The translations under genes and the position numbers were made by a program. A stretch of 64,000 bases of DNA from Brachionus manjavacas. Taxonomy: Eukaryota > Rotifera > Eurotatoria > Ploima > Brachionidae. How positions within the stretch are numbered: position 1 is the first letter of the stretch; each line of letters opens with the position of its first letter. Below are positions 1 to 64,000 of the stretch, one piece after another. Under the pieces are notes generated by a model. It saw only the letters and a list, made by a program, of their open reading frames with translations. It was not told the DNA's origin and searched no databases. The stretch spans positions 5,394,001-5,458,000 of the forward strand of contig JAHQIY010000002.1 of assembly GCA_019054805.1 (NCBI GenBank), read 5' to 3'.

Positions 1-197
1 TTAGGTGCTTTTTCCAGATTTTACGTAAATTTTGTAAAATACACTTACGGAGCACCACCGTATTAATTAAATTATTAACTAAACTAGCTTAATTGACATT
101 TTTACAATATTTATTTAGTATGAATTCAAACATTTGTCTTTAATTTCTTTAAAAACTGTTTATCTCATTTATTTATTTTTGTTTGTTTTTTTAACAT

Positions 198-240
198 CGC
201 CTAAAAGGCGTTCATTGAAATAAATAGTAATAATAATTAG
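198..240 (+). repeat. LINE-type 3' tail remnant (hairpin plus A/T tail)
   Basis: A 13-base hairpin (CGCCTAAAAGGCG) is followed by a short AATAAAT/AATAAT tail. The same layout, a small G+C hairpin followed by an AAAT-type tail, ends the long LINE near 13140-13181. I infer a 5'-truncated LINE end in the intron upstream of the CNOT3 exon. Nothing else is recognisable in 1-275. Confidence 0.3.
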
Positions 241-275
241 TAAAATTAAAAAAAAGACTAGATTTTTTTTTTTTA

Positions 276-1753
276 ATGCGGATAATTTTTAAACATTTTT
301 TTTCTGATAAAGGTGAACAAGAAAACGACAATGATCAAAATTCCAATGAAGAAGAAGATGATGAAAATGAAGATGACGATGATCATCAGGCAGACAACCC
401 GCGCAATAACCAAAACTCTAACCATCAAAGTAGTCACAATAAGGACACTCATGGCAACCACCAAGAGGAAGACGCTTCTAGATTGTCCCAATCACCCTCT
501 TCGTCAAATATCTCCAAGGCCAATTCACCTTCAGTTGGCCTCAACAATTCAATGACAAACATGAACTACGTGCCGTCATCGTCGTCCTCTTCTTCGTCTT
601 CGTCGTCGTCGTCAAATAACCAGCCGAATGACGAGCGACGCCGCCACAAATCAGATAACACTGAGCGAAACGAGGCAGACTTGCGCAACCAGCGCCAGAG
701 CAAACGAGCGCCAAACCAGAGCCAACGCAACCGAACCAACTCAGGCACCAATTCAAAAAGCTCCTCTGCCAACACAAATCCTTCTGCCAATGTACATAAT
801 GAACCCGCAAGTCAACCAACTACGACGACTACACCGCCGCCATCCCAATCACCGTTCGCCGCAGTCGTTGCCGGCACCAAGCCCAAGACATATTCGAGTC
901 ACGTCAAGCCAAACGACGAACAAGATCAGGCGGAAGCGGAGAAAAAAGACCAGGAGAACATTAACCCCAACATCAACCAGATAGGCGACAACCCAGCGTT
1001 CAACAATGTGCCAAGTATGCCCACAGACAACATGCTGATTAATGCGTCAAGCCAAGATCAGCGTAAGCATTTGAGCGACGCATTTGCTGCTCTATTGTCC
1101 CAACAGCAAACAAATCAAAAACAAGACATCAATCTACTGCTGCAACAGTCGCAGCAATTGCAGCAAAACATGTCGCCAAATCAGCAAGCGAACCAAGAGA
1201 CATTTATTCAGCCAATATTGGGAGTGGCGCCGCTTGGCAAAACACTGTTGACCAAAGAACAAAATCAACATTTGGCTATTTTGGATGGCGCGTTCAAAAA
1301 GTTGCCTCAACCGTCCGATACCGAACGATCGAGGAACTATTTGCCGCGCATTCCTGTCAACACACCGTCGCATTATCCCCAAGTGCCGCCGGTGGGCCAC
1401 GACTCGCTCGATTTTCTCTGTAAATTAAACTGTGACACACTCTTTTTTATGTTCTACTACATGGAGGGCACCAAAGCGCAATTCTTGGCCGCTCAAGCAC
1501 TCAAAAAGCTTTCGTGGCGATTTCACACTAGATACATGATGTGGTTTCAGCGCTATGAAGAACCCAAAGTAATAACTGATGAATACGAGATGGTAATTGT
1601 GCTAATTAACAAAAAAAAACCTAAAATTTAATTTCTATTTTCTAGGGTACATATGTATATTTTGACTACTCGAAATGGGCTCAGAACCGAAAAGACGGCT
1701 TCACGTTTGAGTACAAATATCTTGAAGATAAAGACCTCTCAAGTTATCATTAA
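276..1753 (+). CDS. CNOT3: CCR4-NOT complex subunit 3 (CNOT3), 3' part
   Basis: CNOT3 is a subunit of the cytoplasmic CCR4-NOT deadenylase that shortens mRNA poly(A) tails. The visible part has an acidic, Asn/Ser/Gln-rich linker (polyserine around 568-617) followed by the conserved C-terminal NOT box, including [15 protein letters not shown] and [19 protein letters not shown]. Coding exon one runs to 1592. A GTAATT donor and TTTCTAG acceptor bound a 53-base intron (1593-1645). The last exon (1646-1753) encodes [19 protein letters not shown] and ends SSYH-stop. The N-terminal NOT1-binding coiled-coil domain is missing, so the gene must start beyond the left edge. The frame is open from an ATG at 276, but this is an internal exon whose real 5' border is probably the AG at 311-312. 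The exon is clearly richer in G+C than its flanks. Confidence 0.93.
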
Positions 1754-1833
1754 TTAATCGTGTCGAATAGTTCTTATTGTTTATCCTCTAGATCTTTGTG
1801 TCTCTCACGGAAGTTTTTCGACTCATTTATACC

Positions 1834-1839
1834 AATAAA
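1834..1839 (+). promoter_or_regulatory. Poly(A) signal of CNOT3
   Basis: An AATAAA hexamer lies 81 bases after the CNOT3 stop codon, followed by a T-rich stretch. Confidence 0.5.
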
Positions 1840-3359
1840 TTTTTTAATATTTTTTTTTACTATTATTTATTCAAAGACTTAACTTGAACAACTTAAAATT
1901 ATTTCTATAATTCGTTTAAATAAAAGAAAATAATGCATAAATGAGTCTTAAAGTTAATTGCGGTCAGGTGTTCGTCAGGAACCCTCAGAGATTTAGTAAG
2001 TTTTTGACATGATTGTTTATTAGGACAGTGAGTCTTGTCAATATGTTTTCTTTTGTTCGCATTCACTTTGGTGTTTTCTTTATATTTCATTTGTATTTTT
2101 ATTTTAAAATTTTCTTTTTTTTTCAGCGTTTAATCTCGTAGATATGAAAAATTGATGAAATTTTTGTTTTCTTAAAAAATAAAAATTGTTTAAAAATTTT
2201 ATTTATTTGATTAAAAAATATCTAAATTTTTATAAAAAATCAACGGTTCTCAATCGGCGCTTTTTCTAGAGTTAATTTTTTTTTGAAATTAAAATTTTCA
2301 GCTCTTCGATACAGCAAAATCTTGTTACTGCAATTAAAAAAATTCGAAATTTTCAAAATTTTATCAAGGTTCTGTTATGTGTTAAAGCTTTTTTTTAAGG
2401 AGAAGTTCATTATACCTAATTTTGTCTTTGAAGTCAAATTTATTTTCAATGACATAAACATTTTTTAATTAATAAAGTTTAAATTTAATTTAATTTTTTG
2501 ATTTTAAATATAAACTGACAAAATAGCAAGAATAAAGTATTGGGAAAGATGGTTCTTGTCTCTTTATCATCATAAGTCACTTGGTCATGTAAAAGTAATG
2601 TATAAAAAAAAACAACACTCGTGTAGACTAATAGTTTGTGTGAAAGTTTTTCAATTGTCTCTGCAGTACGGTCTACATGTTTTAAACCCATTTCATCATA
2701 AAAAAGGAGAACCGGTTTTTATTAATTCTTTTATTCTACGAAGTTTGATCAAATTGGGGCAAAATAACCACAAAAGAATAAGAGGGGTAAGCTTTTAAAC
2801 TTGAGAAATGTATATGGTTGCTTTTTTTCGCACTTCTTTTGAAAAAAGGAATAGAAAAAGATGACCTGAAGAAAAAATTAAGGGAGATGATCCTCATATT
2901 AAGATGCCGCTAATAACAGAATCGTATCGAGTATCAGTGTGAACATGTGGCAAAAAATATAAAAAGAAAATAATTACATAAATAATTTATTAAAAAAGCC
3001 AAAATCCAAAACCAAAATTGAATTAATAAATATAAATATTTTAGCAAACCATAACAAACTGATAATACTTTAATAATTAATTTTTAGTATGAGTTAAAAA
3101 AAATCTAATAGATTTAGATTTAGATATTATCGTCGCATCTTTTAAAACAAATTATAAGCTAGCTTTAGATAACTTTAAATACCAGCTGGTTAATTACTTA
3201 AAAAATGAAATAACCGAAAATACTTTAGCTTTTATTAGATTACTTTTATTTTATTAACTTTTTTATTGTAAAACTACAAGACAATTTTATTATTATGGTA
3301 TGTAAAAACCAGACAGCCACCATAGCAGTCAAGTGCTATATGAAAAAGTCAGATTAGAA
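1840..3359. other. Intergenic, no gene recognised
   Basis: A/T-rich sequence with only short open frames. A 61-codon frame on the minus strand (2090-1905) and a 68-codon one (2691-2485) show no motif I recognise. This may be old transposon debris. Confidence 0.5.
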
Positions 3360-4900
3360 ATTTTAAAAAACTTTTAAATTTTCTAACAAAACCGAAAATG
3401 GCAAGAAGAGGTGCAAATTTAGTTTTTTATGGCTAAAAAACGTCGTATGAGGAATTTTAAAATGATTTAGGGAACGCCGCCGCAGTTTTCATGTAGGATT
3501 AGTCGCTTCAATAAATGAAATTTTAAAATGCTTAAAAAATTAACAGTTAAGCCAGCAAGCCATTGTTGTAAAAAGGTACTTAAATCAACAAATTTGCTTA
3601 CACGATCTGATTACCTTTAAGCTATAAAATTGAAGATAAAGGAAGCCATTTACGACTATTGCCAAACTTGCGATACCTATCAAGAATTTAAGCAAAAAAA
3701 CATTTGCAGTCCAATGGTGACAACAAAAGTCGACTTTATCGTATTTTCTCACTTAATGTCCCCTGAAAACTAAAGAAAATACGTTTTAATATCCTATGTG
3801 GTATTAAATATTAAATACCCTATAGGATTTAATAGGATTTAAATTAATTATAAATTAAAAGAATTTAATATAATTATTTTAATTTATAATTTTATTTGAG
3901 ATAAATAAAAATTTTATTGCAAAATAATTTTCAAAATATTTACATTAAAAAATCATTTTGACAATTATTTTTAACAAAATTTTTGTAAAAAAGTAATTAT
4001 TTCTTCAATAAGGTAATATTTAGTCAGCTAGAAATAGCGATCTTACATTTGATCTGCTTTGATTGTTACATGGATGATTAAATATTCCATTTAAAATATT
4101 TAGTTTAAACAACCAGACTGAATACAGTAAACAACTAAAACTTTCTCAATGTTGATTAACAGAAGTCAATCTTGAGACTAATTCAAAAAATCTATTCAAG
4201 TATTTTTTTACCCAATTTCGAAAGAATCTGTTTTTAAGCAAAATTAAAAAAAAATTGACAGTTTCAAAATGTTTAAAAAAAGTTTTTGATAATAATTCTT
4301 TTAAAAATTGCGTTATAAATTTACCATGTTTCAAATAATATCCTATAAAGTTTCACATAATATCCCAGGGTAATTATTTTTGCAAAAAATCAAATATTTC
4401 GCATAATTTCTCAAGGAAATTAAAAGGTGTTTCATTTAATTGTCCATAGGACATGAAGTGAGGAAATACGGTACATAAGATAAAGTTGGTGTTACCGTCG
4501 CCGGTCTGTTAAAGCTATTTGTTTCGGGTCAAAATTTTGCTACAACTGATTTTACAGCGGAGAGAGCAATTAGGTTTTGGGGAAAGAATCTAATCAATAT
4601 TTTTGGGGTAATCTTTATCTTTTAAAGTGAACAAAGAAGAAACTTTATGGCCATAACGTTGGAAGAATTTTGTCTTAATAATGGGATCATGAAAATTAGA
4701 ACTTCAAACTACCAACCCAATACAATGGCCTAGCAAAACGCACAATTAAATCAATAAAGCAGATGTTGTGTCAGGACGTAATTAAAGAACAAAATGATTC
4801 GAATCAAAGGCTTAATAAAGTTACATTCGCTTTCACAATGCAATGCAGTCTTCTATAGCCATTGTAATTGTTCAAACCAGAGATAATGTGTGATCGTTTT
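3360..4900 (+). pseudogene. Degenerate LTR-retrotransposon integrase, split by a DNA element
   Basis: Conceptual translation near 3650-3735 gives a C..C finger end (EAIYDYCQTCDTYQEFK), as in the zinc-binding part of retroviral-type integrases. After a DNA element (3739-4471) the frame resumes with the core-like FATTDFTAERAIRFWGKNL and then, near 4660-4740, FCLNNGIMKIRTSNYQPNT, the usual C-terminal core pattern with TS-Y-P. Stops and frame changes make it non-functional. No LTRs were identified. Ty3/gypsy or BEL origin is likely, but I cannot choose between them. Confidence 0.55.
3739..4471. mobile_element. Non-autonomous DNA element, copy A (TA target site)
   Basis: Imperfect terminal inverted repeats read CGTATTTTCTCACTTAATG on the left and, reverse-complemented, CGTATTTCCTCACTTCATG on the right, each flanked by TA. 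It sits inside the integrase remnant. The internal sequence matches the longer copy B at 62215-63403 (shared runs around 3890-4000 and 4290-4450). It lacks the AT-hook ORF of copy B, so it looks like an internally deleted derivative. A TA target suggests Tc1/mariner-like mobilisation, by inference. Confidence 0.7.
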
Positions 4901-4929
4901 TATTTTTAAATAAATTTTCATCTAATTTT

Positions 4930-6100
4930 TCTTCTTCTTTTTCTTCTAGCCAAGATTCACAAAAAAAATGATTTGATTTCCTTATAAGAGCTTTTGTCAA
5001 TTATGTAGTTTGATTGAATATTCTTACAATTAAAACTATTAATATTTGAGGTTTGTCATTGGGCTTTTTTCGTGTTTTGGGTTGAATTCGTTATTTTAGC
5101 GTTATTAATATTTTCATTATCTTGTTGTTCATATTGGATTGTTTGGTTAATTTCATTTTAATTTTCTGTTTCTTGTGTAAATGGTCCATTTTCGTCTTCT
5201 TGTTCGACTAGTTCATCATCACTTGAGTTTTTACTTTCTATTTCATTTCTTTTTTTAGTTTTTTAATCAAAAACTTTCCAATGTTTGTTTCAATGATGTT
5301 TTTCATTTCCTTAATGTATTCAGCAACATAGTTTATCATTTCTGTCAGACATTCCCTTACTTTATTATCTTTAATATACTCCATCTTTGTTATTTTGTTT
5401 TTACCTTTACCGGGTATATTCTTTTGCATTGTTAATGCTTGAGCATACGTTGTACTCTAACCCATATTGTATTCAGTTTTGCTAGATACTTTTTATATAC
5501 TGCACAATCTCTCATGTTTTTCCTGTATTGCTTGTGTTTCCAAAATTAGCGCAATTAATTAGCTCAGTCTTGTTCTCCTTATTTTTTTCAGGACATTCTC
5601 TAAATCAGTGTTCCTTAGCACAGAATGTGCATCGTTCTTTCTTGGTCCAATTCCTTTCTTGTCTAATTCTTTGCTACGTGACCAGGGGTCGAGAATTAAT
5701 ATCATATGATAGGTTTGTATTTATATTCTTCTACGGTAAAGTGCCTTTTTTTGAATACGATTCCATTTTTTAGCAGGTCTATATGGTCTGTTTCATTCTC
5801 TGTGTTTACTTTGAGTAGTGTGGTTCTTCATTTGTCTTTATCCATAATTGGTATTATATTCGAAATACCATATTCATTTTTAATTCATCTTTTACCGTTC
5901 CTTCAAACTTATCTAATGACTGAGTAGTTGATCTTTTTTTTGAGAAATGTTGTTCATTTTCGCATAGTGTTATTTTCGAACGCTTTTGTAGGGCATTCTT
6001 CGTTTATTTTTGAGATGATCTTCTTATTGACCTGTTATTAGTATTAGCTAATTTTTTTATTTGTTTAGGCATTTTTTATGCATATGTCACCTTTGTATTT
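4930..6100 (-). pseudogene. Degenerate LINE ORF1 with CCHC zinc knuckle
   Basis: On the minus strand, sequence around 5600-5660 translates as CTFCAKEH, a stop, then FRECPEK, a C-x2-C-x4-H-x4-C zinc knuckle broken by a stop codon. Downstream come a charged stretch (5429-5238, ETNIGKFLIKKLKKEMK) and an acidic, Asn-rich tail. This is the layout of a LINE gag-like ORF1. Many stops and frame changes are present. Confidence 0.4.
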
Positions 6101-6329
6101 TTTTGTTTCTTTTATCATGTTAGCCTTTGATATTTAGGTCTTAGTCTTAGGAAAATAATTATTGTAGAAGCAATTTTTATATTTTCGAGGAGCAGATTTA
6201 TTATTATTTTTTAGCAAAAAAAAGAAGCAATTATTATATCAATTAGGAGCAAAAATATTTTTATTAATAGAAAAAAAATAAAAAAAAACAAATATAATAT
6301 AAAAAGACAAATTCCAATTATTCAATTTA

Positions 6330-6624
6330 CTAATATAGTTTATTTGTTTTTTTTTGATTTCTCACTTTCTTATTGAACCGAAACTGTTTTTTTTCCTCTT
6401 GATTTAAAGGTCCGATTGAGTTTCTTTGAAATGCTGGTAATGCTTTTTTACCACGACCTCTTGAGGCATTTTTTTCGATTCTTAAATCGATAGTTGGGAA
6501 AGTTAGCAACTCCAAATTGTACGCGATAAATGACATGCTTACAAACGAATTTCTTTTTCCAAAATTGACAAGAACGAATAATAGATTTTGATGATGACTT
6601 TTTAGATTCAATAAATTCAGACAT
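6330..6624 (-). pseudogene. AT-hook ORF, frameshifted
   Basis: An ATG at 6624 opens MSEFIESKKSSSKSIIRSC. A frame change near 6480 then links to FPTIDLRIEKNASRGRGKK, ALPAFQRNSIGP and a basic tail. This closely resembles the start of the ORF at 62680-62291 (FPAVDIPVEG, then RKKGRPKKAAPALTRNSVVP), so both belong to one family of small AT-hook proteins carried by DNA elements. Flanking sequence (about 6150-6930) has repeated GGAGCA/TGCTCC and GAAGCAA motifs in both orientations, as expected of transposon subterminal repeats, but I could not fix its ends. Confidence 0.4.
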
Positions 6625-7142
6625 TTTCAATTTTGATTTGGATAAGCCAGTTATCTCCAGAATTTTTAGATTTTGTAAAATTTGTCAACATTATAATTAG
6701 TTTTTTTTTTTCAAAAACAAGTTAATTACAAAATTAATGAGTAAAAACTTATCAATTTATTTTTGATTCTCAAAAATTAATTCTGCTCCTGTTTGCAATA
6801 AATAAAGCTGCTATAATTGAATTAATTAGATAATATTCGACTTGCTTCTCTAAAATAAAATATTAGATATAAAATGATATAAAATTGCTCCTTTATATAT
6901 AAAATTATTATTATTAAATACATAAAATTTGAATATTTGTCGTTTGGCTTAGCAAATTTGAAAAACCAAAATTTAATTAATAGCGTCATCACGTGATTTA
7001 AAAACCGTTGAAAGTTGTGTGTTGGCAATGTCGCTCAACAAAACAAACCAAAACTGACGGTGGATATTTAAAAATTCGGTCAAGCTAAACTTGAAGAGGT
7101 TAGTCAAACCGATTAGCCATAAAGTCTTATTTAGTGCACTTG

Positions 7143-8194
7143 ATGTCACTTGATGTCGTCCTGAACCAAGTGGAAAATGATGCGATCACAAGTATCTACA
7201 ATTTCTCTTCAAACAAAATTTGGATAATAGAGTTTAATGCTGCTTTTAATGTTGCCAAAATTTTCAATCGTGACATCAATATCAATGGAACCATTTTCAG
7301 ACTTGAAGATGCAAATAAAGTTCCGGATCTCAGAAGGTATTGTACTTTTCGATTTCACTTCTTGCCCTCTGATTTCGAGAATCATAGACTTGAAACCTTC
7401 TTTAATGCTGTTCGAATTGATGGACTCAATATTGAACACATTACCGAAGAAAAATATAAAGATAAACCCGAGAGGAAAAATGGTGTCAGAAGGGTGAGAA
7501 TATCATTTCCAAAAGAAGTTGAGAATATTATTGAAAAAGACAAAAGCAGAAATGCTATTTTTGTGATGATGAAGGACACAACATTGCTAAATGCCCTGTC
7601 AAAGAAACACTATGCGAAAATTGTCATCAGAAAGGATATTTATAAAAAAAAATGCTCCATTGCCGATAAGCTTAAGTCGCTTGAAAGGAAAAAGATTGAC
7701 TACAATGATCTTTACATTGACCAAGAAGAAACGCAATCATTATTTGAAGCTGCCAGAAAGATAATGATGAAAATGTGATGCCAAAAACACCTGGATACCA
7801 GCCAACAAATTTCAATGACGTAATATCCCAAATTAGCCCAAAAGACCTTAAAACTCCAGTTTTAGAAGATGCTTTGGTAAGTCGTTTAAACGATTTTCTA
7901 CCAATATGCCAGTCACCTGTCAATGTACGCTCAATTGATCAGAATGAGACTGAGAATTTTTTCCAAACCAGAAATCAAACCAAGAGATTTCCTGAATCTG
8001 ATCCAAATGTAAAAGAGCTCACCGAAAATGAATCAAAGAAACCATTAAATGTCTTAGAAAATCATAACGACAGTACCTTCGAGTCTGAATCAAACAGTTC
8101 AACAACTGAATGTTCAATTCAAGTAGATCAATCATCTAACGAAATTGGTCGGCAAACTGCCAGTCAAAACAGCATTGAAGAAAATTTAGAATGA
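7143..8194 (+). pseudogene. LINE ORF1 (RNA-binding, CCHC zinc knuckle), frameshifted
   Basis: The first ATG at 7143 opens a protein with an RRM-like stretch (FRFHFLPSDF, then RKNGVRRVRISFPKEVE). Near 7550 the frame shifts by one base. In the new frame the sequence is CYFCDDEGHNIAKCPVKE, a C-x2-C-x4-H-x4-C knuckle, followed by a second C-x2-C start (LCENCHQKGY) and a stop. A hydrophilic tail (7775-8194, PKTPGYQPTNFNDVISQISP) follows. ORF1 proteins of this kind coat LINE RNA. Its TGA stop overlaps the ATG of ORF2 as ATGA at 8191-8194. Confidence 0.7.
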
Positions 8195-8375
8195 ACAAGA
8201 AGATAAATAAATCAACTTTAAGAACAAAACCTCTTAATAAAACAAGGTTAGTAATTACACACTGGAATTGTCTTCATTTACCTAGTAGGGTTCATCTCTT
8301 AGCCAATTTTTTAGCTCAAAAATGTCCCGACATTGTTTTGCTCAATGAACTAAAGATAGATTTAAGTGAGGCAAA

Positions 8376-8383
8376 TATTTATC
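8376..8383. repeat. Merlin target-site duplication, left
   Basis: TATTTATC, repeated exactly at 10354-10361 on the other side of the element. Eight bases is within the size range known for Merlin elements. Confidence 0.85.
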
Positions 8384-8406
8384 GGCAATAGTCGAATATG
8401 TGATCG
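8384..8406. repeat. Merlin left terminal inverted repeat
   Basis: Twenty-three bases beginning GGCAATAGTCGAATATG, the exact reverse complement of 10331-10353. Further GTGATCG copies occur at about 8433 and 8491. Confidence 0.9.
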
Positions 8407-8557
8407 GACAAAAAATGTCATGTGGTCTTAAGTCTAATTTGTGATCGCTGTTAAGATCGCGATCACAAATTTTAATTGATAAAAAAATGTGTGATCGTAA
8501 TTAGATCATTTATTTACAAACAAGTCAATTATCTAATAAAAAATTAAAAATTGTATA

Positions 8558-9271
8558 TTATTTTTTTCCTTTTACATTTTTATCTTTATGACACCGACCC
8601 TTATGTATTTTTAGACCCCAATCATTTTCAACAAACTTCATCTTCCCAACAGCTTTACACAAATCACATTGAATTTTATCTTGACCTTTCGGCTTTTCCA
8701 AAACATTAGATACGGCAGTTGATGCTATTTTTGACGGTATTGGATTTTCGTACGAAGCCTTTTCTATCTCTAAAGCCTTCCGTTTTACACTGCTTATTTT
8801 TTCATTAATTATTAAATCATTGATTGAATTAATTTTTTCACTCATTTTTGACATAAGGCACATGGATTTTGTACTCCTAAATGATTCAAAAACTGTACGA
8901 TCTTCTTCTAGATTTGATATATGAATTACATTGTTTTGTGTCCAATGGAAAAGACCTTGTTCATCACATTTTTTATGAATAACACAACGTTGTTCTTTGG
9001 TTAAATCTTTGAATTCAAAATGTTTTTTGTGAACTTTTAAATATTCTAATAAGCACTCTAATTGATTCGTAACTAAAATCTCATCATCAGTTTTATAAAT
9101 TGAAATATTAAAATCTTCCAAATTGCTATCTCCTATTACGTCATTTCGTAAAATAGTCTGTGACAAGTCGACCAACACTTCTTCTTCTTCATTTTTCTCC
9201 TCGGACCAAGTACCATCCTTACCACCAATATCAAATTCATTGTCATCATCATAAATCATAAGATTCTTCAT
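8558..9271 (-). CDS. Second ORF of the Merlin element: R3H-like and C2H2-like protein
   Basis: A 237-residue protein starting at an ATG that overlaps the transposase end by 23 bases in another frame. The N-terminus is acidic. Residues 85-120 (LTKEQRCVIHKKCDEQGL, then FHWT) match the R3H pattern, with R95 and H99 spaced R-x3-H, followed by GLxH. R3H domains bind single-stranded nucleic acid. The C-terminus has a finger-like C202-x2-C205-x17-H223-x4-H228 arrangement and ends in a basic tail. An accessory DNA-binding or regulatory role in transposition is my inference. The frame is fully open. It could also be made as a fusion to the transposase by frameshifting at the overlap. Confidence 0.7.
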   Translation of the reverse strand: MKNLMIYDDDNEFDIGGKDGTWSEEKNEEEEVLVDLSQTILRNDVIGDSNLEDFNISIYKTDDEILVTNQLECLLEYLKVHKKHFEFKDLTKEQRCVIHKKCDEQGLFHWTQNNVIHISNLEEDRTVFESFRSTKSMCLMSKMSEKINSINDLIINEKISSVKRKALEIEKASYENPIPSKIASTAVSNVLEKPKGQDKIQCDLCKAVGKMKFVENDWGLKIHKGRCHKDKNVKGKK

Positions 9272-10211
9272 TCTTAGTAATATCTAACTTAGTTAGGCTA
9301 TCAGCTGGGTAAAATACAACAATTTCTTGAATTATTTGGTCAAACGCTGCAACACGGTCTCTAGCAACTGTTTGTCTCCACATGAATTCATCAATAAATG
9401 ACTTGATATGTATACGCAAACAGCCATTCGATTGCTTAAATGATTCTTTAGCGTGCTTCCACAATCCTTCTATCTTATTGGTATGAGCTCCAGTAATTGG
9501 ATCCAAAAAATTATACTTATGGTTTACTTTTAAGTGGTTAAAATTAAAGTCTTTCAGCTTTTCGTATGAAGACCAGCTGTCAGAAATGATTGTTGTCCCT
9601 TCTTCAACTCTATCAAAAATTATTTTATGCAAAGTTTCTGCTTTACGATCAGGAACGATTTCAATGTAACATCGGCCATTCATCTCACGTTCAACCAATC
9701 CAAACATCCAAATTTGTTTTTTTTTAAGACCTTTACCTCGATTGTATTTTACTTTGCTCACTAACGACTCGTCTATTTCAACCACCCTACCGTTACCTCC
9801 TAACTTCATCGAACTAACTGTATTCTTAACGCTTGCACTGCATAAATTTCTTAATACACGATAAACATTTGAAACAACATATTTCGATTTGTTTGTTATT
9901 TTATTGTCAATTTTAAGTATATCATATGTTTTTGATATTGTAATTTGAGCACACCAAAACTTTATTATCTCAACGATCAACAGCAGTGGGCTCTTAAACA
10001 AACTAAAAAATGAGTTACTATAAACGCTTTGGTATTTTTCACATTTAGGACAACGAAAAGAAGCCATTATTCTAGCGTTTTGGTTACGACGACGTCCAAC
10101 AAGTTTCAATTTTGTACAACAAAAATAACAATTATGATCTTTAGTTAAGATACCATTTGTTTGAAATCGTTTGATATAATTTTATTCTAGTTTATCAATT
10201 TCATGTCTCAT
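9249..10211 (-). pseudogene. Merlin (ISXO2-like) DDE transposase with one premature stop
   Basis: Reading from an ATG at 10211, nine codons lead to a TAA at 10184-10182. The same frame is then open to the TGA at 9249. It carries N-terminal cysteine pairs (CYFCC and CPKC) typical of the ISXO2 zinc-binding region. It then has the catalytic acidic residues in EIDES, ISDSWSSY and NKIEGLW (D113, D177 and E214 counted from the TTG at 10109). These are the DDE residues that cut and join transposon ends. The single nonsense codon is the only break seen, unless translation starts downstream or an upstream exon is spliced in. No ATG occurs between the stop and the first zinc cysteines. Confidence 0.85.
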
Positions 10212-10330
10212 TTTTAAAAAAAATAATAATGCATAATTTTTGTGATCACACTTTTTTTTGTTAAGAAATTATGTGATCGCCAGATTAGCATAATTTTTAT
10301 GCGATTTTTTTTGTAAATTATGTGATCGAG

Positions 10331-10353
10331 CGATCACATATTCGACTATTGCC
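10331..10353. repeat. Merlin right terminal inverted repeat
   Basis: Exact reverse complement of 8384-8406. GTGATCG also occurs immediately inside, near 10272 and 10322. Confidence 0.9.
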
Positions 10354-10361
10354 TATTTATC
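10354..10361. repeat. Merlin target-site duplication, right
   Basis: TATTTATC, matching 8376-8383 exactly. Removing the element and one copy rejoins the LINE endonuclease frame. Confidence 0.85.
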
Positions 10362-13181
10362 TTGATTTTCACAATTATCAATTCATAACAAAACCACGCA
10401 ACAAGTATGGAGGAGGAGTAGCAATTTTAATTAAAGAAGGAATTGAATTTATACAAGATTTCTCTTATGAGGAATTCAATTCCGAACTCCTTTGTATAAA
10501 AATGAACTTAGGAAAGAATAATGAATTGTTTATATTCAGTCTTTATAATCCACCCAATATGCTTCTGAACTTTGAACTCTGAACTTTAAAACTGTTAAAT
10601 AAAAATGTAGAAACTACATTTTAGGTGGTGATCTTTACGCCAGAACAAAGCAAATAGGCTGCGTAGGGGAAAATGAAAACGGCATAATGTTGGAAAGAAT
10701 AATCAATGAGTTAGACTACTCAGTAATCAATGATAATCGTCCTACTTTCAATATTTTTAATAGGAATTACTTTGAAATTCTTGATCTTTTCTTAGTTTCA
10801 TCTTCATTAATTGACAAAATTACCGATTTTGTGTCCTAAATAGTCAAGACATGACTTTTGACCATTTCCAATCGAAGCATCGATTTCTATGGGCTATCAA
10901 TTATAAATAAATCAGCAGCTAAAAAGTTTAACTATAAGAAAGCAAACTGGCAATTATTCAGCGAGATTTTAAATTCTCAAATAGTGAATATCACTGAAAG
11001 TTCCCTCAAAATAAATCAACTAAATGATAAAATTACAGAAAAAATTATTTCAACTTCACATAAAAGCATTCCTTATCATTCGCAGAAAATCTACAAAACC
11101 AGTCTTCCCCCGAACATTGTTATTCTGATAAAAGAACGCAGGAAAGTAAGAAGAAACTTTCAAAAAACTCGCTGTCAAAATCTCAAGAAAAAATTTAATC
11201 AACTTACATTCGAGTTAAAGGCCTCTTTAAAAAAATTTTGGAATCAAAATTGGTTTGATTTTATTGAGAAAATGGGAAAAGACCCACTGACAAGTAGACC
11301 ATTCTGGAAAAAAATAAATAAATTAAAATAAAAGGATCAAATTTAACCCCAAATTTGTTTTTAAATGACAAGGAATTCAAAACTAATGAAAAAAAGGGAA
11401 AATGCTTTGGAGAACTCCTATCTTCAATATTTAGTCCTAATTCTGATTTAAAAGATCGTGATAAAGATTTCGAAATACTTAATTCTAACTCTGAATTCTT
11501 TAGAAATTATGATCAGTCTAATTTTAATGATCCAATTTGCTTAAATGAATTAATTATGGCTCTAAAAAGATTGAAAAATGAAGCGGTATCAGGACCTGAA
11601 CAAATTCATAATCTAATATTAAAAAACTTACATAGAAATTCATTAATAGAAATTATAGAACTTTTTAATTTATCTCTTTGAGAAGGTAGAGTCCCTAAAG
11701 CATGGAAAACATCGAACATTACTATGATTCAAAAAAAAGCCTCTTCTTTACAAGATCCTTTAAATTATAGACCAAACAGTATAACGAGTTGTTTAGGAAA
11801 GCTCCTGGAACGCATAGTTTTTTCAAGATTATACAATTATTTGGAACAAAATTCACTCCTTATCTAGGAGCAATCTGGATTTAGGAAACACCGGTGAACA
11901 TCAGATAATATTTTCTTTTTAATTCAAAAAATTGTGGAATCATTTAATAGAAAAAAAGGGTTTGTGGCCTTTTTTTTGATATTTCTAAAGCCTTTGATAG
12001 GGTTTGGCATGAAGGTCTACTTTTTAAAATTGATTAAAATGAATCCACCTCATTACTTGACTAACTGGATTAGATCCTTTTTAGATAGTAGGACATTTAA
12101 GGTAAATGTGAATGATCATCTGAGCGAAGAATATAAAATAACTGCAGGTGTTCCTCAAGGCTCAGTAATTAGTCCTCTTTTATTTAGTATAAATATTATT
12201 GACATACCTAAAAAAAAAAACAAATAATGAATACTCTCTGCTTTTCGCAGATGATCTAGTTACATTCTTCATTTATAACAAGAAAGGGAACCTAGAAAAT
12301 AAGATTAATAAATACACCAACGAACTAGAACAATGGCTTATTAAATGGAAAATGAAGATATCAGTTGAAAAGTCGTGTTCAGTAGTCTTTTCTAGGTACA
12401 AAAAAGAGGGTGATAATCTAAACTTAAAAATCTATGGAAACAGAATAGTGAGCCAAAAAGAAATCAAGTTTCTTGGTATTAAATTTGATTCTAAGTTAAA
12501 CTTTAATATACTAGTAGACGAAATTAAAGAACGCTGCAACAAAATGCTAAATATTATTAAGATATTGTCAAACAAAAAATGGGGTCTCAATCAAAACACA
12601 CTAGGAAATTTATATAAATCTTTAGTCGGATCGATTTTAGACTATTCTTTTCCTTGCTTAAATTCATTTTCAGAAAATAATATCAAAAAACTACAAGCAA
12701 TTCAGAATACAGCAGTAAGATCTATCCTTAAGTTAAAATATGATACTCCCTCCAACATCGTGCAACATGAAGCTTTTAATTAACTAAAATTACTAACAGT
12801 CTCGAATCGTCTTTTTGAGTTGAGTAAGAAATATGTTGGGACAGGTCTGAGTCATTCTATTCCATTGGTTGAAAGACTGGTGAAAGAATACAAAGAAGGT
12901 TACGAATCAAGATATATTGAATACCCAACTCCATTGTGTAATTGCTACCTTACTATATCTTCTTTTTTTCCTGAAACTTGAACTATTTAAACATGAGCCA
13001 CATGAAACAATCTTTTCCAATTTATGTCTTTTCAACTTTAATTTTTTTTAGCTTATTTACTCTATTTTGATTCTTTTTTTTTATCTAATTTTATTAACTT
13101 TAATATAATTTTTTTATTTTATTTTTAATTTATTCTGAAGGAGCTTTAGCTCGGTACAGAAAACAAATAAATAAATAAAAT

Positions 13182-13425
13182 AATCCTTTGGAAAATAAAA
13201 AAGTTATTTAATAATTATTACGTTGGCCTTATTATTTTTTGACTAAAAAATTTTATTTATTATATTTAATTATATTTATATATTTTGTATATTTAAACAT
13301 TATTAACTTTAATTTTCAATAACCTTTATTCTATTCTTTTTATTCTTGGCTAAAACAGCTTACGCTGAGGCCAAACAAAATAAATAATTAAATCCATAAA
13401 AAAAAATTAAATCCTTTGGAAAATA
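13182..13425 (+). mobile_element. Short LINE end inserted behind the long LINE
   Basis: A 16-base duplication (AATCCTTTGGAAAATA) at 13182-13197 and 13410-13425 brackets a 212-base insert. The insert ends in an imperfect hairpin (GGCTAAAACAGCTTACGC) plus an A/T tail, like the neighbouring LINE. This is the structure of a 5'-truncated LINE insertion made by target-primed reverse transcription. Confidence 0.7.
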
Positions 13426-14769
13426 TAAGCCTTATTCTTATCTATTTATCATCCTCTTGTTCCTCTTTATATATGTTTTACTAATTATTACTAATTATTG
13501 GTGTATTGGTTTTGGCTGTTAATGTTTCTATGTGAATTAATGGCATGTTATGGTCTGCATTGTGCGTATTGTTTTCGTGTTGTGGGAGGTCTTGATTTGT
13601 TGGCTTTTGAGTTTGCGTCTATTGGTTAAACACTTGTTGTTGAAGTAGACTCTGGTATTGGACTCTACTATGTTATTGATTTCACGACTTTTGCCATATT
13701 CTTTTTTCCATCAACTTTCGTTCATTTACTCTCGTTTCTAAACTCCTGTTCTTGCCAATGCTCTTTTTATATGAGTTTTTGCGGTTCCTTTGTGGACACC
13801 GCTGCACAAATTCGCCGTCTGTCCCATTGTCAAACGAATGATTTGGCATTTTTTGATTTGAGCGAGTCACGTGATCAAAAAAATTCTTTTAAAGTTTATT
13901 TTATCTAAAAGTACTTTTTAGTTAAAATTATTGCTTTTTTCAACCAAGTCTATTCTATGCATGAACTTGTAAAACTGAATAAGATCGCCATTCTTTCCAG
14001 CAGTTTTCGAATGTTTAAAGCCTTTAATCTGCTTTCGTAGGGTTTTAATAAATTTTTTTTCTTTAGATCTAAAACTTTTTCTAAAAAATATACCACCCAA
14101 AACCTGACTCTTCAAAAACTATGCAATTTTATTATAAAAATTTCCTAATTCATAAAAATTTTGGCAAAATCTCACAGTTTTTTGTGGAGACTAAATTTGT
14201 ATAATGGAAATTTTTTATCAGCTGATGCATCTTGCAGAATGAGTTAATGACCTAAAGAAAAAAGTTATTTCAATTTAAAATTTTTGTTATATTTTTTGTT
14301 CTATAATTCAAAATGCCCTTTAAATTTGATAATATTAATATGTAAACAAAAGTTTATTGTAAATTTTTTTGGCCATTTGCTTTAAAATTTTAATGAAACA
14401 AAAAAAGCTCGATAAAACTTTCAAGTGAAAAAATTCATGGTATGCTTACTGAATAAAATCAATTTTTTTCAAGATTTTAAAAAACGTTACTTGTTTCAAA
14501 ATGACTCTATTTTTTAATTTTTATAATTATTTTTTGGCTCAGTTTAAATTTCATTTTTAAGATTTAGATTTAATAATAGCAACTCATTTATGCCTGGATA
14601 TTATCGTTATTTTGTTATGCTAATGGATTTAAATTGTATTGTAGAATGAATTCTATATATCTTAATTTTAAAAATTGAATAAAATTTTAGTTCGAAATTG
14701 AACAAATTTAAAAAAAAACTTTTTTTATTGTTTCAAGAAGAATAAATCAAAGAGTTAAAATACATTTAG
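13426..14769. other. Intergenic with weak minus-strand ORF remains
   Basis: Two short minus-strand frames (13870-13682 and 14115-13918) are rich in Lys, Arg and Asn. They could be LINE ORF1 debris, but no motif supports this. The rest is A/T-rich. The ATG of the next gene is preceded by CATTTAG, which could be a 3' splice site of an upstream untranslated exon. Confidence 0.35.
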
Positions 14770-17700
14770 ATGTTCAACACGCCCAAAAGATACAAACCGA
14801 ATACAGATTATTCATCTCCAGAAGAGTTGATTAGTGAATTTAGAAAATTATACGATGAATGTAAACAATTAAAGATCACTACACAAAATGTAGATTTGGT
14901 TTATAGTAGTTTGAGAAAAAACTTTGAAAACACTTGGTCATCTAGTGATGAAAAAATGGTAATAGCTTTTTTTGGTGGCTCTGGGTTGCACAAATCAAGT
15001 TCAATAAATTTTTTGCTCTGCGGTGACTTTGAATTGCCACTGCCAAATTCAGACACGTCAGGTCGAGGGATAACCAAAACACCAATTAGATGCGAATACC
15101 ACAAGGAGGGCCATGACAATTTCATTCTAAAGCTTTTTACCACTGATCGCCTTGAAAGTGAAAAGAAATTAATCTACGAGAAGCTAAAAGATTGTATTAA
15201 TCAGGCGAATGATTGTGATAGATATGATGAAATACTGCTTCAGGTTCCCATTAAATTCAAGCCCTCACAAAGCCTGTTTCCTGATAATGTCCAATTTTTA
15301 GACTTGATTGGCACTGAAGTTAACATGAATGCCAAGAGCATACAAGAAGAGTCTCCAAGCGTAAAAAAAAATCGCGATTCAATACGAAAAAATGAAGTGC
15401 ACTGTGTTTTTATCTTCAACAAAGAGCGTGGAAAGTGCACAACAGAGATCATTAGGCATCTATGGGACATAGATGTCTTCAGTAATTTAAAAGACAAATG
15501 CAAGCCTAAACTTGTAATGTTCGACATTGTTCAAGCTTGGCGTAAGACAGAGCAAGAAATAGAATCTAATTTTAAGGCTGAAGGTCTTGACCAGTGCACC
15601 AAGAGTCTTCAAGTTTCATTGCAGCAAGCGTTTGACTTTGATCTTGATCCAAACGCTGAGAAAACAACCGACAATTCAAAATTGGAACTTCCCCTAATGC
15701 ATAAACCTGTAATTATACCCGAATTGTCTAAAAACTGCACTACTTGTTTCCTACTGGTAAGATCTACACAAATTAGCGACAATTCTTCTCAAGTGCTCAA
15801 TGAAGTTGTACGAAGTATAGCTCAAATGATTCAGAATAATAAAAAACATCTCATTTTTGAATCAGCTGCAAAAATCTTGGTCGAAATTAGACAAAAATTG
15901 AAGTGCAAACTGAGCAGTCAGACCAATGACATGACAAGTGCTTTGCTCAAGTTTTTTGCTTCCAAACAATACGCTAAATTAAAGTTGGAATCTGCTGATC
16001 AAATTGATGCCATTGTTCATACAACTCAGGATTACTTTCTACATAGAGACATTATGGAGCCAATAACAGAGTTGAATGATGATGTAGATATCAGTTATTA
16101 CAAGTGGAGTTCGTACGAGGCTATTGAGTTTAGGATAAATGAGATCTACGAAGATAAATTTATAATGGACCTTGTGTCTTATTTTATGGACTATAAAAAA
16201 AGACTAGATGAGACCATTAGAAAATATTTGATCAACGCTAAAAAAGCTGATCTACAATTTTATTTCTTTTTTGACTTTAATGCTGAATATTTTGCTTGGC
16301 GCATTGAAAACGTTCTAAAGAACACACTAAGAAACGAGCTTTCGAAGTTTATTCATGAAAAAATGAAGAGTGGTAGTGCACAAGAGGAGGAAATTATGAG
16401 TCATTTTAGTACAGCTAGGCACAAAATCGAACAAGCACTTGACATGAAGGAATGTATTGTTGACAGCTCGACTGAAAATTCAAGCACTGTCAATCTGTCT
16501 ACCTTGGAGGACAAATTAAAGCATTTAGATGATAAAATAAGAGCTCAACTTTCTGATTTGGCTGCTAATGATACACTGAGTATACATGAATTTTATGAAA
16601 TTCGCGAGCCATGCTTGCACTTTTCCCAAAGAACCCTCAAATTTCCAACATCTAACTCACCGTGTGACTCATTGGAAAATTGTTCTCAACAAAAATGGAT
16701 CCAAGTGACCAAAAGTGATAGTAAAGCTAGTGATTTGTTTGCAGAGGGGCGAAAAAAAAGCCAAATTATTGAAAATAAACAATTTTTTCATAAAGAAATT
16801 ACCGATGAGTTTAAAAGTGAAATTGAAGAGCTTGGAATAGACACAGCCATTCAAATTCAAATTGATAGAATAGACGAAAAAGTCATTTTTGAATACGATT
16901 CTGTTAAAATAAACAAAAAAATTAATAGTGTATTAAAAAATTTAGATGATTTGGATTCAGATGGACTAGCCACTCATCTCTATCCGATCTTTATATCTTC
17001 TGTTCAGCGTGACTCAAACTTTATTCCAAATTTACTAGTCGATGATCTTTGCAGGCCAGATTCAAGCATAAAAAAATTTATCATTTTTTTGTTTGTTGAA
17101 GCCGGGCCACCAACTCAACGCTTTGACCAAACAATTAAATTCTATGTTAACTTGACCAATTCACTTTTGGAAAAAAACTCTGATAAATTAGCTGAAAATG
17201 CCATTGTTTTGTGCTTTTTGCCAGAGCAAAATCTTGGTATTGGACGTAAGCGAAAGCTTATGATGTTGTTTGCCGAATGGATGAATCTGAAAAGATTTTA
17301 TTTGTGTGACGATGATATTGAGCAATTTTACATTTATGATCCAAGACCTCAATTTAGACGATGCAGAGATCACCACTTGGCTGCTTCAAAAGCTCTCGCT
17401 TACATGTCTCATGTAATGGATTGCGGCCTTGAAGACAAAGATATTGACTCATCCAAGCCAAAAGATCCTCTTACAAGCAAACAAATATGCAGTTTCATAA
17501 AAAAGCTGCCACTTCCGGGGAACAATACTGAAGAGTTGCTGGAATCAATTGAAAATATTTTTGTAGATAAAAAATATGTTACTCAAAAAGACTATTTGTT
17601 TTTTTTGCTTAACAAGCTAGGTGAAGAAGGCAAAAAAATTGAGAAAGAGCTGAAGGATTTGTTGCTGAGCGACAAAGCTAAAGTGCTTGGTCAAATTGGT

Positions 17701-18093
17701 CTATGGAATCAGAATGCAAGTTCTATGCGAACTACATTTACTTCACGGCTTCAAGGCAACAATCGCACAACCCATGCCATATCCAAAATTCGATATCAAG
17801 TAGTATTGTATAATATGCATGCCATTAATGGCATTCACCCGATTAGTGATAATGCTTTATTTGAAATGGCTTTGACAAAAGAAGACAGAGATAAATTGTG
17901 CGCTAAAATTGAAAATAAAAATTTTGATAATAAGGAAGCGTGTAGAGCCGCTAGGCTTGGATACAGATACAGTGACAAAGCGCATGTTTATTACCAAATT
18001 TTAAATCGAGTAACTGGTTATTTGGTGTATTACTTTTCATTTAAAAGTATGAGAAATATCCCGTCACTTGTAAATGGAAAAAAAAATCAATAA
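14770..18093 (+). CDS. Dynamin-like GTPase fused to a GREB1/TET-associated glycosyltransferase-like domain
   Basis: An intronless 1107-residue protein. The N-terminus (about 55-260) looks like a dynamin/SLIP-GC-type GTPase. It has a P-loop at 69-77 (GGSGLHKSS, with H74 where glycine is usual), a switch-like SGRGITKTP, and DLIG (178-181) for DxxG. A helical, charged middle (about 350-720) follows. From about 735 the pattern changes to a GT-A-like fold: YPIFISSVQR (738-747), a strand KKFIIFLFVEAGPP (768-781), GIGRKRK (823-829), then FYLCDDDI with D847-D849 as a metal-binding triplet. Near 1008 it reads RYQVVLYNMHAINGIHP. That order is known from GREB1 and TET-associated glycosyltransferases. 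A role in sugar transfer coupled to GTP-dependent assembly is inference. No signal peptide or clear membrane segment was seen. An AATAAA lies 21 bases after the stop. Confidence 0.7.
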   Translation: MFNTPKRYKPNTDYSSPEELISEFRKLYDECKQLKITTQNVDLVYSSLRKNFENTWSSSDEKMVIAFFGGSGLHKSSSINFLLCGDFELPLPNSDTSGRGITKTPIRCEYHKEGHDNFILKLFTTDRLESEKKLIYEKLKDCINQANDCDRYDEILLQVPIKFKPSQSLFPDNVQFLDLIGTEVNMNAKSIQEESPSVKKNRDSIRKNEVHCVFIFNKERGKCTTEIIRHLWDIDVFSNLKDKCKPKLVMFDIVQAWRKTEQEIESNFKAEGLDQCTKSLQVSLQQAFDFDLDPNAEKTTDNSKLELPLMHKPVIIPELSKNCTTCFLLVRSTQISDNSSQVLNEVVRSIAQMIQNNKKHLIFESAAKILVEIRQKLKCKLSSQTNDMTSALLKFFASKQYAKLKLESADQIDAIVHTTQDYFLHRDIMEPITELNDDVDISYYKWSSYEAIEFRINEIYEDKFIMDLVSYFMDYKKRLDETIRKYLINAKKADLQFYFFFDFNAEYFAWRIENVLKNTLRNELSKFIHEKMKSGSAQEEEIMSHFSTARHKIEQALDMKECIVDSSTENSSTVNLSTLEDKLKHLDDKIRAQLSDLAANDTLSIHEFYEIREPCLHFSQRTLKFPTSNSPCDSLENCSQQKWIQVTKSDSKASDLFAEGRKKSQIIENKQFFHKEITDEFKSEIEELGIDTAIQIQIDRIDEKVIFEYDSVKINKKINSVLKNLDDLDSDGLATHLYPIFISSVQRDSNFIPNLLVDDLCRPDSSIKKFIIFLFVEAGPPTQRFDQTIKFYVNLTNSLLEKNSDKLAENAIVLCFLPEQNLGIGRKRKLMMLFAEWMNLKRFYLCDDDIEQFYIYDPRPQFRRCRDHHLAASKALAYMSHVMDCGLEDKDIDSSKPKDPLTSKQICSFIKKLPLPGNNTEELLESIENIFVDKKYVTQKDYLFFLLNKLGEEGKKIEKELKDLLLSDKAKVLGQIGLWNQNASSMRTTFTSRLQGNNRTTHAISKIRYQVVLYNMHAINGIHPISDNALFEMALTKEDRDKLCAKIENKNFDNKEACRAARLGYRYSDKAHVYYQILNRVTGYLVYYFSFKSMRNIPSLVNGKKNQ

Positions 18094-18113
18094 TTTTTGT
18101 TCAGGTTTATTTT

Positions 18114-18119
18114 AATAAA
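18114..18119 (+). promoter_or_regulatory. Poly(A) signal of the GTPase-glycosyltransferase gene
   Basis: AATAAA 21 bases after the stop at 18093, so the 3' untranslated region is short. Confidence 0.45.
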
Positions 18120-18985
18120 AATATAAATCGGTCTATTACTTAGTCTTTTAATTATTAAATATTATTTTTGATTTAATCAACCTTTTAGGTGAAGTAAATT
18201 TTAAATCAAATTGTAAAAAAAATTGAAAAATAAAACAAAAAATAAAGAGAATGATTCACCACAAACAAAAAACTATTACCCACAAATAAAACTTTTCAAC
18301 AAAAATTTCTTGTAAGAGGAAATTTTTGTGTTGAGAGGAAATTAATAAAATATTTTTAAGCTATTTTAATTTTTTACAAATAAAAAATTTCTGACCAAAA
18401 ACGGATTAAAGTATAAGTCAAAGACAAAAAATTTAAATTTTAAATTTGTTCATAAACTAGACTTTTTTCTGAATTCTTTATTGAATTAACAAAATTTTAC
18501 TTAAAAATTCGTCTAATTATTTTGAGTTAAAACATATATGTCATGGTTATCATGCTTACAAAACTGGATGAGACCTGTTTGAAAAAAAATAATGTTATCA
18601 GCTGATAGCATAACCGGCGAGACCCGGATTGTTTTATCATAAATATAATCCACCGGCAAAGGTTTATTGATTAGATTTTTTATTTTGAGAATTTTACGGT
18701 CTCTAAAAGTAACACTAAAAGTTTAAAAATGAAATTTTGAAAATTTTTTCCAAATTTAAACATTTTTTCTCTAAAGATAAAAAAAACCCAAATTAAAAAA
18801 AATCCAAAATAACATGAAAAATAATTGTTTAATTAAAGAGAACTTTTAAGGACTAAAAATTAAAATTTCTAATCAATGGTCCCGAAAACATATATAACTT
18901 TTTAGATTTAAAAAAAACGCTTTATCATCTAAAATGTTGCTTTTATTTTATATTTGTTCAATTTAATTATATTTTCAACTGATGA
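18120..18985. other. Intergenic, no gene recognised
   Basis: A/T-rich. A patch at 18600-18660 holds a palindromic ATCAGCTGAT and two CCGGC motifs, perhaps transposon debris. Nothing else was seen. Confidence 0.4.
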
Positions 18986-18989
18986 AGTA

Positions 18990-20012
18990 CATCCGCTGAT
19001 ACTGAAAAACTGCGCAAAAACGATGTCACTGTCATTGAAGACAATTTACGAAAAATCAAAAAAGAGTGGAAAAGAGCAAATGTGTCGCCGATCTACAAAA
19101 AAGGAAGTAGATTAGAGCCTGTTAAATATCGATCCGTATCACTCACCTCAGTTGCATGTAAAGTACTAGAAGGTGTTGTCAGGGACCAACTAATTTTTTA
19201 CCTTCAAGAGAATTATCTTATAATTGGAAGTCAACATAAATTTGTCCCATAGAAAGGTTGTATAACAAACCTACTTAAAACGCTTAATATGATCACTATT
19301 GAGTTGGCAAAAGGTTTTAGACTTCTCAAAGGCTTTTGATACTTTACCGCATCAACGACTTCTTCATAAACTATGAGTACTTGGACCAATGCTTGTTATT
19401 CTGTACATAATTGACCTACCTGACTGCGTTTCAAATAGAATGGAATTGTATGCATATGACTCAAAAATACTCGGCATAGTTAATTAAGCTTATGAGAGAG
19501 CGATGTTACAGAAAGATCTGGATGCAGTATGTCAATGGATAGAGATTTGGCGTATGGGACTGTTTGCTAACAAATGTAAAGTAATGCATTTCGGCAGACT
19601 AAATGTATGGCATAAATATACACAAAAATGCAACTCAGATGTTATACTAGCAAGCACAGAGTGTGAAAGGGATCTTGGAGTGATGGTTTCATCAGATTTA
19701 AAGTGGACCCGCCAAGTGAAAAGTGCTTGTGTGAAAGCGAGTAGAGTACTTGGTATGCTAAAGGTAACGTTTAAAAGTAGAGAGGAAAGACTGTGGGTAT
19801 GATTGTGCAAATCCATGGTAAGCCCTCATCTAGATTACACAGTGCAGGTTTGGAATCCAAGTATGAAAATGGACGTGAATGCGTTGGAAAAGGTGCAAGA
19901 GAGGGCAACAAAAATACCTTTGTCTGTAAGAAACATGTCGTATGAAATGAGGTTGACGAAATTAGAACTGACGAAGAACAGACTCATTACTCGGAATCGC
20001 TCTGGAATTTAA
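18990..20012 (+). pseudogene. Degenerate LINE reverse transcriptase
   Basis: Shifted frames spell RT motifs: WKRANVSPIYKKGSR and PVKYRSVSLTSVACK near 19070-19170. After deletions comes the part behind the catalytic site (19503-19802: CQWIEIWRMGLFANKCKVMH, ERDLGVMVSSDLKW) and then SPHLDYTVQVWNP (19818-19856). The palm segment with the YADD motif is largely lost. It is 5'-truncated and dead, of a different family from the LINE at 7-13 kb. Confidence 0.75.
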
Positions 20013-20035
20013 GGGAAAAAAGCTTTTTTTCATAG

Positions 20036-20239
20036 ATGAGAGAAAAAAAGCAAGAAAAGACCTTTCATCAAAACTTTTCCATAAGAGCTCAAATATCTGA
20101 AATGACTCAAGTTACTAAATTAGATCATCTTGACCAAATTCATCAAATTTATCAGGCCGTTCAAAATTCAAAAGCTGTTGAACCGACAAAAAGGAGAGGT
20201 CGTCCACCTTGTTATATTTTTTGCGAGACTAATTTTTAA
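20036..20239 (+). CDS. Small AT-hook ORF next to a LINE remnant
   Basis: A 67-residue frame with a helical stretch (LDHLDQIHQIYQAVQN) and an AT-hook core (KRRGRPP) near the C-terminus. AT-hooks bind the minor groove of A/T-rich DNA. It directly follows the LINE remnant and may be a fragment of a larger element. It shares only the AT-hook with the ORFs at 6.3, 61.4 and 62.3 kb. Confidence 0.3.
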   Translation: MREKKQEKTFHQNFSIRAQISEMTQVTKLDHLDQIHQIYQAVQNSKAVEPTKRRGRPPCYIFCETNF

Positions 20240-21331
20240 AGCTTTATTAACTAAATGTTTATACGCTACTTAATTTTTTTTGTTTATGCGCTAATAAATT
20301 TTTTTTTACTAAATTTTTTTTTGTTATTTTTGTTGTTTTTTTTTTCTCTAATGCATTTTTCCATCTCCAAACTGCATTTTATAAAAAAATTGTTTAATAA
20401 GAACAAATGTTAGTCTTGCTCAAATCCAGCGCCAAAAATTTTTGTTTCTTGTTTATGAAATATCTTAGGTTAAATTGAAGCCTAATTATATATAATTCCT
20501 TTAAGATTAAAACTAAATAAGTTTTTCAGTTTTTTAAAAGTCTTGACCAAAAAAATCAATACATAACTGAACATTTAGTATTATACCTTTTATAGTTAGA
20601 CAATCAACTTTCTTAGACAAAGTGACTTGTTTTAATTTTTCTATGACTTTTTCTTATGCACAAAAATGTAATTCAATTTTAATAATTTTGTTAATTCTGA
20701 TAAATTGAACTTAATAATCAAATAATTTATTTTAAATTTCATTCAATTCATTTAAATATTAGAAATTACCTTTTACCTTTTAAAAACAAGTTGCATAGCG
20801 ATCCACGGCAGATAAACGCATTTCAAAAAAATATTTGAACTCTAGTTTGAGACTTTGTTTTCACGTTCTCAAAAACGAATTCATAAGTTTTTGAATAGAA
20901 ATAGTTTTATAATAGCATGAAATTTAATCCTTTCAGAATTTAAATTTAATCATAAATTTTTTTATAATTTCATAAAGCAGGATTTTTTCGATTTTGAGAC
21001 TAAGCAAACAATACTTGGTCAATATAAATTTAAAATAATTTCAATCTTAATTCAACAATTTTTCAAATAATCATGAAATGCAAGTGTATTTTTTCGGATT
21101 TCCCGTTTGTTTATGGTTCCTGCAAATTAATTTGATAGTTTTATTTTTTAATTATTTTTAGATAAGAAACAACAACTCAATTTAATTTCATATATTTTAT
21201 GGTATTTTTAGATAATAGAGAAATATTTTTTCAATCATATGAATATTTGAAGTTTAAACCTTTGTCGTTGTCATATAAATGAAGGCCGAAATTCTTAGAT
21301 ATTTAACAAGAATTTCTACCCCTGAATTACC
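20240..21331. other. Intergenic, no gene recognised
   Basis: A/T-rich with homopolymer runs and no supported coding frame or RNA gene. Confidence 0.5.
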
Positions 21332-21808
21332 GTATTCCCTCGTTCGATTATGCTGCACCACAAATTAAGATACGCTTTTGAACCAAGCACCAAAGTAAAT
21401 CTCGCTCATGCTAAGACATTTTTGATAAAGAACGCATGGTCTAATAGTATTATCATGGGTTTAGGTCCGCATCAAACTCTGAAATTCTTAATTTTATGCG
21501 TCATCAAGACTTGAGTTTAAGACACTAAGTCTAAATTCCTTTTATGAAAGGAATTTTTTTTACTATGCATTTGGTGCAGCTCCAAGAATTAAAAAATAAT
21601 TAAGTAGAAAAATTTATTTATTTTGTTTTTAAACTCAAGTCTTGATGAGGCATAAAATTAAGAATTTCAGAGTTTGATGCGGCCCTAAACCCATGATAAT
21701 ACTATTAGACCATGCGTTCTTTATCAAAAATGTCTTAGCATGGGCGAGATTTACTTTGGTGCTTGGTCCAAAAGCGTGTCTTAATTTCATAATCGAACCA
21801 GGGAATAC
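21332..21808. repeat. Large inverted repeat (foldback or MITE-like element)
   Basis: Arms 21332-21520 and 21629-21808 are near-perfect reverse complements with a few mismatches and a small length difference. The outermost bases are GTATTCCCT and its complement. A 108-base spacer holds a small hairpin (21538-21556). Transcribed RNA would fold into a very long stem. I could not find a clear target-site duplication. Confidence 0.85.
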
Positions 21809-22796
21809 TACTACTTAGAGTACTAAGAGTAAATTTTTTTAAAATTTAAATCCAAAAAATTTAAATCTGCGTTAAAAAGGTTAATCAAATTCAAAATTTT
21901 TGACGAAATACATTAGAGCCGAGACGCGGCCAAGAATCAAAAAAATGCTTTTAAATGTTAATAGGTTTATGGTGCGAGATAAAATTTATTGGCAAAATTG
22001 CGCCGTATTTTACTCTCTTTATTTGCCAGGTTTCATTTAAATATAGCAATTATTTTACTCCAATTGAATTTTAACATTTTCCCAAAAAATTTATCTTGCT
22101 TCGATGCCAAGTTATATAATTTAATGTACATTTACTCATAATTATATATTTTATTATTTTAACAATTTTTTGTTAATGTTGTCTTTGGGGCGAATTAAGA
22201 GAGAAAAAAAAGCCTCAAGAAGCAAATGTTTGTCTAAACATTTATTTTACCATTTTATTGTTTGAATAAAAAAAAAGAAAACAAAAAAAAAGTTTCTTAA
22301 AGAAAGTAACAATTTATAAAATTACTTTATAAAAGCTTGTTTAATAAGAAACAGTGTTTTAGCTTTAAAAATTTGAGAAACACATTCTTATATATCTAAT
22401 TTGACGGAATCACACTAGGGCTATTTCCATGGCAAAATGCAAACTTATAGCTCAAGAGACTTATTTCCTTAATCTCGAGAGCTTTGTTTAAAAAATTGAG
22501 TCAAAATTTAAGTCTTAAGTATGTAAATACGTAGGAATTTTTCCAATTACCAAGGCCGAAGACCTCGGTATTTTCCTTGATCACGACCAATTAATCCTTC
22601 ATCCCTACCATTTTATGGCTTACAAACAATCAGTAAATGCAGAGACAGGTGTTTGGCACAATCCATAAAATAGTATTTAAACAATTTGATAAATTTTAGT
22701 TCAATGTTGATTCAATCACGAAAATTAATTTAAAATTTTGGTTATATTTTTCTACTAAAATTTTTTCTCAATTTTAGAATTTTAGATCGTATTAAC
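21809..22796. other. Intergenic, no gene recognised
   Basis: A/T-rich. A more mixed patch at 22545-22670 contains a hairpin-like CCAAGGCCGAAGACCTCGG and might be a repeat end. The AG of TTTTAG just before the next gene may close an untranslated intron. Confidence 0.35.
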
Positions 22797-23591
22797 ATGA
22801 GCAACTCAGCCAATTCTGATTTAAAAAACTTCAAGCCATTGTCCAAGCGACAAATAAATAAGCTAAATCGGCGACGCAACGAAGACAGCGACATGGATGA
22901 CGACAACAAGTCAATTGCACTCAGCAGTGATTATTCATCATTTTTGACCTCTTCGACCAATATCACAGGAGACTCCATGGATTCCAACAACGAATTTGAC
23001 TTGTACAAACAAGATGGATCTCTGGTCTACATTAAACAAAAATATAAAATGTATCTTGACTGGCTGACTGAAAATTCAAAGAGTACAAAGCCAAAACGAG
23101 GACAAAAGCAGCTCAATTGGTACAGCTATGAAAAACACTTTCACAAAAATGAGTATTTGAGATATTTGAAGAGTGCTTCAATAGAGGAAGATAAAGAAAA
23201 GAGACCGACTGAAAACAAGGGTAGACCCAGATTTGGTTCAACAAATAGTTTAAATTTATCAGGTGAATCGAGCTCTTTTGTTTCGGCTCCAAGTGAAATA
23301 GGCTCGATAGATCGCAAAGAATCAAGACCTAAGGGAGTCAAGTTCGAATCCTTGAATAATTTGGTTTCTGGGTCGTTTAGTTCATCAATTTCAGCGGGCA
23401 GCTTAAAGCCCATATTAAAAACAAGTCAATCAAACGATTCTCAAAATCCCTACATTAAAAATAGATTAAGTGCCAATTCTAGAAAACGAACTTCTCAAAA
23501 TGTTCGTGTAAAATTTCCACCGATATTGGTCCAATGCAGCGAGGATTTTTATGCTGTTTTAAATGATTTGGAAAAAGAAAAGCTTGTCTAG
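22797..23591 (+). CDS. Unrecognised Ser-rich protein with PP1-docking pattern
   Basis: A 264-residue single-exon protein from ATG 22797. I do not recognise a family. It starts with a basic stretch (KRQINKLNRRRN), then an acidic Ser-rich part. A more ordered segment (about 78-125, LVYIKQKYKMYLDWLTEN, KHFHKNEYLRYLK) is followed by a Ser-rich tail. Near the end PILK (205-208) is followed 28 residues later by RVKF (237-240), in a basic context. That resembles the SILK plus RVxF pair used by protein phosphatase 1 partners, although the first position is Pro rather than Ser or Gly. A PP1-regulator role is inference. AATAAA lies at 23711. Confidence 0.7.
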   Translation: MSNSANSDLKNFKPLSKRQINKLNRRRNEDSDMDDDNKSIALSSDYSSFLTSSTNITGDSMDSNNEFDLYKQDGSLVYIKQKYKMYLDWLTENSKSTKPKRGQKQLNWYSYEKHFHKNEYLRYLKSASIEEDKEKRPTENKGRPRFGSTNSLNLSGESSSFVSAPSEIGSIDRKESRPKGVKFESLNNLVSGSFSSSISAGSLKPILKTSQSNDSQNPYIKNRLSANSRKRTSQNVRVKFPPILVQCSEDFYAVLNDLEKEKLV

Positions 23592-24763
23592 ATTAATTAC
23601 CAAAATATTTTAAGACTCAAAGCTCAATGTGATACCAAAGAGTGCATGTCATGATGATAAGCGTATTTTTCTAAAAGAGAATCAAAGTTCTCTTTGAGTT
23701 TTTTTTACTCAATAAAATCTGTTCTGTGATTGTGATAATTTTTTTTGTAAATATTAGTTTAATAAATTTTATTATTACATCAGAATTATTTTTTTAAAAA
23801 CACTATTAAAAACCAACCTACATCATAAATATTTTTCTAAGATTCTTAATTGAAAAATTAAATATTTCTTGGTAATTATTCACCTTATCTGTGATAAATT
23901 TGAATCAAAATGAAAGTCTTTATTCTTAAAAGATTCAAAATTAGTTAGGATTTTTAAATGAATTTAAATTAAAAAAATTAATCTTCAGGCTTTATAAAAT
24001 GTTAAATTTAAAATTAGTTTACACTCATGGGAAAAAAAAGCAATTAAAATTTTCAAAATAAGCTGTCTATAATAATTTGAAAAAAAGCTGAAAAATATAC
24101 TCCTAGAAGTCAAGATGCTTACCATTGTTATTAATTATTTAATTAAAAAACAAATCTCAAATTAGTTAAAATTTGAATTAAATAAATATTTAAGTTAATT
24201 TTAGAATATTTTTTCTCTTTTGATTAACCTTAATAAAAAAAATTTTGTTGAATTAAATGCATCAATTAAATGAAATTTTAAAGATGAAATATATACATTA
24301 TAAATGCTCTGTTTTTAAATCTAAATTCAATATTTTAATTTTTAAGTTTTGAAACAATAAATTTAAAAACTTGAAATTTGTAAAAGTAGAATTTATTGCG
24401 TTCACTAAATTTTAAGCTTTTAAAATAATCTTTCGAAATTCAATGGGTTTATTATTTTTCTGTGTGTCAACCATTTTGAAAAATAAATATTTCCGTTCCA
24501 TATAATTGTTTTTTTTTACCTTTTTAAATTATTTATGTTCCAAAAATAAACTGTTTTTAAATTATTAAATGCACATTTTTAAAATTAAAAGTTTTAACTT
24601 AGATCCCATTTTTTATTAATGTGTTAAAAAATTTGCTTCGTTTTAAATCACTTTTATAAAAAAAAATTTATTCCCTAAATAATTTTTGGTTATTAAGCAA
24701 ATGTAATTTACTCGATTTTCTCATGCTTTCTGACCGGTATTTATTTTGAAGACTATCTTTTAT
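23592..24763. other. Intergenic, no gene recognised
   Basis: Contains the likely poly(A) signal of the preceding gene (23711-23716), just after a small hairpin (AAAGAGAATCAAAGTTCTCTTT, inner part 23676-23695). The remainder is A/T-rich without features. Confidence 0.4.
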
Positions 24764-24771
24764 TATTTAGC

Positions 24772-25106
24772 CAGAGTTGTTTAAAAGTCCAAAATTTAAG
24801 TCCAAGTCAATGGAAAAAAAGTCCAAGTCCGGACTTTAAAAATTTTTATTTAAAAAAAAATAACACTCGCTTTGCTTCCATAATAACCACCTGAGACGGC
24901 GAAAATATCATTTGTCCTTGATTTTGATGATTTATTCCCGATTCCATTTATTTATCTCAGTTTTATTTAACAAAATTTATAAATTAAAAAATAATCAAAA
25001 TAAAAATCATTGAAATCAATTAATTTTTTATAAAAAATTGAATATCAAAAAAAAAAAAGTCCGGATTTGGACTTGACTTGAGGCTTGTGACTTTTAAACA
25101 ACTCTG
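24772..25106. mobile_element. hAT-like MITE, copy 1
   Basis: Ends CAGAGTTGTTTAAAAGTC and its inverted counterpart GACTTTTAAACAACTCTG, flanked by a perfect 8-base duplication TATTTAGC (24764-24771 and 25107-25114). Eight-base duplications and CAG-GTTG ends are typical of hAT elements. It is 335 bases with no coding capacity. A second copy lies at 28433-28891. Confidence 0.85.
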
Positions 25107-25315
25107 TATTTAGCAGTAAATTTGAGTTGATTAATTTCAAGAAGAATATTTAGTTTGACACTATATTTAATTTTGTGAGCAATGCTTTACGTTATCTGAA
25201 AAAATTGAGATTTTATTATTGTTTTATATTTGTTTATTAAATTTAACTACATTTTGATAATTATCAATGGAAAATTTAGATTTGAATATGAATATATGAA
25301 TATGAAAGAGAGACT

Positions 25316-25790
25316 ACAATCTGATATTAGAATCAGATGAAGAAGAATAACCAATGGGTTATTCGACTATTGTAGTATCATTAGCCGCCAATTGCTGGGA
25401 TCTGAATTTGTCAAACTTGTCTTTGAATGCATTTGTTGATTTTGCAGAAACTACAGTGTCCGGTAGCTCGTTCCATAACGAAGCTACTCTGTTCGTGAAA
25501 AAGTTTTCTCTAGGTTTTGACAAGCAAAGTTGCTTCCTGAGTCTTGGTTTTTTACGTAGATTCATTGATGAGTGATTGATTTTAGGAGTTTGGCTTGAAT
25601 CTGCGAAGGCATGCAGGTGAACAGTGCTCTGCTTACTGACAATTTTGAATAGTTGGATTGGATCACCTCTTTTCCTTCTACTTTCAAGCGTAGGGATACC
25701 AATTTTTGCTAATCTTGAGAAATAATTGAGATTTCTGAGACCAGGCACTAGTTTGGTAGCTCTACGTTGGACCTTTTCCAGCCTTTTAAT
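25316..25790 (-). pseudogene. LINE 3' fragment (end of reverse transcriptase ORF)
   Basis: Minus-strand translation gives the C-terminal tail of a CR1-like LINE: IGIPTLESRRKRGDPIQLFK, then NFFTNRVASLWNELPDTVV and FKDKFDKFRSQQLA. It ends in ATATTCAT-type tail repeats near 25280-25316. It is nearly identical to the plus-strand fragment at 31894-32346, so the family was active fairly recently. Confidence 0.8.
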
Positions 25791-25859
25791 GTCTGTCTTT
25801 CTTTTAGTTTAAAAATCAAACAAATAAATAATATCAATACAATACCAAAAAAAAAATTA

Positions 25860-26420
25860 TTTTATTAATAGTAAATAATAATAAATAATAATAAAAGCAA
25901 CAGCAGACTAGCTGCGGAGCAAGATTATTTATAGACTTGCTATGGTAGCTGTCTGATTTCAGCATAATTCATCATAGTAGTAGTTTATAATATTATGAAC
26001 CTATAGGGGCTAAAACTCAGCTATGAGCTACGTCAGTTAATGTTTTCTTTTTGAATGTAAACAGCATCCAATACTTTTACTCATGGCTCGAGATTTTCTT
26101 TTTTTTATATAATGCGTGTCGAGCCATCTATCCAATTTAGCTTTAAAAGCTTTTTTTGATTCAGAATATAACAATGTCCTGAGATAGACTATTCCAAAAA
26201 TAAATAACTCGATTTTTTTGGAAATAATAACGCTGCATAAATTCTTAACTTCTTCCCTTACCAAACATTTTGTAAGTCTTCTTAAATTATACACTTTATC
26301 GGGTAAAAAATGTATACCATTTTTAAAATGAACAATTTCATAGCCATTTATGATTTTACACATCTTAATTAAATCTCCTCTAATACGTCTTATATTCAGA
26401 TTAGTTAACCTAAAAAAATC
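25860..26420 (-). pseudogene. LINE 3' fragment of another family
   Basis: Minus-strand frame with RRIRGDLIKMCKIINGYEIV and a later FKAKLDRWLDTHY, a pattern seen at the end of LINE ORF2 proteins. The tail at 25860-25895 is a run of TAATAATAAA units. It is truncated at its 5' end. Confidence 0.65.
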
Positions 26421-27744
26421 AAGTTCTTTGGATTACTCATATCTACAGAGTGCAGGGATAATCTTTCTCAAGAGCTGTTTTAAACAATTTTTTACTATAT
26501 TTGTTAAAAATTGTGTAAACATAGTTAGGATTTTTTGGATCAATATGCATTACAGGGCATCTTTCGATATTAAAATCAAGAGACCAAATAAAGAACCAGC
26601 TTAAATGAAATCCATATCCTTTTGAAGTAAAAAATTTCATAGAATTTTTATCCAAGATGATACTTTACTATCATCAGTATATTTTCATTCTTATATCTTA
26701 AACCAATTTATAGATCGTTTATAAATATCAAAAATTTTACTTAAATTTTCTATTTATTCTTAATTTCATAGATTAGAATTAAAATTTTTAATATTAAAAA
26801 TGAAATAGCAGGAGGACTAGGTTTCATGAATCAGAATCATTTTTTTTATTCTTCTTTTTATACCATTATTTAGATTTTTCCATTTAAAAGACTTTGATTT
26901 ATTTTAAATTTTACTTTATTTGAATGACACCTTAGTCAACAAAGCTGTTTTAGTCAAAATCTTAAGAAGTAAAAAAAAAGGATTTATAAATAAGAAAAGT
27001 AATCTTTTCTGAGTAATAGAAAAAATCCTTAAAATAATGATTAATTTTTTAACTGTGCATGTAAATTTTGTTTATTTTTAGTCTTGAAATCTCATTTGAA
27101 TGGTATTTACTCGCGAAATTAACTTGATCACTTTCTCTTCGCGTTTTCATTTTAAAATAAAAAGAAAAGCAGAATTTTGTAATTGTTGAAGTTTTTTGAT
27201 TCTTTTCTTTGATTGTCTTGGGGGAATAAAAAATGAATATTCCATGATTCATGTAATTAAAAATTTGTATGCGTTTTTTAAAGTTTTAATAGCTGAATTT
27301 GATTTTTAAGTTGATATCTGAAAGGCAGTTTTTGATCAAATGTGATATCTAAAAATTTCGGTTTAGAATTTTATTCGAAAAATTTTGCGTGAATCACTCA
27401 CACTCGATAAAAACCATTTTTAAGACTAAAAGTTTCTTTTGCTTGAAAATTTTTTCTAATATCTTTTATATTTTTATATTATAAATTAGTCCAAGATTTC
27501 AAATGTCTAATTACCTATAAAATTAAGCTGAAAAATAAAATCTAAAGTTAAAATCCTTCAGATCCATCAATGAATCTTTTAAATAAATAATTAAAAAATT
27601 AAAGATAATAAGAAATAGTTAAATATAAATTTTGCTTTTATTACTAAAGTATTTAAAAGTGTAATTTTAGAAAAAAATATTTAACCTTAACTTTGATAGT
27701 TGGATGGCGAAACAAAAAGAAGCTACTGCTACAGCTCTTTAGTG
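26421..27744. other. Intergenic, no gene recognised
   Basis: A/T-rich. Short frames on both strands near 26440-26660 may continue the LINE remnant but carry no clear motif. Confidence 0.4.
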
Positions 27745-27850
27745 CTATGGTTAGATAACCTTAATAATAATAATAATAATAATAGGGGGATTTTAGACGG
27801 ACTGGTTGGAAGCGAGCTTCTTCCTTTCAGCCCCCTTTCGTGAATATGTC
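27745..27850 (-). repeat. LINE 3' end with TTA-repeat tail
   Basis: A G+C-richer segment (27783-27835), read on the minus strand, contains AAGAAGCTCGCTTCCAACC and ends at a run of TATTAT units (27765-27782 on plus as AATAATAAT). It looks like the 3' untranslated end of a LINE. Confidence 0.5.
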
Positions 27851-28260
27851 TTTTTGATTAAATAGAATTAAGTAAAAATAAAAAAAATAATACAGAACAA
27901 AAATAATAACTAAAAAAATTAAATTTTAATTTTAATTTTAAATGTTAAAATGAATTAAATTTTTTGTTTTCTTTTCATTTCTTCACTCTCACTTTCTTCA
28001 AATTACGTAATTAAACATAAAAAGAAAGAGAAATTAAATTTTAAAAATTTTACATTATTGCAACAAATTAAGTTAAATTATTCGTTTCTTTTTTTTTCCT
28101 TTTAGTTTTTTTAGTAAATATTTTTTGTAAAATTTTTTTTTTATAAATATTTTTAGATAACCTTTAAGCTGCAGATTATACTACATTTAAGAACAGATAT
28201 TCAAAAAAACATTAAAAATTAAAGGACTTAAGTCAAATTTGAATTACATAAATAAATTTA

Positions 28261-28432
28261 GAAACCTTAAATTTATTATTGAAATAGACTTATAATTATA
28301 AATATTGAAAAATTATTAAAACTTTTTCTATTTTTTATTTAATAAAACAGACTGACTCGTGGTCATCCACCGGTCAGCAAAACTTTTATGAAACCTTAAA
28401 TTGATTATTGAGCTAGACTTATAATTATAAAT
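28261..28432. repeat. Local direct duplication
   Basis: GAAACCTTAAATT followed by TATTATTGA, an A/C-rich turn and GACTTATAATTATAAAT occurs at 28261-28303 and again, slightly diverged, at 28390-28432. The hAT-like MITE inserted at the end of the second copy. Confidence 0.6.
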
Positions 28433-28891
28433 CAGAGTTGTTTAAAAGTCTTTAAAAAAAGTCCAAGTCTTTAAAAAAAAAAGTCCAAGTCCCTACTTTT
28501 TTTTTTTTTTTTCTTCAAAGTCCAAGTCAGGACTGGTTCAATGTGTTTTTACCATTTTTGTGGTCTATTTGCTTCAGGCCAACTTTTGTTCCATTTCATA
28601 CGCCAATTTTTGCTAGTGTTGGATACGGTCAAAACAAACCGGTCCATTACACGGACGATTTTTAAACAATAAAATAAACAGTCTGAATTAATCGGGCGGC
28701 AAAAAAACCGGCCAACCTTTAGGAAGGCGGTCTTTCAGCTTGGCAGTCAAAATTTTGGACTGCTAAGCTGAAAAAAAATAAAAATAAGATAATAAAAAAA
28801 AATTAAAGTTTTTGGTGGGACTTTTGAAAAAAAAAAAAAAAAAGTCTTGACTTGGACTTGACTTGAGACTTGTGACTTTTAAACAACTCTG
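28433..28891. mobile_element. hAT-like MITE, copy 2
   Basis: Same CAGAGTTGTTTAAAAGTC ends as copy 1, with its own perfect 8-base duplication TTATAAAT (28425-28432 and 28892-28899). It is longer than copy 1 (459 bases) and carries a G+C-richer internal block (28680-28765) with CGGGCGGC and CCGGCCAACC. That block resembles a patch at 44345-44470. Confidence 0.85.
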
Positions 28892-29012
28892 TTATAAATA
28901 TTGGAAAAAAATTCTCAAATCTATTTTGTTTTAAAAATTAATAATTATTAATGAAAGATGTCAGTTTTAAAAAATGACTTTTACCATATGCTAATGTTTA
29001 AAAAAAATCAAG

Positions 29013-29019
29013 TATATAA
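29013..29019 (+). promoter_or_regulatory. TATA box of the U6atac gene
   Basis: TATATAA ends 22 bases before the snRNA start. That fits the external RNA polymerase III promoters of U6-type genes. The proximal sequence element expected around -60 cannot be assigned without related genes. Confidence 0.55.
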
Positions 29020-29040
29020 GGAATTTTTATCGTTCCATTA

Positions 29041-29163
29041 GTGTGTCTATTGAAAGGAGAGACGGTTAGCACTCCCCTTGACAAGGACGGAATAGATCTT
29101 CGGGTCTATAATATTAAAAATGACTGAGGCACACCCTGCAAAGGGCGATCAGTCATTATTTTT
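29041..29163 (+). ncRNA. RNU6ATAC: U6atac snRNA of the minor spliceosome
   Basis: U6atac pairs with U12-type 5' splice sites and with U4atac, and forms the catalytic centre of the minor spliceosome. The 5' half has the diagnostic GAAAGGAGAGA, then GGTTAGCACTCCCCTTGACA and AGGACGGA. A hairpin (ATAGATC, TTCG loop, then GGTCTAT) follows, as in known U6atac. The 3' half forms a stem from AATGACTGA and TCAGTCATT around GGCACACCCTGCAAAGGGCG. A TTTTT at 29159-29163 is the RNA polymerase III terminator. The gene lies just upstream of STRAP on the same strand. No intron I defined in this window has a U12-type donor. Confidence 0.93.
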
Positions 29164-29254
29164 GTTTTCTTTAGAATAATAAGACTTCATCTTTGTCATG
29201 TCTGAAAAAAGAAATTCAAATTTTTTTTTTAGAAAAATTAATTTATTACCAAAT

Positions 29255-30323
29255 ATGAGCAAAAATTTACGCCAAATTCCAATAACTTGCAGTGGTCACA
29301 CCAGGCCTGTTGTTGATTTACGCTTTAGTGATATCACTCCATATAGTTATTTTATAATTAGTGCCTGTAAAGATGGCTTGCCTATGCTGAGGGAAGGGGA
29401 CACTGGTGACTGGGTCGGCACTTTTGTCGGCCACAAAGGCGCTGTATGGGGTGCAACAATAAACAAAGAAGCTACTCGTGCTGCCACTGGAGCTGCAGAT
29501 TTTACTGCGTAGGCTTGATCTTTAATCATTTCGTATTTTATTTAAAAATTACTTAAGAAAATTATGGGATGCTAAATCTGGAGCCGAAATACATTCATTT
29601 TCGCATCGACACATTGTCAAGAGTGTTGACTTTTCTTCCGATAGTAATCATTTGGTTACCGGGTGTAATGATAAAAATTTGAGACTTTTTGATTTGGAAA
29701 ATTATGCAACAGAACCGAAAGTTTTCTCAGGACATAGTTCTAATATCAAAAAATGTATTCTAGCAGATGGTTCTAAAAAAATAATTAGTATATCTGATGA
29801 TAAGACTCTTAGAGTTTGGGATACTGTATCCAATAGTCAAATAACTCAATTGACTTTTGATGATATACCAACCAGCATTGAGCAGTCTCGCGATGGACAA
29901 TTTCTTATTTTATCTCATGGAAAATCTGTTGAGCTATACAATTTAGAAAAGCTTGAAAAAGTTAAATTTTATTCTATTCCAAGTGTCATAAGTGCCGTTT
30001 CAATAAGTCCTGATAAAAGTTTATTTGTATGTGGAAGTGAAAATTTTACTTTATACAAATATAGCATTGAGACTGGTGCAGAAATTGGTATTTTTAAAAT
30101 GATGATTTAGGAAATAAAAATTGATAATTTATTTTGTTTAGAATCATTTAAAGGACATTTTGGTCCTGTGCATTGTATCCAATTTTCTCCTGATGGTGAA
30201 GTTTATGCCAGTGGTTCAGAAGATGGAACATTACGCTTATGGCAGAACACAATTGGAAAAACTTATGGTCTTTGGAAGCTGATTGATTCAGAAGAAGCAA
30301 ATAGCATAAATACAGTTTCATGA
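29255..30323 (+). CDS. STRAP: Serine-threonine kinase receptor-associated protein (STRAP), WD40
   Basis: STRAP is a seven-blade WD40 protein of the SMN complex that also damps TGF-beta receptor signalling. Three coding exons: 29255-29508, 29558-30087 and 30142-30323, separated by introns of 49 and 54 bases (GTAGGC and GTATTT donors, TTAAG and TTTAG acceptors). Joined, they read through [64 protein letters not shown] and, across the last junction, [12 protein letters not shown], then [12 protein letters not shown] and GKTYGLWK. I chose the ATG at 29255 because conserved sequence starts there. An in-frame ATG at 29198 would add 19 residues and may instead lie in a leader or intron. The acidic C-terminal tail of vertebrate STRAP is much shortened. 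Confidence 0.95.
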
Positions 30324-30367
30324 ATTTATTTGTTTTAATTTATTCCGGTTCTTACAATAGACTTTAA

Positions 30368-30373
30368 AATAAA
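30368..30373 (+). promoter_or_regulatory. Poly(A) signal of STRAP
   Basis: AATAAA 45 bases after the STRAP stop codon. Confidence 0.5.
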
Positions 30374-30559
30374 GTTAAAGTTTTTTAAAATTAATTTTAT
30401 TATTTTTTCTTAAATAAAACCGCTAATAGTATTTTCGGTTTTTTAAAAAAATTTTTTTTAGATTTTAAATTTTTTACTAATTATTTTTTAATGCAAAAAA
30501 ATTAATTTGTGTCAATTTTTAGTTTTAATGATTGAAAATTTCAAGAAAAAAAAAATCAA

Positions 30560-31780
30560 AAAGTTTCGGTTTTTAACTATAGTGCACACCACTGTTCACA
30601 AAATTTTTTCTCCTTATTCGCTCTTTGTGGAGCATAGAATCATTAATTTCCTTATCAACTCAAGTCGATCTTTCGTTCTTATCCTTGATTCTCTCCATGT
30701 CATACCTATTTTGGTGGTCTCTTTCGTGATTGTCCAAATTACTGCTGGTCATCTTACCCTAAGGACTTTTTTTGGTATGCATGTTTCGTTGTGCAAACCA
30801 CGATAGTCTTTTCTTTCTTCTGAATAATTCAACGCTTGTCAACGTGTCAGGCCAGTGAGTTCAGAGAAGCCTCATTAGGTTTCCAGTGAGGAAGCTTTTC
30901 AGACTTTTGCTATTAGTGTCACATTTTTACTGCTGTAAAGCTTTAACTTCGTTTTTTTGCTGTCTAACTTCAATACTGGTCGGAGTCTAGCTAAGCCACC
31001 TTTTGCTTTATCCCATTTATTTGTAGTCATTTATTTCGTTTAGCGTTGTTTACTAGGTCTTGCGTTTTTAGGTGCTTGTCTGTTTCTTTATTACTCATCA
31101 ATATACAATCATAGAGTCTTCAAGTCTTACTGTTAGTCCCCACTGTATACCCTTCGGTCTGGCAGTTGTTTTCCTCGTGACAAAATTAAAAATTAGGAAT
31201 AGAATTAAAAATTAGGTTTTTTACACATTACCTAAAATCTCGTTAAAGAGTTTTATCAACTTCACTATCTTCTTTATCAGGCTATAAGATATGTCCCACA
31301 AAGTTCCTCTGTGTATGTTATCAAAGGCAATTTCAAGTCAATGAAATTGATGAACAATGGACTGTTCTATTTCAGACTTTTAAATATTTCTAAGAGCAAA
31401 TATCTAGTCTTTGCATCCTCTTCCTCTTCTAGAACCTGGTTATTCTTCTCTAAGAAAACCATCCAATGCCACTTTGATTCTACCCACAGTTATACTTCAA
31501 CACACCTAGTTTGCTATTAGTAGCAATGTTATTCCTTGCCAATTTTCACAAATAATTTTGTCTCCTTTTTTCGGTTGCTTGAAAATAGAATCTTTTGACT
31601 TCGATTCTTCTGGAATGACCATTTTGAGTGTTAATACCAAATTAAAATTTTGAGTCAAAATATTCTTTTCTGGAGCTAAGTTGACGCAGAATAATATAAA
31701 ATTATTTATTCGATTATAGTGGCATAGAAATGGAAACCGATTTTTAAAAAAATTTGATAGATTTTTTGACATTTACACAC
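30560..31780 (-). pseudogene. Degenerate LINE reverse transcriptase, RTE-like
   Basis: On the minus strand, VIPEESKSKDSIFKQPKKGD and CENWQGITLL (31650-31520) match the early RT fingers. Broken pieces further along resemble the HR-TLW segment (HRGTLWDISY) and, near 30780-30600, the C-terminal region (MTSSNLDNHERDHQNRYDME). Stops and frameshifts are frequent. The KKGD and NWRGI-like motifs suggest an RTE-type LINE. Confidence 0.6.
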
Positions 31781-31893
31781 ACTCAGCTTCCAAAGAGACA
31801 AAGAGGAATAAAAGATTCTGCAAAGCACAGCTAAATTCAAATCTTTTAAATTCTTAGTTTTTTAGATGTAAAAATCGATTATTTTATTGACAG

Positions 31894-32390
31894 ATGATTC
31901 ATTACATTCAAGAAAAAGTCCAACGTAGAGTTATCAAACTAGTGCCTGGTCTCAGAAATCTCAATTATCTCTCAAGATTAGAAAAAATTGGTATCCCTAC
32001 GCTCGAAAGTAGAAGGAAAAGAGGTGATGCAATCCAACTTTTCAAAATTGTCAGTAAACAGAGCATTGTTTACCTGCATGCCTTCGCAGATTTAAGCCAA
32101 ACTCCAAAAATCAATCACTTATCGATGAATCTACGTAAAAAACCAAGACTAAGGAAGCAACTCTGCTTGTCAAAACCTAGAGAAAACTTCTTCACGAACA
32201 GAGTAGCCTTCTTATGGAACGAGCTACCGGACACTGTAGCTTCTGCAACATCAAAAAATGCATTCAAAGACAAGTTTGACAAATTCAGATCTCAGCAATT
32301 GGCGGCTAATGATACTATTACAGTCGATTCTCATATCAGATTGTAGTCTCTCCTTAATATCATATCATATCATATATTAGGTCAAAGTTA
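31894..32390 (+). pseudogene. LINE 3' fragment (CR1-like), young copy
   Basis: Open 150-codon frame with QEKVQRRVIKLVPGLRNLNY, IGIPTLESRRKRGDAIQLFK, NFFTNRVAFLWNELPDTVA and FKDKFDKFRSQQLA, then a stop. It is followed by a TTAATATCATATCATATCATAT tail (32353-32379). It is a close match to the minus-strand copy at 25316-25790. Only the end of ORF2 is present, so it is 5'-truncated. Confidence 0.8.
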
Positions 32391-32847
32391 GAGCATTTTT
32401 AATTTCTTTTGATATATTTTCAAAATAAATTATTTAAATTTATTTTTTATTGAGTTTAATAATTTTTTATTGTTACTAAATTTTCCATAAAGTAAAAAAG
32501 GGTAAAACCGATCAATTATGATAGCGTAGTTTTTAATTTCAATTAGTTTATCACATTTTGAGTAAAATATAATGTTCATTTTGTACATCATTAATCTAGT
32601 AAGTTTATTGATTTGATTTCATAAATATCTTTTATTTTCCAAAAAAAAGTGTAATTTTTTTTTTCAAAATTTGAATAAAATTCAAAAAGCAAACTTAAAA
32701 TATTTTTTAAAATAAAACAAAAATAAAAAAAAATTAAGAAAAAATTTTAAAAATTTTAAATTAAGAAGAAATCAGAATTATTTTCTTCTGATTTCGAATC
32801 TATCCTTATTTTTTCTTTATCATCTTCGGTTCAAAACTTACACCATA

Positions 32848-32967
32848 AAATCATTTTTTTGAAGATTTTGCTTAATACAGATCACATGCCTATATTTATA
32901 TTACAATAAATCATTTTTTTGAAGATTTTGCTTAATACAGATCACATGCCTATATTTATATTACAAT
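32848..32967. repeat. Perfect 60-base tandem duplication
   Basis: Two identical units, 32848-32907 and 32908-32967, each containing GAAGATTTTGCTTAATACAG and ATCACATGCC. Identity without a single difference points to a recent duplication, or to an assembly artefact. Confidence 0.95.
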
Positions 32968-33894
32968 AAATTAAACTTTACTTTTCGACTCCGATAAAAC
33001 TAATTAGTATAATACAATTGAATCTTTTGTTTAAAAAAAAGGAATCTAATTTTTTCGGTTCTTTTGAAAAAGTTGGATGGTTTATAAAATCTGATATTTT
33101 AACATCAATTTAATTTCACTTAGTCATTTTTTAAAAGCCACGTTTACCTTTTAAAAAGGCTCTAAAATCTTATGAAGATAAAGGACTTGATTTAAGCTGT
33201 TAAAAAAATAGAATCAAAAGAATTAACGATTAGAAAAGCAAGAAATTTGTTTAGAACACATACTAACCGTAGTATCGTTTTAAGCCATCAAACCGAACAA
33301 CTGATAGTTCTTTCATAAAAAATGTCTGTCTTCCTAAAAATTTTAAAGCCGGTAATGAATATTTCGAAATGAATCAAATGCCTGTAAAAATAGAATTTTT
33401 TAATTTTTTTAAAATTTGTTAATTTATTCTCTATTATAATATAGTTTCGCTAATTAAATATTATATTATTTTTAACTTCGTTTTTTTATTTTTATATTTT
33501 GATTTTTGCCTTTTTAATAAGCTTTTTTTTAAATTAAATTTTTGTACTTAAATTGATGAAAAACTGATCAAAATTTTATTAAATAAAAATTTAGTTAAAA
33601 AAAAAAAATTTTTCTTATAAGTCCTCGTCAAATTCTCCCTTTTTGCTATAATTGTTTTTTACTATAAGTTTAATTAGGTAAGATCCTAATAACATTCATT
33701 TTTCTTTTCATAAGTTCCGAAAAATTGATTTTTATTGTTGAATAATTTCTTATAAATTCTTTTATTACTGAGACAAGATCATATAAAAATTCTTTTTAGG
33801 TTTATTTACTAAAATCTGAAAATTTCTTTGAAGATTTTTAAAATCGTATTTTAACAGAATTTCGCTTAAGATTACTAAACAAAATATTTTTTTT

Positions 33895-34090
33895 ATTTTC
33901 TTTATGCGGAGCAAAGGGTCATTGTTTTCGATTTCCACTCAAGTCGATCCAGCGTTCGAAAATGACTCAGGGAAATTGTTTCAAAATAGAAAAGCGACTT
34001 ATTCAAGATATGAAAGTCTTGGCCAGTCCAGCCTCAGTCAATTATGAGCATCAACAGAACCGTATGTGGTCCCAGTATATAAGATTGGTA
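33895..34090 (-). pseudogene. LINE fragment related to the 30.6 kb remnant
   Basis: The stretch around 33905-33960 (GGAGCA, GGTCATT, ACTCAAGTCGATC, GCGTTC) parallels 30625-30680 base for base with substitutions, so the two are copies of one RTE-like element. No intact frame remains. Confidence 0.4.
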
Positions 34091-35477
34091 TCCAAAACAA
34101 GGATACAATCAAGAAATTGATTAAGGATTTAAAAAAAATAAATAAATTTTCATCCCCAAAACTTTAATTTTTATCTCTAGTTTTTATGCTTTTTTAATAA
34201 TTTAATAGAGTTTTGATCAGAATAGTGACAAATTCGTAATTTAGGAATATCGTTTAATATAAACTAAAATCATTTCTTGATGATTAATCTAACAGAAAAT
34301 ATGATTTAAATTGAGAACCTCTTGTTAAAGATAATAAGGGAAATTAAAGAGCTTTTTAGTAGACAGATATTTCCTTTTTTCTATTCATGCTAATCTTGCA
34401 TGTCTATTTAATAAATTCAATAGGATTTTTTTTAAACAATAAGTTCTATAAAGAAAAAATCTATAAATCAGAAAGCTAAAAAATTGAATTTCGAATTGAA
34501 GAAAAATAAATTAATCAATTGAAAACTATTATTAACAGTTAACATGTAAATTTATTAAAGTGATTAAATTTGGCCCTTTCAATCTTGTAGCTGTAATAAT
34601 ATTAGCTCAATGAATGAATATTATAAAAGCGCTAGAAATTTTCTTTCGCCAAGTTACCAATTTCCAAGAAAGTTTAAAACTCACATCCATGCAGAGGAAA
34701 CTAATTATTATAACTATAAATAAAATTAGATATTTAATAATTTATTAAATGAAGAATTTACCTTCTTAAAGGAGAAAAAGAAATTAAAAAATAGAAATAG
34801 AAAATACAATGGTGATTTAACACCAGGATTTATACAAATTTTATTTTGATTTCCGTAATTTTATCAAACTATAGGACAATCCGCGAAAAATTTATTAAAA
34901 TTGTAAAAGGAAAAATCAAGAACTTAAGAAAATTTTGAAATTTAATTACAATTTTACGTTAATTTTGGTAAATTGTACTAAAAACAAAAATTAAAATATT
35001 TAAAAAAAAAAAATATAGATCATATTCGATTAGGTATACAGTGAACAAATTTTGCATAATGTGAACAAATTTAACCAGTTTAATTATTATCATTACCGTC
35101 ATTGACACTGTGGTTCTGTATATCAAAATAATTGTTTTAAATAAGAATGATTGATGATTTAATTTTGAGAATATTAAATCAGATAGATTTCGGTTTCAGT
35201 TTTTTATTTCCAAGAAAATTAGATGAAATTTAAAATATATATCTAATTTATAAATTAGGTGTAATTTAATCAAAATTGGATTTCAAATGTTTTTTATTTA
35301 CTAAATTATGTAAATTTAGTTCAATTCATTGATTAAAAAATTTCCTAAATTCACATGCCATAGCTCTCAATTTAATTTTATCAAAGTTTTTTAAAAATTA
35401 AAATTTCAATAAAATATTATAAATAACTAAAAATTTTACTTTGATGCATACATCTTGCAGTATAATTTTATAAAAAT

Positions 35478-35710
35478 AATAATAATAGTCCACCGCAGGT
35501 TTTTCCCTGTAGAGCAAGACACTAGGATCTCACTATGCTAGCTAAAACGTGTATAAATAGCTATATATGTTTAATTCTTGTTCGTCTCGAAAAAACAAAA
35601 ATTTTAATTTAAAGCCTTTCATGGTATTTACCAAAATTATTTCATCCGCCATTGATTCCAATTGTCTACCAGTTTGTTCGTCAAAAAGTGTTCTCTCTTT
35701 TTAATTTTAA
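35478..35710 (-). pseudogene. LINE 3' fragment with TTA-type tail
   Basis: The minus-strand reading near 35690-35600 is REHFLTNKLVDN-like (RTLFDEQTGRQLESMADEI in one frame), and the element ends at AATAATAATAAT (35478-35489 on plus). It is a short 5'-truncated end. Confidence 0.4.
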
Positions 35711-37562
35711 TCCTCACTTTCATGAAACTAAAATGGAGCAATGAATTTTTATCAAATTTATATTTTTAAATAATTTAATTTTTGAATTCAAGAAATGATT
35801 GTAATATCAATTTTTAACTTTTCACAAGAGATAAATTTTTCTTCTTTTGATAAGTTATTACAAAACTTTGAATGACGTCATTATAAAAATAAATTTTTCA
35901 TAAAAAGGCTAAAGATCATCCAAGCTTAAAAAAATTTATCTTATTAAAACATTTAAGTTTGCTGAATCGAATTTCACTAATTGCTAATCTAATCAAAAAA
36001 ATCTTATTGATTTTTGAAAAGGAAAATTTTTGTTAGAATAAATATTACTTGGCGTCTTGGTTAGTAGTATTTTTCGATAATAAAAAGTGAAAAAGATTCT
36101 CTATTATTATTTTATGTTTCAAAATTTTTTACTTAACCAAAAGATAATTGCAAATTTAGATCGTGACCTGGCGTTCAATTTGACAGCCATCTAAATAAAT
36201 CTAATTTGTCAAAAAATCTCATTTTTTAGCGATTCTCAGCTCTTTTTCTCTATCGAAAATACATATTAAAATTCCATTTATAATGAGCTAGCTTAGCTTA
36301 GCTAATTAAAAAATCAATATTTTTTATGATTCGTCTCTTTTCCTTTTAAAATTGAATTAGGATTTGGGTTTTGTTTTTAAATCAACATATTGAGATAATT
36401 TTTATAGTTTTTTTCATCTTTAAGGAAAAAGTTGGGGGTTAACCGGAGCTCAAATATTCAAATATTTGTCGTCAGAATGTGACGCAGTGAGCCTTTAGTT
36501 CTTTTAGCTTTATATTAGGCGTATCTTTTTAGAATTATAAAAAAACGCAATAAAATTGAATTTTATTCTTCTATAAGTTAGATAAAGAAGAAATTTTTCG
36601 GCATTTGCCTATGATCAGAAGTGAAAAAACTCTAAAAGTTTAATTTCTTAATTTCATCATCAGCGACTAAGAGCTATTTTCCTTTAATCCAAGTGTATTT
36701 TTTCTTAAAATTCAAAATTGCGCCAACAATGGGGCCTAATATTAATTATTTCCTGTATTTCAGACAGCAATCGGGGCCTAGAAAATTTTAGATAAAGCTG
36801 ACAAAAAAGCAATATTGTACAAGGAATAAAATTTCATCAGTTTCGATATTATTTAGATAAAAAATAAATATTTGTTTAGTGATTAATTTTTAAAATAAAA
36901 TCGATCAATTTTTTTATTGAGTTTTCTAGTCATTCTAATGAACTAAAATTTTATTTTTTTCAAATTAATTTTAAATTTAATAAAACTTTTTGCTTTCTTT
37001 TTTAATTAACATTATTGATTTGTGCGAATTGTAGTTGTTTGTTTGAAAATCATTCTAGAAAACATTGACGAGGAAAATGAAATTTTATTGAAAGATTAAC
37101 GCTTAATATGCAAGCTTAGTGCAAAATCCTCAAATTAAGGCTTCAAAAGAAAAAAATAATTAACTGTAAATTTTTAAAAAGATTTTTAATATTTATAATT
37201 AATAAATAAAAAACGATAAATAATAATTAATGTTAAAGCCAAGCGAATGTGTTTTTTTAAGGAACATGTCAATCTTGTTTTTGAGCAAATTTAATTTTTT
37301 GTAAAAAAAGACAGTGTAATAGTGGTTTGATTTCTTTTAGTTGTTAAGAGGAATATAATTTACTAATGGAAAAAATGTCGGAGATTAATTCAACGACACT
37401 GTCAAAAATTCCAGGCTCTGGTCTTTTTTATAATTAATTTTTTAGATAAAAATTTCAAATACAACCAAAAATCGAAATAGTTTAAATCTTAATGCAATCA
37501 GAAATTCCAATAAACACTTCAGCAAGAGATATTATAAAAATCACATAAAGCCCAAATTTTAA

Positions 37563-40729
<3,167 letters not shown>

Positions 40730-40989
40730 AAACCTACTGAAAATATGGATTAAAAGTTTCAGTTTAGCTTTTAAAAGATTAAGAAAAATCATAAAAATAG
40801 AATGTAATTCAATTTTGTATGAATTCATTTTTGGAATAAAAAAAATTTAAAGCTAAAGTTTAATTTAAAAATCTTTGAAATTTATTTATTAAAATCTAAG
40901 TCCCATGGACAAGTATATAAAAAAAGTCAAATATAAAAAAATTATTATAAAAAACTGAATAAGATAAAAATTATATTCAAGCCAATTTA

Positions 40990-43350
40990 ATAACATCTGT
41001 ATTTATGGTAATGTAAGATATTTCATTTATACTCTCTTTTTGCTGAAATTAACCCTTAGAAGATCATTTAAAACCTTGTAAAGATAAAAAAATTTCATTT
41101 TTTGTTCCACAGAGGCGACGATTTGAATTTAACTGGGTCTACAACAACAATATTCTCACTTTTGTAACTAAATTTTATTAAGGATTTATTAAGTTTAGAT
41201 AGATAGTCGAGGCAATTAAAAAATACCCGCTTTTCGAAGACAGTAAACAAACAGCACAAAAAGATGTGCTGTTTCACATGTTATTTACTGTATGAGTTCT
41301 TGTAAAAAAAAATATTTCTCTACATATTGGGCTTCTCATTATTTGTTCTAAAAAAACCACATAGTGTTTTAAATAAATTTGTCCTACTGACTCTATTCTT
41401 AAGGCTTCATACAAAGAAGTTACATGTGCATATTCAATTTTTCTCAAATATATTTTGCCACAAATTCTCAATTTCCAAGTGGAAGCCCTAAATACTCAAA
41501 ATCGTCCGCATTTGGGATACAATTTTCATTAATTATAAAATTCTCTTTTGACTTTTTGATTGTAGGATCGAAGGTTAAGCATGCTGATTTCTTAACCTTC
41601 GATTCGATTTAAAAACACTGATTAAGTAGAATAGAAGCTTGCCCAAAAGAGGGAGATAAAATGATATTATCATCACAATAAGCAATAACTGATAAGTTAA
41701 TACCATTTACACATGTACCAATATTTGACTTCAGACAATTCTCCAAAAGATCATTGATAAAGAAGTTAAAAAGAAATGGCCTACACCTTGTTGAACACCT
41801 TCAGTACAATTTATTGTTTCACTCAACCTTTCATTATATTTGACTTTTATTTTTGACTTCCTGTAATAGATGAATAAAACTCTCCAAATGGGTATAGAAA
41901 CTTTATCAATCAACTTGTAAAAGAGACCATCTCGGCATGTTGAAGTTTATGATCAAATGATCAAATGCTCAATTAAAAAGAAAGCATAATAACTTCTTAA
42001 ATTAACGAAATGATTTTTTTTTATTGGTAATGATTTAACATATTATGCTACAGTCTCAAAAAAATATTTTAAGTTGATCATATAATAAATGGATTAATAA
42101 TCGATTTTTAGAATTAAAAAGAGTACCGAATCCGAAAGACAAAAAACTTAACTTCGCAAAGATAATAAAATTAAAAAAACCAATAATATTTTATGTTAAG
42201 AAAAAAAATTTATTTATTTGCAATATTAACTTTACTAAAAAATGAAAAATAATCGATCATTTTAGTTAATTTTGAACATACTATTAATTTAAAATTTTCT
42301 TTTTTTGAAATTTTAATTTAACAAACTATGTTAATCAAGTTACATCAAGAATTTTATAAAATTCTACCTAAATCTTCCGGAAATTTATTATTAAATATAA
42401 AATGAGCAATTTGATATAAAGTTTTGATCATAAACTTCAACATGCCACCATCTCTTCAAAGTTTATCAAAAGCTTAACTAGCACAAGCTCAGAATATGAA
42501 TTTTGGTAACGATTGATACATTGAATTCCATAGGAATCTAGCCAGTGTCTATAATTATATTTAAAAAAATTTTTAAAACTTTCAATAATTTAGGAAAGCT
42601 GCCATAGATAAAAAAATTCATTGCAAATAAAGTCGTTACCAGCTGATTTATTAGGACTTAAATTCTTAAAAATCGAAATTGATTCAGCTTCATCAATTTA
42701 AAAAAAATAATCCAGAAAGCCTTAGGTGATGCTCTTCTACGATTCTATTTAATTTGATATTGCTCTGACGAATTTGGTTTCGCATTATACAAAAATAAAT
42801 CAGCATATAATTTTTCGAAATCTGGTAAATTAAGTTTCTTAGAGCAGGGGTTTAAACGAAATTTTATTAAATTTCAACCTAGAGATTGTTCTCCAGAATC
42901 TTGAGTCATTTATTAGCTTTAGATTGAACAATTTGATCACCATGTTTTTTTCGTCCTCGAGATTTTCTTTCCTTACTAGGCTCTTTAGTTGCTTTTTTTA
43001 GAATTTATTTCATTTCGTAATTCTTGATCAGCAAAATTTGAGTTGTGAAATTCTTAATACAAACTGTTTGTCTGTCTAATAAGTTCAGCAATTTGACCAT
43101 TTTCTTCAAAGTTTCTAGATGTAAATTTTGTCTTCTTTTTATTTTTATCTATTGCAAATTTCTCTGCATTTCTGGCCGATTTTAGTAATATCGTAAAGTT
43201 GTAAATATTTCTTTTATTGTTTCTTGAAAATTTTCAATTTGTTGAGATAGATCTATATTCTGTAGCAGAGGTTCAAGCTCTGTCGATAATATCTGATGAT
43301 ATTTTTCAACAAAAAATTGATCCCTCCAACTAAATATCCTTGATCCTTCC
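40990..43350 (-). pseudogene. Degenerate LINE split by a MITE
   Basis: Minus-strand reading gives LSPNKSAGNDFICNEFF (about 42680-42610), then, beyond the MITE, DKVSIPIWRVLFIYYRKSKI, TINCTEGVQQG and AYCDDN (RT motif positions, about 41910-41680), and ESVGQIYLKHYVVFLEQIMR. Stops and frameshifts are common. The outer limits are approximate. Confidence 0.65.
41935..42446. mobile_element. MITE with GGCATGTTGAAG ends and 8-base target duplication
   Basis: Twenty-four-base perfect terminal inverted repeats starting GGCATGTTGAAGTTTATGAT, with similarity continuing further inside. A perfect duplication ACCATCTC lies at 41927-41934 and 42447-42454. It has no coding capacity. Ends starting GG plus an 8-base target fit the Merlin superfamily, as for the element at 8384-10353 (GGCA start), though the inner TIR sequence differs. 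It sits in the LINE remnant. Confidence 0.85.
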
Positions 43351-43379
43351 AATTCTTAAATTGGTTACCTGTTGTAATT

Positions 43380-44030
43380 TCTATTGCTTAGGCCGGCAAG
43401 CCGTTCCATTCTTTGAATACTCTGTTCGTGAAGAAATTGGACCACTGAATGCATTTAGATGATGCCTGGCCGAAAAATCTTCTCCTGTGGCCACTAATTC
43501 CCTAAGCCGGTCCGGTTTGGGATAATGAGCTGTATTCAACAAGAGGTTTCACCCTTCTTACATCGTTAATTACGCTGTTGAATTTGAATAATTGGACCAA
43601 GTCACCTCTTGTTCGACGTTCTTGGAGCGATTTTAAGCCCAAGACTGCAAGACGATCCTCATACTTCCAGTCTCTTTCAGTTTTCCATTCTTTGCACCGT
43701 ATCTAAGACTTTGATCTCCATCTTGTTTGAGGGTGACTAGACAGCTTCAGCAATTTATAAGAGGAGCCTTGCATGTGCACAGCATAGATTCTTACAGGTA
43801 ACGATTGTCCAGTATCTGAAAGCTCTTTTCAGCTTTCTAAGAATGGCTGATACTTTGTTGGCCTGAATTTTAATGTGATTGGAAAATTTGAGATTATTTT
43901 TTCTGTGTCTTCGAAATTCAGAGTTCTTCTTCTACCAAAATCACCCATGAATAACTCATTTTTAGCGTATATAATCTTACAGAGTCTGCTAAACTCCATC
44001 ACTTTGCATTTGTCGATATGGAAGAATTAA
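43380..44030 (-). pseudogene. LINE 3' fragment (end of reverse transcriptase ORF)
   Basis: Minus-strand translation contains RGDLVQLFKFNSVINDVRRV, a broken Arg-rich stretch, and SNFFTNRVFKEWNGLPA near 43450-43400. This is the same end-of-ORF2 architecture as the other LINE tails but a different family. Upstream (43700-44020) lies a degenerate continuation with CKVMEF-like coding. Confidence 0.6.
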
Positions 44031-44329
44031 TCGAATAATTGAATATAATTACATCGATTTAAATGACACACATTAAACATTTTTTATCTCAGGGTCAATT
44101 TTTTTTATTTTTAAAAGGATAAACTATTTTTTTTAATTTTTGTCTCATAGGCAATAAGCCAGAACTTAAAATAATAAAAAATTTTCACAATTTGTCATAA
44201 ACATTGTCAATTTTTTGTAAAAATTTAAGTTTTATTATTTCGAAAGAGATCCAAAGTAATTCGATTCTTAAGGTTTATCAGTCAAAAGAAGAAATTTTTA
44301 GTATTGTTGGGATCCTTAGAAGCGAACAC

Positions 44330-44475
44330 TTAACCAGCCAAAATTTTCAGAAACCGTGACCGTGTCCGCATTAGCCGGGCGGCCTTAAAAATACGGTCAG
44401 CCAAGCGGTCAAATTTTTGGAACGCCAAAAGATACGAGCGGCCAAAAATACGGCTAACCTTTTGGCGGTTGGACA
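44330..44475. repeat. G+C-richer repeat patch with CGGCCAAA/ACGGTCAGCC units
   Basis: A short block with repeated GCGGTCAAAT, GCGGCCAAAAATACGG and CCGGGCGGCC variants, standing out from its A/T-rich surroundings. The pair CCGGGCGGC plus GCCAA is also in the hAT-like MITE copy 2. It is probably a transposon fragment. Confidence 0.4.
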
Positions 44476-44763
44476 TATAAATTGAAAATTTTTTTGAAAA
44501 AATCCTTTAAATTTAAAAAAAACAACATATTAAAATGATAAAAGAAGTAAAAAATATTTTTTTTTCAAAATTTTCTGAAAGTATATTTTTGTCTAATCAT
44601 ATTCTTTATCAAAAAAATATAAAATATTTAATAATTAATATGACTTTTCCAAGAGCTTTTTTAGTTTTGAGTCAGAAGGAAGAAATTAGCTTTTGAACAA
44701 GTAAAAATTTAATCAAAAAAATATTTATTAAAAAATCAATACTAATTTAAAATAAAAAAAAAA

Positions 44764-47700
44764 CTAAGCTGATTGCAAAGGTATTTTATTCTTCTCGACA
44801 AGTCGCAATAATCGATTGTGCTCCTTTTCATGGCTTTCTAGTAAATATTTGTCTTCTTTGACCCGTTCTCTATGGGACAACAATTTACCATATGTTTCCT
44901 CGCGATCGGCGCTATACTAAAATAGAAATAATAAAAAAAATATTCTAGTTAAATTCTAGAATTTACTTTATCCAATTTTGATTTTTCTTTAAGGATTTTT
45001 TGCTCAAATTCCTGTTCTTCATTAAATGCCTTGGCAATCAATTCCTTAATTTGAGCAGCATTTTGTTTTTTTACTTCAATCAATTGTTCTTGCAGTTTTT
45101 TTAGTTCCATGTCTTTTTTTCGTCTCATAAACTCGGCTTCTTTGACTGTTTTGTACAAATCTTGTTCTATTTCATCGTCTTTTTGAACCAATTTCTGAAA
45201 ATGCTTTAAATGATCTTCGTGGTCTTTAGCCTCTAATTCAGTCAATTTGTGTGCAGCTTTATTTCTGAACAAAGTTTCGTGTTCATCAGATTTTTGAATC
45301 TTTTCGTTTAGTGCCCGAGTATGCAAACTCTGTCGTCTATTAGTAATATCCTTTAAAAAAAAAGATAAAATCATTAAATAATTATGTAACAGATTGAAAA
45401 ATTAGAATATTTAAATTTTTTTTAATACTTCAATTTTCTTTTCAATTTCATTTGCACGTCTGTCTTGTTCTGCTATCATTGCCGCCTCATTTAAATTTCT
45501 TTGTTTTTGATAAATGTTCTCTAGTTTATTCCGAGCATCCACAATTCTTCTATTAGCCTCACGCTGCCTCAACGACCATTGCGCTTTTTCCAAATCGTTC
45601 TCTGCCGATAATCTTCTGCGAGTCATGTCATAATTTTTTATATAATTGCTCGTTTTGGCAATGTTTTCTTCGAGTTCTTTTTCACTGTTCAAATCAGACT
45701 TGATCTGCTTTTCATGATTCCTTTCGACCATTTTTCTAAAATCGAACAAATCATTTTTTGCTTTGATGGTCTCCATATTTAGGGCCAGTGCAATCTCGGC
45801 AACTTCTTTTTTGATCCTGGCTTCTTCTTCTTCTTTACGCCGAATTTTACTCTCAAAATCACTGTGAAGTGTGTTAAGCTCGTTTTTTTTAATATCCAAC
45901 TCGTTCATTTTAAGTCTATACTGACGGGACAGATCATTACATACAAGCAATGTTTTACGGCCCTTGTCCTTGGAGTGTATCATTTGGTCAACTTTTTGTT
46001 CTGTTCGTTCTTTGGTTTTCTTTAAAAAAAAAAATAATTAAAAAAAAGTGCCGAAACTCGGGATCGAACCAAGGACCTTTAGATCTTCAGTCTAACGCTC
46101 TCCCAACTGAGCTATTTCGGCTTAGATAATTCTACTTACTTTTTCTTTTTTATGTGCGTTTTCAATCTCCAGAACCTTTTTTTCCTCCAAATTTTTTGAC
46201 AAACTCTTGTCCGCATCAAGTCTTTTTTTGCTAATTACTTTTTTTCAGGAAAACTTCAAAATTAGATTTCTTTTATTTTATTTAAAAAGCTTGTTACGTC
46301 CGTCAAATTCCCGGACTGCTTGGCGAATTTGGCGCTGCTCTTTTTTCACATCACCCTCTTCACGCTTAAATCCCCGTTCCTCTTGCTTGCTTTGAATCAT
46401 TTGATCTTCGATAACTTTTAAATGTTTTTCGTTTTTCTTTCGTTTCTCGACTTCTTGTCCAGCTATATCGACCGAACTCAATTCAATTCGGACATTGCTT
46501 CTCTTTTGTCCGCCCATGCCACTTTCACTTGAAGAACGCCTTTTTTCAAGATATCGTTGCTTAAGATTAGCCCTATGTATAGTCTGATTAGAGTCAATGT
46601 AGCCATCTTTGCTAACATAGCGACCAAATTTTCTTAAAATTAATTTGTTTTGAATCAAAAATTTATTTCTCTGCCTAAAAAGACATTAAGTATTTAATTT
46701 CAATTAGATGTGAAAATAATTGTGACGAAATTAAAAAAGCCGCTTATCAATTTTGTGACCCACAGATCAAAGAAAACTTTTTTTTTTTTTAAATTCAAGT
46801 CTGAAAAAAATTCATTTGGCCGCGATCATATCCACATGGAACGGTAAAAATTCAATTTCAAATGAATAAAATTAATTTTTACTTCTAAAAAGAGTCTGGA
46901 TCTTATTATTTACCAGACTTGTTTTTGAAAATAATTTTTTTAGATTGAAAAACACCATCTTAAGAATTAATGAATTTTTTGATGTTATTTTTGATAAAGA
47001 TTGTTCAAACAGTTCTACTTTAATTAAATATTTAACAGGATTTTTGAAAAAAATTTCTAAGCATCATAAAATATTTCAGCTCAAATGATAAATATCTATC
47101 TAAATTTTAATTTTTTTAAAATTGTTCAAAGATAAAACTCTTGAATAAAAGATATTCACAATTTTCCTATTAAGACCTACATCTATCCTCAAATTTTTCA
47201 AATTTCTAAACAAAATTTAATTATTTCATTTATATATAACCAAAAATCAACTTAGTAAAATTGTTGCGTCAATTCTTAATTTTTATCCTCCCCTAACAAA
47301 AAATCCTAAATCTTTATTATTTACCAAAGGTTTAATTTTTTATTTTCAAAATTTTTTTTAATAAAATTGAAAAAATCAAGGAATGATTTAAAATGATAAA
47401 TTTTTTTTTCTCTTCAAATTTTTCAAATTTTTTATCTATTTTAGAGTTTCTGATTTTCTAAAACAAAAATTTATTTTTCAAAATAAATTAAATTACGTTT
47501 TCTTTAATCAAGATTTACTTAAAAAAATCAAAACGATTAAAATTCCTAAAATGAAAAATCGAAAAAAAATCAAATTATCATTAACTGAAAAATTAAAAGA
47601 TTTATTAAAATTTTATTTGCTTTTTTCTGGTGGATTCTGTTTATTATTCTTACAAATATTTTTAATTTTTTTTCAAAGTTTTTTAACTTAATTTTTTAAT

Positions 47701-48274
47701 TTATTCAAACTACTTAATCCTCTTAGGAACCAAAATTTAAAATTTGTGTTGGAAATCCCAAAATTAGCCGACTTTTAACAAGTTAGAATGCACTAATTTT
47801 TTTTTAAATTATTTAATAATTCAAATAGTTTTTCAGATTAACTCTATATTAAAAAACTTGAAAATATTTAATTATATATCTAAACTCTTGACTCTTGTTC
47901 TTTCTCGACCCAAATTGAGTTTAAAACAAAAAATGTCCTACCTTTAAACAACTTTGGCCTTAAATTTAAATAAGCTAATTGTTATTAAATTAAACGAATA
48001 ATAGTTTTAAAATGAATTAAAAAAATTCTGTGAAATTTTATGAAATAAAAAAAATTAAACTTGTAGTTAATTATCAATGAAAATATCTTGTTTAAATATT
48101 TTTTGAAATTAAATACTGTTTCAGTTATCTTTTTTTTCTTTATTTTTAAAATATTCTTTACCTCAAAAAATCGGCATACGATGTCAAATTTTCGTCTTCG
48201 TACGTGTAAACACTAGATGTTGCCAATAATTGATAACGATTATCAAGCAAAGATTTTTTTTGGTAAACTGACAT
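44764..48274 (-). CDS. Unrecognised 571-residue coiled-coil protein
   Basis: Six coding exons on the minus strand: 48274-48162, 46674-46298, 46237-46140, 46019-45429, 45350-44967, 44916-44764. All junctions keep frame and total 1716 bases. It starts MSVYQKKSLLDNRYQLLATS. After about residue 40 it is almost wholly Lys/Glu/Arg-rich heptad sequence, with segments such as KIRRKEEEEARIKKEVAEIA and EKKIEV. It ends RLVEKNKIPLQSA. I do not recognise the family. The composition and length resemble axonemal microtubule inner proteins and other cilia-associated coiled-coil proteins, but this is only analogy. Intron 1 is 1.5 kb. Intron 3 contains a tRNA-Phe gene. The gene ends about 250 bases from the helicase 3' end and shares its orientation. 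Confidence 0.85.
46049..46121 (-). tRNA. tRNA-Phe (GAA anticodon)
   Basis: Seventy-three bases from GCCGAAATAGCTCAGTTGG to a discriminator A. The acceptor stem GCCGAAA/TTTCGGC, D-arm GCTC/GAGC, anticodon stem TTAGA/TCTAA with loop CTGAAGA, and T-arm CTTGG/CCGAG with TTCGATC all pair. A run of T (minus strand) after the 3' end terminates RNA polymerase III. It has no intron. It lies inside intron 3 of the coiled-coil gene, on the same strand. Confidence 0.97.
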
Positions 48275-48523
48275 TCTAAAAGAAAAAATAAATAATGTTT
48301 AGCCTTAAGGCCGATAAGAAAATCTATTCTTAATAAACCAAATGTCTTAGAAATTAACTACTTGAAAAATTCCGAGAGTTTTATCGTTTAGCTAATATTC
48401 AATGTTTATAAGCTTTTATTTTTTCACTTGCTCTCTTAAATTCAACTTGTGTTTCTTAGTAACAGAGCTTTTTTCAGGATTTGGAAAATTTAAATTTAAT
48501 AATAATTTTTTTTAAAACTTTAT

Positions 48524-51520
48524 TTATTCATCAAATTTAATGCGTTTATTTTGTGTAGCGGCTACGTTATCGAATTTTCTTTTATTCGAGTCGCCATCTC
48601 TATTGCCTCCAAAGCGACCAGATCTTTCAAATCTGCCACCACCACCGCCACCACGACCATTTCGACCATTTGATCTAAATCCACCTCCACCTCCACGTGA
48701 GCCTCTGTCACCACCTCTGAAGCCTCCGCTTTGTCTCACATCTTCTTCAATCTCCGGCAATTCAGTCACTGGCTTAAGCTCCAATGATTTTGTATTGAAC
48801 CATTTTTCTTGGATTAAATCATCATATTCACTTGATACATCGAAAACAAGGCCTTGTTTATCCTTGGTAAAAACAATTTTGTTAATTGCATTTTCACCAT
48901 TCTCTTCTCCGATTATTTTTTTCAATATGGCGTAGGCGAATGATTTACCGCGGATTTCTTCGTCTGGTTTACTTAGCATATAAGTAGTATAATTCTAATA
49001 GGAAAAAATTAAATAAGAATGAAAATTTTTACTCTAAATTTTACTTACTTCTTTGCTGGTAAGCAATGATCGTTGTGTCATTTTGGTGCAGCCTGATATA
49101 ACCGCTAGAGCTGCAGCTAAGGCGTTAATGGCATCTTTGGATTTAAGGACTTCTTCGGCACCGGAACGAAATTTTTCAATCATTTCTGGAGCAACTGTGT
49201 CTAATGATCTATAATGATTTGACATTTAAAAAATTTTAATTTTCTAATTATAATTGTTAAAGTTACTTTGCTGCATCATTAGTTGATGCTTCGACAATGT
49301 CTACTGATGTTGGTGCTCCGACTCTTTTAAATTTTGTTCCCTTAAATGAAAAAATTATTTGATAAAAATTAGAATGCTTTTTTTCTTCTAAATTTTAAAT
49401 TTTGAAAATTGGAATTTCAATTTTATTAGGAATTAAAAAAAATTTCAAAAAATTTGATTTCTTCTCAATCATGATAAAATGAGTCTTTTTAAATTAAAAA
49501 TTTTAATAGAAATTATTTTTCAAAGATAAAAAATTGATCCGAAATTGTTCTTTTTGAACAGAACTTAATCAATAAATTTTTCTGCTTTTTTTCAATTTTT
49601 AATTTAGTTTTTTGAATTTTAAGTAAAATATAAATTGTGAAAATATCTTTAAAAATAAAATATATAGATAATATTTTTTGGTATAAAAAACTAATTTATG
49701 AATTAATAATTTTTATAAATCAATAATGAAGTTTCAAAAAAGGAAACACAGCTTTAGTGTATTTGGTAAGCACCATATCGCCCAAGATAAAGCATTCTTT
49801 ACTCAAAACATATTCTCTAAAGATGTGTTTTCAGTAAATGCGGCGTTAAAGCATATTTTTCGGAAAATACGAAAAAAAATTAATTTTCTGGTAGAAAAAA
49901 AAAGTCTAATGATTAACTTTTCAAAAAACTTAAAATTTTTCTTTGATTTTTCGTTATAATGAAAAAATTTAAACATTTTAAATTAATGATAATCAAAAAT
50001 TTTACAAATATATTTTTATTGTGACTCAAGATTATTATGATTATTATTCTATAAATTTATCTCTCAGCAATTTGTTGATAAACCAAAAAGATATTTTCTT
50101 ATTATTATTTAATCTGGAAGTAATCGGCATAGGAACATAACAAAATTTATTGAATAATTAGCTAAAAAAATCAACTTACTGTATTTCGTTCAACAGCTAG
50201 AAGAGCATTCAATTCAGTATGTTTATAAAAACAAACACAAACACCAGTTCTACCGGCACGGCCAGTACGTCCAGATCTATGTACATAGGATTCAAAGTCT
50301 TTAGGTGGCGAGCAGCAAATTACCAAATCGACCTCGGGTATATCAAGACCGCGCGCAGCTACATCCGTAGTGATAAGTACTTTATATTTTCCATCCCTAA
50401 ATTTTTTCAATACAAGCTCTCGCTTATCTTGCGGCACATCGCCATGCAATACATGTGACTCCTGTTTTATATCACTGCTACATGCTAGTTCATCGGCATC
50501 TTTTTTTGTCTGACAAAATATCATCGCTCTTCCGTGCTTTCCACTGTAAACCTGCAAGACCGAGCCGATTGTCGATGCTCGGTCCTGATAACTACACTGA
50601 ATAGCCAAGTGCTCAACAGTCGTGGCCACTTTCAATCGAGAATCGCCTATCAGATCTATAAACTTGAATTCATCGCCCATGTACTTTTGAGCAGTTCTCT
50701 TGACCCAAGGGGGACATGTAGCAGAGAAAAATAAAGTTTGTGCCTTATTACCTCTAGATTCTGTGTAAACATTTTTAAGAATATCTTCAACTGAATCCTG
50801 AAAACCCATATCCAGCATTCGGTCAACTTCATCCAATATAACATGATCTACTTTGCCTAAATCAATACTGCCCGAGTTAATAAAATCCAAAATGCGACCC
50901 GGTGTTCCTGCTAAAACATCAACTCCTTTATTCAAATCACTTTGTTGTCGTTCATAAGCAACACCACCATAGACACAACAGGTTCGAATTGTGCTCGAAA
51001 TGGATGCGAAATCGTCACCAACTTGCTTTGCCAATTCTCTTGTTGGTTCGAGCACTAAGCAACGTGGTGATTTTGATTTATCGCCAGGCTTTTTTTGATT
51101 TTCGAGCTTTTCTACGATGGGAATACCGAAAGCCATTGTCTTTCCGGTACCGGTTCTGGCTTGGGCTATCACATCATGACCAGCTCTGATATGTTTTAAA
51201 GTAGCTACTTGGATAGGATACAAATATTTTATTCCTTTGGAAGTCAACTTCTCGACAATTTGTTTTGGTAGATCAAAATTCTTGAAGTCACCGCTTTCCT
51301 GGGCTTCAGTTGATTTAACATCACCGGCTAGTTCTTTTTGCTTTGAAGTGTGATCGTCATCTTCCTTAGTATTTTTTCCATTAGCAAAACCATTTTTTTT
51401 AACATGAATTTTCATCTCTTGATCTGACTCTTCCATTGAATCGGGCTTTTTGTCATTAGCTGTAATTTTAACGCTACTGGATTTTTTAAATTCTTTTTTA
51501 ACCTTATCTATTTTAACCAT
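48524..51520 (-). CDS. DDX21: Nucleolar RNA helicase, DDX21/DDX50-like
   Basis: An ATP-dependent RNA helicase of the nucleolus acting in rRNA transcription and processing. Four coding exons on the minus strand: 51520-50180, 49340-49267, 49208-49049, 48994-48524; 681 residues. After a Lys/Asp-rich N-terminus it has ARTGTGKT (121-128), PTRELA (159-164), TPGR (206-209), DEVD (230-233, the DDX21/50 variant of DEAD), SAT (266-268) and HRSGRTGR (414-421). A GUCT domain follows (GTKFKRVGAPTSVDIVEAS, AINALAAALAVISG). The C-terminus is Gly/Arg-rich (GGFRGGDRGSRGGGGG, NGRGGGGGGRF) and ends with a basic tail, an RNA-binding RGG region. The AATAAA at 48528-48523 overlaps the stop codon, with a second directly after. 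Confidence 0.95.
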
Positions 51521-52865
51521 TTTTGTTTTTTAAATTTTTCAACACGAGGATTTCTAAATTCGTTTTGTTAAAACATTTTTTTTAGCATAAGTAGAAATGA
51601 TGATATTTTTTCAATGAATTTCAACGTGCGTTCAAATTATGAGCACCTGAAGCATTTAATGAGTCTTGAGATTTATTTAATTTAGTTTAGACTTAAAAAG
51701 ACAAATTTAATGGATTTTGTTTGAGCATAAAAAAAATATTTTGGAATTGTCTAAAAAGTAAAATTGTAAAAATTTACGGTGCTGTTGATTCAATCTAATT
51801 GTATTAAAATTATTAACAAAATCTAAATTATTCAAAAAATATTTAATCTTTAATTAGAAAAATTTTAGATTGTTTAGTTCAAGTAGAATGATTAAATTAA
51901 ATCTTCTTCTAAAATTCAAATAAAAAACACTATACTCAAAAACATGAGAATTTAAAATAAATTTTTACATTCTTGTTTCATTTATTTGATTTTTTGTGGA
52001 ATTCATATTTATAATAAAAAATATCATATCAAATATCTGGAGCATTTTAAAAATTGAAAAAAAAAATCAGGAAATGCTAAGTTCATTTCATTAAAACTTT
52101 TTAAAAGCAAATTATTAAATCGTTTCTGCAACATGTTCCATTTTGTTTCAATTTTTTGGCTAAAATCCTGGTCTGTAAAAGAATTTAATGAGACTTTAAG
52201 TTTTTAAATGGTGTTTAATTCTTCAGCAAGATGCTGATTTTTTCCAGATCAGTTTTTTGGTAACAAAATACAAAATTTTGTAGAATCTATTCTTTTTGTT
52301 GAATCCTTTCAAAAGTTTTTCAATTTTTTTTGAATTAAAATAAACCTTGAATGCTCATTTAATCAATTCTTAGATTATTTTAAAGAAATCTACTTACCTT
52401 TATACAAGAAAGCTCGGAGATAAATCTAATTTTCGAATTGTAAAATAACCTCCTGTTATTAAATAGCCAGCTCTCTAAGCCAATTTTAACTTAATTCAAA
52501 AGCATTCGAGCTCTTTACATCCATCAGAGTTTCTGAAAGCCGATTTTATATACTATATTTAAGAGAACTATGCCGCCTTTTTTTCTTTGATTTCTCTCTT
52601 TTTAATTTGTGACTATGTCCTCTTAAATTATGTCAAAGGCTGATATCCTTGCTTTTAGAAAACCCCTATTTCACCTTGTCCAAACCTTTGCTCATTTTGT
52701 TACACTTGATCAGATCTACTCTATGTCTTGGAAATCTGAAATTTAAGTACAACAATTCTGGTAAAAAAGGATAAACGTTATTTTTTTTGTAAAAAAAATG
52801 GTTCTGCGAACAGTACAATATTGTATAAATTTGTAAAAACGAATTCAAAACTATTCAGTCAATTT
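51521..52865. other. Intergenic, no gene recognised
   Basis: A/T-rich upstream region of the helicase gene. It should contain the promoter, but no element can be assigned by eye. Confidence 0.45.
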
Positions 52866-52869
52866 TTTA

Positions 52870-53095
52870 AGAAAAAAAGACTGTGGTGCTTGGACACGTA
52901 CTTAGAATGAAAGGAAAATGGGTACCAAAAAGAGCTCTTCAATTGACATCTCAAGGGAAACGTAAGATAGCACGATCAGCTGTAAAATGGAGGTGAAAAA
53001 TCACGAAAGAGCTCTCCGAAATGAAAATAACATAGGGTTAAGGCAAAAGATTGATCAAAAGTAATGATCCCATGTTCCACAACGAGTGAATGGAA
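52870..53095 (+). pseudogene. LINE fragment, C-terminal end of ORF2 (RTE-like)
   Basis: Translation gives VVLGHVLRMKGKWVPKRALQ, then GKRKIARSAVKWR, a stop, and KELSEM. This is the usual pattern at the very end of RTE-type reverse transcriptases (LGH-LRM, GKR-RGRP, W). Confidence 0.6.
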
Positions 53096-53159
53096 GAAAA
53101 AACATTATGTATCACTTGAAAATGAAATAAAAACTTAAATTAATCAGCATTTTCGAAAT

Positions 53160-53720
53160 TTACATTTTTCTGCAAGTAAAGATTTCAATGCTAAATTAAA
53201 ATAGTTTAATAATAATTCTGAATTGAATTTTAAAGATTTTAATAAGTACTTAGATGATGAAATTCAGTTATTAGCATGTTTTAAAAGTAAAATTGAAGGC
53301 AGAGTAGATTTAAGTAGGACCAATTTCTTTACTAACACGGTTGTCAATGAGTGGAATGTTCTTCCCACCAAGGTCACAGAGTCCGACTCAGTAAATCAAT
53401 TCAAGAATCACGACGATGACTTCATGACCGGTCACCTAGTTTTCACCACATAACAATTTTAATTTTAGTTTAATTGATTCAACAATATCTTTTATAAACC
53501 TCTTTCAGTTCCTTCTAAGTTCTTTTTTACCAAATACTGTAAATCATGGCTGTTGACTCTAAAAACTTTTAAGTTGTTGTATTTTTGTAATTTTCCTTGT
53601 ATAGCGCAATGTGCCACCATAGGCTACCTCCTAGTAGGTTGCCTCCGCAAGCTTGCTTGTCGTAGCTTTATATATCATTATTAAGTAAAAATAATTTGAA
53701 TTTACTTATTAGAATCTTAT
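53160..53720 (+). pseudogene. LINE 3' fragment with 3' UTR
   Basis: The frame 53223-53453 contains RTNFFTNTVVNEWNVLPTKV and a following VNQFKN, the end of a LINE ORF2. The 3' part has a compact G+C-richer hairpin region (53605-53670: CTACCTCCTAGTAGG, GCAAGCTTGC) before an A/T tail. Confidence 0.65.
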
Positions 53721-54526
53721 CTTATTTTATCAATTTTTAATAAGAATTTTTCAATATAATAAATAAAATAAATCAATCTATTAAATAATCAATACTGATT
53801 TCTTTGTCTTTTATTTTTATTATTCTGGCAGCGGAGCAACAGGTAAAACCTTGTTTTATTAAAAATATGACTAAAAATCTTTTTTTTAAATTTTATTCTA
53901 GTAATTATTGGTTAATTTGATTCAATTTACGCCAAGTCAGGTGTTGCAAAACAAAACAAAATAGAGAAAATAAAATTTTAGGAAAGATGAAAGTATTTAA
54001 TAATTCATAATAAATTGTTGGCTTCAGTTGAATAATTTGTATAATAAAATGTTACTGTAGAAAAGTAATTATTTGTAAATGACAAATGTCTATAAATAAT
54101 AAATAGCATATTTATCTTATCTTCTAAATATAAATAATGATTAAAATAATTTTTTTTGGATAATAATTTTAATGAAAAAGTAATGATTTTCAAAGGAAAA
54201 TTTTTCAAATGATTTTTTGTTCAAAATTTAGATGTTTTTTTTAATGATTATCTAAGGAAAAATTTTTTAATAATTTTTTTCTTGATTTTTTCTTTATTAT
54301 TTATTATTTTATTAAAAATATAGTTCAGGTTATACCCTGGCAGTTTGGAATGGATCTTAGTCCTTCCTTTCAGTTTTTTTCTTTATAAAATCATTAATTT
54401 TTTAATAATGATGATTCTTTAAAGAATCGTTGATTTTTCATTACTTTAAGTTTGACTGGAAACAAGTGAAAACTGTGATCTAAGTCCTAATTTTTTTTTA
54501 AGACAGAGTATCAAGCGTTAGGAAGT
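53721..54526. other. Intergenic, no gene recognised
   Basis: A/T-rich. A minus-strand frame of 67 codons at 54208-54005 has no motif. Confidence 0.5.
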
Positions 54527-55027
54527 AGTCTTATCAATTGACATAAAAAAATTTAAAAATAAATTTTTAATAATCAACACTTCCAAAGCAGACTAAAAAT
54601 GTCACTGGTCAAAAAAAGCGATCAAAAATGGGTTGCGTATGACTTAAGAAACAAAAACAAGTTTTTTTTACCGCACAAAGGTATTTACAACGACCACATG
54701 GAATGGACGTTCGTTTATTTTACTCTAAATTCTTAAATAAATTTTTAGTAAGAGACCTGGATTTAACACCTAACCACTTCAACAGGAGAATTGAGAACAA
54801 TATCAATTTGAATTTTACTAAGTTTTGTGAAATTTTTGCTAAATTTGATTTGAATTTTAGATTGTTTTATCATCAATGAAAAAAATTATCTTTAATTTTT
54901 TTAATTTTTTTTTTAAAAACAATAAATGAGTTCAATCGACCCTTACAGGGCTTGACACTAGTCTCTTCAATTGAATTGAATTAATATTATTATAAAGTCT
55001 TATCAATTGACATAAAAAAATTTAAAA
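54527..55027 (+). mobile_element. 5'-truncated LINE with a 32-base target-site duplication
   Basis: A perfect 32-base direct repeat starting AGTCTTATCAATTGACATAA lies at 54527-54558 and 54996-55027. Between them (54559-54995) is a LINE end: the frame from 54599 (WVAYDLRNKNKFFLPHKG) matches the tail of Jockey-like ORF2. It is followed by a 3' region with TCGACCCTTACAGGGCTTGA and an A/T tail ending TAATATTATTATAA. Confidence 0.75.
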
Positions 55028-56435
55028 CTAAACTTGACAAACTATATTTAGAAAGCTATTACAGTGGAACCTAAAACTCCATTTCATGTGATCACAGCCA
55101 CATTAGAGCTATTTAATATTTAATTTAATTTTTTAAATAGCTATGAATAACATTGTTTTTTTTTGGTTTAATTCTAAAATAATGCATTAATTAATTAACA
55201 ATGAATTAAAAAAAAACTTTAGTTTCTAATAAAATTCATTGGGCGAGGATCAAAAACTAAAATAAAATATAAAAATATAAACGTGAAAATCATAAATTGT
55301 TCACATTTTACTAATCACATAATGACAATTGTTCTATATCAAAATTAAGGTAAAAAAAGTTATAAACATCAAGTCAATAATTTTATTAAAATTTTTATGC
55401 GTTGTTTTTTTTGCCTTCATTTTTTTTTAATTTGTTTTAATTTATTTTTTTAGTTCTCATTTCTTACTTTAAATTAAAAATTCTTTCTTAAACAGAAAAT
55501 CAATATTACTCTAACCAAACTCTCTCCCCTCAAACTGTTTCGTCGCATCTGTATTACATGTCTAACTTCGTCACTGTCTTCTTTTCCCATCTCACAACAT
55601 AAAATATAAAATATCTCTTAAAATATAGAGATTTTCTTTTGATATTATAAACAGCTAACTTTTTTGACAAGCTTAGGAGATCTTTTTTAACTTTCTTGGC
55701 TGCCGGAGACCAATAACTAATAGTTTATTACAAATGTGATCAGACAAATGCTACATACAGCAACTTAAATGTCTTAGCTGACCAGTTATTAAATATTTTT
55801 GCCAGCTGACCAAGTATCAAACTAAGTATATTTTTCGTTTTTATTTTCTGCTACAATTGGCATTAAATTTTAAGTTGATTTTTTCTTTATTTAGACTCAT
55901 CAACCACTTGCTCATTCTATAAATTTGTCTAAATCCATCTGAGTAATTTAACTCGGGCTTCTAGTGATTCTAATCAGCTTATTATCATCAATAAAGAGCT
56001 TACATAAAGAGCAAACTATTTCTGGCGTGTAATAATTAATAAATATCACAAATATCGTAAAAATATTAAAAATGATTAAAACTTTCAAAGCTTAATTGTC
56101 GAAATGAGAAAGAAATTTTTTCTTCTTGAAAATAATTGTAATTATTGTTTATTTATCTGTGACGAGCTAAAGCTCATTCAGATTAAAAAAATTAATATAA
56201 TAAAATAAAAAATTATCAAAATTAAGAAGAAAATTAAACTAAATAAATAAAAATAAAGAGTGACAGTTTTTACATGTATTAGTATTTGAGGTTCTGGAAA
56301 AAAGAAGAAAAAATTGTAAGGTAGCAGTAACAGAAAGGATTCGAGAACTCAAAAAATTTGTACATAAAATCTAGCTGTTTCCCAACCTTCAAGGATCCTA
56401 CTTAAATCTGAAAACAGATTTGAAATCCTCAGAGT
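55028..56435. other. Intergenic with probable LINE remains
   Basis: Mostly A/T-rich. A mixed-composition stretch at 55640-56040 may be LINE debris. A hairpin-plus-tail LINE end (GACGAGCTAAAGCTC and an A/T tail) is at 56160-56215. No gene was recognised. Confidence 0.4.
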
Positions 56436-56439
56436 TAGT

Positions 56440-56680
56440 TTAGTAAATGTAATTTGAGCTTCCCTTCATCAATAAGTATCATTCAGACAAAAATTTTATA
56501 TTCTGGCCCGACGGCGAGCTGTTATTATGCAGAAGCGTCATTGGACTTTATGATCAAAAATTCAATGAATCATGTCGACAAGATGGAAAACCTTGTAAAT
56601 TTGCCTGAAGCCGGACATATTGAAGATATTTGGTCAATATTGAGAGAGAAAGTCTACGAGTACCTTAATCAACTTTGAAA
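56440..56680 (+). pseudogene. Tc1/mariner-type transposase fragment
   Basis: KYHSDKNFIFWPD (second catalytic Asp), then after a one-base frame change ASCYYAEASLDFMIKNSMNH, NLVNLPEAGHIEDIWSIL and REKVYEYLNQL. The spacing FWPD, HYA, N-P and IEDxW is that of the C-terminal half of mariner-like transposases, with the last acidic residue in IED. The N-terminal half is absent. Confidence 0.7.
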
Positions 56681-57365
56681 TTGTTTTTGTTACTTCATTA
56701 GCAGAATCTGGTATCTCATTATCTAAGGCTAACATTTTTCTTTATCTGTTTTGATCCTTTTTTCCATTATAATTTTATTTACTTTTTTCTAAAATGGTAA
56801 ACAAGAGAGAGAATTTTTCCCATTAATAAATTAATAGTTATTTTTAATAATTGATGCCCAGATTTTTGCTATTGCCTTCTAATTTTCCTAAGCTCTTTTA
56901 TCATATCGATGGCTAATTCCATCTTAAGTGGGGAACACTTGATCTATAGATTTTTATAGGACATACTGGAATACTTAAATGGACCGCATTTGATAAATTT
57001 ATGGCTAATATAAATAAATAATCATGATTTAGATAAGTTTTTCTAAAAAATTAGATAGCATTAAAATTTATTTTTCATTAAAAAAAAAAAACACTAATTC
57101 ATCAATATTTATTGTATAATCGTTAAAATTTAGTCTTATATAACCAATCAATAAAGCACTTTAAGATTAAATTTTAATTTTGAAATTTCACGTTTTAAAG
57201 ACAGCAAAAAAATTTGCAAAAAAAAACTACTGAGATGCTCAAAAAATGTTTTGCTTCTTTTTTTTCTGTGCATTGCGCAATAAAATTTGCTAATAGAAAA
57301 TATTTACATACACTTTGAAATTTTATAATAAAATTGTTAATCTTAAAATTTCAAAAATTCTCAAA
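56681..57365. other. Intergenic, upstream of HBS1
   Basis: A/T-rich. It presumably contains the HBS1 promoter, but no specific element is assignable. Confidence 0.4.
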
Positions 57366-58872
57366 ATGTCTCGACATCGAAACGTGAGAAAAGTTTCTTT
57401 GGCTGATGATGGTAATTAAAATAATTAATAATCCAATTCAAATAAAAATTGATTTATCAAGACTATGAAGATGATCTTTCCCAGTCTTTTGACGAAAATT
57501 ACTCATATGCCATATCACCTGGAACAAGTAATTTCCCCCCTAAAACTGCACTAAATTTTTAAACTCAATTTACACTGCTAGCCGAAATGTACATGTACAA
57601 ACGAAACGCCCAGCAACAAAGTATGTCCGAGTTTATCAAAGACTCGTCCATCCAGGAAGAAGAAACTGATGCTAAAGAAGCAGACAAGGCTCTGGTGCAA
57701 AAGGATGAAGATTTCATGTTCCAAATGGATAAAGGTGTAATTTTATCGAAAAAATAATAAAGAATTAATTTAAATTATTTTTTATTCAGAACCTGTTAAT
57801 ATAAAATCTGAACAAAAGCAACCAGGTAATTCAGTTTTTTTTCCAAAGAAAAATTTTTATTTAATGCAACTTATATTCGGGAAGGTAAGATGATCTTGAT
57901 AGTTTGATCTTAAATTCAAAACTTTATGACGAGCATGACACGACTTTGATCAACGCTGAGGAAGGAGACGGCAAAGAGTTCGACTTGGACAGTCTGGCAA
58001 AAATTTATGCCTCCGACCCAAAACCGATGGAAATTAATTATGGCCTCGACGATCTAATTAAGTCAGATCAAACTGAAAAAATGTCAACTTCAATTGACAA
58101 CCTTCTTGACAATTTTTTTACAAATAACTTCAAAGATAAAAATTACCAAAGAACTAAATCGATAAGCATAAGCGAAGAGAAAGTAGTGAGAGAGGAGAAT
58201 GCGTTTTCTTTGAGCGATTTGGCGTCTGAATACTTGTCGAACATGACACCATCCAGCACACATACTCCTCTAGGCTCTAGCTTGGTTGATCTAATTGACC
58301 ATGAATTCACCAAGCGTTTGAGTATTAATGAAGATTTTGAGGAGAAAAAAATTGATCTGAAAGAAAATTTCATCATTAACAAAAGAGATAGAGCTCGATT
58401 TTCTATCGGGTCCGATCTGGCTTCGTCTTCGTTTTCCTCGACTACTTCGACCAAAAATGAACCAATTAGTTTGAATAGAATTCAATTTGTGCCTGTTGTA
58501 CGCGAAACAACTTCTGATTTACAAATAAAAACATTGTTCCATTTGGATGCTCAATCGGAAATTGGTGATTTTTTGACACAGACACAAAATTTAAAATTCA
58601 ATTTATCCAATGTTAATTTTGAGAACAATTTTAATTTTGAAGAACAAAAAACTTTTATCAACCAAAATCGAACTAGAGGAAATAAAATTCTAATCGATTT
58701 GACGCATGAGCAGACGAAAAAAAGCGCAAAAAAGACTTATAAGCACAAATCGAACTTGCCGTCTTCTTCTAGCAGCGGAAAGATTAAAATTTTCGACTTT
58801 TCTATACCTTCGCCTGATGACATAATTTTAGCTAAGCAAAAATTTGCCTTTAAACACATGAGATTTAAATAA
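57366..58872 (+). CDS. HBS1L: SKI7-like short isoform of the HBS1 gene
   Basis: The same four first exons (to 57825) join to a 983-base terminal exon (57890-58872) through the acceptor GGAAGGTAAG, in frame, giving 427 residues without the GTPase. The exon repeats short hydrophobic motifs (DLDSLAKIYA, FSLSDLASEYL, SSLVDLIDHEF) and ends with KIFDFSIPSPDDIILAKQK (FDF 402-404, PSPDD 407-411). In animals and plants the alternatively spliced HBS1/SKI7 isoform bridges the cytoplasmic exosome and the SKI complex, and a C-terminal F-D-F, P-S-P-D-D element is its hallmark. The exon has its own AATAAA at 58915-58920. Confidence 0.85.
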
Positions 58873-60583
58873 TTTTTTTTCTTTTTTGTTTAAACCATAA
58901 TATATTTATCATTTAATAAAAACCTTTTGAACAGAATTTTATTTTTGTTTTTTAAGAAAGTAAAGAAACGAAAAAAGTCAATGAAAATCAGCCGTCAAGT
59001 AACCGCCAGCAAAGATTTTTGAAAAGTTGCCAATTAAAAATTATTTTTTAGCACCAAGATCCCAGAAGTCTCAGTCAAAGCCATCTACGCCGGCAGTTCA
59101 GGCCAAAGCTAAAGCAAGCACAGCTCAAAAATCTCAAATAAGCAAACAAACAGCTCAACTAGGCGAGCTTCGCTTAAGCCCAATTGTTGACTCGGCAGCG
59201 AAGGAAAAACTTCTAAAACAGTATGGAGAACACACTGCCGGCAAAGACGTCCTTAATTTGATTGTAATCGGGCATGTAGACTCGGGAAAAAGTACTCTAA
59301 TGGGGCATTTGCTGTACCAAATGGGTCAGGTATCGGACAAACAGTTGCATCGGTACAGACAGGACTCGCAGAAGATTGGCAAAAGCTCGTTTGCATATGC
59401 TTGGGTCCTGGACGAGACAGAAGAAGAACGAAGCCGAGGCATTACCATTGACGTTGCTCAGACAAAATTTGAGACAAACAAAAAAATTATTTATCTACTA
59501 GACGCGCCAGGTCATAAGGATTTTATTCCCAACATGATTACGGGAGCCACCCAAGCCGATTCGGCAATTCTGGTCATTAACAGTGTTACTGGAGAGTTCG
59601 AGACTGGATTTGATCTTGGCGGACAGACTAGAGAACACTCGTTGTTGGTCAAATCGCTTGGTATCAATCAGCTCATTGTTGCTGTCAACAAAATGGACAT
59701 GTGTGACTGGTCCGAATCACGATTTTTGGACATACAAAAAAAATTGAGCAATTTTTTAATAAAACAAGTTGGCTTTAAAGAAACAGACCTCATATTTGTG
59801 CCGTGTAGTGGATTGCAAGGTGAAAATTTAAGCAAAAAATGCATGGATGAAAAATTGACCTGTTGGTACAATGAGAGCAAAACATTCGAGTCTAAATCAA
59901 TAAAAGGGGGTCTTACTTTGCTGGAATGTGTTGACAAATTAAAGCATCAAGAAAGATCAATAGATAAACCATTTAGATTTTGTATATCGGACATATTCAA
60001 GAGTGCTCAGACTGCAAATTTGTCACTAGTGGGCAAGTGTGAGGCAGGCACAGTGAAACAAGGTGATAAAATAACTATTGTGCCTGCAAACGAAACTGGT
60101 GTCGTAAAATCAATTTCTATTAACGATGAAGTTTCAATACCAATGTGTTTTGCAGGTGATTCTGCTACTTTGAACGTGGCCAATGTTGACATAAATAACA
60201 TATCGATTGGCAATTTTATTTGCGATAATCAATCAGTTATGCCAGTAACAGATCGAATAAGAGGAAGAATTATTTTGTTCAATTTGAGCATTCCGGTTAC
60301 CAATGGTTTTCCAGTTGTTTTTCATTACAAGTCGTTGAACGAAGCCGCAACTGTCAAAAAGCTTGTTTCTCAATTGGATAAGAGTAGTGGTGAAGTGGTG
60401 AAAGAGAAGCCCAGAGTGCTGAATAATGGACATAGTGCCATTGTTGAAATTAAAATAAACAAGCCAATTTGTGTCGAGTTGTACCAAAATTACCGTGAAT
60501 TGGGACGATTTATGTTAAGGTACAATGGCGTGACAATAGCTGCCGGCCAGATTACTGAAATAATTCAAAAGACAAAAAATTAA
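57366..60583 (+). CDS. HBS1L: HBS1, ribosome-rescue GTPase (long isoform)
   Basis: HBS1 is the eRF3/EF-1alpha-like GTPase that, with Pelota, rescues stalled ribosomes in no-go and non-stop decay. Exons: 57366-57411, 57462-57527, 57582-57734, 57790-57825, 58957-58998 and 59052-60583; 624 residues. The long internal exon 57890-58872 is skipped in this isoform. The N-terminus MSRHRNVRKVSLADD and acidic/aromatic SYAISPGT segment match the HBS1 N-domain. The GTPase has GHVDSGKST (188-196), RSRGITID, DAPGHKDF and NKMD. The C-terminus ends ELGRFMLRYNGVTIAAGQIT, as in EF-1alpha relatives. AATAAA is at 60639-60644. Confidence 0.95.
58915..58920 (+). promoter_or_regulatory. Poly(A) signal of the SKI7-like isoform
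   Basis: AATAAA 43 bases after the SKI7-like stop and before the next HBS1 exon (58957). It allows the short mRNA to end inside the HBS1 gene. Confidence 0.55.
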
Positions 60584-60644
60584 TTTTATTTTTAGTTTTT
60601 TTTTTCATTGAAATATAATTGCACACTAATTTATTGAAAATAAA

Positions 60645-61171
60645 GAATTTTGATTTTAGACTTTTATTATCTGTAAATAAATAGTTAAAATCGAACGGGT
60701 AATCAAAAATAAAATTTTCTAATCATTGTTTGATTAAATTAAAACATTTTAAAATAAAAAAAATACTTTAACAAATCTAAAAAAATTAAATTTTCTTCAA
60801 TCGTCCATCAATCACCGAAATAGTGTACCATCCATAATCCAATTCATTTGGGCGATTTAGCAAAACTTTTTAAAATATTAAGCGATAAAAACATCGTATT
60901 CCAAGGAAAGTGTTTCAAAAACAATGAAAATCATAGAGCATAAATAATAATTTGGTTTATGAAAAATTAAATTTTGTTATAAGATTAAAGTCTGCAAAAT
61001 GCACAAGACTCGGATATATAGAAATTTAATTTATTCTAAATTGCAAACTTCGACAGTTGATAGAACAATAAATGTTGTACCTTGTTGCAAGAACTATATT
61101 TAATTATTAGACTTTTAATTATTTTGTTCTATTTTTTTGTATTGAATTTACAGAACCTCAATATTTTTATT
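60645..61171. other. Intergenic, no gene recognised
   Basis: A/T-rich sequence between HBS1 and a DNA element. No supported feature. Confidence 0.5.
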
Positions 61172-61181
61172 CTTATTCAAA

Positions 61182-61888
61182 GAAATCTATTTCTTTCTGC
61201 TAGTAAATTTTTTTCTTCTGCTTGCAAATTTTTTTTATAACTGCTAGTAAAAAAAATAAATTAATGATAGCTAAATTTTTTTTATGCTTCTAAAAAATTA
61301 ATACCTGCTAGCTAATTTTGACAATAAATAAAAGAGAAAAAACAGTTAATATTAATCGACAATTTGAATTAACACTTGATAGCAACAGCAACAAGCTACT
61401 CCTTTGGAAAATTCGATTCAAAAGTATTACGATTTATCCAATGTTATAAATAGTGAAAACTTATCAAATCCTTTACAATTAGATGAACCGAATGATTTAA
61501 ATATTGATCAAAATTATCAAGCTGATGCACAAAAATCTTCAAATGGTCCTAAACTCTGTGGCAGACCTCGTGGTTTTACAACTAAAAAAAGAAATACAAA
61601 AAATAATTCTTTCAGATAATCAAAAAGACAGTGAAAAATTAAATTTGATATTTACATATGAAATTTTAATTTTTTTTGTCGGTACTAAGCTTAATTTCTT
61701 TTTTCTTCTTTTCAAACTTAATATGAAAAAAATTTTATCAAAATATTTTGGTTATTTTTTTATACTTTTATTTTTTCTATCATAAACATAATTTTACAAG
61801 CAGGTGAAAAAAAATTGCCAGCAGAATAAAATAATTACTACCATTATATTAGCTAGCATAAAAATTTACTAGCAGAAGAAATAATGTC
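61182..61888. mobile_element. DNA element with 10-base target duplication and AT-hook ORF
   Basis: The ends share an imperfect inverted repeat of about 30 bases with core TTTCT(T)CTGCTAGTAAATTT, and further CTGCTAG/CTAGCAG motifs lie inside both ends. A perfect 10-base repeat CTTATTCAAA flanks it (61172-61181 and 61889-61898). A 9-11-base duplication is typical of Mutator-like elements, so I infer a MULE-type non-autonomous element. It contains a small AT-hook ORF. Confidence 0.7.
61383..61619 (+). CDS. Small AT-hook ORF of the 61.2 kb element
   Basis: Open from CAA at 61383, directly after a TAG that could be a splice acceptor; no ATG starts it. It reads QQQQATPLENSIQKYYD, an Asn/Asp-rich middle, then KLCGRPRGFTTKKR, an AT-hook (GRPRG) with a basic tail. 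It may be a last exon. No transposase was found in the element, so its job is unknown; binding to A/T-rich DNA is inferred from the AT-hook. Confidence 0.45.
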   Translation, partial: QQQQATPLENSIQKYYDLSNVINSENLSNPLQLDEPNDLNIDQNYQADAQKSSNGPKLCGRPRGFTTKKRNTKNNSFR

Positions 61889-61898
61889 CTTATTCAAA

Positions 61899-62212
61899 TA
61901 TCTGTGTAATCATTGAATAGAAACAAATGGAATATTAAAAATATAAGCACTCACAGAAATCTATATGTGATATAGCGACATCTTTGTCGATATCACTAAT
62001 AAGTTGGTTAACTTAATCATGAGCGTTTGAGTTATCAAGGGGCATAAAAAGCTGCTTCAATACGTCTAACGAGAAGATCGGATAGACGGGCCCAAGAGTC
62101 ACTAATGTCATTATTAGTCATTATTTATTCTTCTTTTCTTCATTCGATCTTCCTCAAATATTATATTGAATTAATCAAATCTTTTTCATTCCTCATCTCC
62201 TCTTTCCATTAT
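61899..62212. other. Spacer of mixed composition
   Basis: A segment at 61970-62130 (hairpin-like TATCGACAAAGATGTCGCTATA region and GGATAGACGGGCCCAAGAGTC, each read in part) is less A/T-rich and ends in TATTATTAGTCATTATTTATTC. It resembles a LINE or SINE end but has no diagnostic motif. Confidence 0.3.
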
Positions 62213-62214
62213 TA

Positions 62215-63403
62215 CCGTATTTTCTCACTTAATGTCCCCTGAAAACTGAAGAAAATACTTTTTAACATCCTATGGGGTATCTTTTATTTTTCAATTATTA
62301 TCATTAGTTGTTTTTTTTGGACGACCTTTTGCTCTTTTTAATGGTTGTACAACACCGTCTTCTTCTATAACTGTTTTTGGACGTCCTCTCTTTTTTTTTG
62401 CTGGTTGATTATCAATACTTGTCAATACTGTATCTACTTGAAACTCAAGCGGTATGTTTGGAGATTGTAATTGTAATCGATTTTCTATCTCTTGAATATT
62501 TTCAATAAGATCTTGTTGAACATTAAATTCCATTGATTGATTTTCGATTATATTATCTTGGACATTTATATTGAAATCGAACATAGGAACAACAGAATTA
62601 CGAGTTAAAGCTGGTGCTGCTTTTTTAGGTCTGCCCTTTTTTCTGATACCCTCCACTGGTATGTCGACTGCTGGAAACACATTATACTTTTTGAAAAATT
62701 TTTAGTTAGTTGAAATGTCACTCAAGTTAAAAGATAAAAGCCAGTAAATGTTATAGAAGCAGGAGTAATTTTATACGATATTTTTAAAAAAAAAATTCTT
62801 TTAATTTATAATTTTATTTGAGATAAATAAAAATTTTATTGCAAAATAATTTTCTAATTATTTACATTAAAAAATCATTTTGACAATTATTTTTAACAAA
62901 ATTTTTGCAAAAAAGTAATTATTTCTTCAATAAGGTAATATTTAGTCAGCTAGAAATAGCGTTCTTACATTCGATCTACTTTGATTGTTACATTGATGAT
63001 TTAATTTTTCCATTTAAGATATTTAGTTTAAACAACCAGACTGAATACATTAAACAACTAAACATTTCCCAATGTTGATTAACGGAAATTAATCTTGACA
63101 CTTACTCAAAAATCTATCCAAATATTTTTTTACTCCATTACGAAAGAATCTGTATTTAAGCAAAATTAAAAAATAACAGTCAATTGGAAAATTGACAGTT
63201 TCAAAATTGTTGAAAAAAGTTTTTGATAGAAATTCTTTTAAAAATCGCATTATAAATTTACAATATTTTAGATAATATAAAGTTTCATATAATATCCCAG
63301 GGTAATTATATTTGCAAAAAATCAAAAATTTCGCATAATTTTTCAGGGATATTAAAAGGTGTTTCATTTAATTGCCCATAGGACATTAACTGATGAAATA
63401 AGG
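62215..63403 (-). mobile_element. DNA element, copy B, with AT-hook ORF (TA target site)
   Basis: Terminal inverted repeats CCGTATTTTCTCACTTAATG and, reversed, CCTTATTTCATCAGTTAATG, each next to TA. It is 1189 bases. Its right two thirds match copy A (3739-4471), including a minus-strand peptide FETVNF plus FLILLKxRFFRN seen in both copies. It carries the AT-hook ORF that copy A lacks. Confidence 0.7.
62291..62680 (-). CDS. AT-hook protein of DNA element copy B
   Basis: An open frame of 129 codons without an ATG start (first in-frame GTG at 62680; the frame extends upstream), so probably a spliced exon. It contains three AT-hook cores: RKKGRPKKA, KKKRGRPKT and RAKGRPKK. Between them is an Asn/Gln/Ile-rich stretch (NVQQDLIENIQEIENRLQLQ). 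The start FPAVDIPVEGIRKKGRPKK matches the broken ORF near 6.5 kb. The AT-hooks should bind A/T-rich minor groove. No DDE motif was seen. Confidence 0.6.
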   Translation of the reverse strand: MFPAVDIPVEGIRKKGRPKKAAPALTRNSVVPMFDFNINVQDNIIENQSMEFNVQQDLIENIQEIENRLQLQSPNIPLEFQVDTVLTSIDNQPAKKKRGRPKTVIEEDGVVQPLKRAKGRPKKTTNDNN

Positions 63404-63405
63404 TA

Positions 63406-64000
63406 CAATTTAGATTTATAATGAAAAATTTTAGATTTCAAGAAATCAAATTTTTAATTAAAAAAAAATTAGGATTGTTTACCTTTTACATTTTTGAACG
63501 TAATAAATTCAAGTTTTACGTACAAATGATAATTTTACATTAAATCACGCATAAATCCTTGATCAAGTCAACATTATTAGGATTTATAAAAAGTATTTAA
63601 AATTTATTTAAGTTTTGTTCTTTCTTTTTTTTTCGAATTCTTTAAACTATAATTTGTCAAATCATTTTCTTTATTCATCAAGCGTTTTTAGTATTTGTAT
63701 TTTTGTTAAATTTCTAAAAAAATTGTAGTGTTCTGAGTTTCTTAATAATTTCGTTGACCTAGTCTTTTAAAAACAGGTGCATGTTGAGAATTATCAGGAT
63801 TTTTGATTTGTTAATTTTTACGACTTGTCATTAAAATTGAATATTTTTATTTTAAAACTTTTTTTATTTGGAAATAATTCATTTAGTGACATCTCAAAAA
63901 ATTCAGGTAATCACTTTAAAAAAAATGCTATGCAATTTTAAAACTAAAGGAGAAGTATTTTTATGAAATTTTTTATTATTTTTTTAGTTTTGAAATATTT
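63406..64000. other. Right edge, no gene recognised
   Basis: A/T-rich with homopolymer runs. No supported coding frame. Confidence 0.5.

Follow-up and report, generated by a model that had tools for sequence, protein, structure and literature searches.

Dynamin-family GTPases and glycosyltransferases of the TAGT/GREB1 type have each been studied, and the latter are reported to act on DNA or on protein according to the member. One account of the T6 TAGT, beta-glucosyl-HMC-alpha-glucosyltransferase (PF20691), describes a GT-A fold and the addition of glucose to glucosylated hydroxymethylcytosine (PMC13216743). GREB1, an animal protein, is described as carrying a TAGT domain at its C-terminus and also a permuted SF2 helicase module (PMC6163654), and it is reported to O-GlcNAcylate protein (PMC12645433). 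On the GTPase side, the described systems closest to the protein discussed here are the bacterial dynamin-like proteins, the mitofusins and Mx. To our knowledge none of these carries a glycosyltransferase. The pairing of dynamin with a TAGT-type glycosyltransferase was not found described in the open-licence literature as judged by title; the initial annotation knew of no described protein with this layout. An earlier mention is possible in Iyer et al. 2013, reportedly the founding TAGT paper.

Two such modules appear to be combined in one protein encoded by the rotifer Brachionus manjavacas. The gene lies in a stretch of 64,000 nucleotides, here called the window (C2:5394001-5458000 of a 114.17-Mb, 61-contig assembly), and its features are as follows in window positions.

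14770..18093, + strand: fusion-protein ORF, single exon, 1107 aa, its ATG immediately after an in-frame stop
14947..15639, + strand: dynamin-like GTPase core by predicted fold, residues about 60-290
14974..15000, + strand: degenerate G1 or P-loop region GGSGLHKSS, residues 69-77
15301..15312, + strand: G3 motif DLIG, residues 178-181; DL[IV]G in 9 of the 9 members holding the site
15778..16569, + strand: helical stalk or bundle (AF2 helices), residues about 337-600
16570..16779, + strand: low-confidence linker, residues about 601-670; pLDDT under 50 at 599-661
16837..18078, + strand: predicted GT-A glycosyltransferase domain, residues about 690-1103
16984..17001, + strand: PIFISS, predicted core strand, residues 739-744 (AF2 strand 740-744)
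17236..17256, + strand: GIGRKRK, start of the helix before DDD, residues 823-829; matches GIxxxRK of phage TAGTs
17308..17316, + strand: DDD, putative metal/nucleotide-sugar site of DxD type, residues 847-849
17791..17814, + strand: RYQVVLYN, late core strand, residues 1008-1015 (AF2 strand 1009-1015)

The uninterrupted 1107-codon frame of the initial annotation is thus found. So long a stop-free run has a chance probability of about 10^-40.5 at 28% GC, and therefore the frame is not a chance one. Most of the elements proposed for it are also in place: PIF-x-SS-x-QR is present as PIFISSVQR at residues 739-747, GIGRKRK is present before the DDD triplet, and the triplet lies where it had been put. 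The late QVVLYN segment is there too, with five residues rather than six before the next glycine. The sugar-transferase motifs follow the GTPase motifs in the order claimed, at about 670 residues from P-loop to PIF instead of about 600. At the N-terminus the DxxG motif is intact, but the P-loop GGSGLHKS (residues 69-76) lacks the canonical glycine before the lysine. Two smaller features were seen near the start of the gene. The TTTAG right before the ATG (14758-14769) resembles a 3' splice site, so that an untranslated leader exon or a trans-spliced leader is possible. Short basic N-terminal stretches, KRYK, KRFKR and KRRR, are candidate nuclear localisation signals in the window protein (14770-14800), P0001 and P0008; none was seen in L002.

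How general is the fusion? Protein searches gave one match among 7994 scored candidates (E <= 0.001), three among 6590 (E <= 1) and 12 among 7998 (E <= 0.1, four already found), the searches of 7994 and 7998 taking only candidates that shared most words. The family so defined comprises the window protein, P0001-P0012 and a second gene of the same genome, L002 (C7:305289-308540, minus strand), a 1108-aa open frame with 38% identity to the window gene; two loci of the family were found in this genome. Both halves are present in seven relatives: L002, P0002, P0003, P0004, P0005, P0006 and P0008 of Hydra vulgaris, the last a protein of 1173 aa encoded on a 42.5-Mb contig. P0002 starts after the P-loop, P0001 of B. 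calyciflorus (60% identical to the window protein in the alignment) stops at GIGRKR, and P0007 and P0009-P0012 are without the GTPase part. L002 is 86% identical (934/1092) to B. plicatilis BpHYR1_026925, and a tree built from 13 C-terminal parts pairs it with B. plicatilis P0003 (100/99); the window copy clusters with P0007 and the group of L002 at 87/95, which is not firm. An HMM built on the N-terminal parts of the eight other proteins matches that of Hydra at 2.4e-60, 1000 residue shuffles giving no match at E <= 10, and the C-terminal parts of the window and Hydra proteins are 38% identical (E 9e-77). The occurrence of the same fusion in relatives including Hydra speaks against two mis-joined genes and, together with the predicted folds, supports the proposal of a single polypeptide pairing the two modules.

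The glycosyltransferase half resembles the TAGTs in its core motif GI-x3-R/K...DDD, with GIGRxRK and DDD in 13 of the 14 family proteins; the remaining one breaks off at GIGRKR, before DDD. Judged by eye, phage contig L014 comes nearest in the core PE...GIG.KRK...DDD. DDD occurs in all 31 phage TAGTs used, of which 29 came from a scan with two patterns, one of them including DDD. By Pfam profile the likeness stays below threshold: none of the 13 proteins with a TAGT (PF20691) match at this site reaches the gathering cut-off of 27.5 bits, the best scoring 22.7, compared with 35.8 for the T6 TAGT. The sequence match is thus weak, but it lies at one consistent site, and in hhalign to TAGT the real score exceeds those of all 200 shuffles. 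The predicted structure agrees. A model built from 13 sequences (a single-sequence fold of the C-terminal part had a pLDDT of 38.7) adopts a GT-A fold in which a core strand ends with DDD. Among named viral glycosyltransferases a phage TAGT ranks highest in the fold comparison, and hyaluronan and chondroitin synthases are among the GT-A matches. The window domain differs from the TAGTs in its size of ~410 aa, in a long helical insertion that separates DDD from the late strand and in its fusion to a GTPase. GREB1 is set apart by its described helicase module in place of the dynamin-like one, and no GREB1 family is among the Pfam matches of the window protein at E <= 10. Searches of this genome with GREB1_N and TET were empty, and since both controls were also silent nothing follows. 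Matches of the C-terminal profile to gp41 in the PDB sequence search were set aside as chance; mCpol matches were sub-threshold and confined to the window member.

For the N-terminal half, too, the predicted fold is clearer than the sequence. Dynamin_N has no match to the window protein and reaches at best 20.7 bits, in P0005, against a cut-off of 27; the single window sequence has no match in the PDB at E <= 1, and a search with the full profile returned GTPase Der (E 0.0098) and helical constructs. The model nevertheless has a GTPase core of the dynamin superfamily. Among its strongest fold matches in the PDB are BDLP, IniA and mitofusins, which match as well as or better than Mx (E <= 0.001) and IRG (E 0.015 and weaker). 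Resemblance of the helical part (residues about 15-605) is less firm: alignments with SynDLP and mitofusins over residues about 14-607 have rmsd values of 6.7-10.2, and the stalk is modelled as long helices of modest confidence (pLDDT 39-84 in blocks of 10 residues). The canonical GxxxxGKS is present in five of the eight members holding the P-loop site, including L002, and the glycine is replaced by H or R in the other three, the window copy among them. A regular expression for the G4 motif T/NKxD gives none at the expected place; by eye, NKMR is seen in Hydra. After the P-loop, LPNS...G.G.T of the window protein resembles an LPxS...CTS-like pattern that we take to be present in the nuclear GTPase SLIP-GC (NUGGC). 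No 19-residue stretch exceeds a Kyte-Doolittle mean of 1.36 in eight long members, and this absence of a strongly hydrophobic segment points to a soluble protein. A match to the RFC1 C-terminal domain (PF08519) at residues 367-435, at 24.5 bits against a cut-off of 23, is provisionally taken as a chance helical match because these residues are modelled as long helices; it is weak in P0001 (E 0.016) and absent from the Pfam matches of P0002-P0012 and L002. Of the refuting outcomes named in the initial annotation, none that could be put to the test was seen. The earlier reading is therefore supported in outline, both modules lying below the family cut-offs by sequence and emerging more clearly in the models.

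What might such a protein do? As a whole it is best explained, in our view, as a soluble intracellular protein of two modules, an account to which we give about as much credence as doubt. The first ~600 residues would make up a GTPase of the dynamin superfamily and its helical stalk, and the last ~410 a GT-A glycosyltransferase, distant kin of the TAGT/GREB1 group. GIGRKRK...DDD may bind a nucleotide sugar and a divalent metal, while nucleotide binding and stalk-driven self-assembly could bring the glycosyltransferase to an intracellular target or activate it there, with sugar transfer presumably in the cytosol or nucleus. By analogy with GREB1 the substrate would most likely be protein. The GTPase of the window copy probably has little or no activity and would act as a scaffold; L002 keeps the canonical P-loop. 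The novelty lies in the conserved combination of the two modules, and a conserved natural fusion suggests a coupling of both activities somewhere in animal cells. A bolder reading, which we think less likely than not, is an undescribed class of animal enzyme shared by rotifers and cnidarians, in which a TAGT/GREB1-type glycosyltransferase of the cytosol or nucleus is controlled by dynamin-like assembly and perhaps serves innate immunity as an effector. Animals said to be without Dnmt1/3 would allow a test of what such a glycosyltransferase acts on, and gene editing is available for B. manjavacas (PMC10395877).

An immune role would have a GTPase like those of the Mx, IRG or GBP proteins coat an invading particle or vacuole, while the fused domain glycosylates the particle, the vacuole or a host factor. 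The Mx and IRG fold matches are consistent with this, as are the occurrence of the family in rotifers and Hydra, the two copies in one genome and the variation of the P-loop between copies; yet BDLP, IniA and mitofusins fit as well or better, and two copies are no large expansion. We find it rather doubtful, though it overlaps with the two-module account and the two are not exclusive. Those same BDLP, IniA and mitofusin matches, with the hyaluronan and chondroitin synthases among the GT-A folds, would suit a membrane-remodelling dynamin whose glycosyltransferase acts on lipid or a membrane glycan, which the lack of a strongly hydrophobic segment argues against and which we judge very improbable. 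The glycosyltransferase could alternatively be the sole active part, the GTPase being a pseudo-enzyme. The substituted P-loop glycine, the lack of a clear G4 motif and the retention of DDD in all 13 members that reach it agree with this; GxxxxGKS is nonetheless kept in most members holding the site, including the second copy of this genome, and the idea seems unlikely.

The TAGT likeness could also signify glycosylation of DNA bases as in T-even phages, the GTPase part then serving as a tether. Both the fold ranking of the phage TAGT and the activity of the T6 enzyme favour this. Against it, no sequenced rotifer is said to have Dnmt1 or Dnmt3 (PMC8885841), which makes protein the likelier acceptor; we regard DNA as a very improbable one here, and the situation in Hydra may differ. 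Four DNA_methylase matches are present in the assembly (L054, L055, L056 and the short L057), so that a lack of 5mC in this species cannot be assumed. L054 (C21, which also holds L055) and L056 (C40) lie among long, closely packed, uninterrupted frames of bacterial type, and C21 and C40 are probably bacterial contigs within the assembly. By eye, frames beside L054 and L056 are lipoamide dehydrogenase-, acyltransferase- and ABC transporter-like. C21 also has several Dynamin_N matches.

By its surroundings the gene seems to sit in an unremarkable rotifer chromosome that bears remnants of transposons. Multi-copy stretches occur at about 13000-13412 and from about 18970, and 13972-14313 has one further copy (97% identity); the flanks adjoining the gene (about 14314-14769 and 18094-18969) match only themselves in a search that skips simple repeats. 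Seven inverted-repeat pairs were found, four of which flank the gene with an arm to either side. Among these four, three are AT-rich pairs within about 900 bases of it, of 20-27 nt and 85-92% identity (the best 24 nt, 92%), with arms at 14695-14725 pairing with 18426-18452 and 18941-18964, and at 14546-14565 pairing with 18718-18737. One AT-rich pair also brackets L002. The pairs around the gene may be chance or old element ends. Carriage as mobile-element cargo seems unlikely, two loci having been found, 38% identical, with gene body and near flanks of low copy number. A viral or bacterial source of the fusion was sought in viral_contigs, GTDB genome contigs and phage records and no relative was found, by scans with exact conserved peptides or tblastn that could miss distant relatives; when genome_contigs was scanned with phage TAGTs, no relative was confirmed. 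Elsewhere in the window, the dispersed repeat at about 18970-19600 has at least 71 genome matches (40 of 233 candidates scored). Upstream lie a frame for an ISXO2-like DDE transposase, here in a eukaryotic genome (DDE_Tnp_IS1595, PF12762, E 1.9e-21; 9249-10181, - strand), and a reverse-transcriptase fragment (PF00078, E 5.2e-7; 12193-12783, + strand), probably of a decayed non-LTR element. Farther downstream are a tRNA-Phe (gaa) at 46048-46121 (- strand) and an elongation-factor-like GTPase at 59003-60583.
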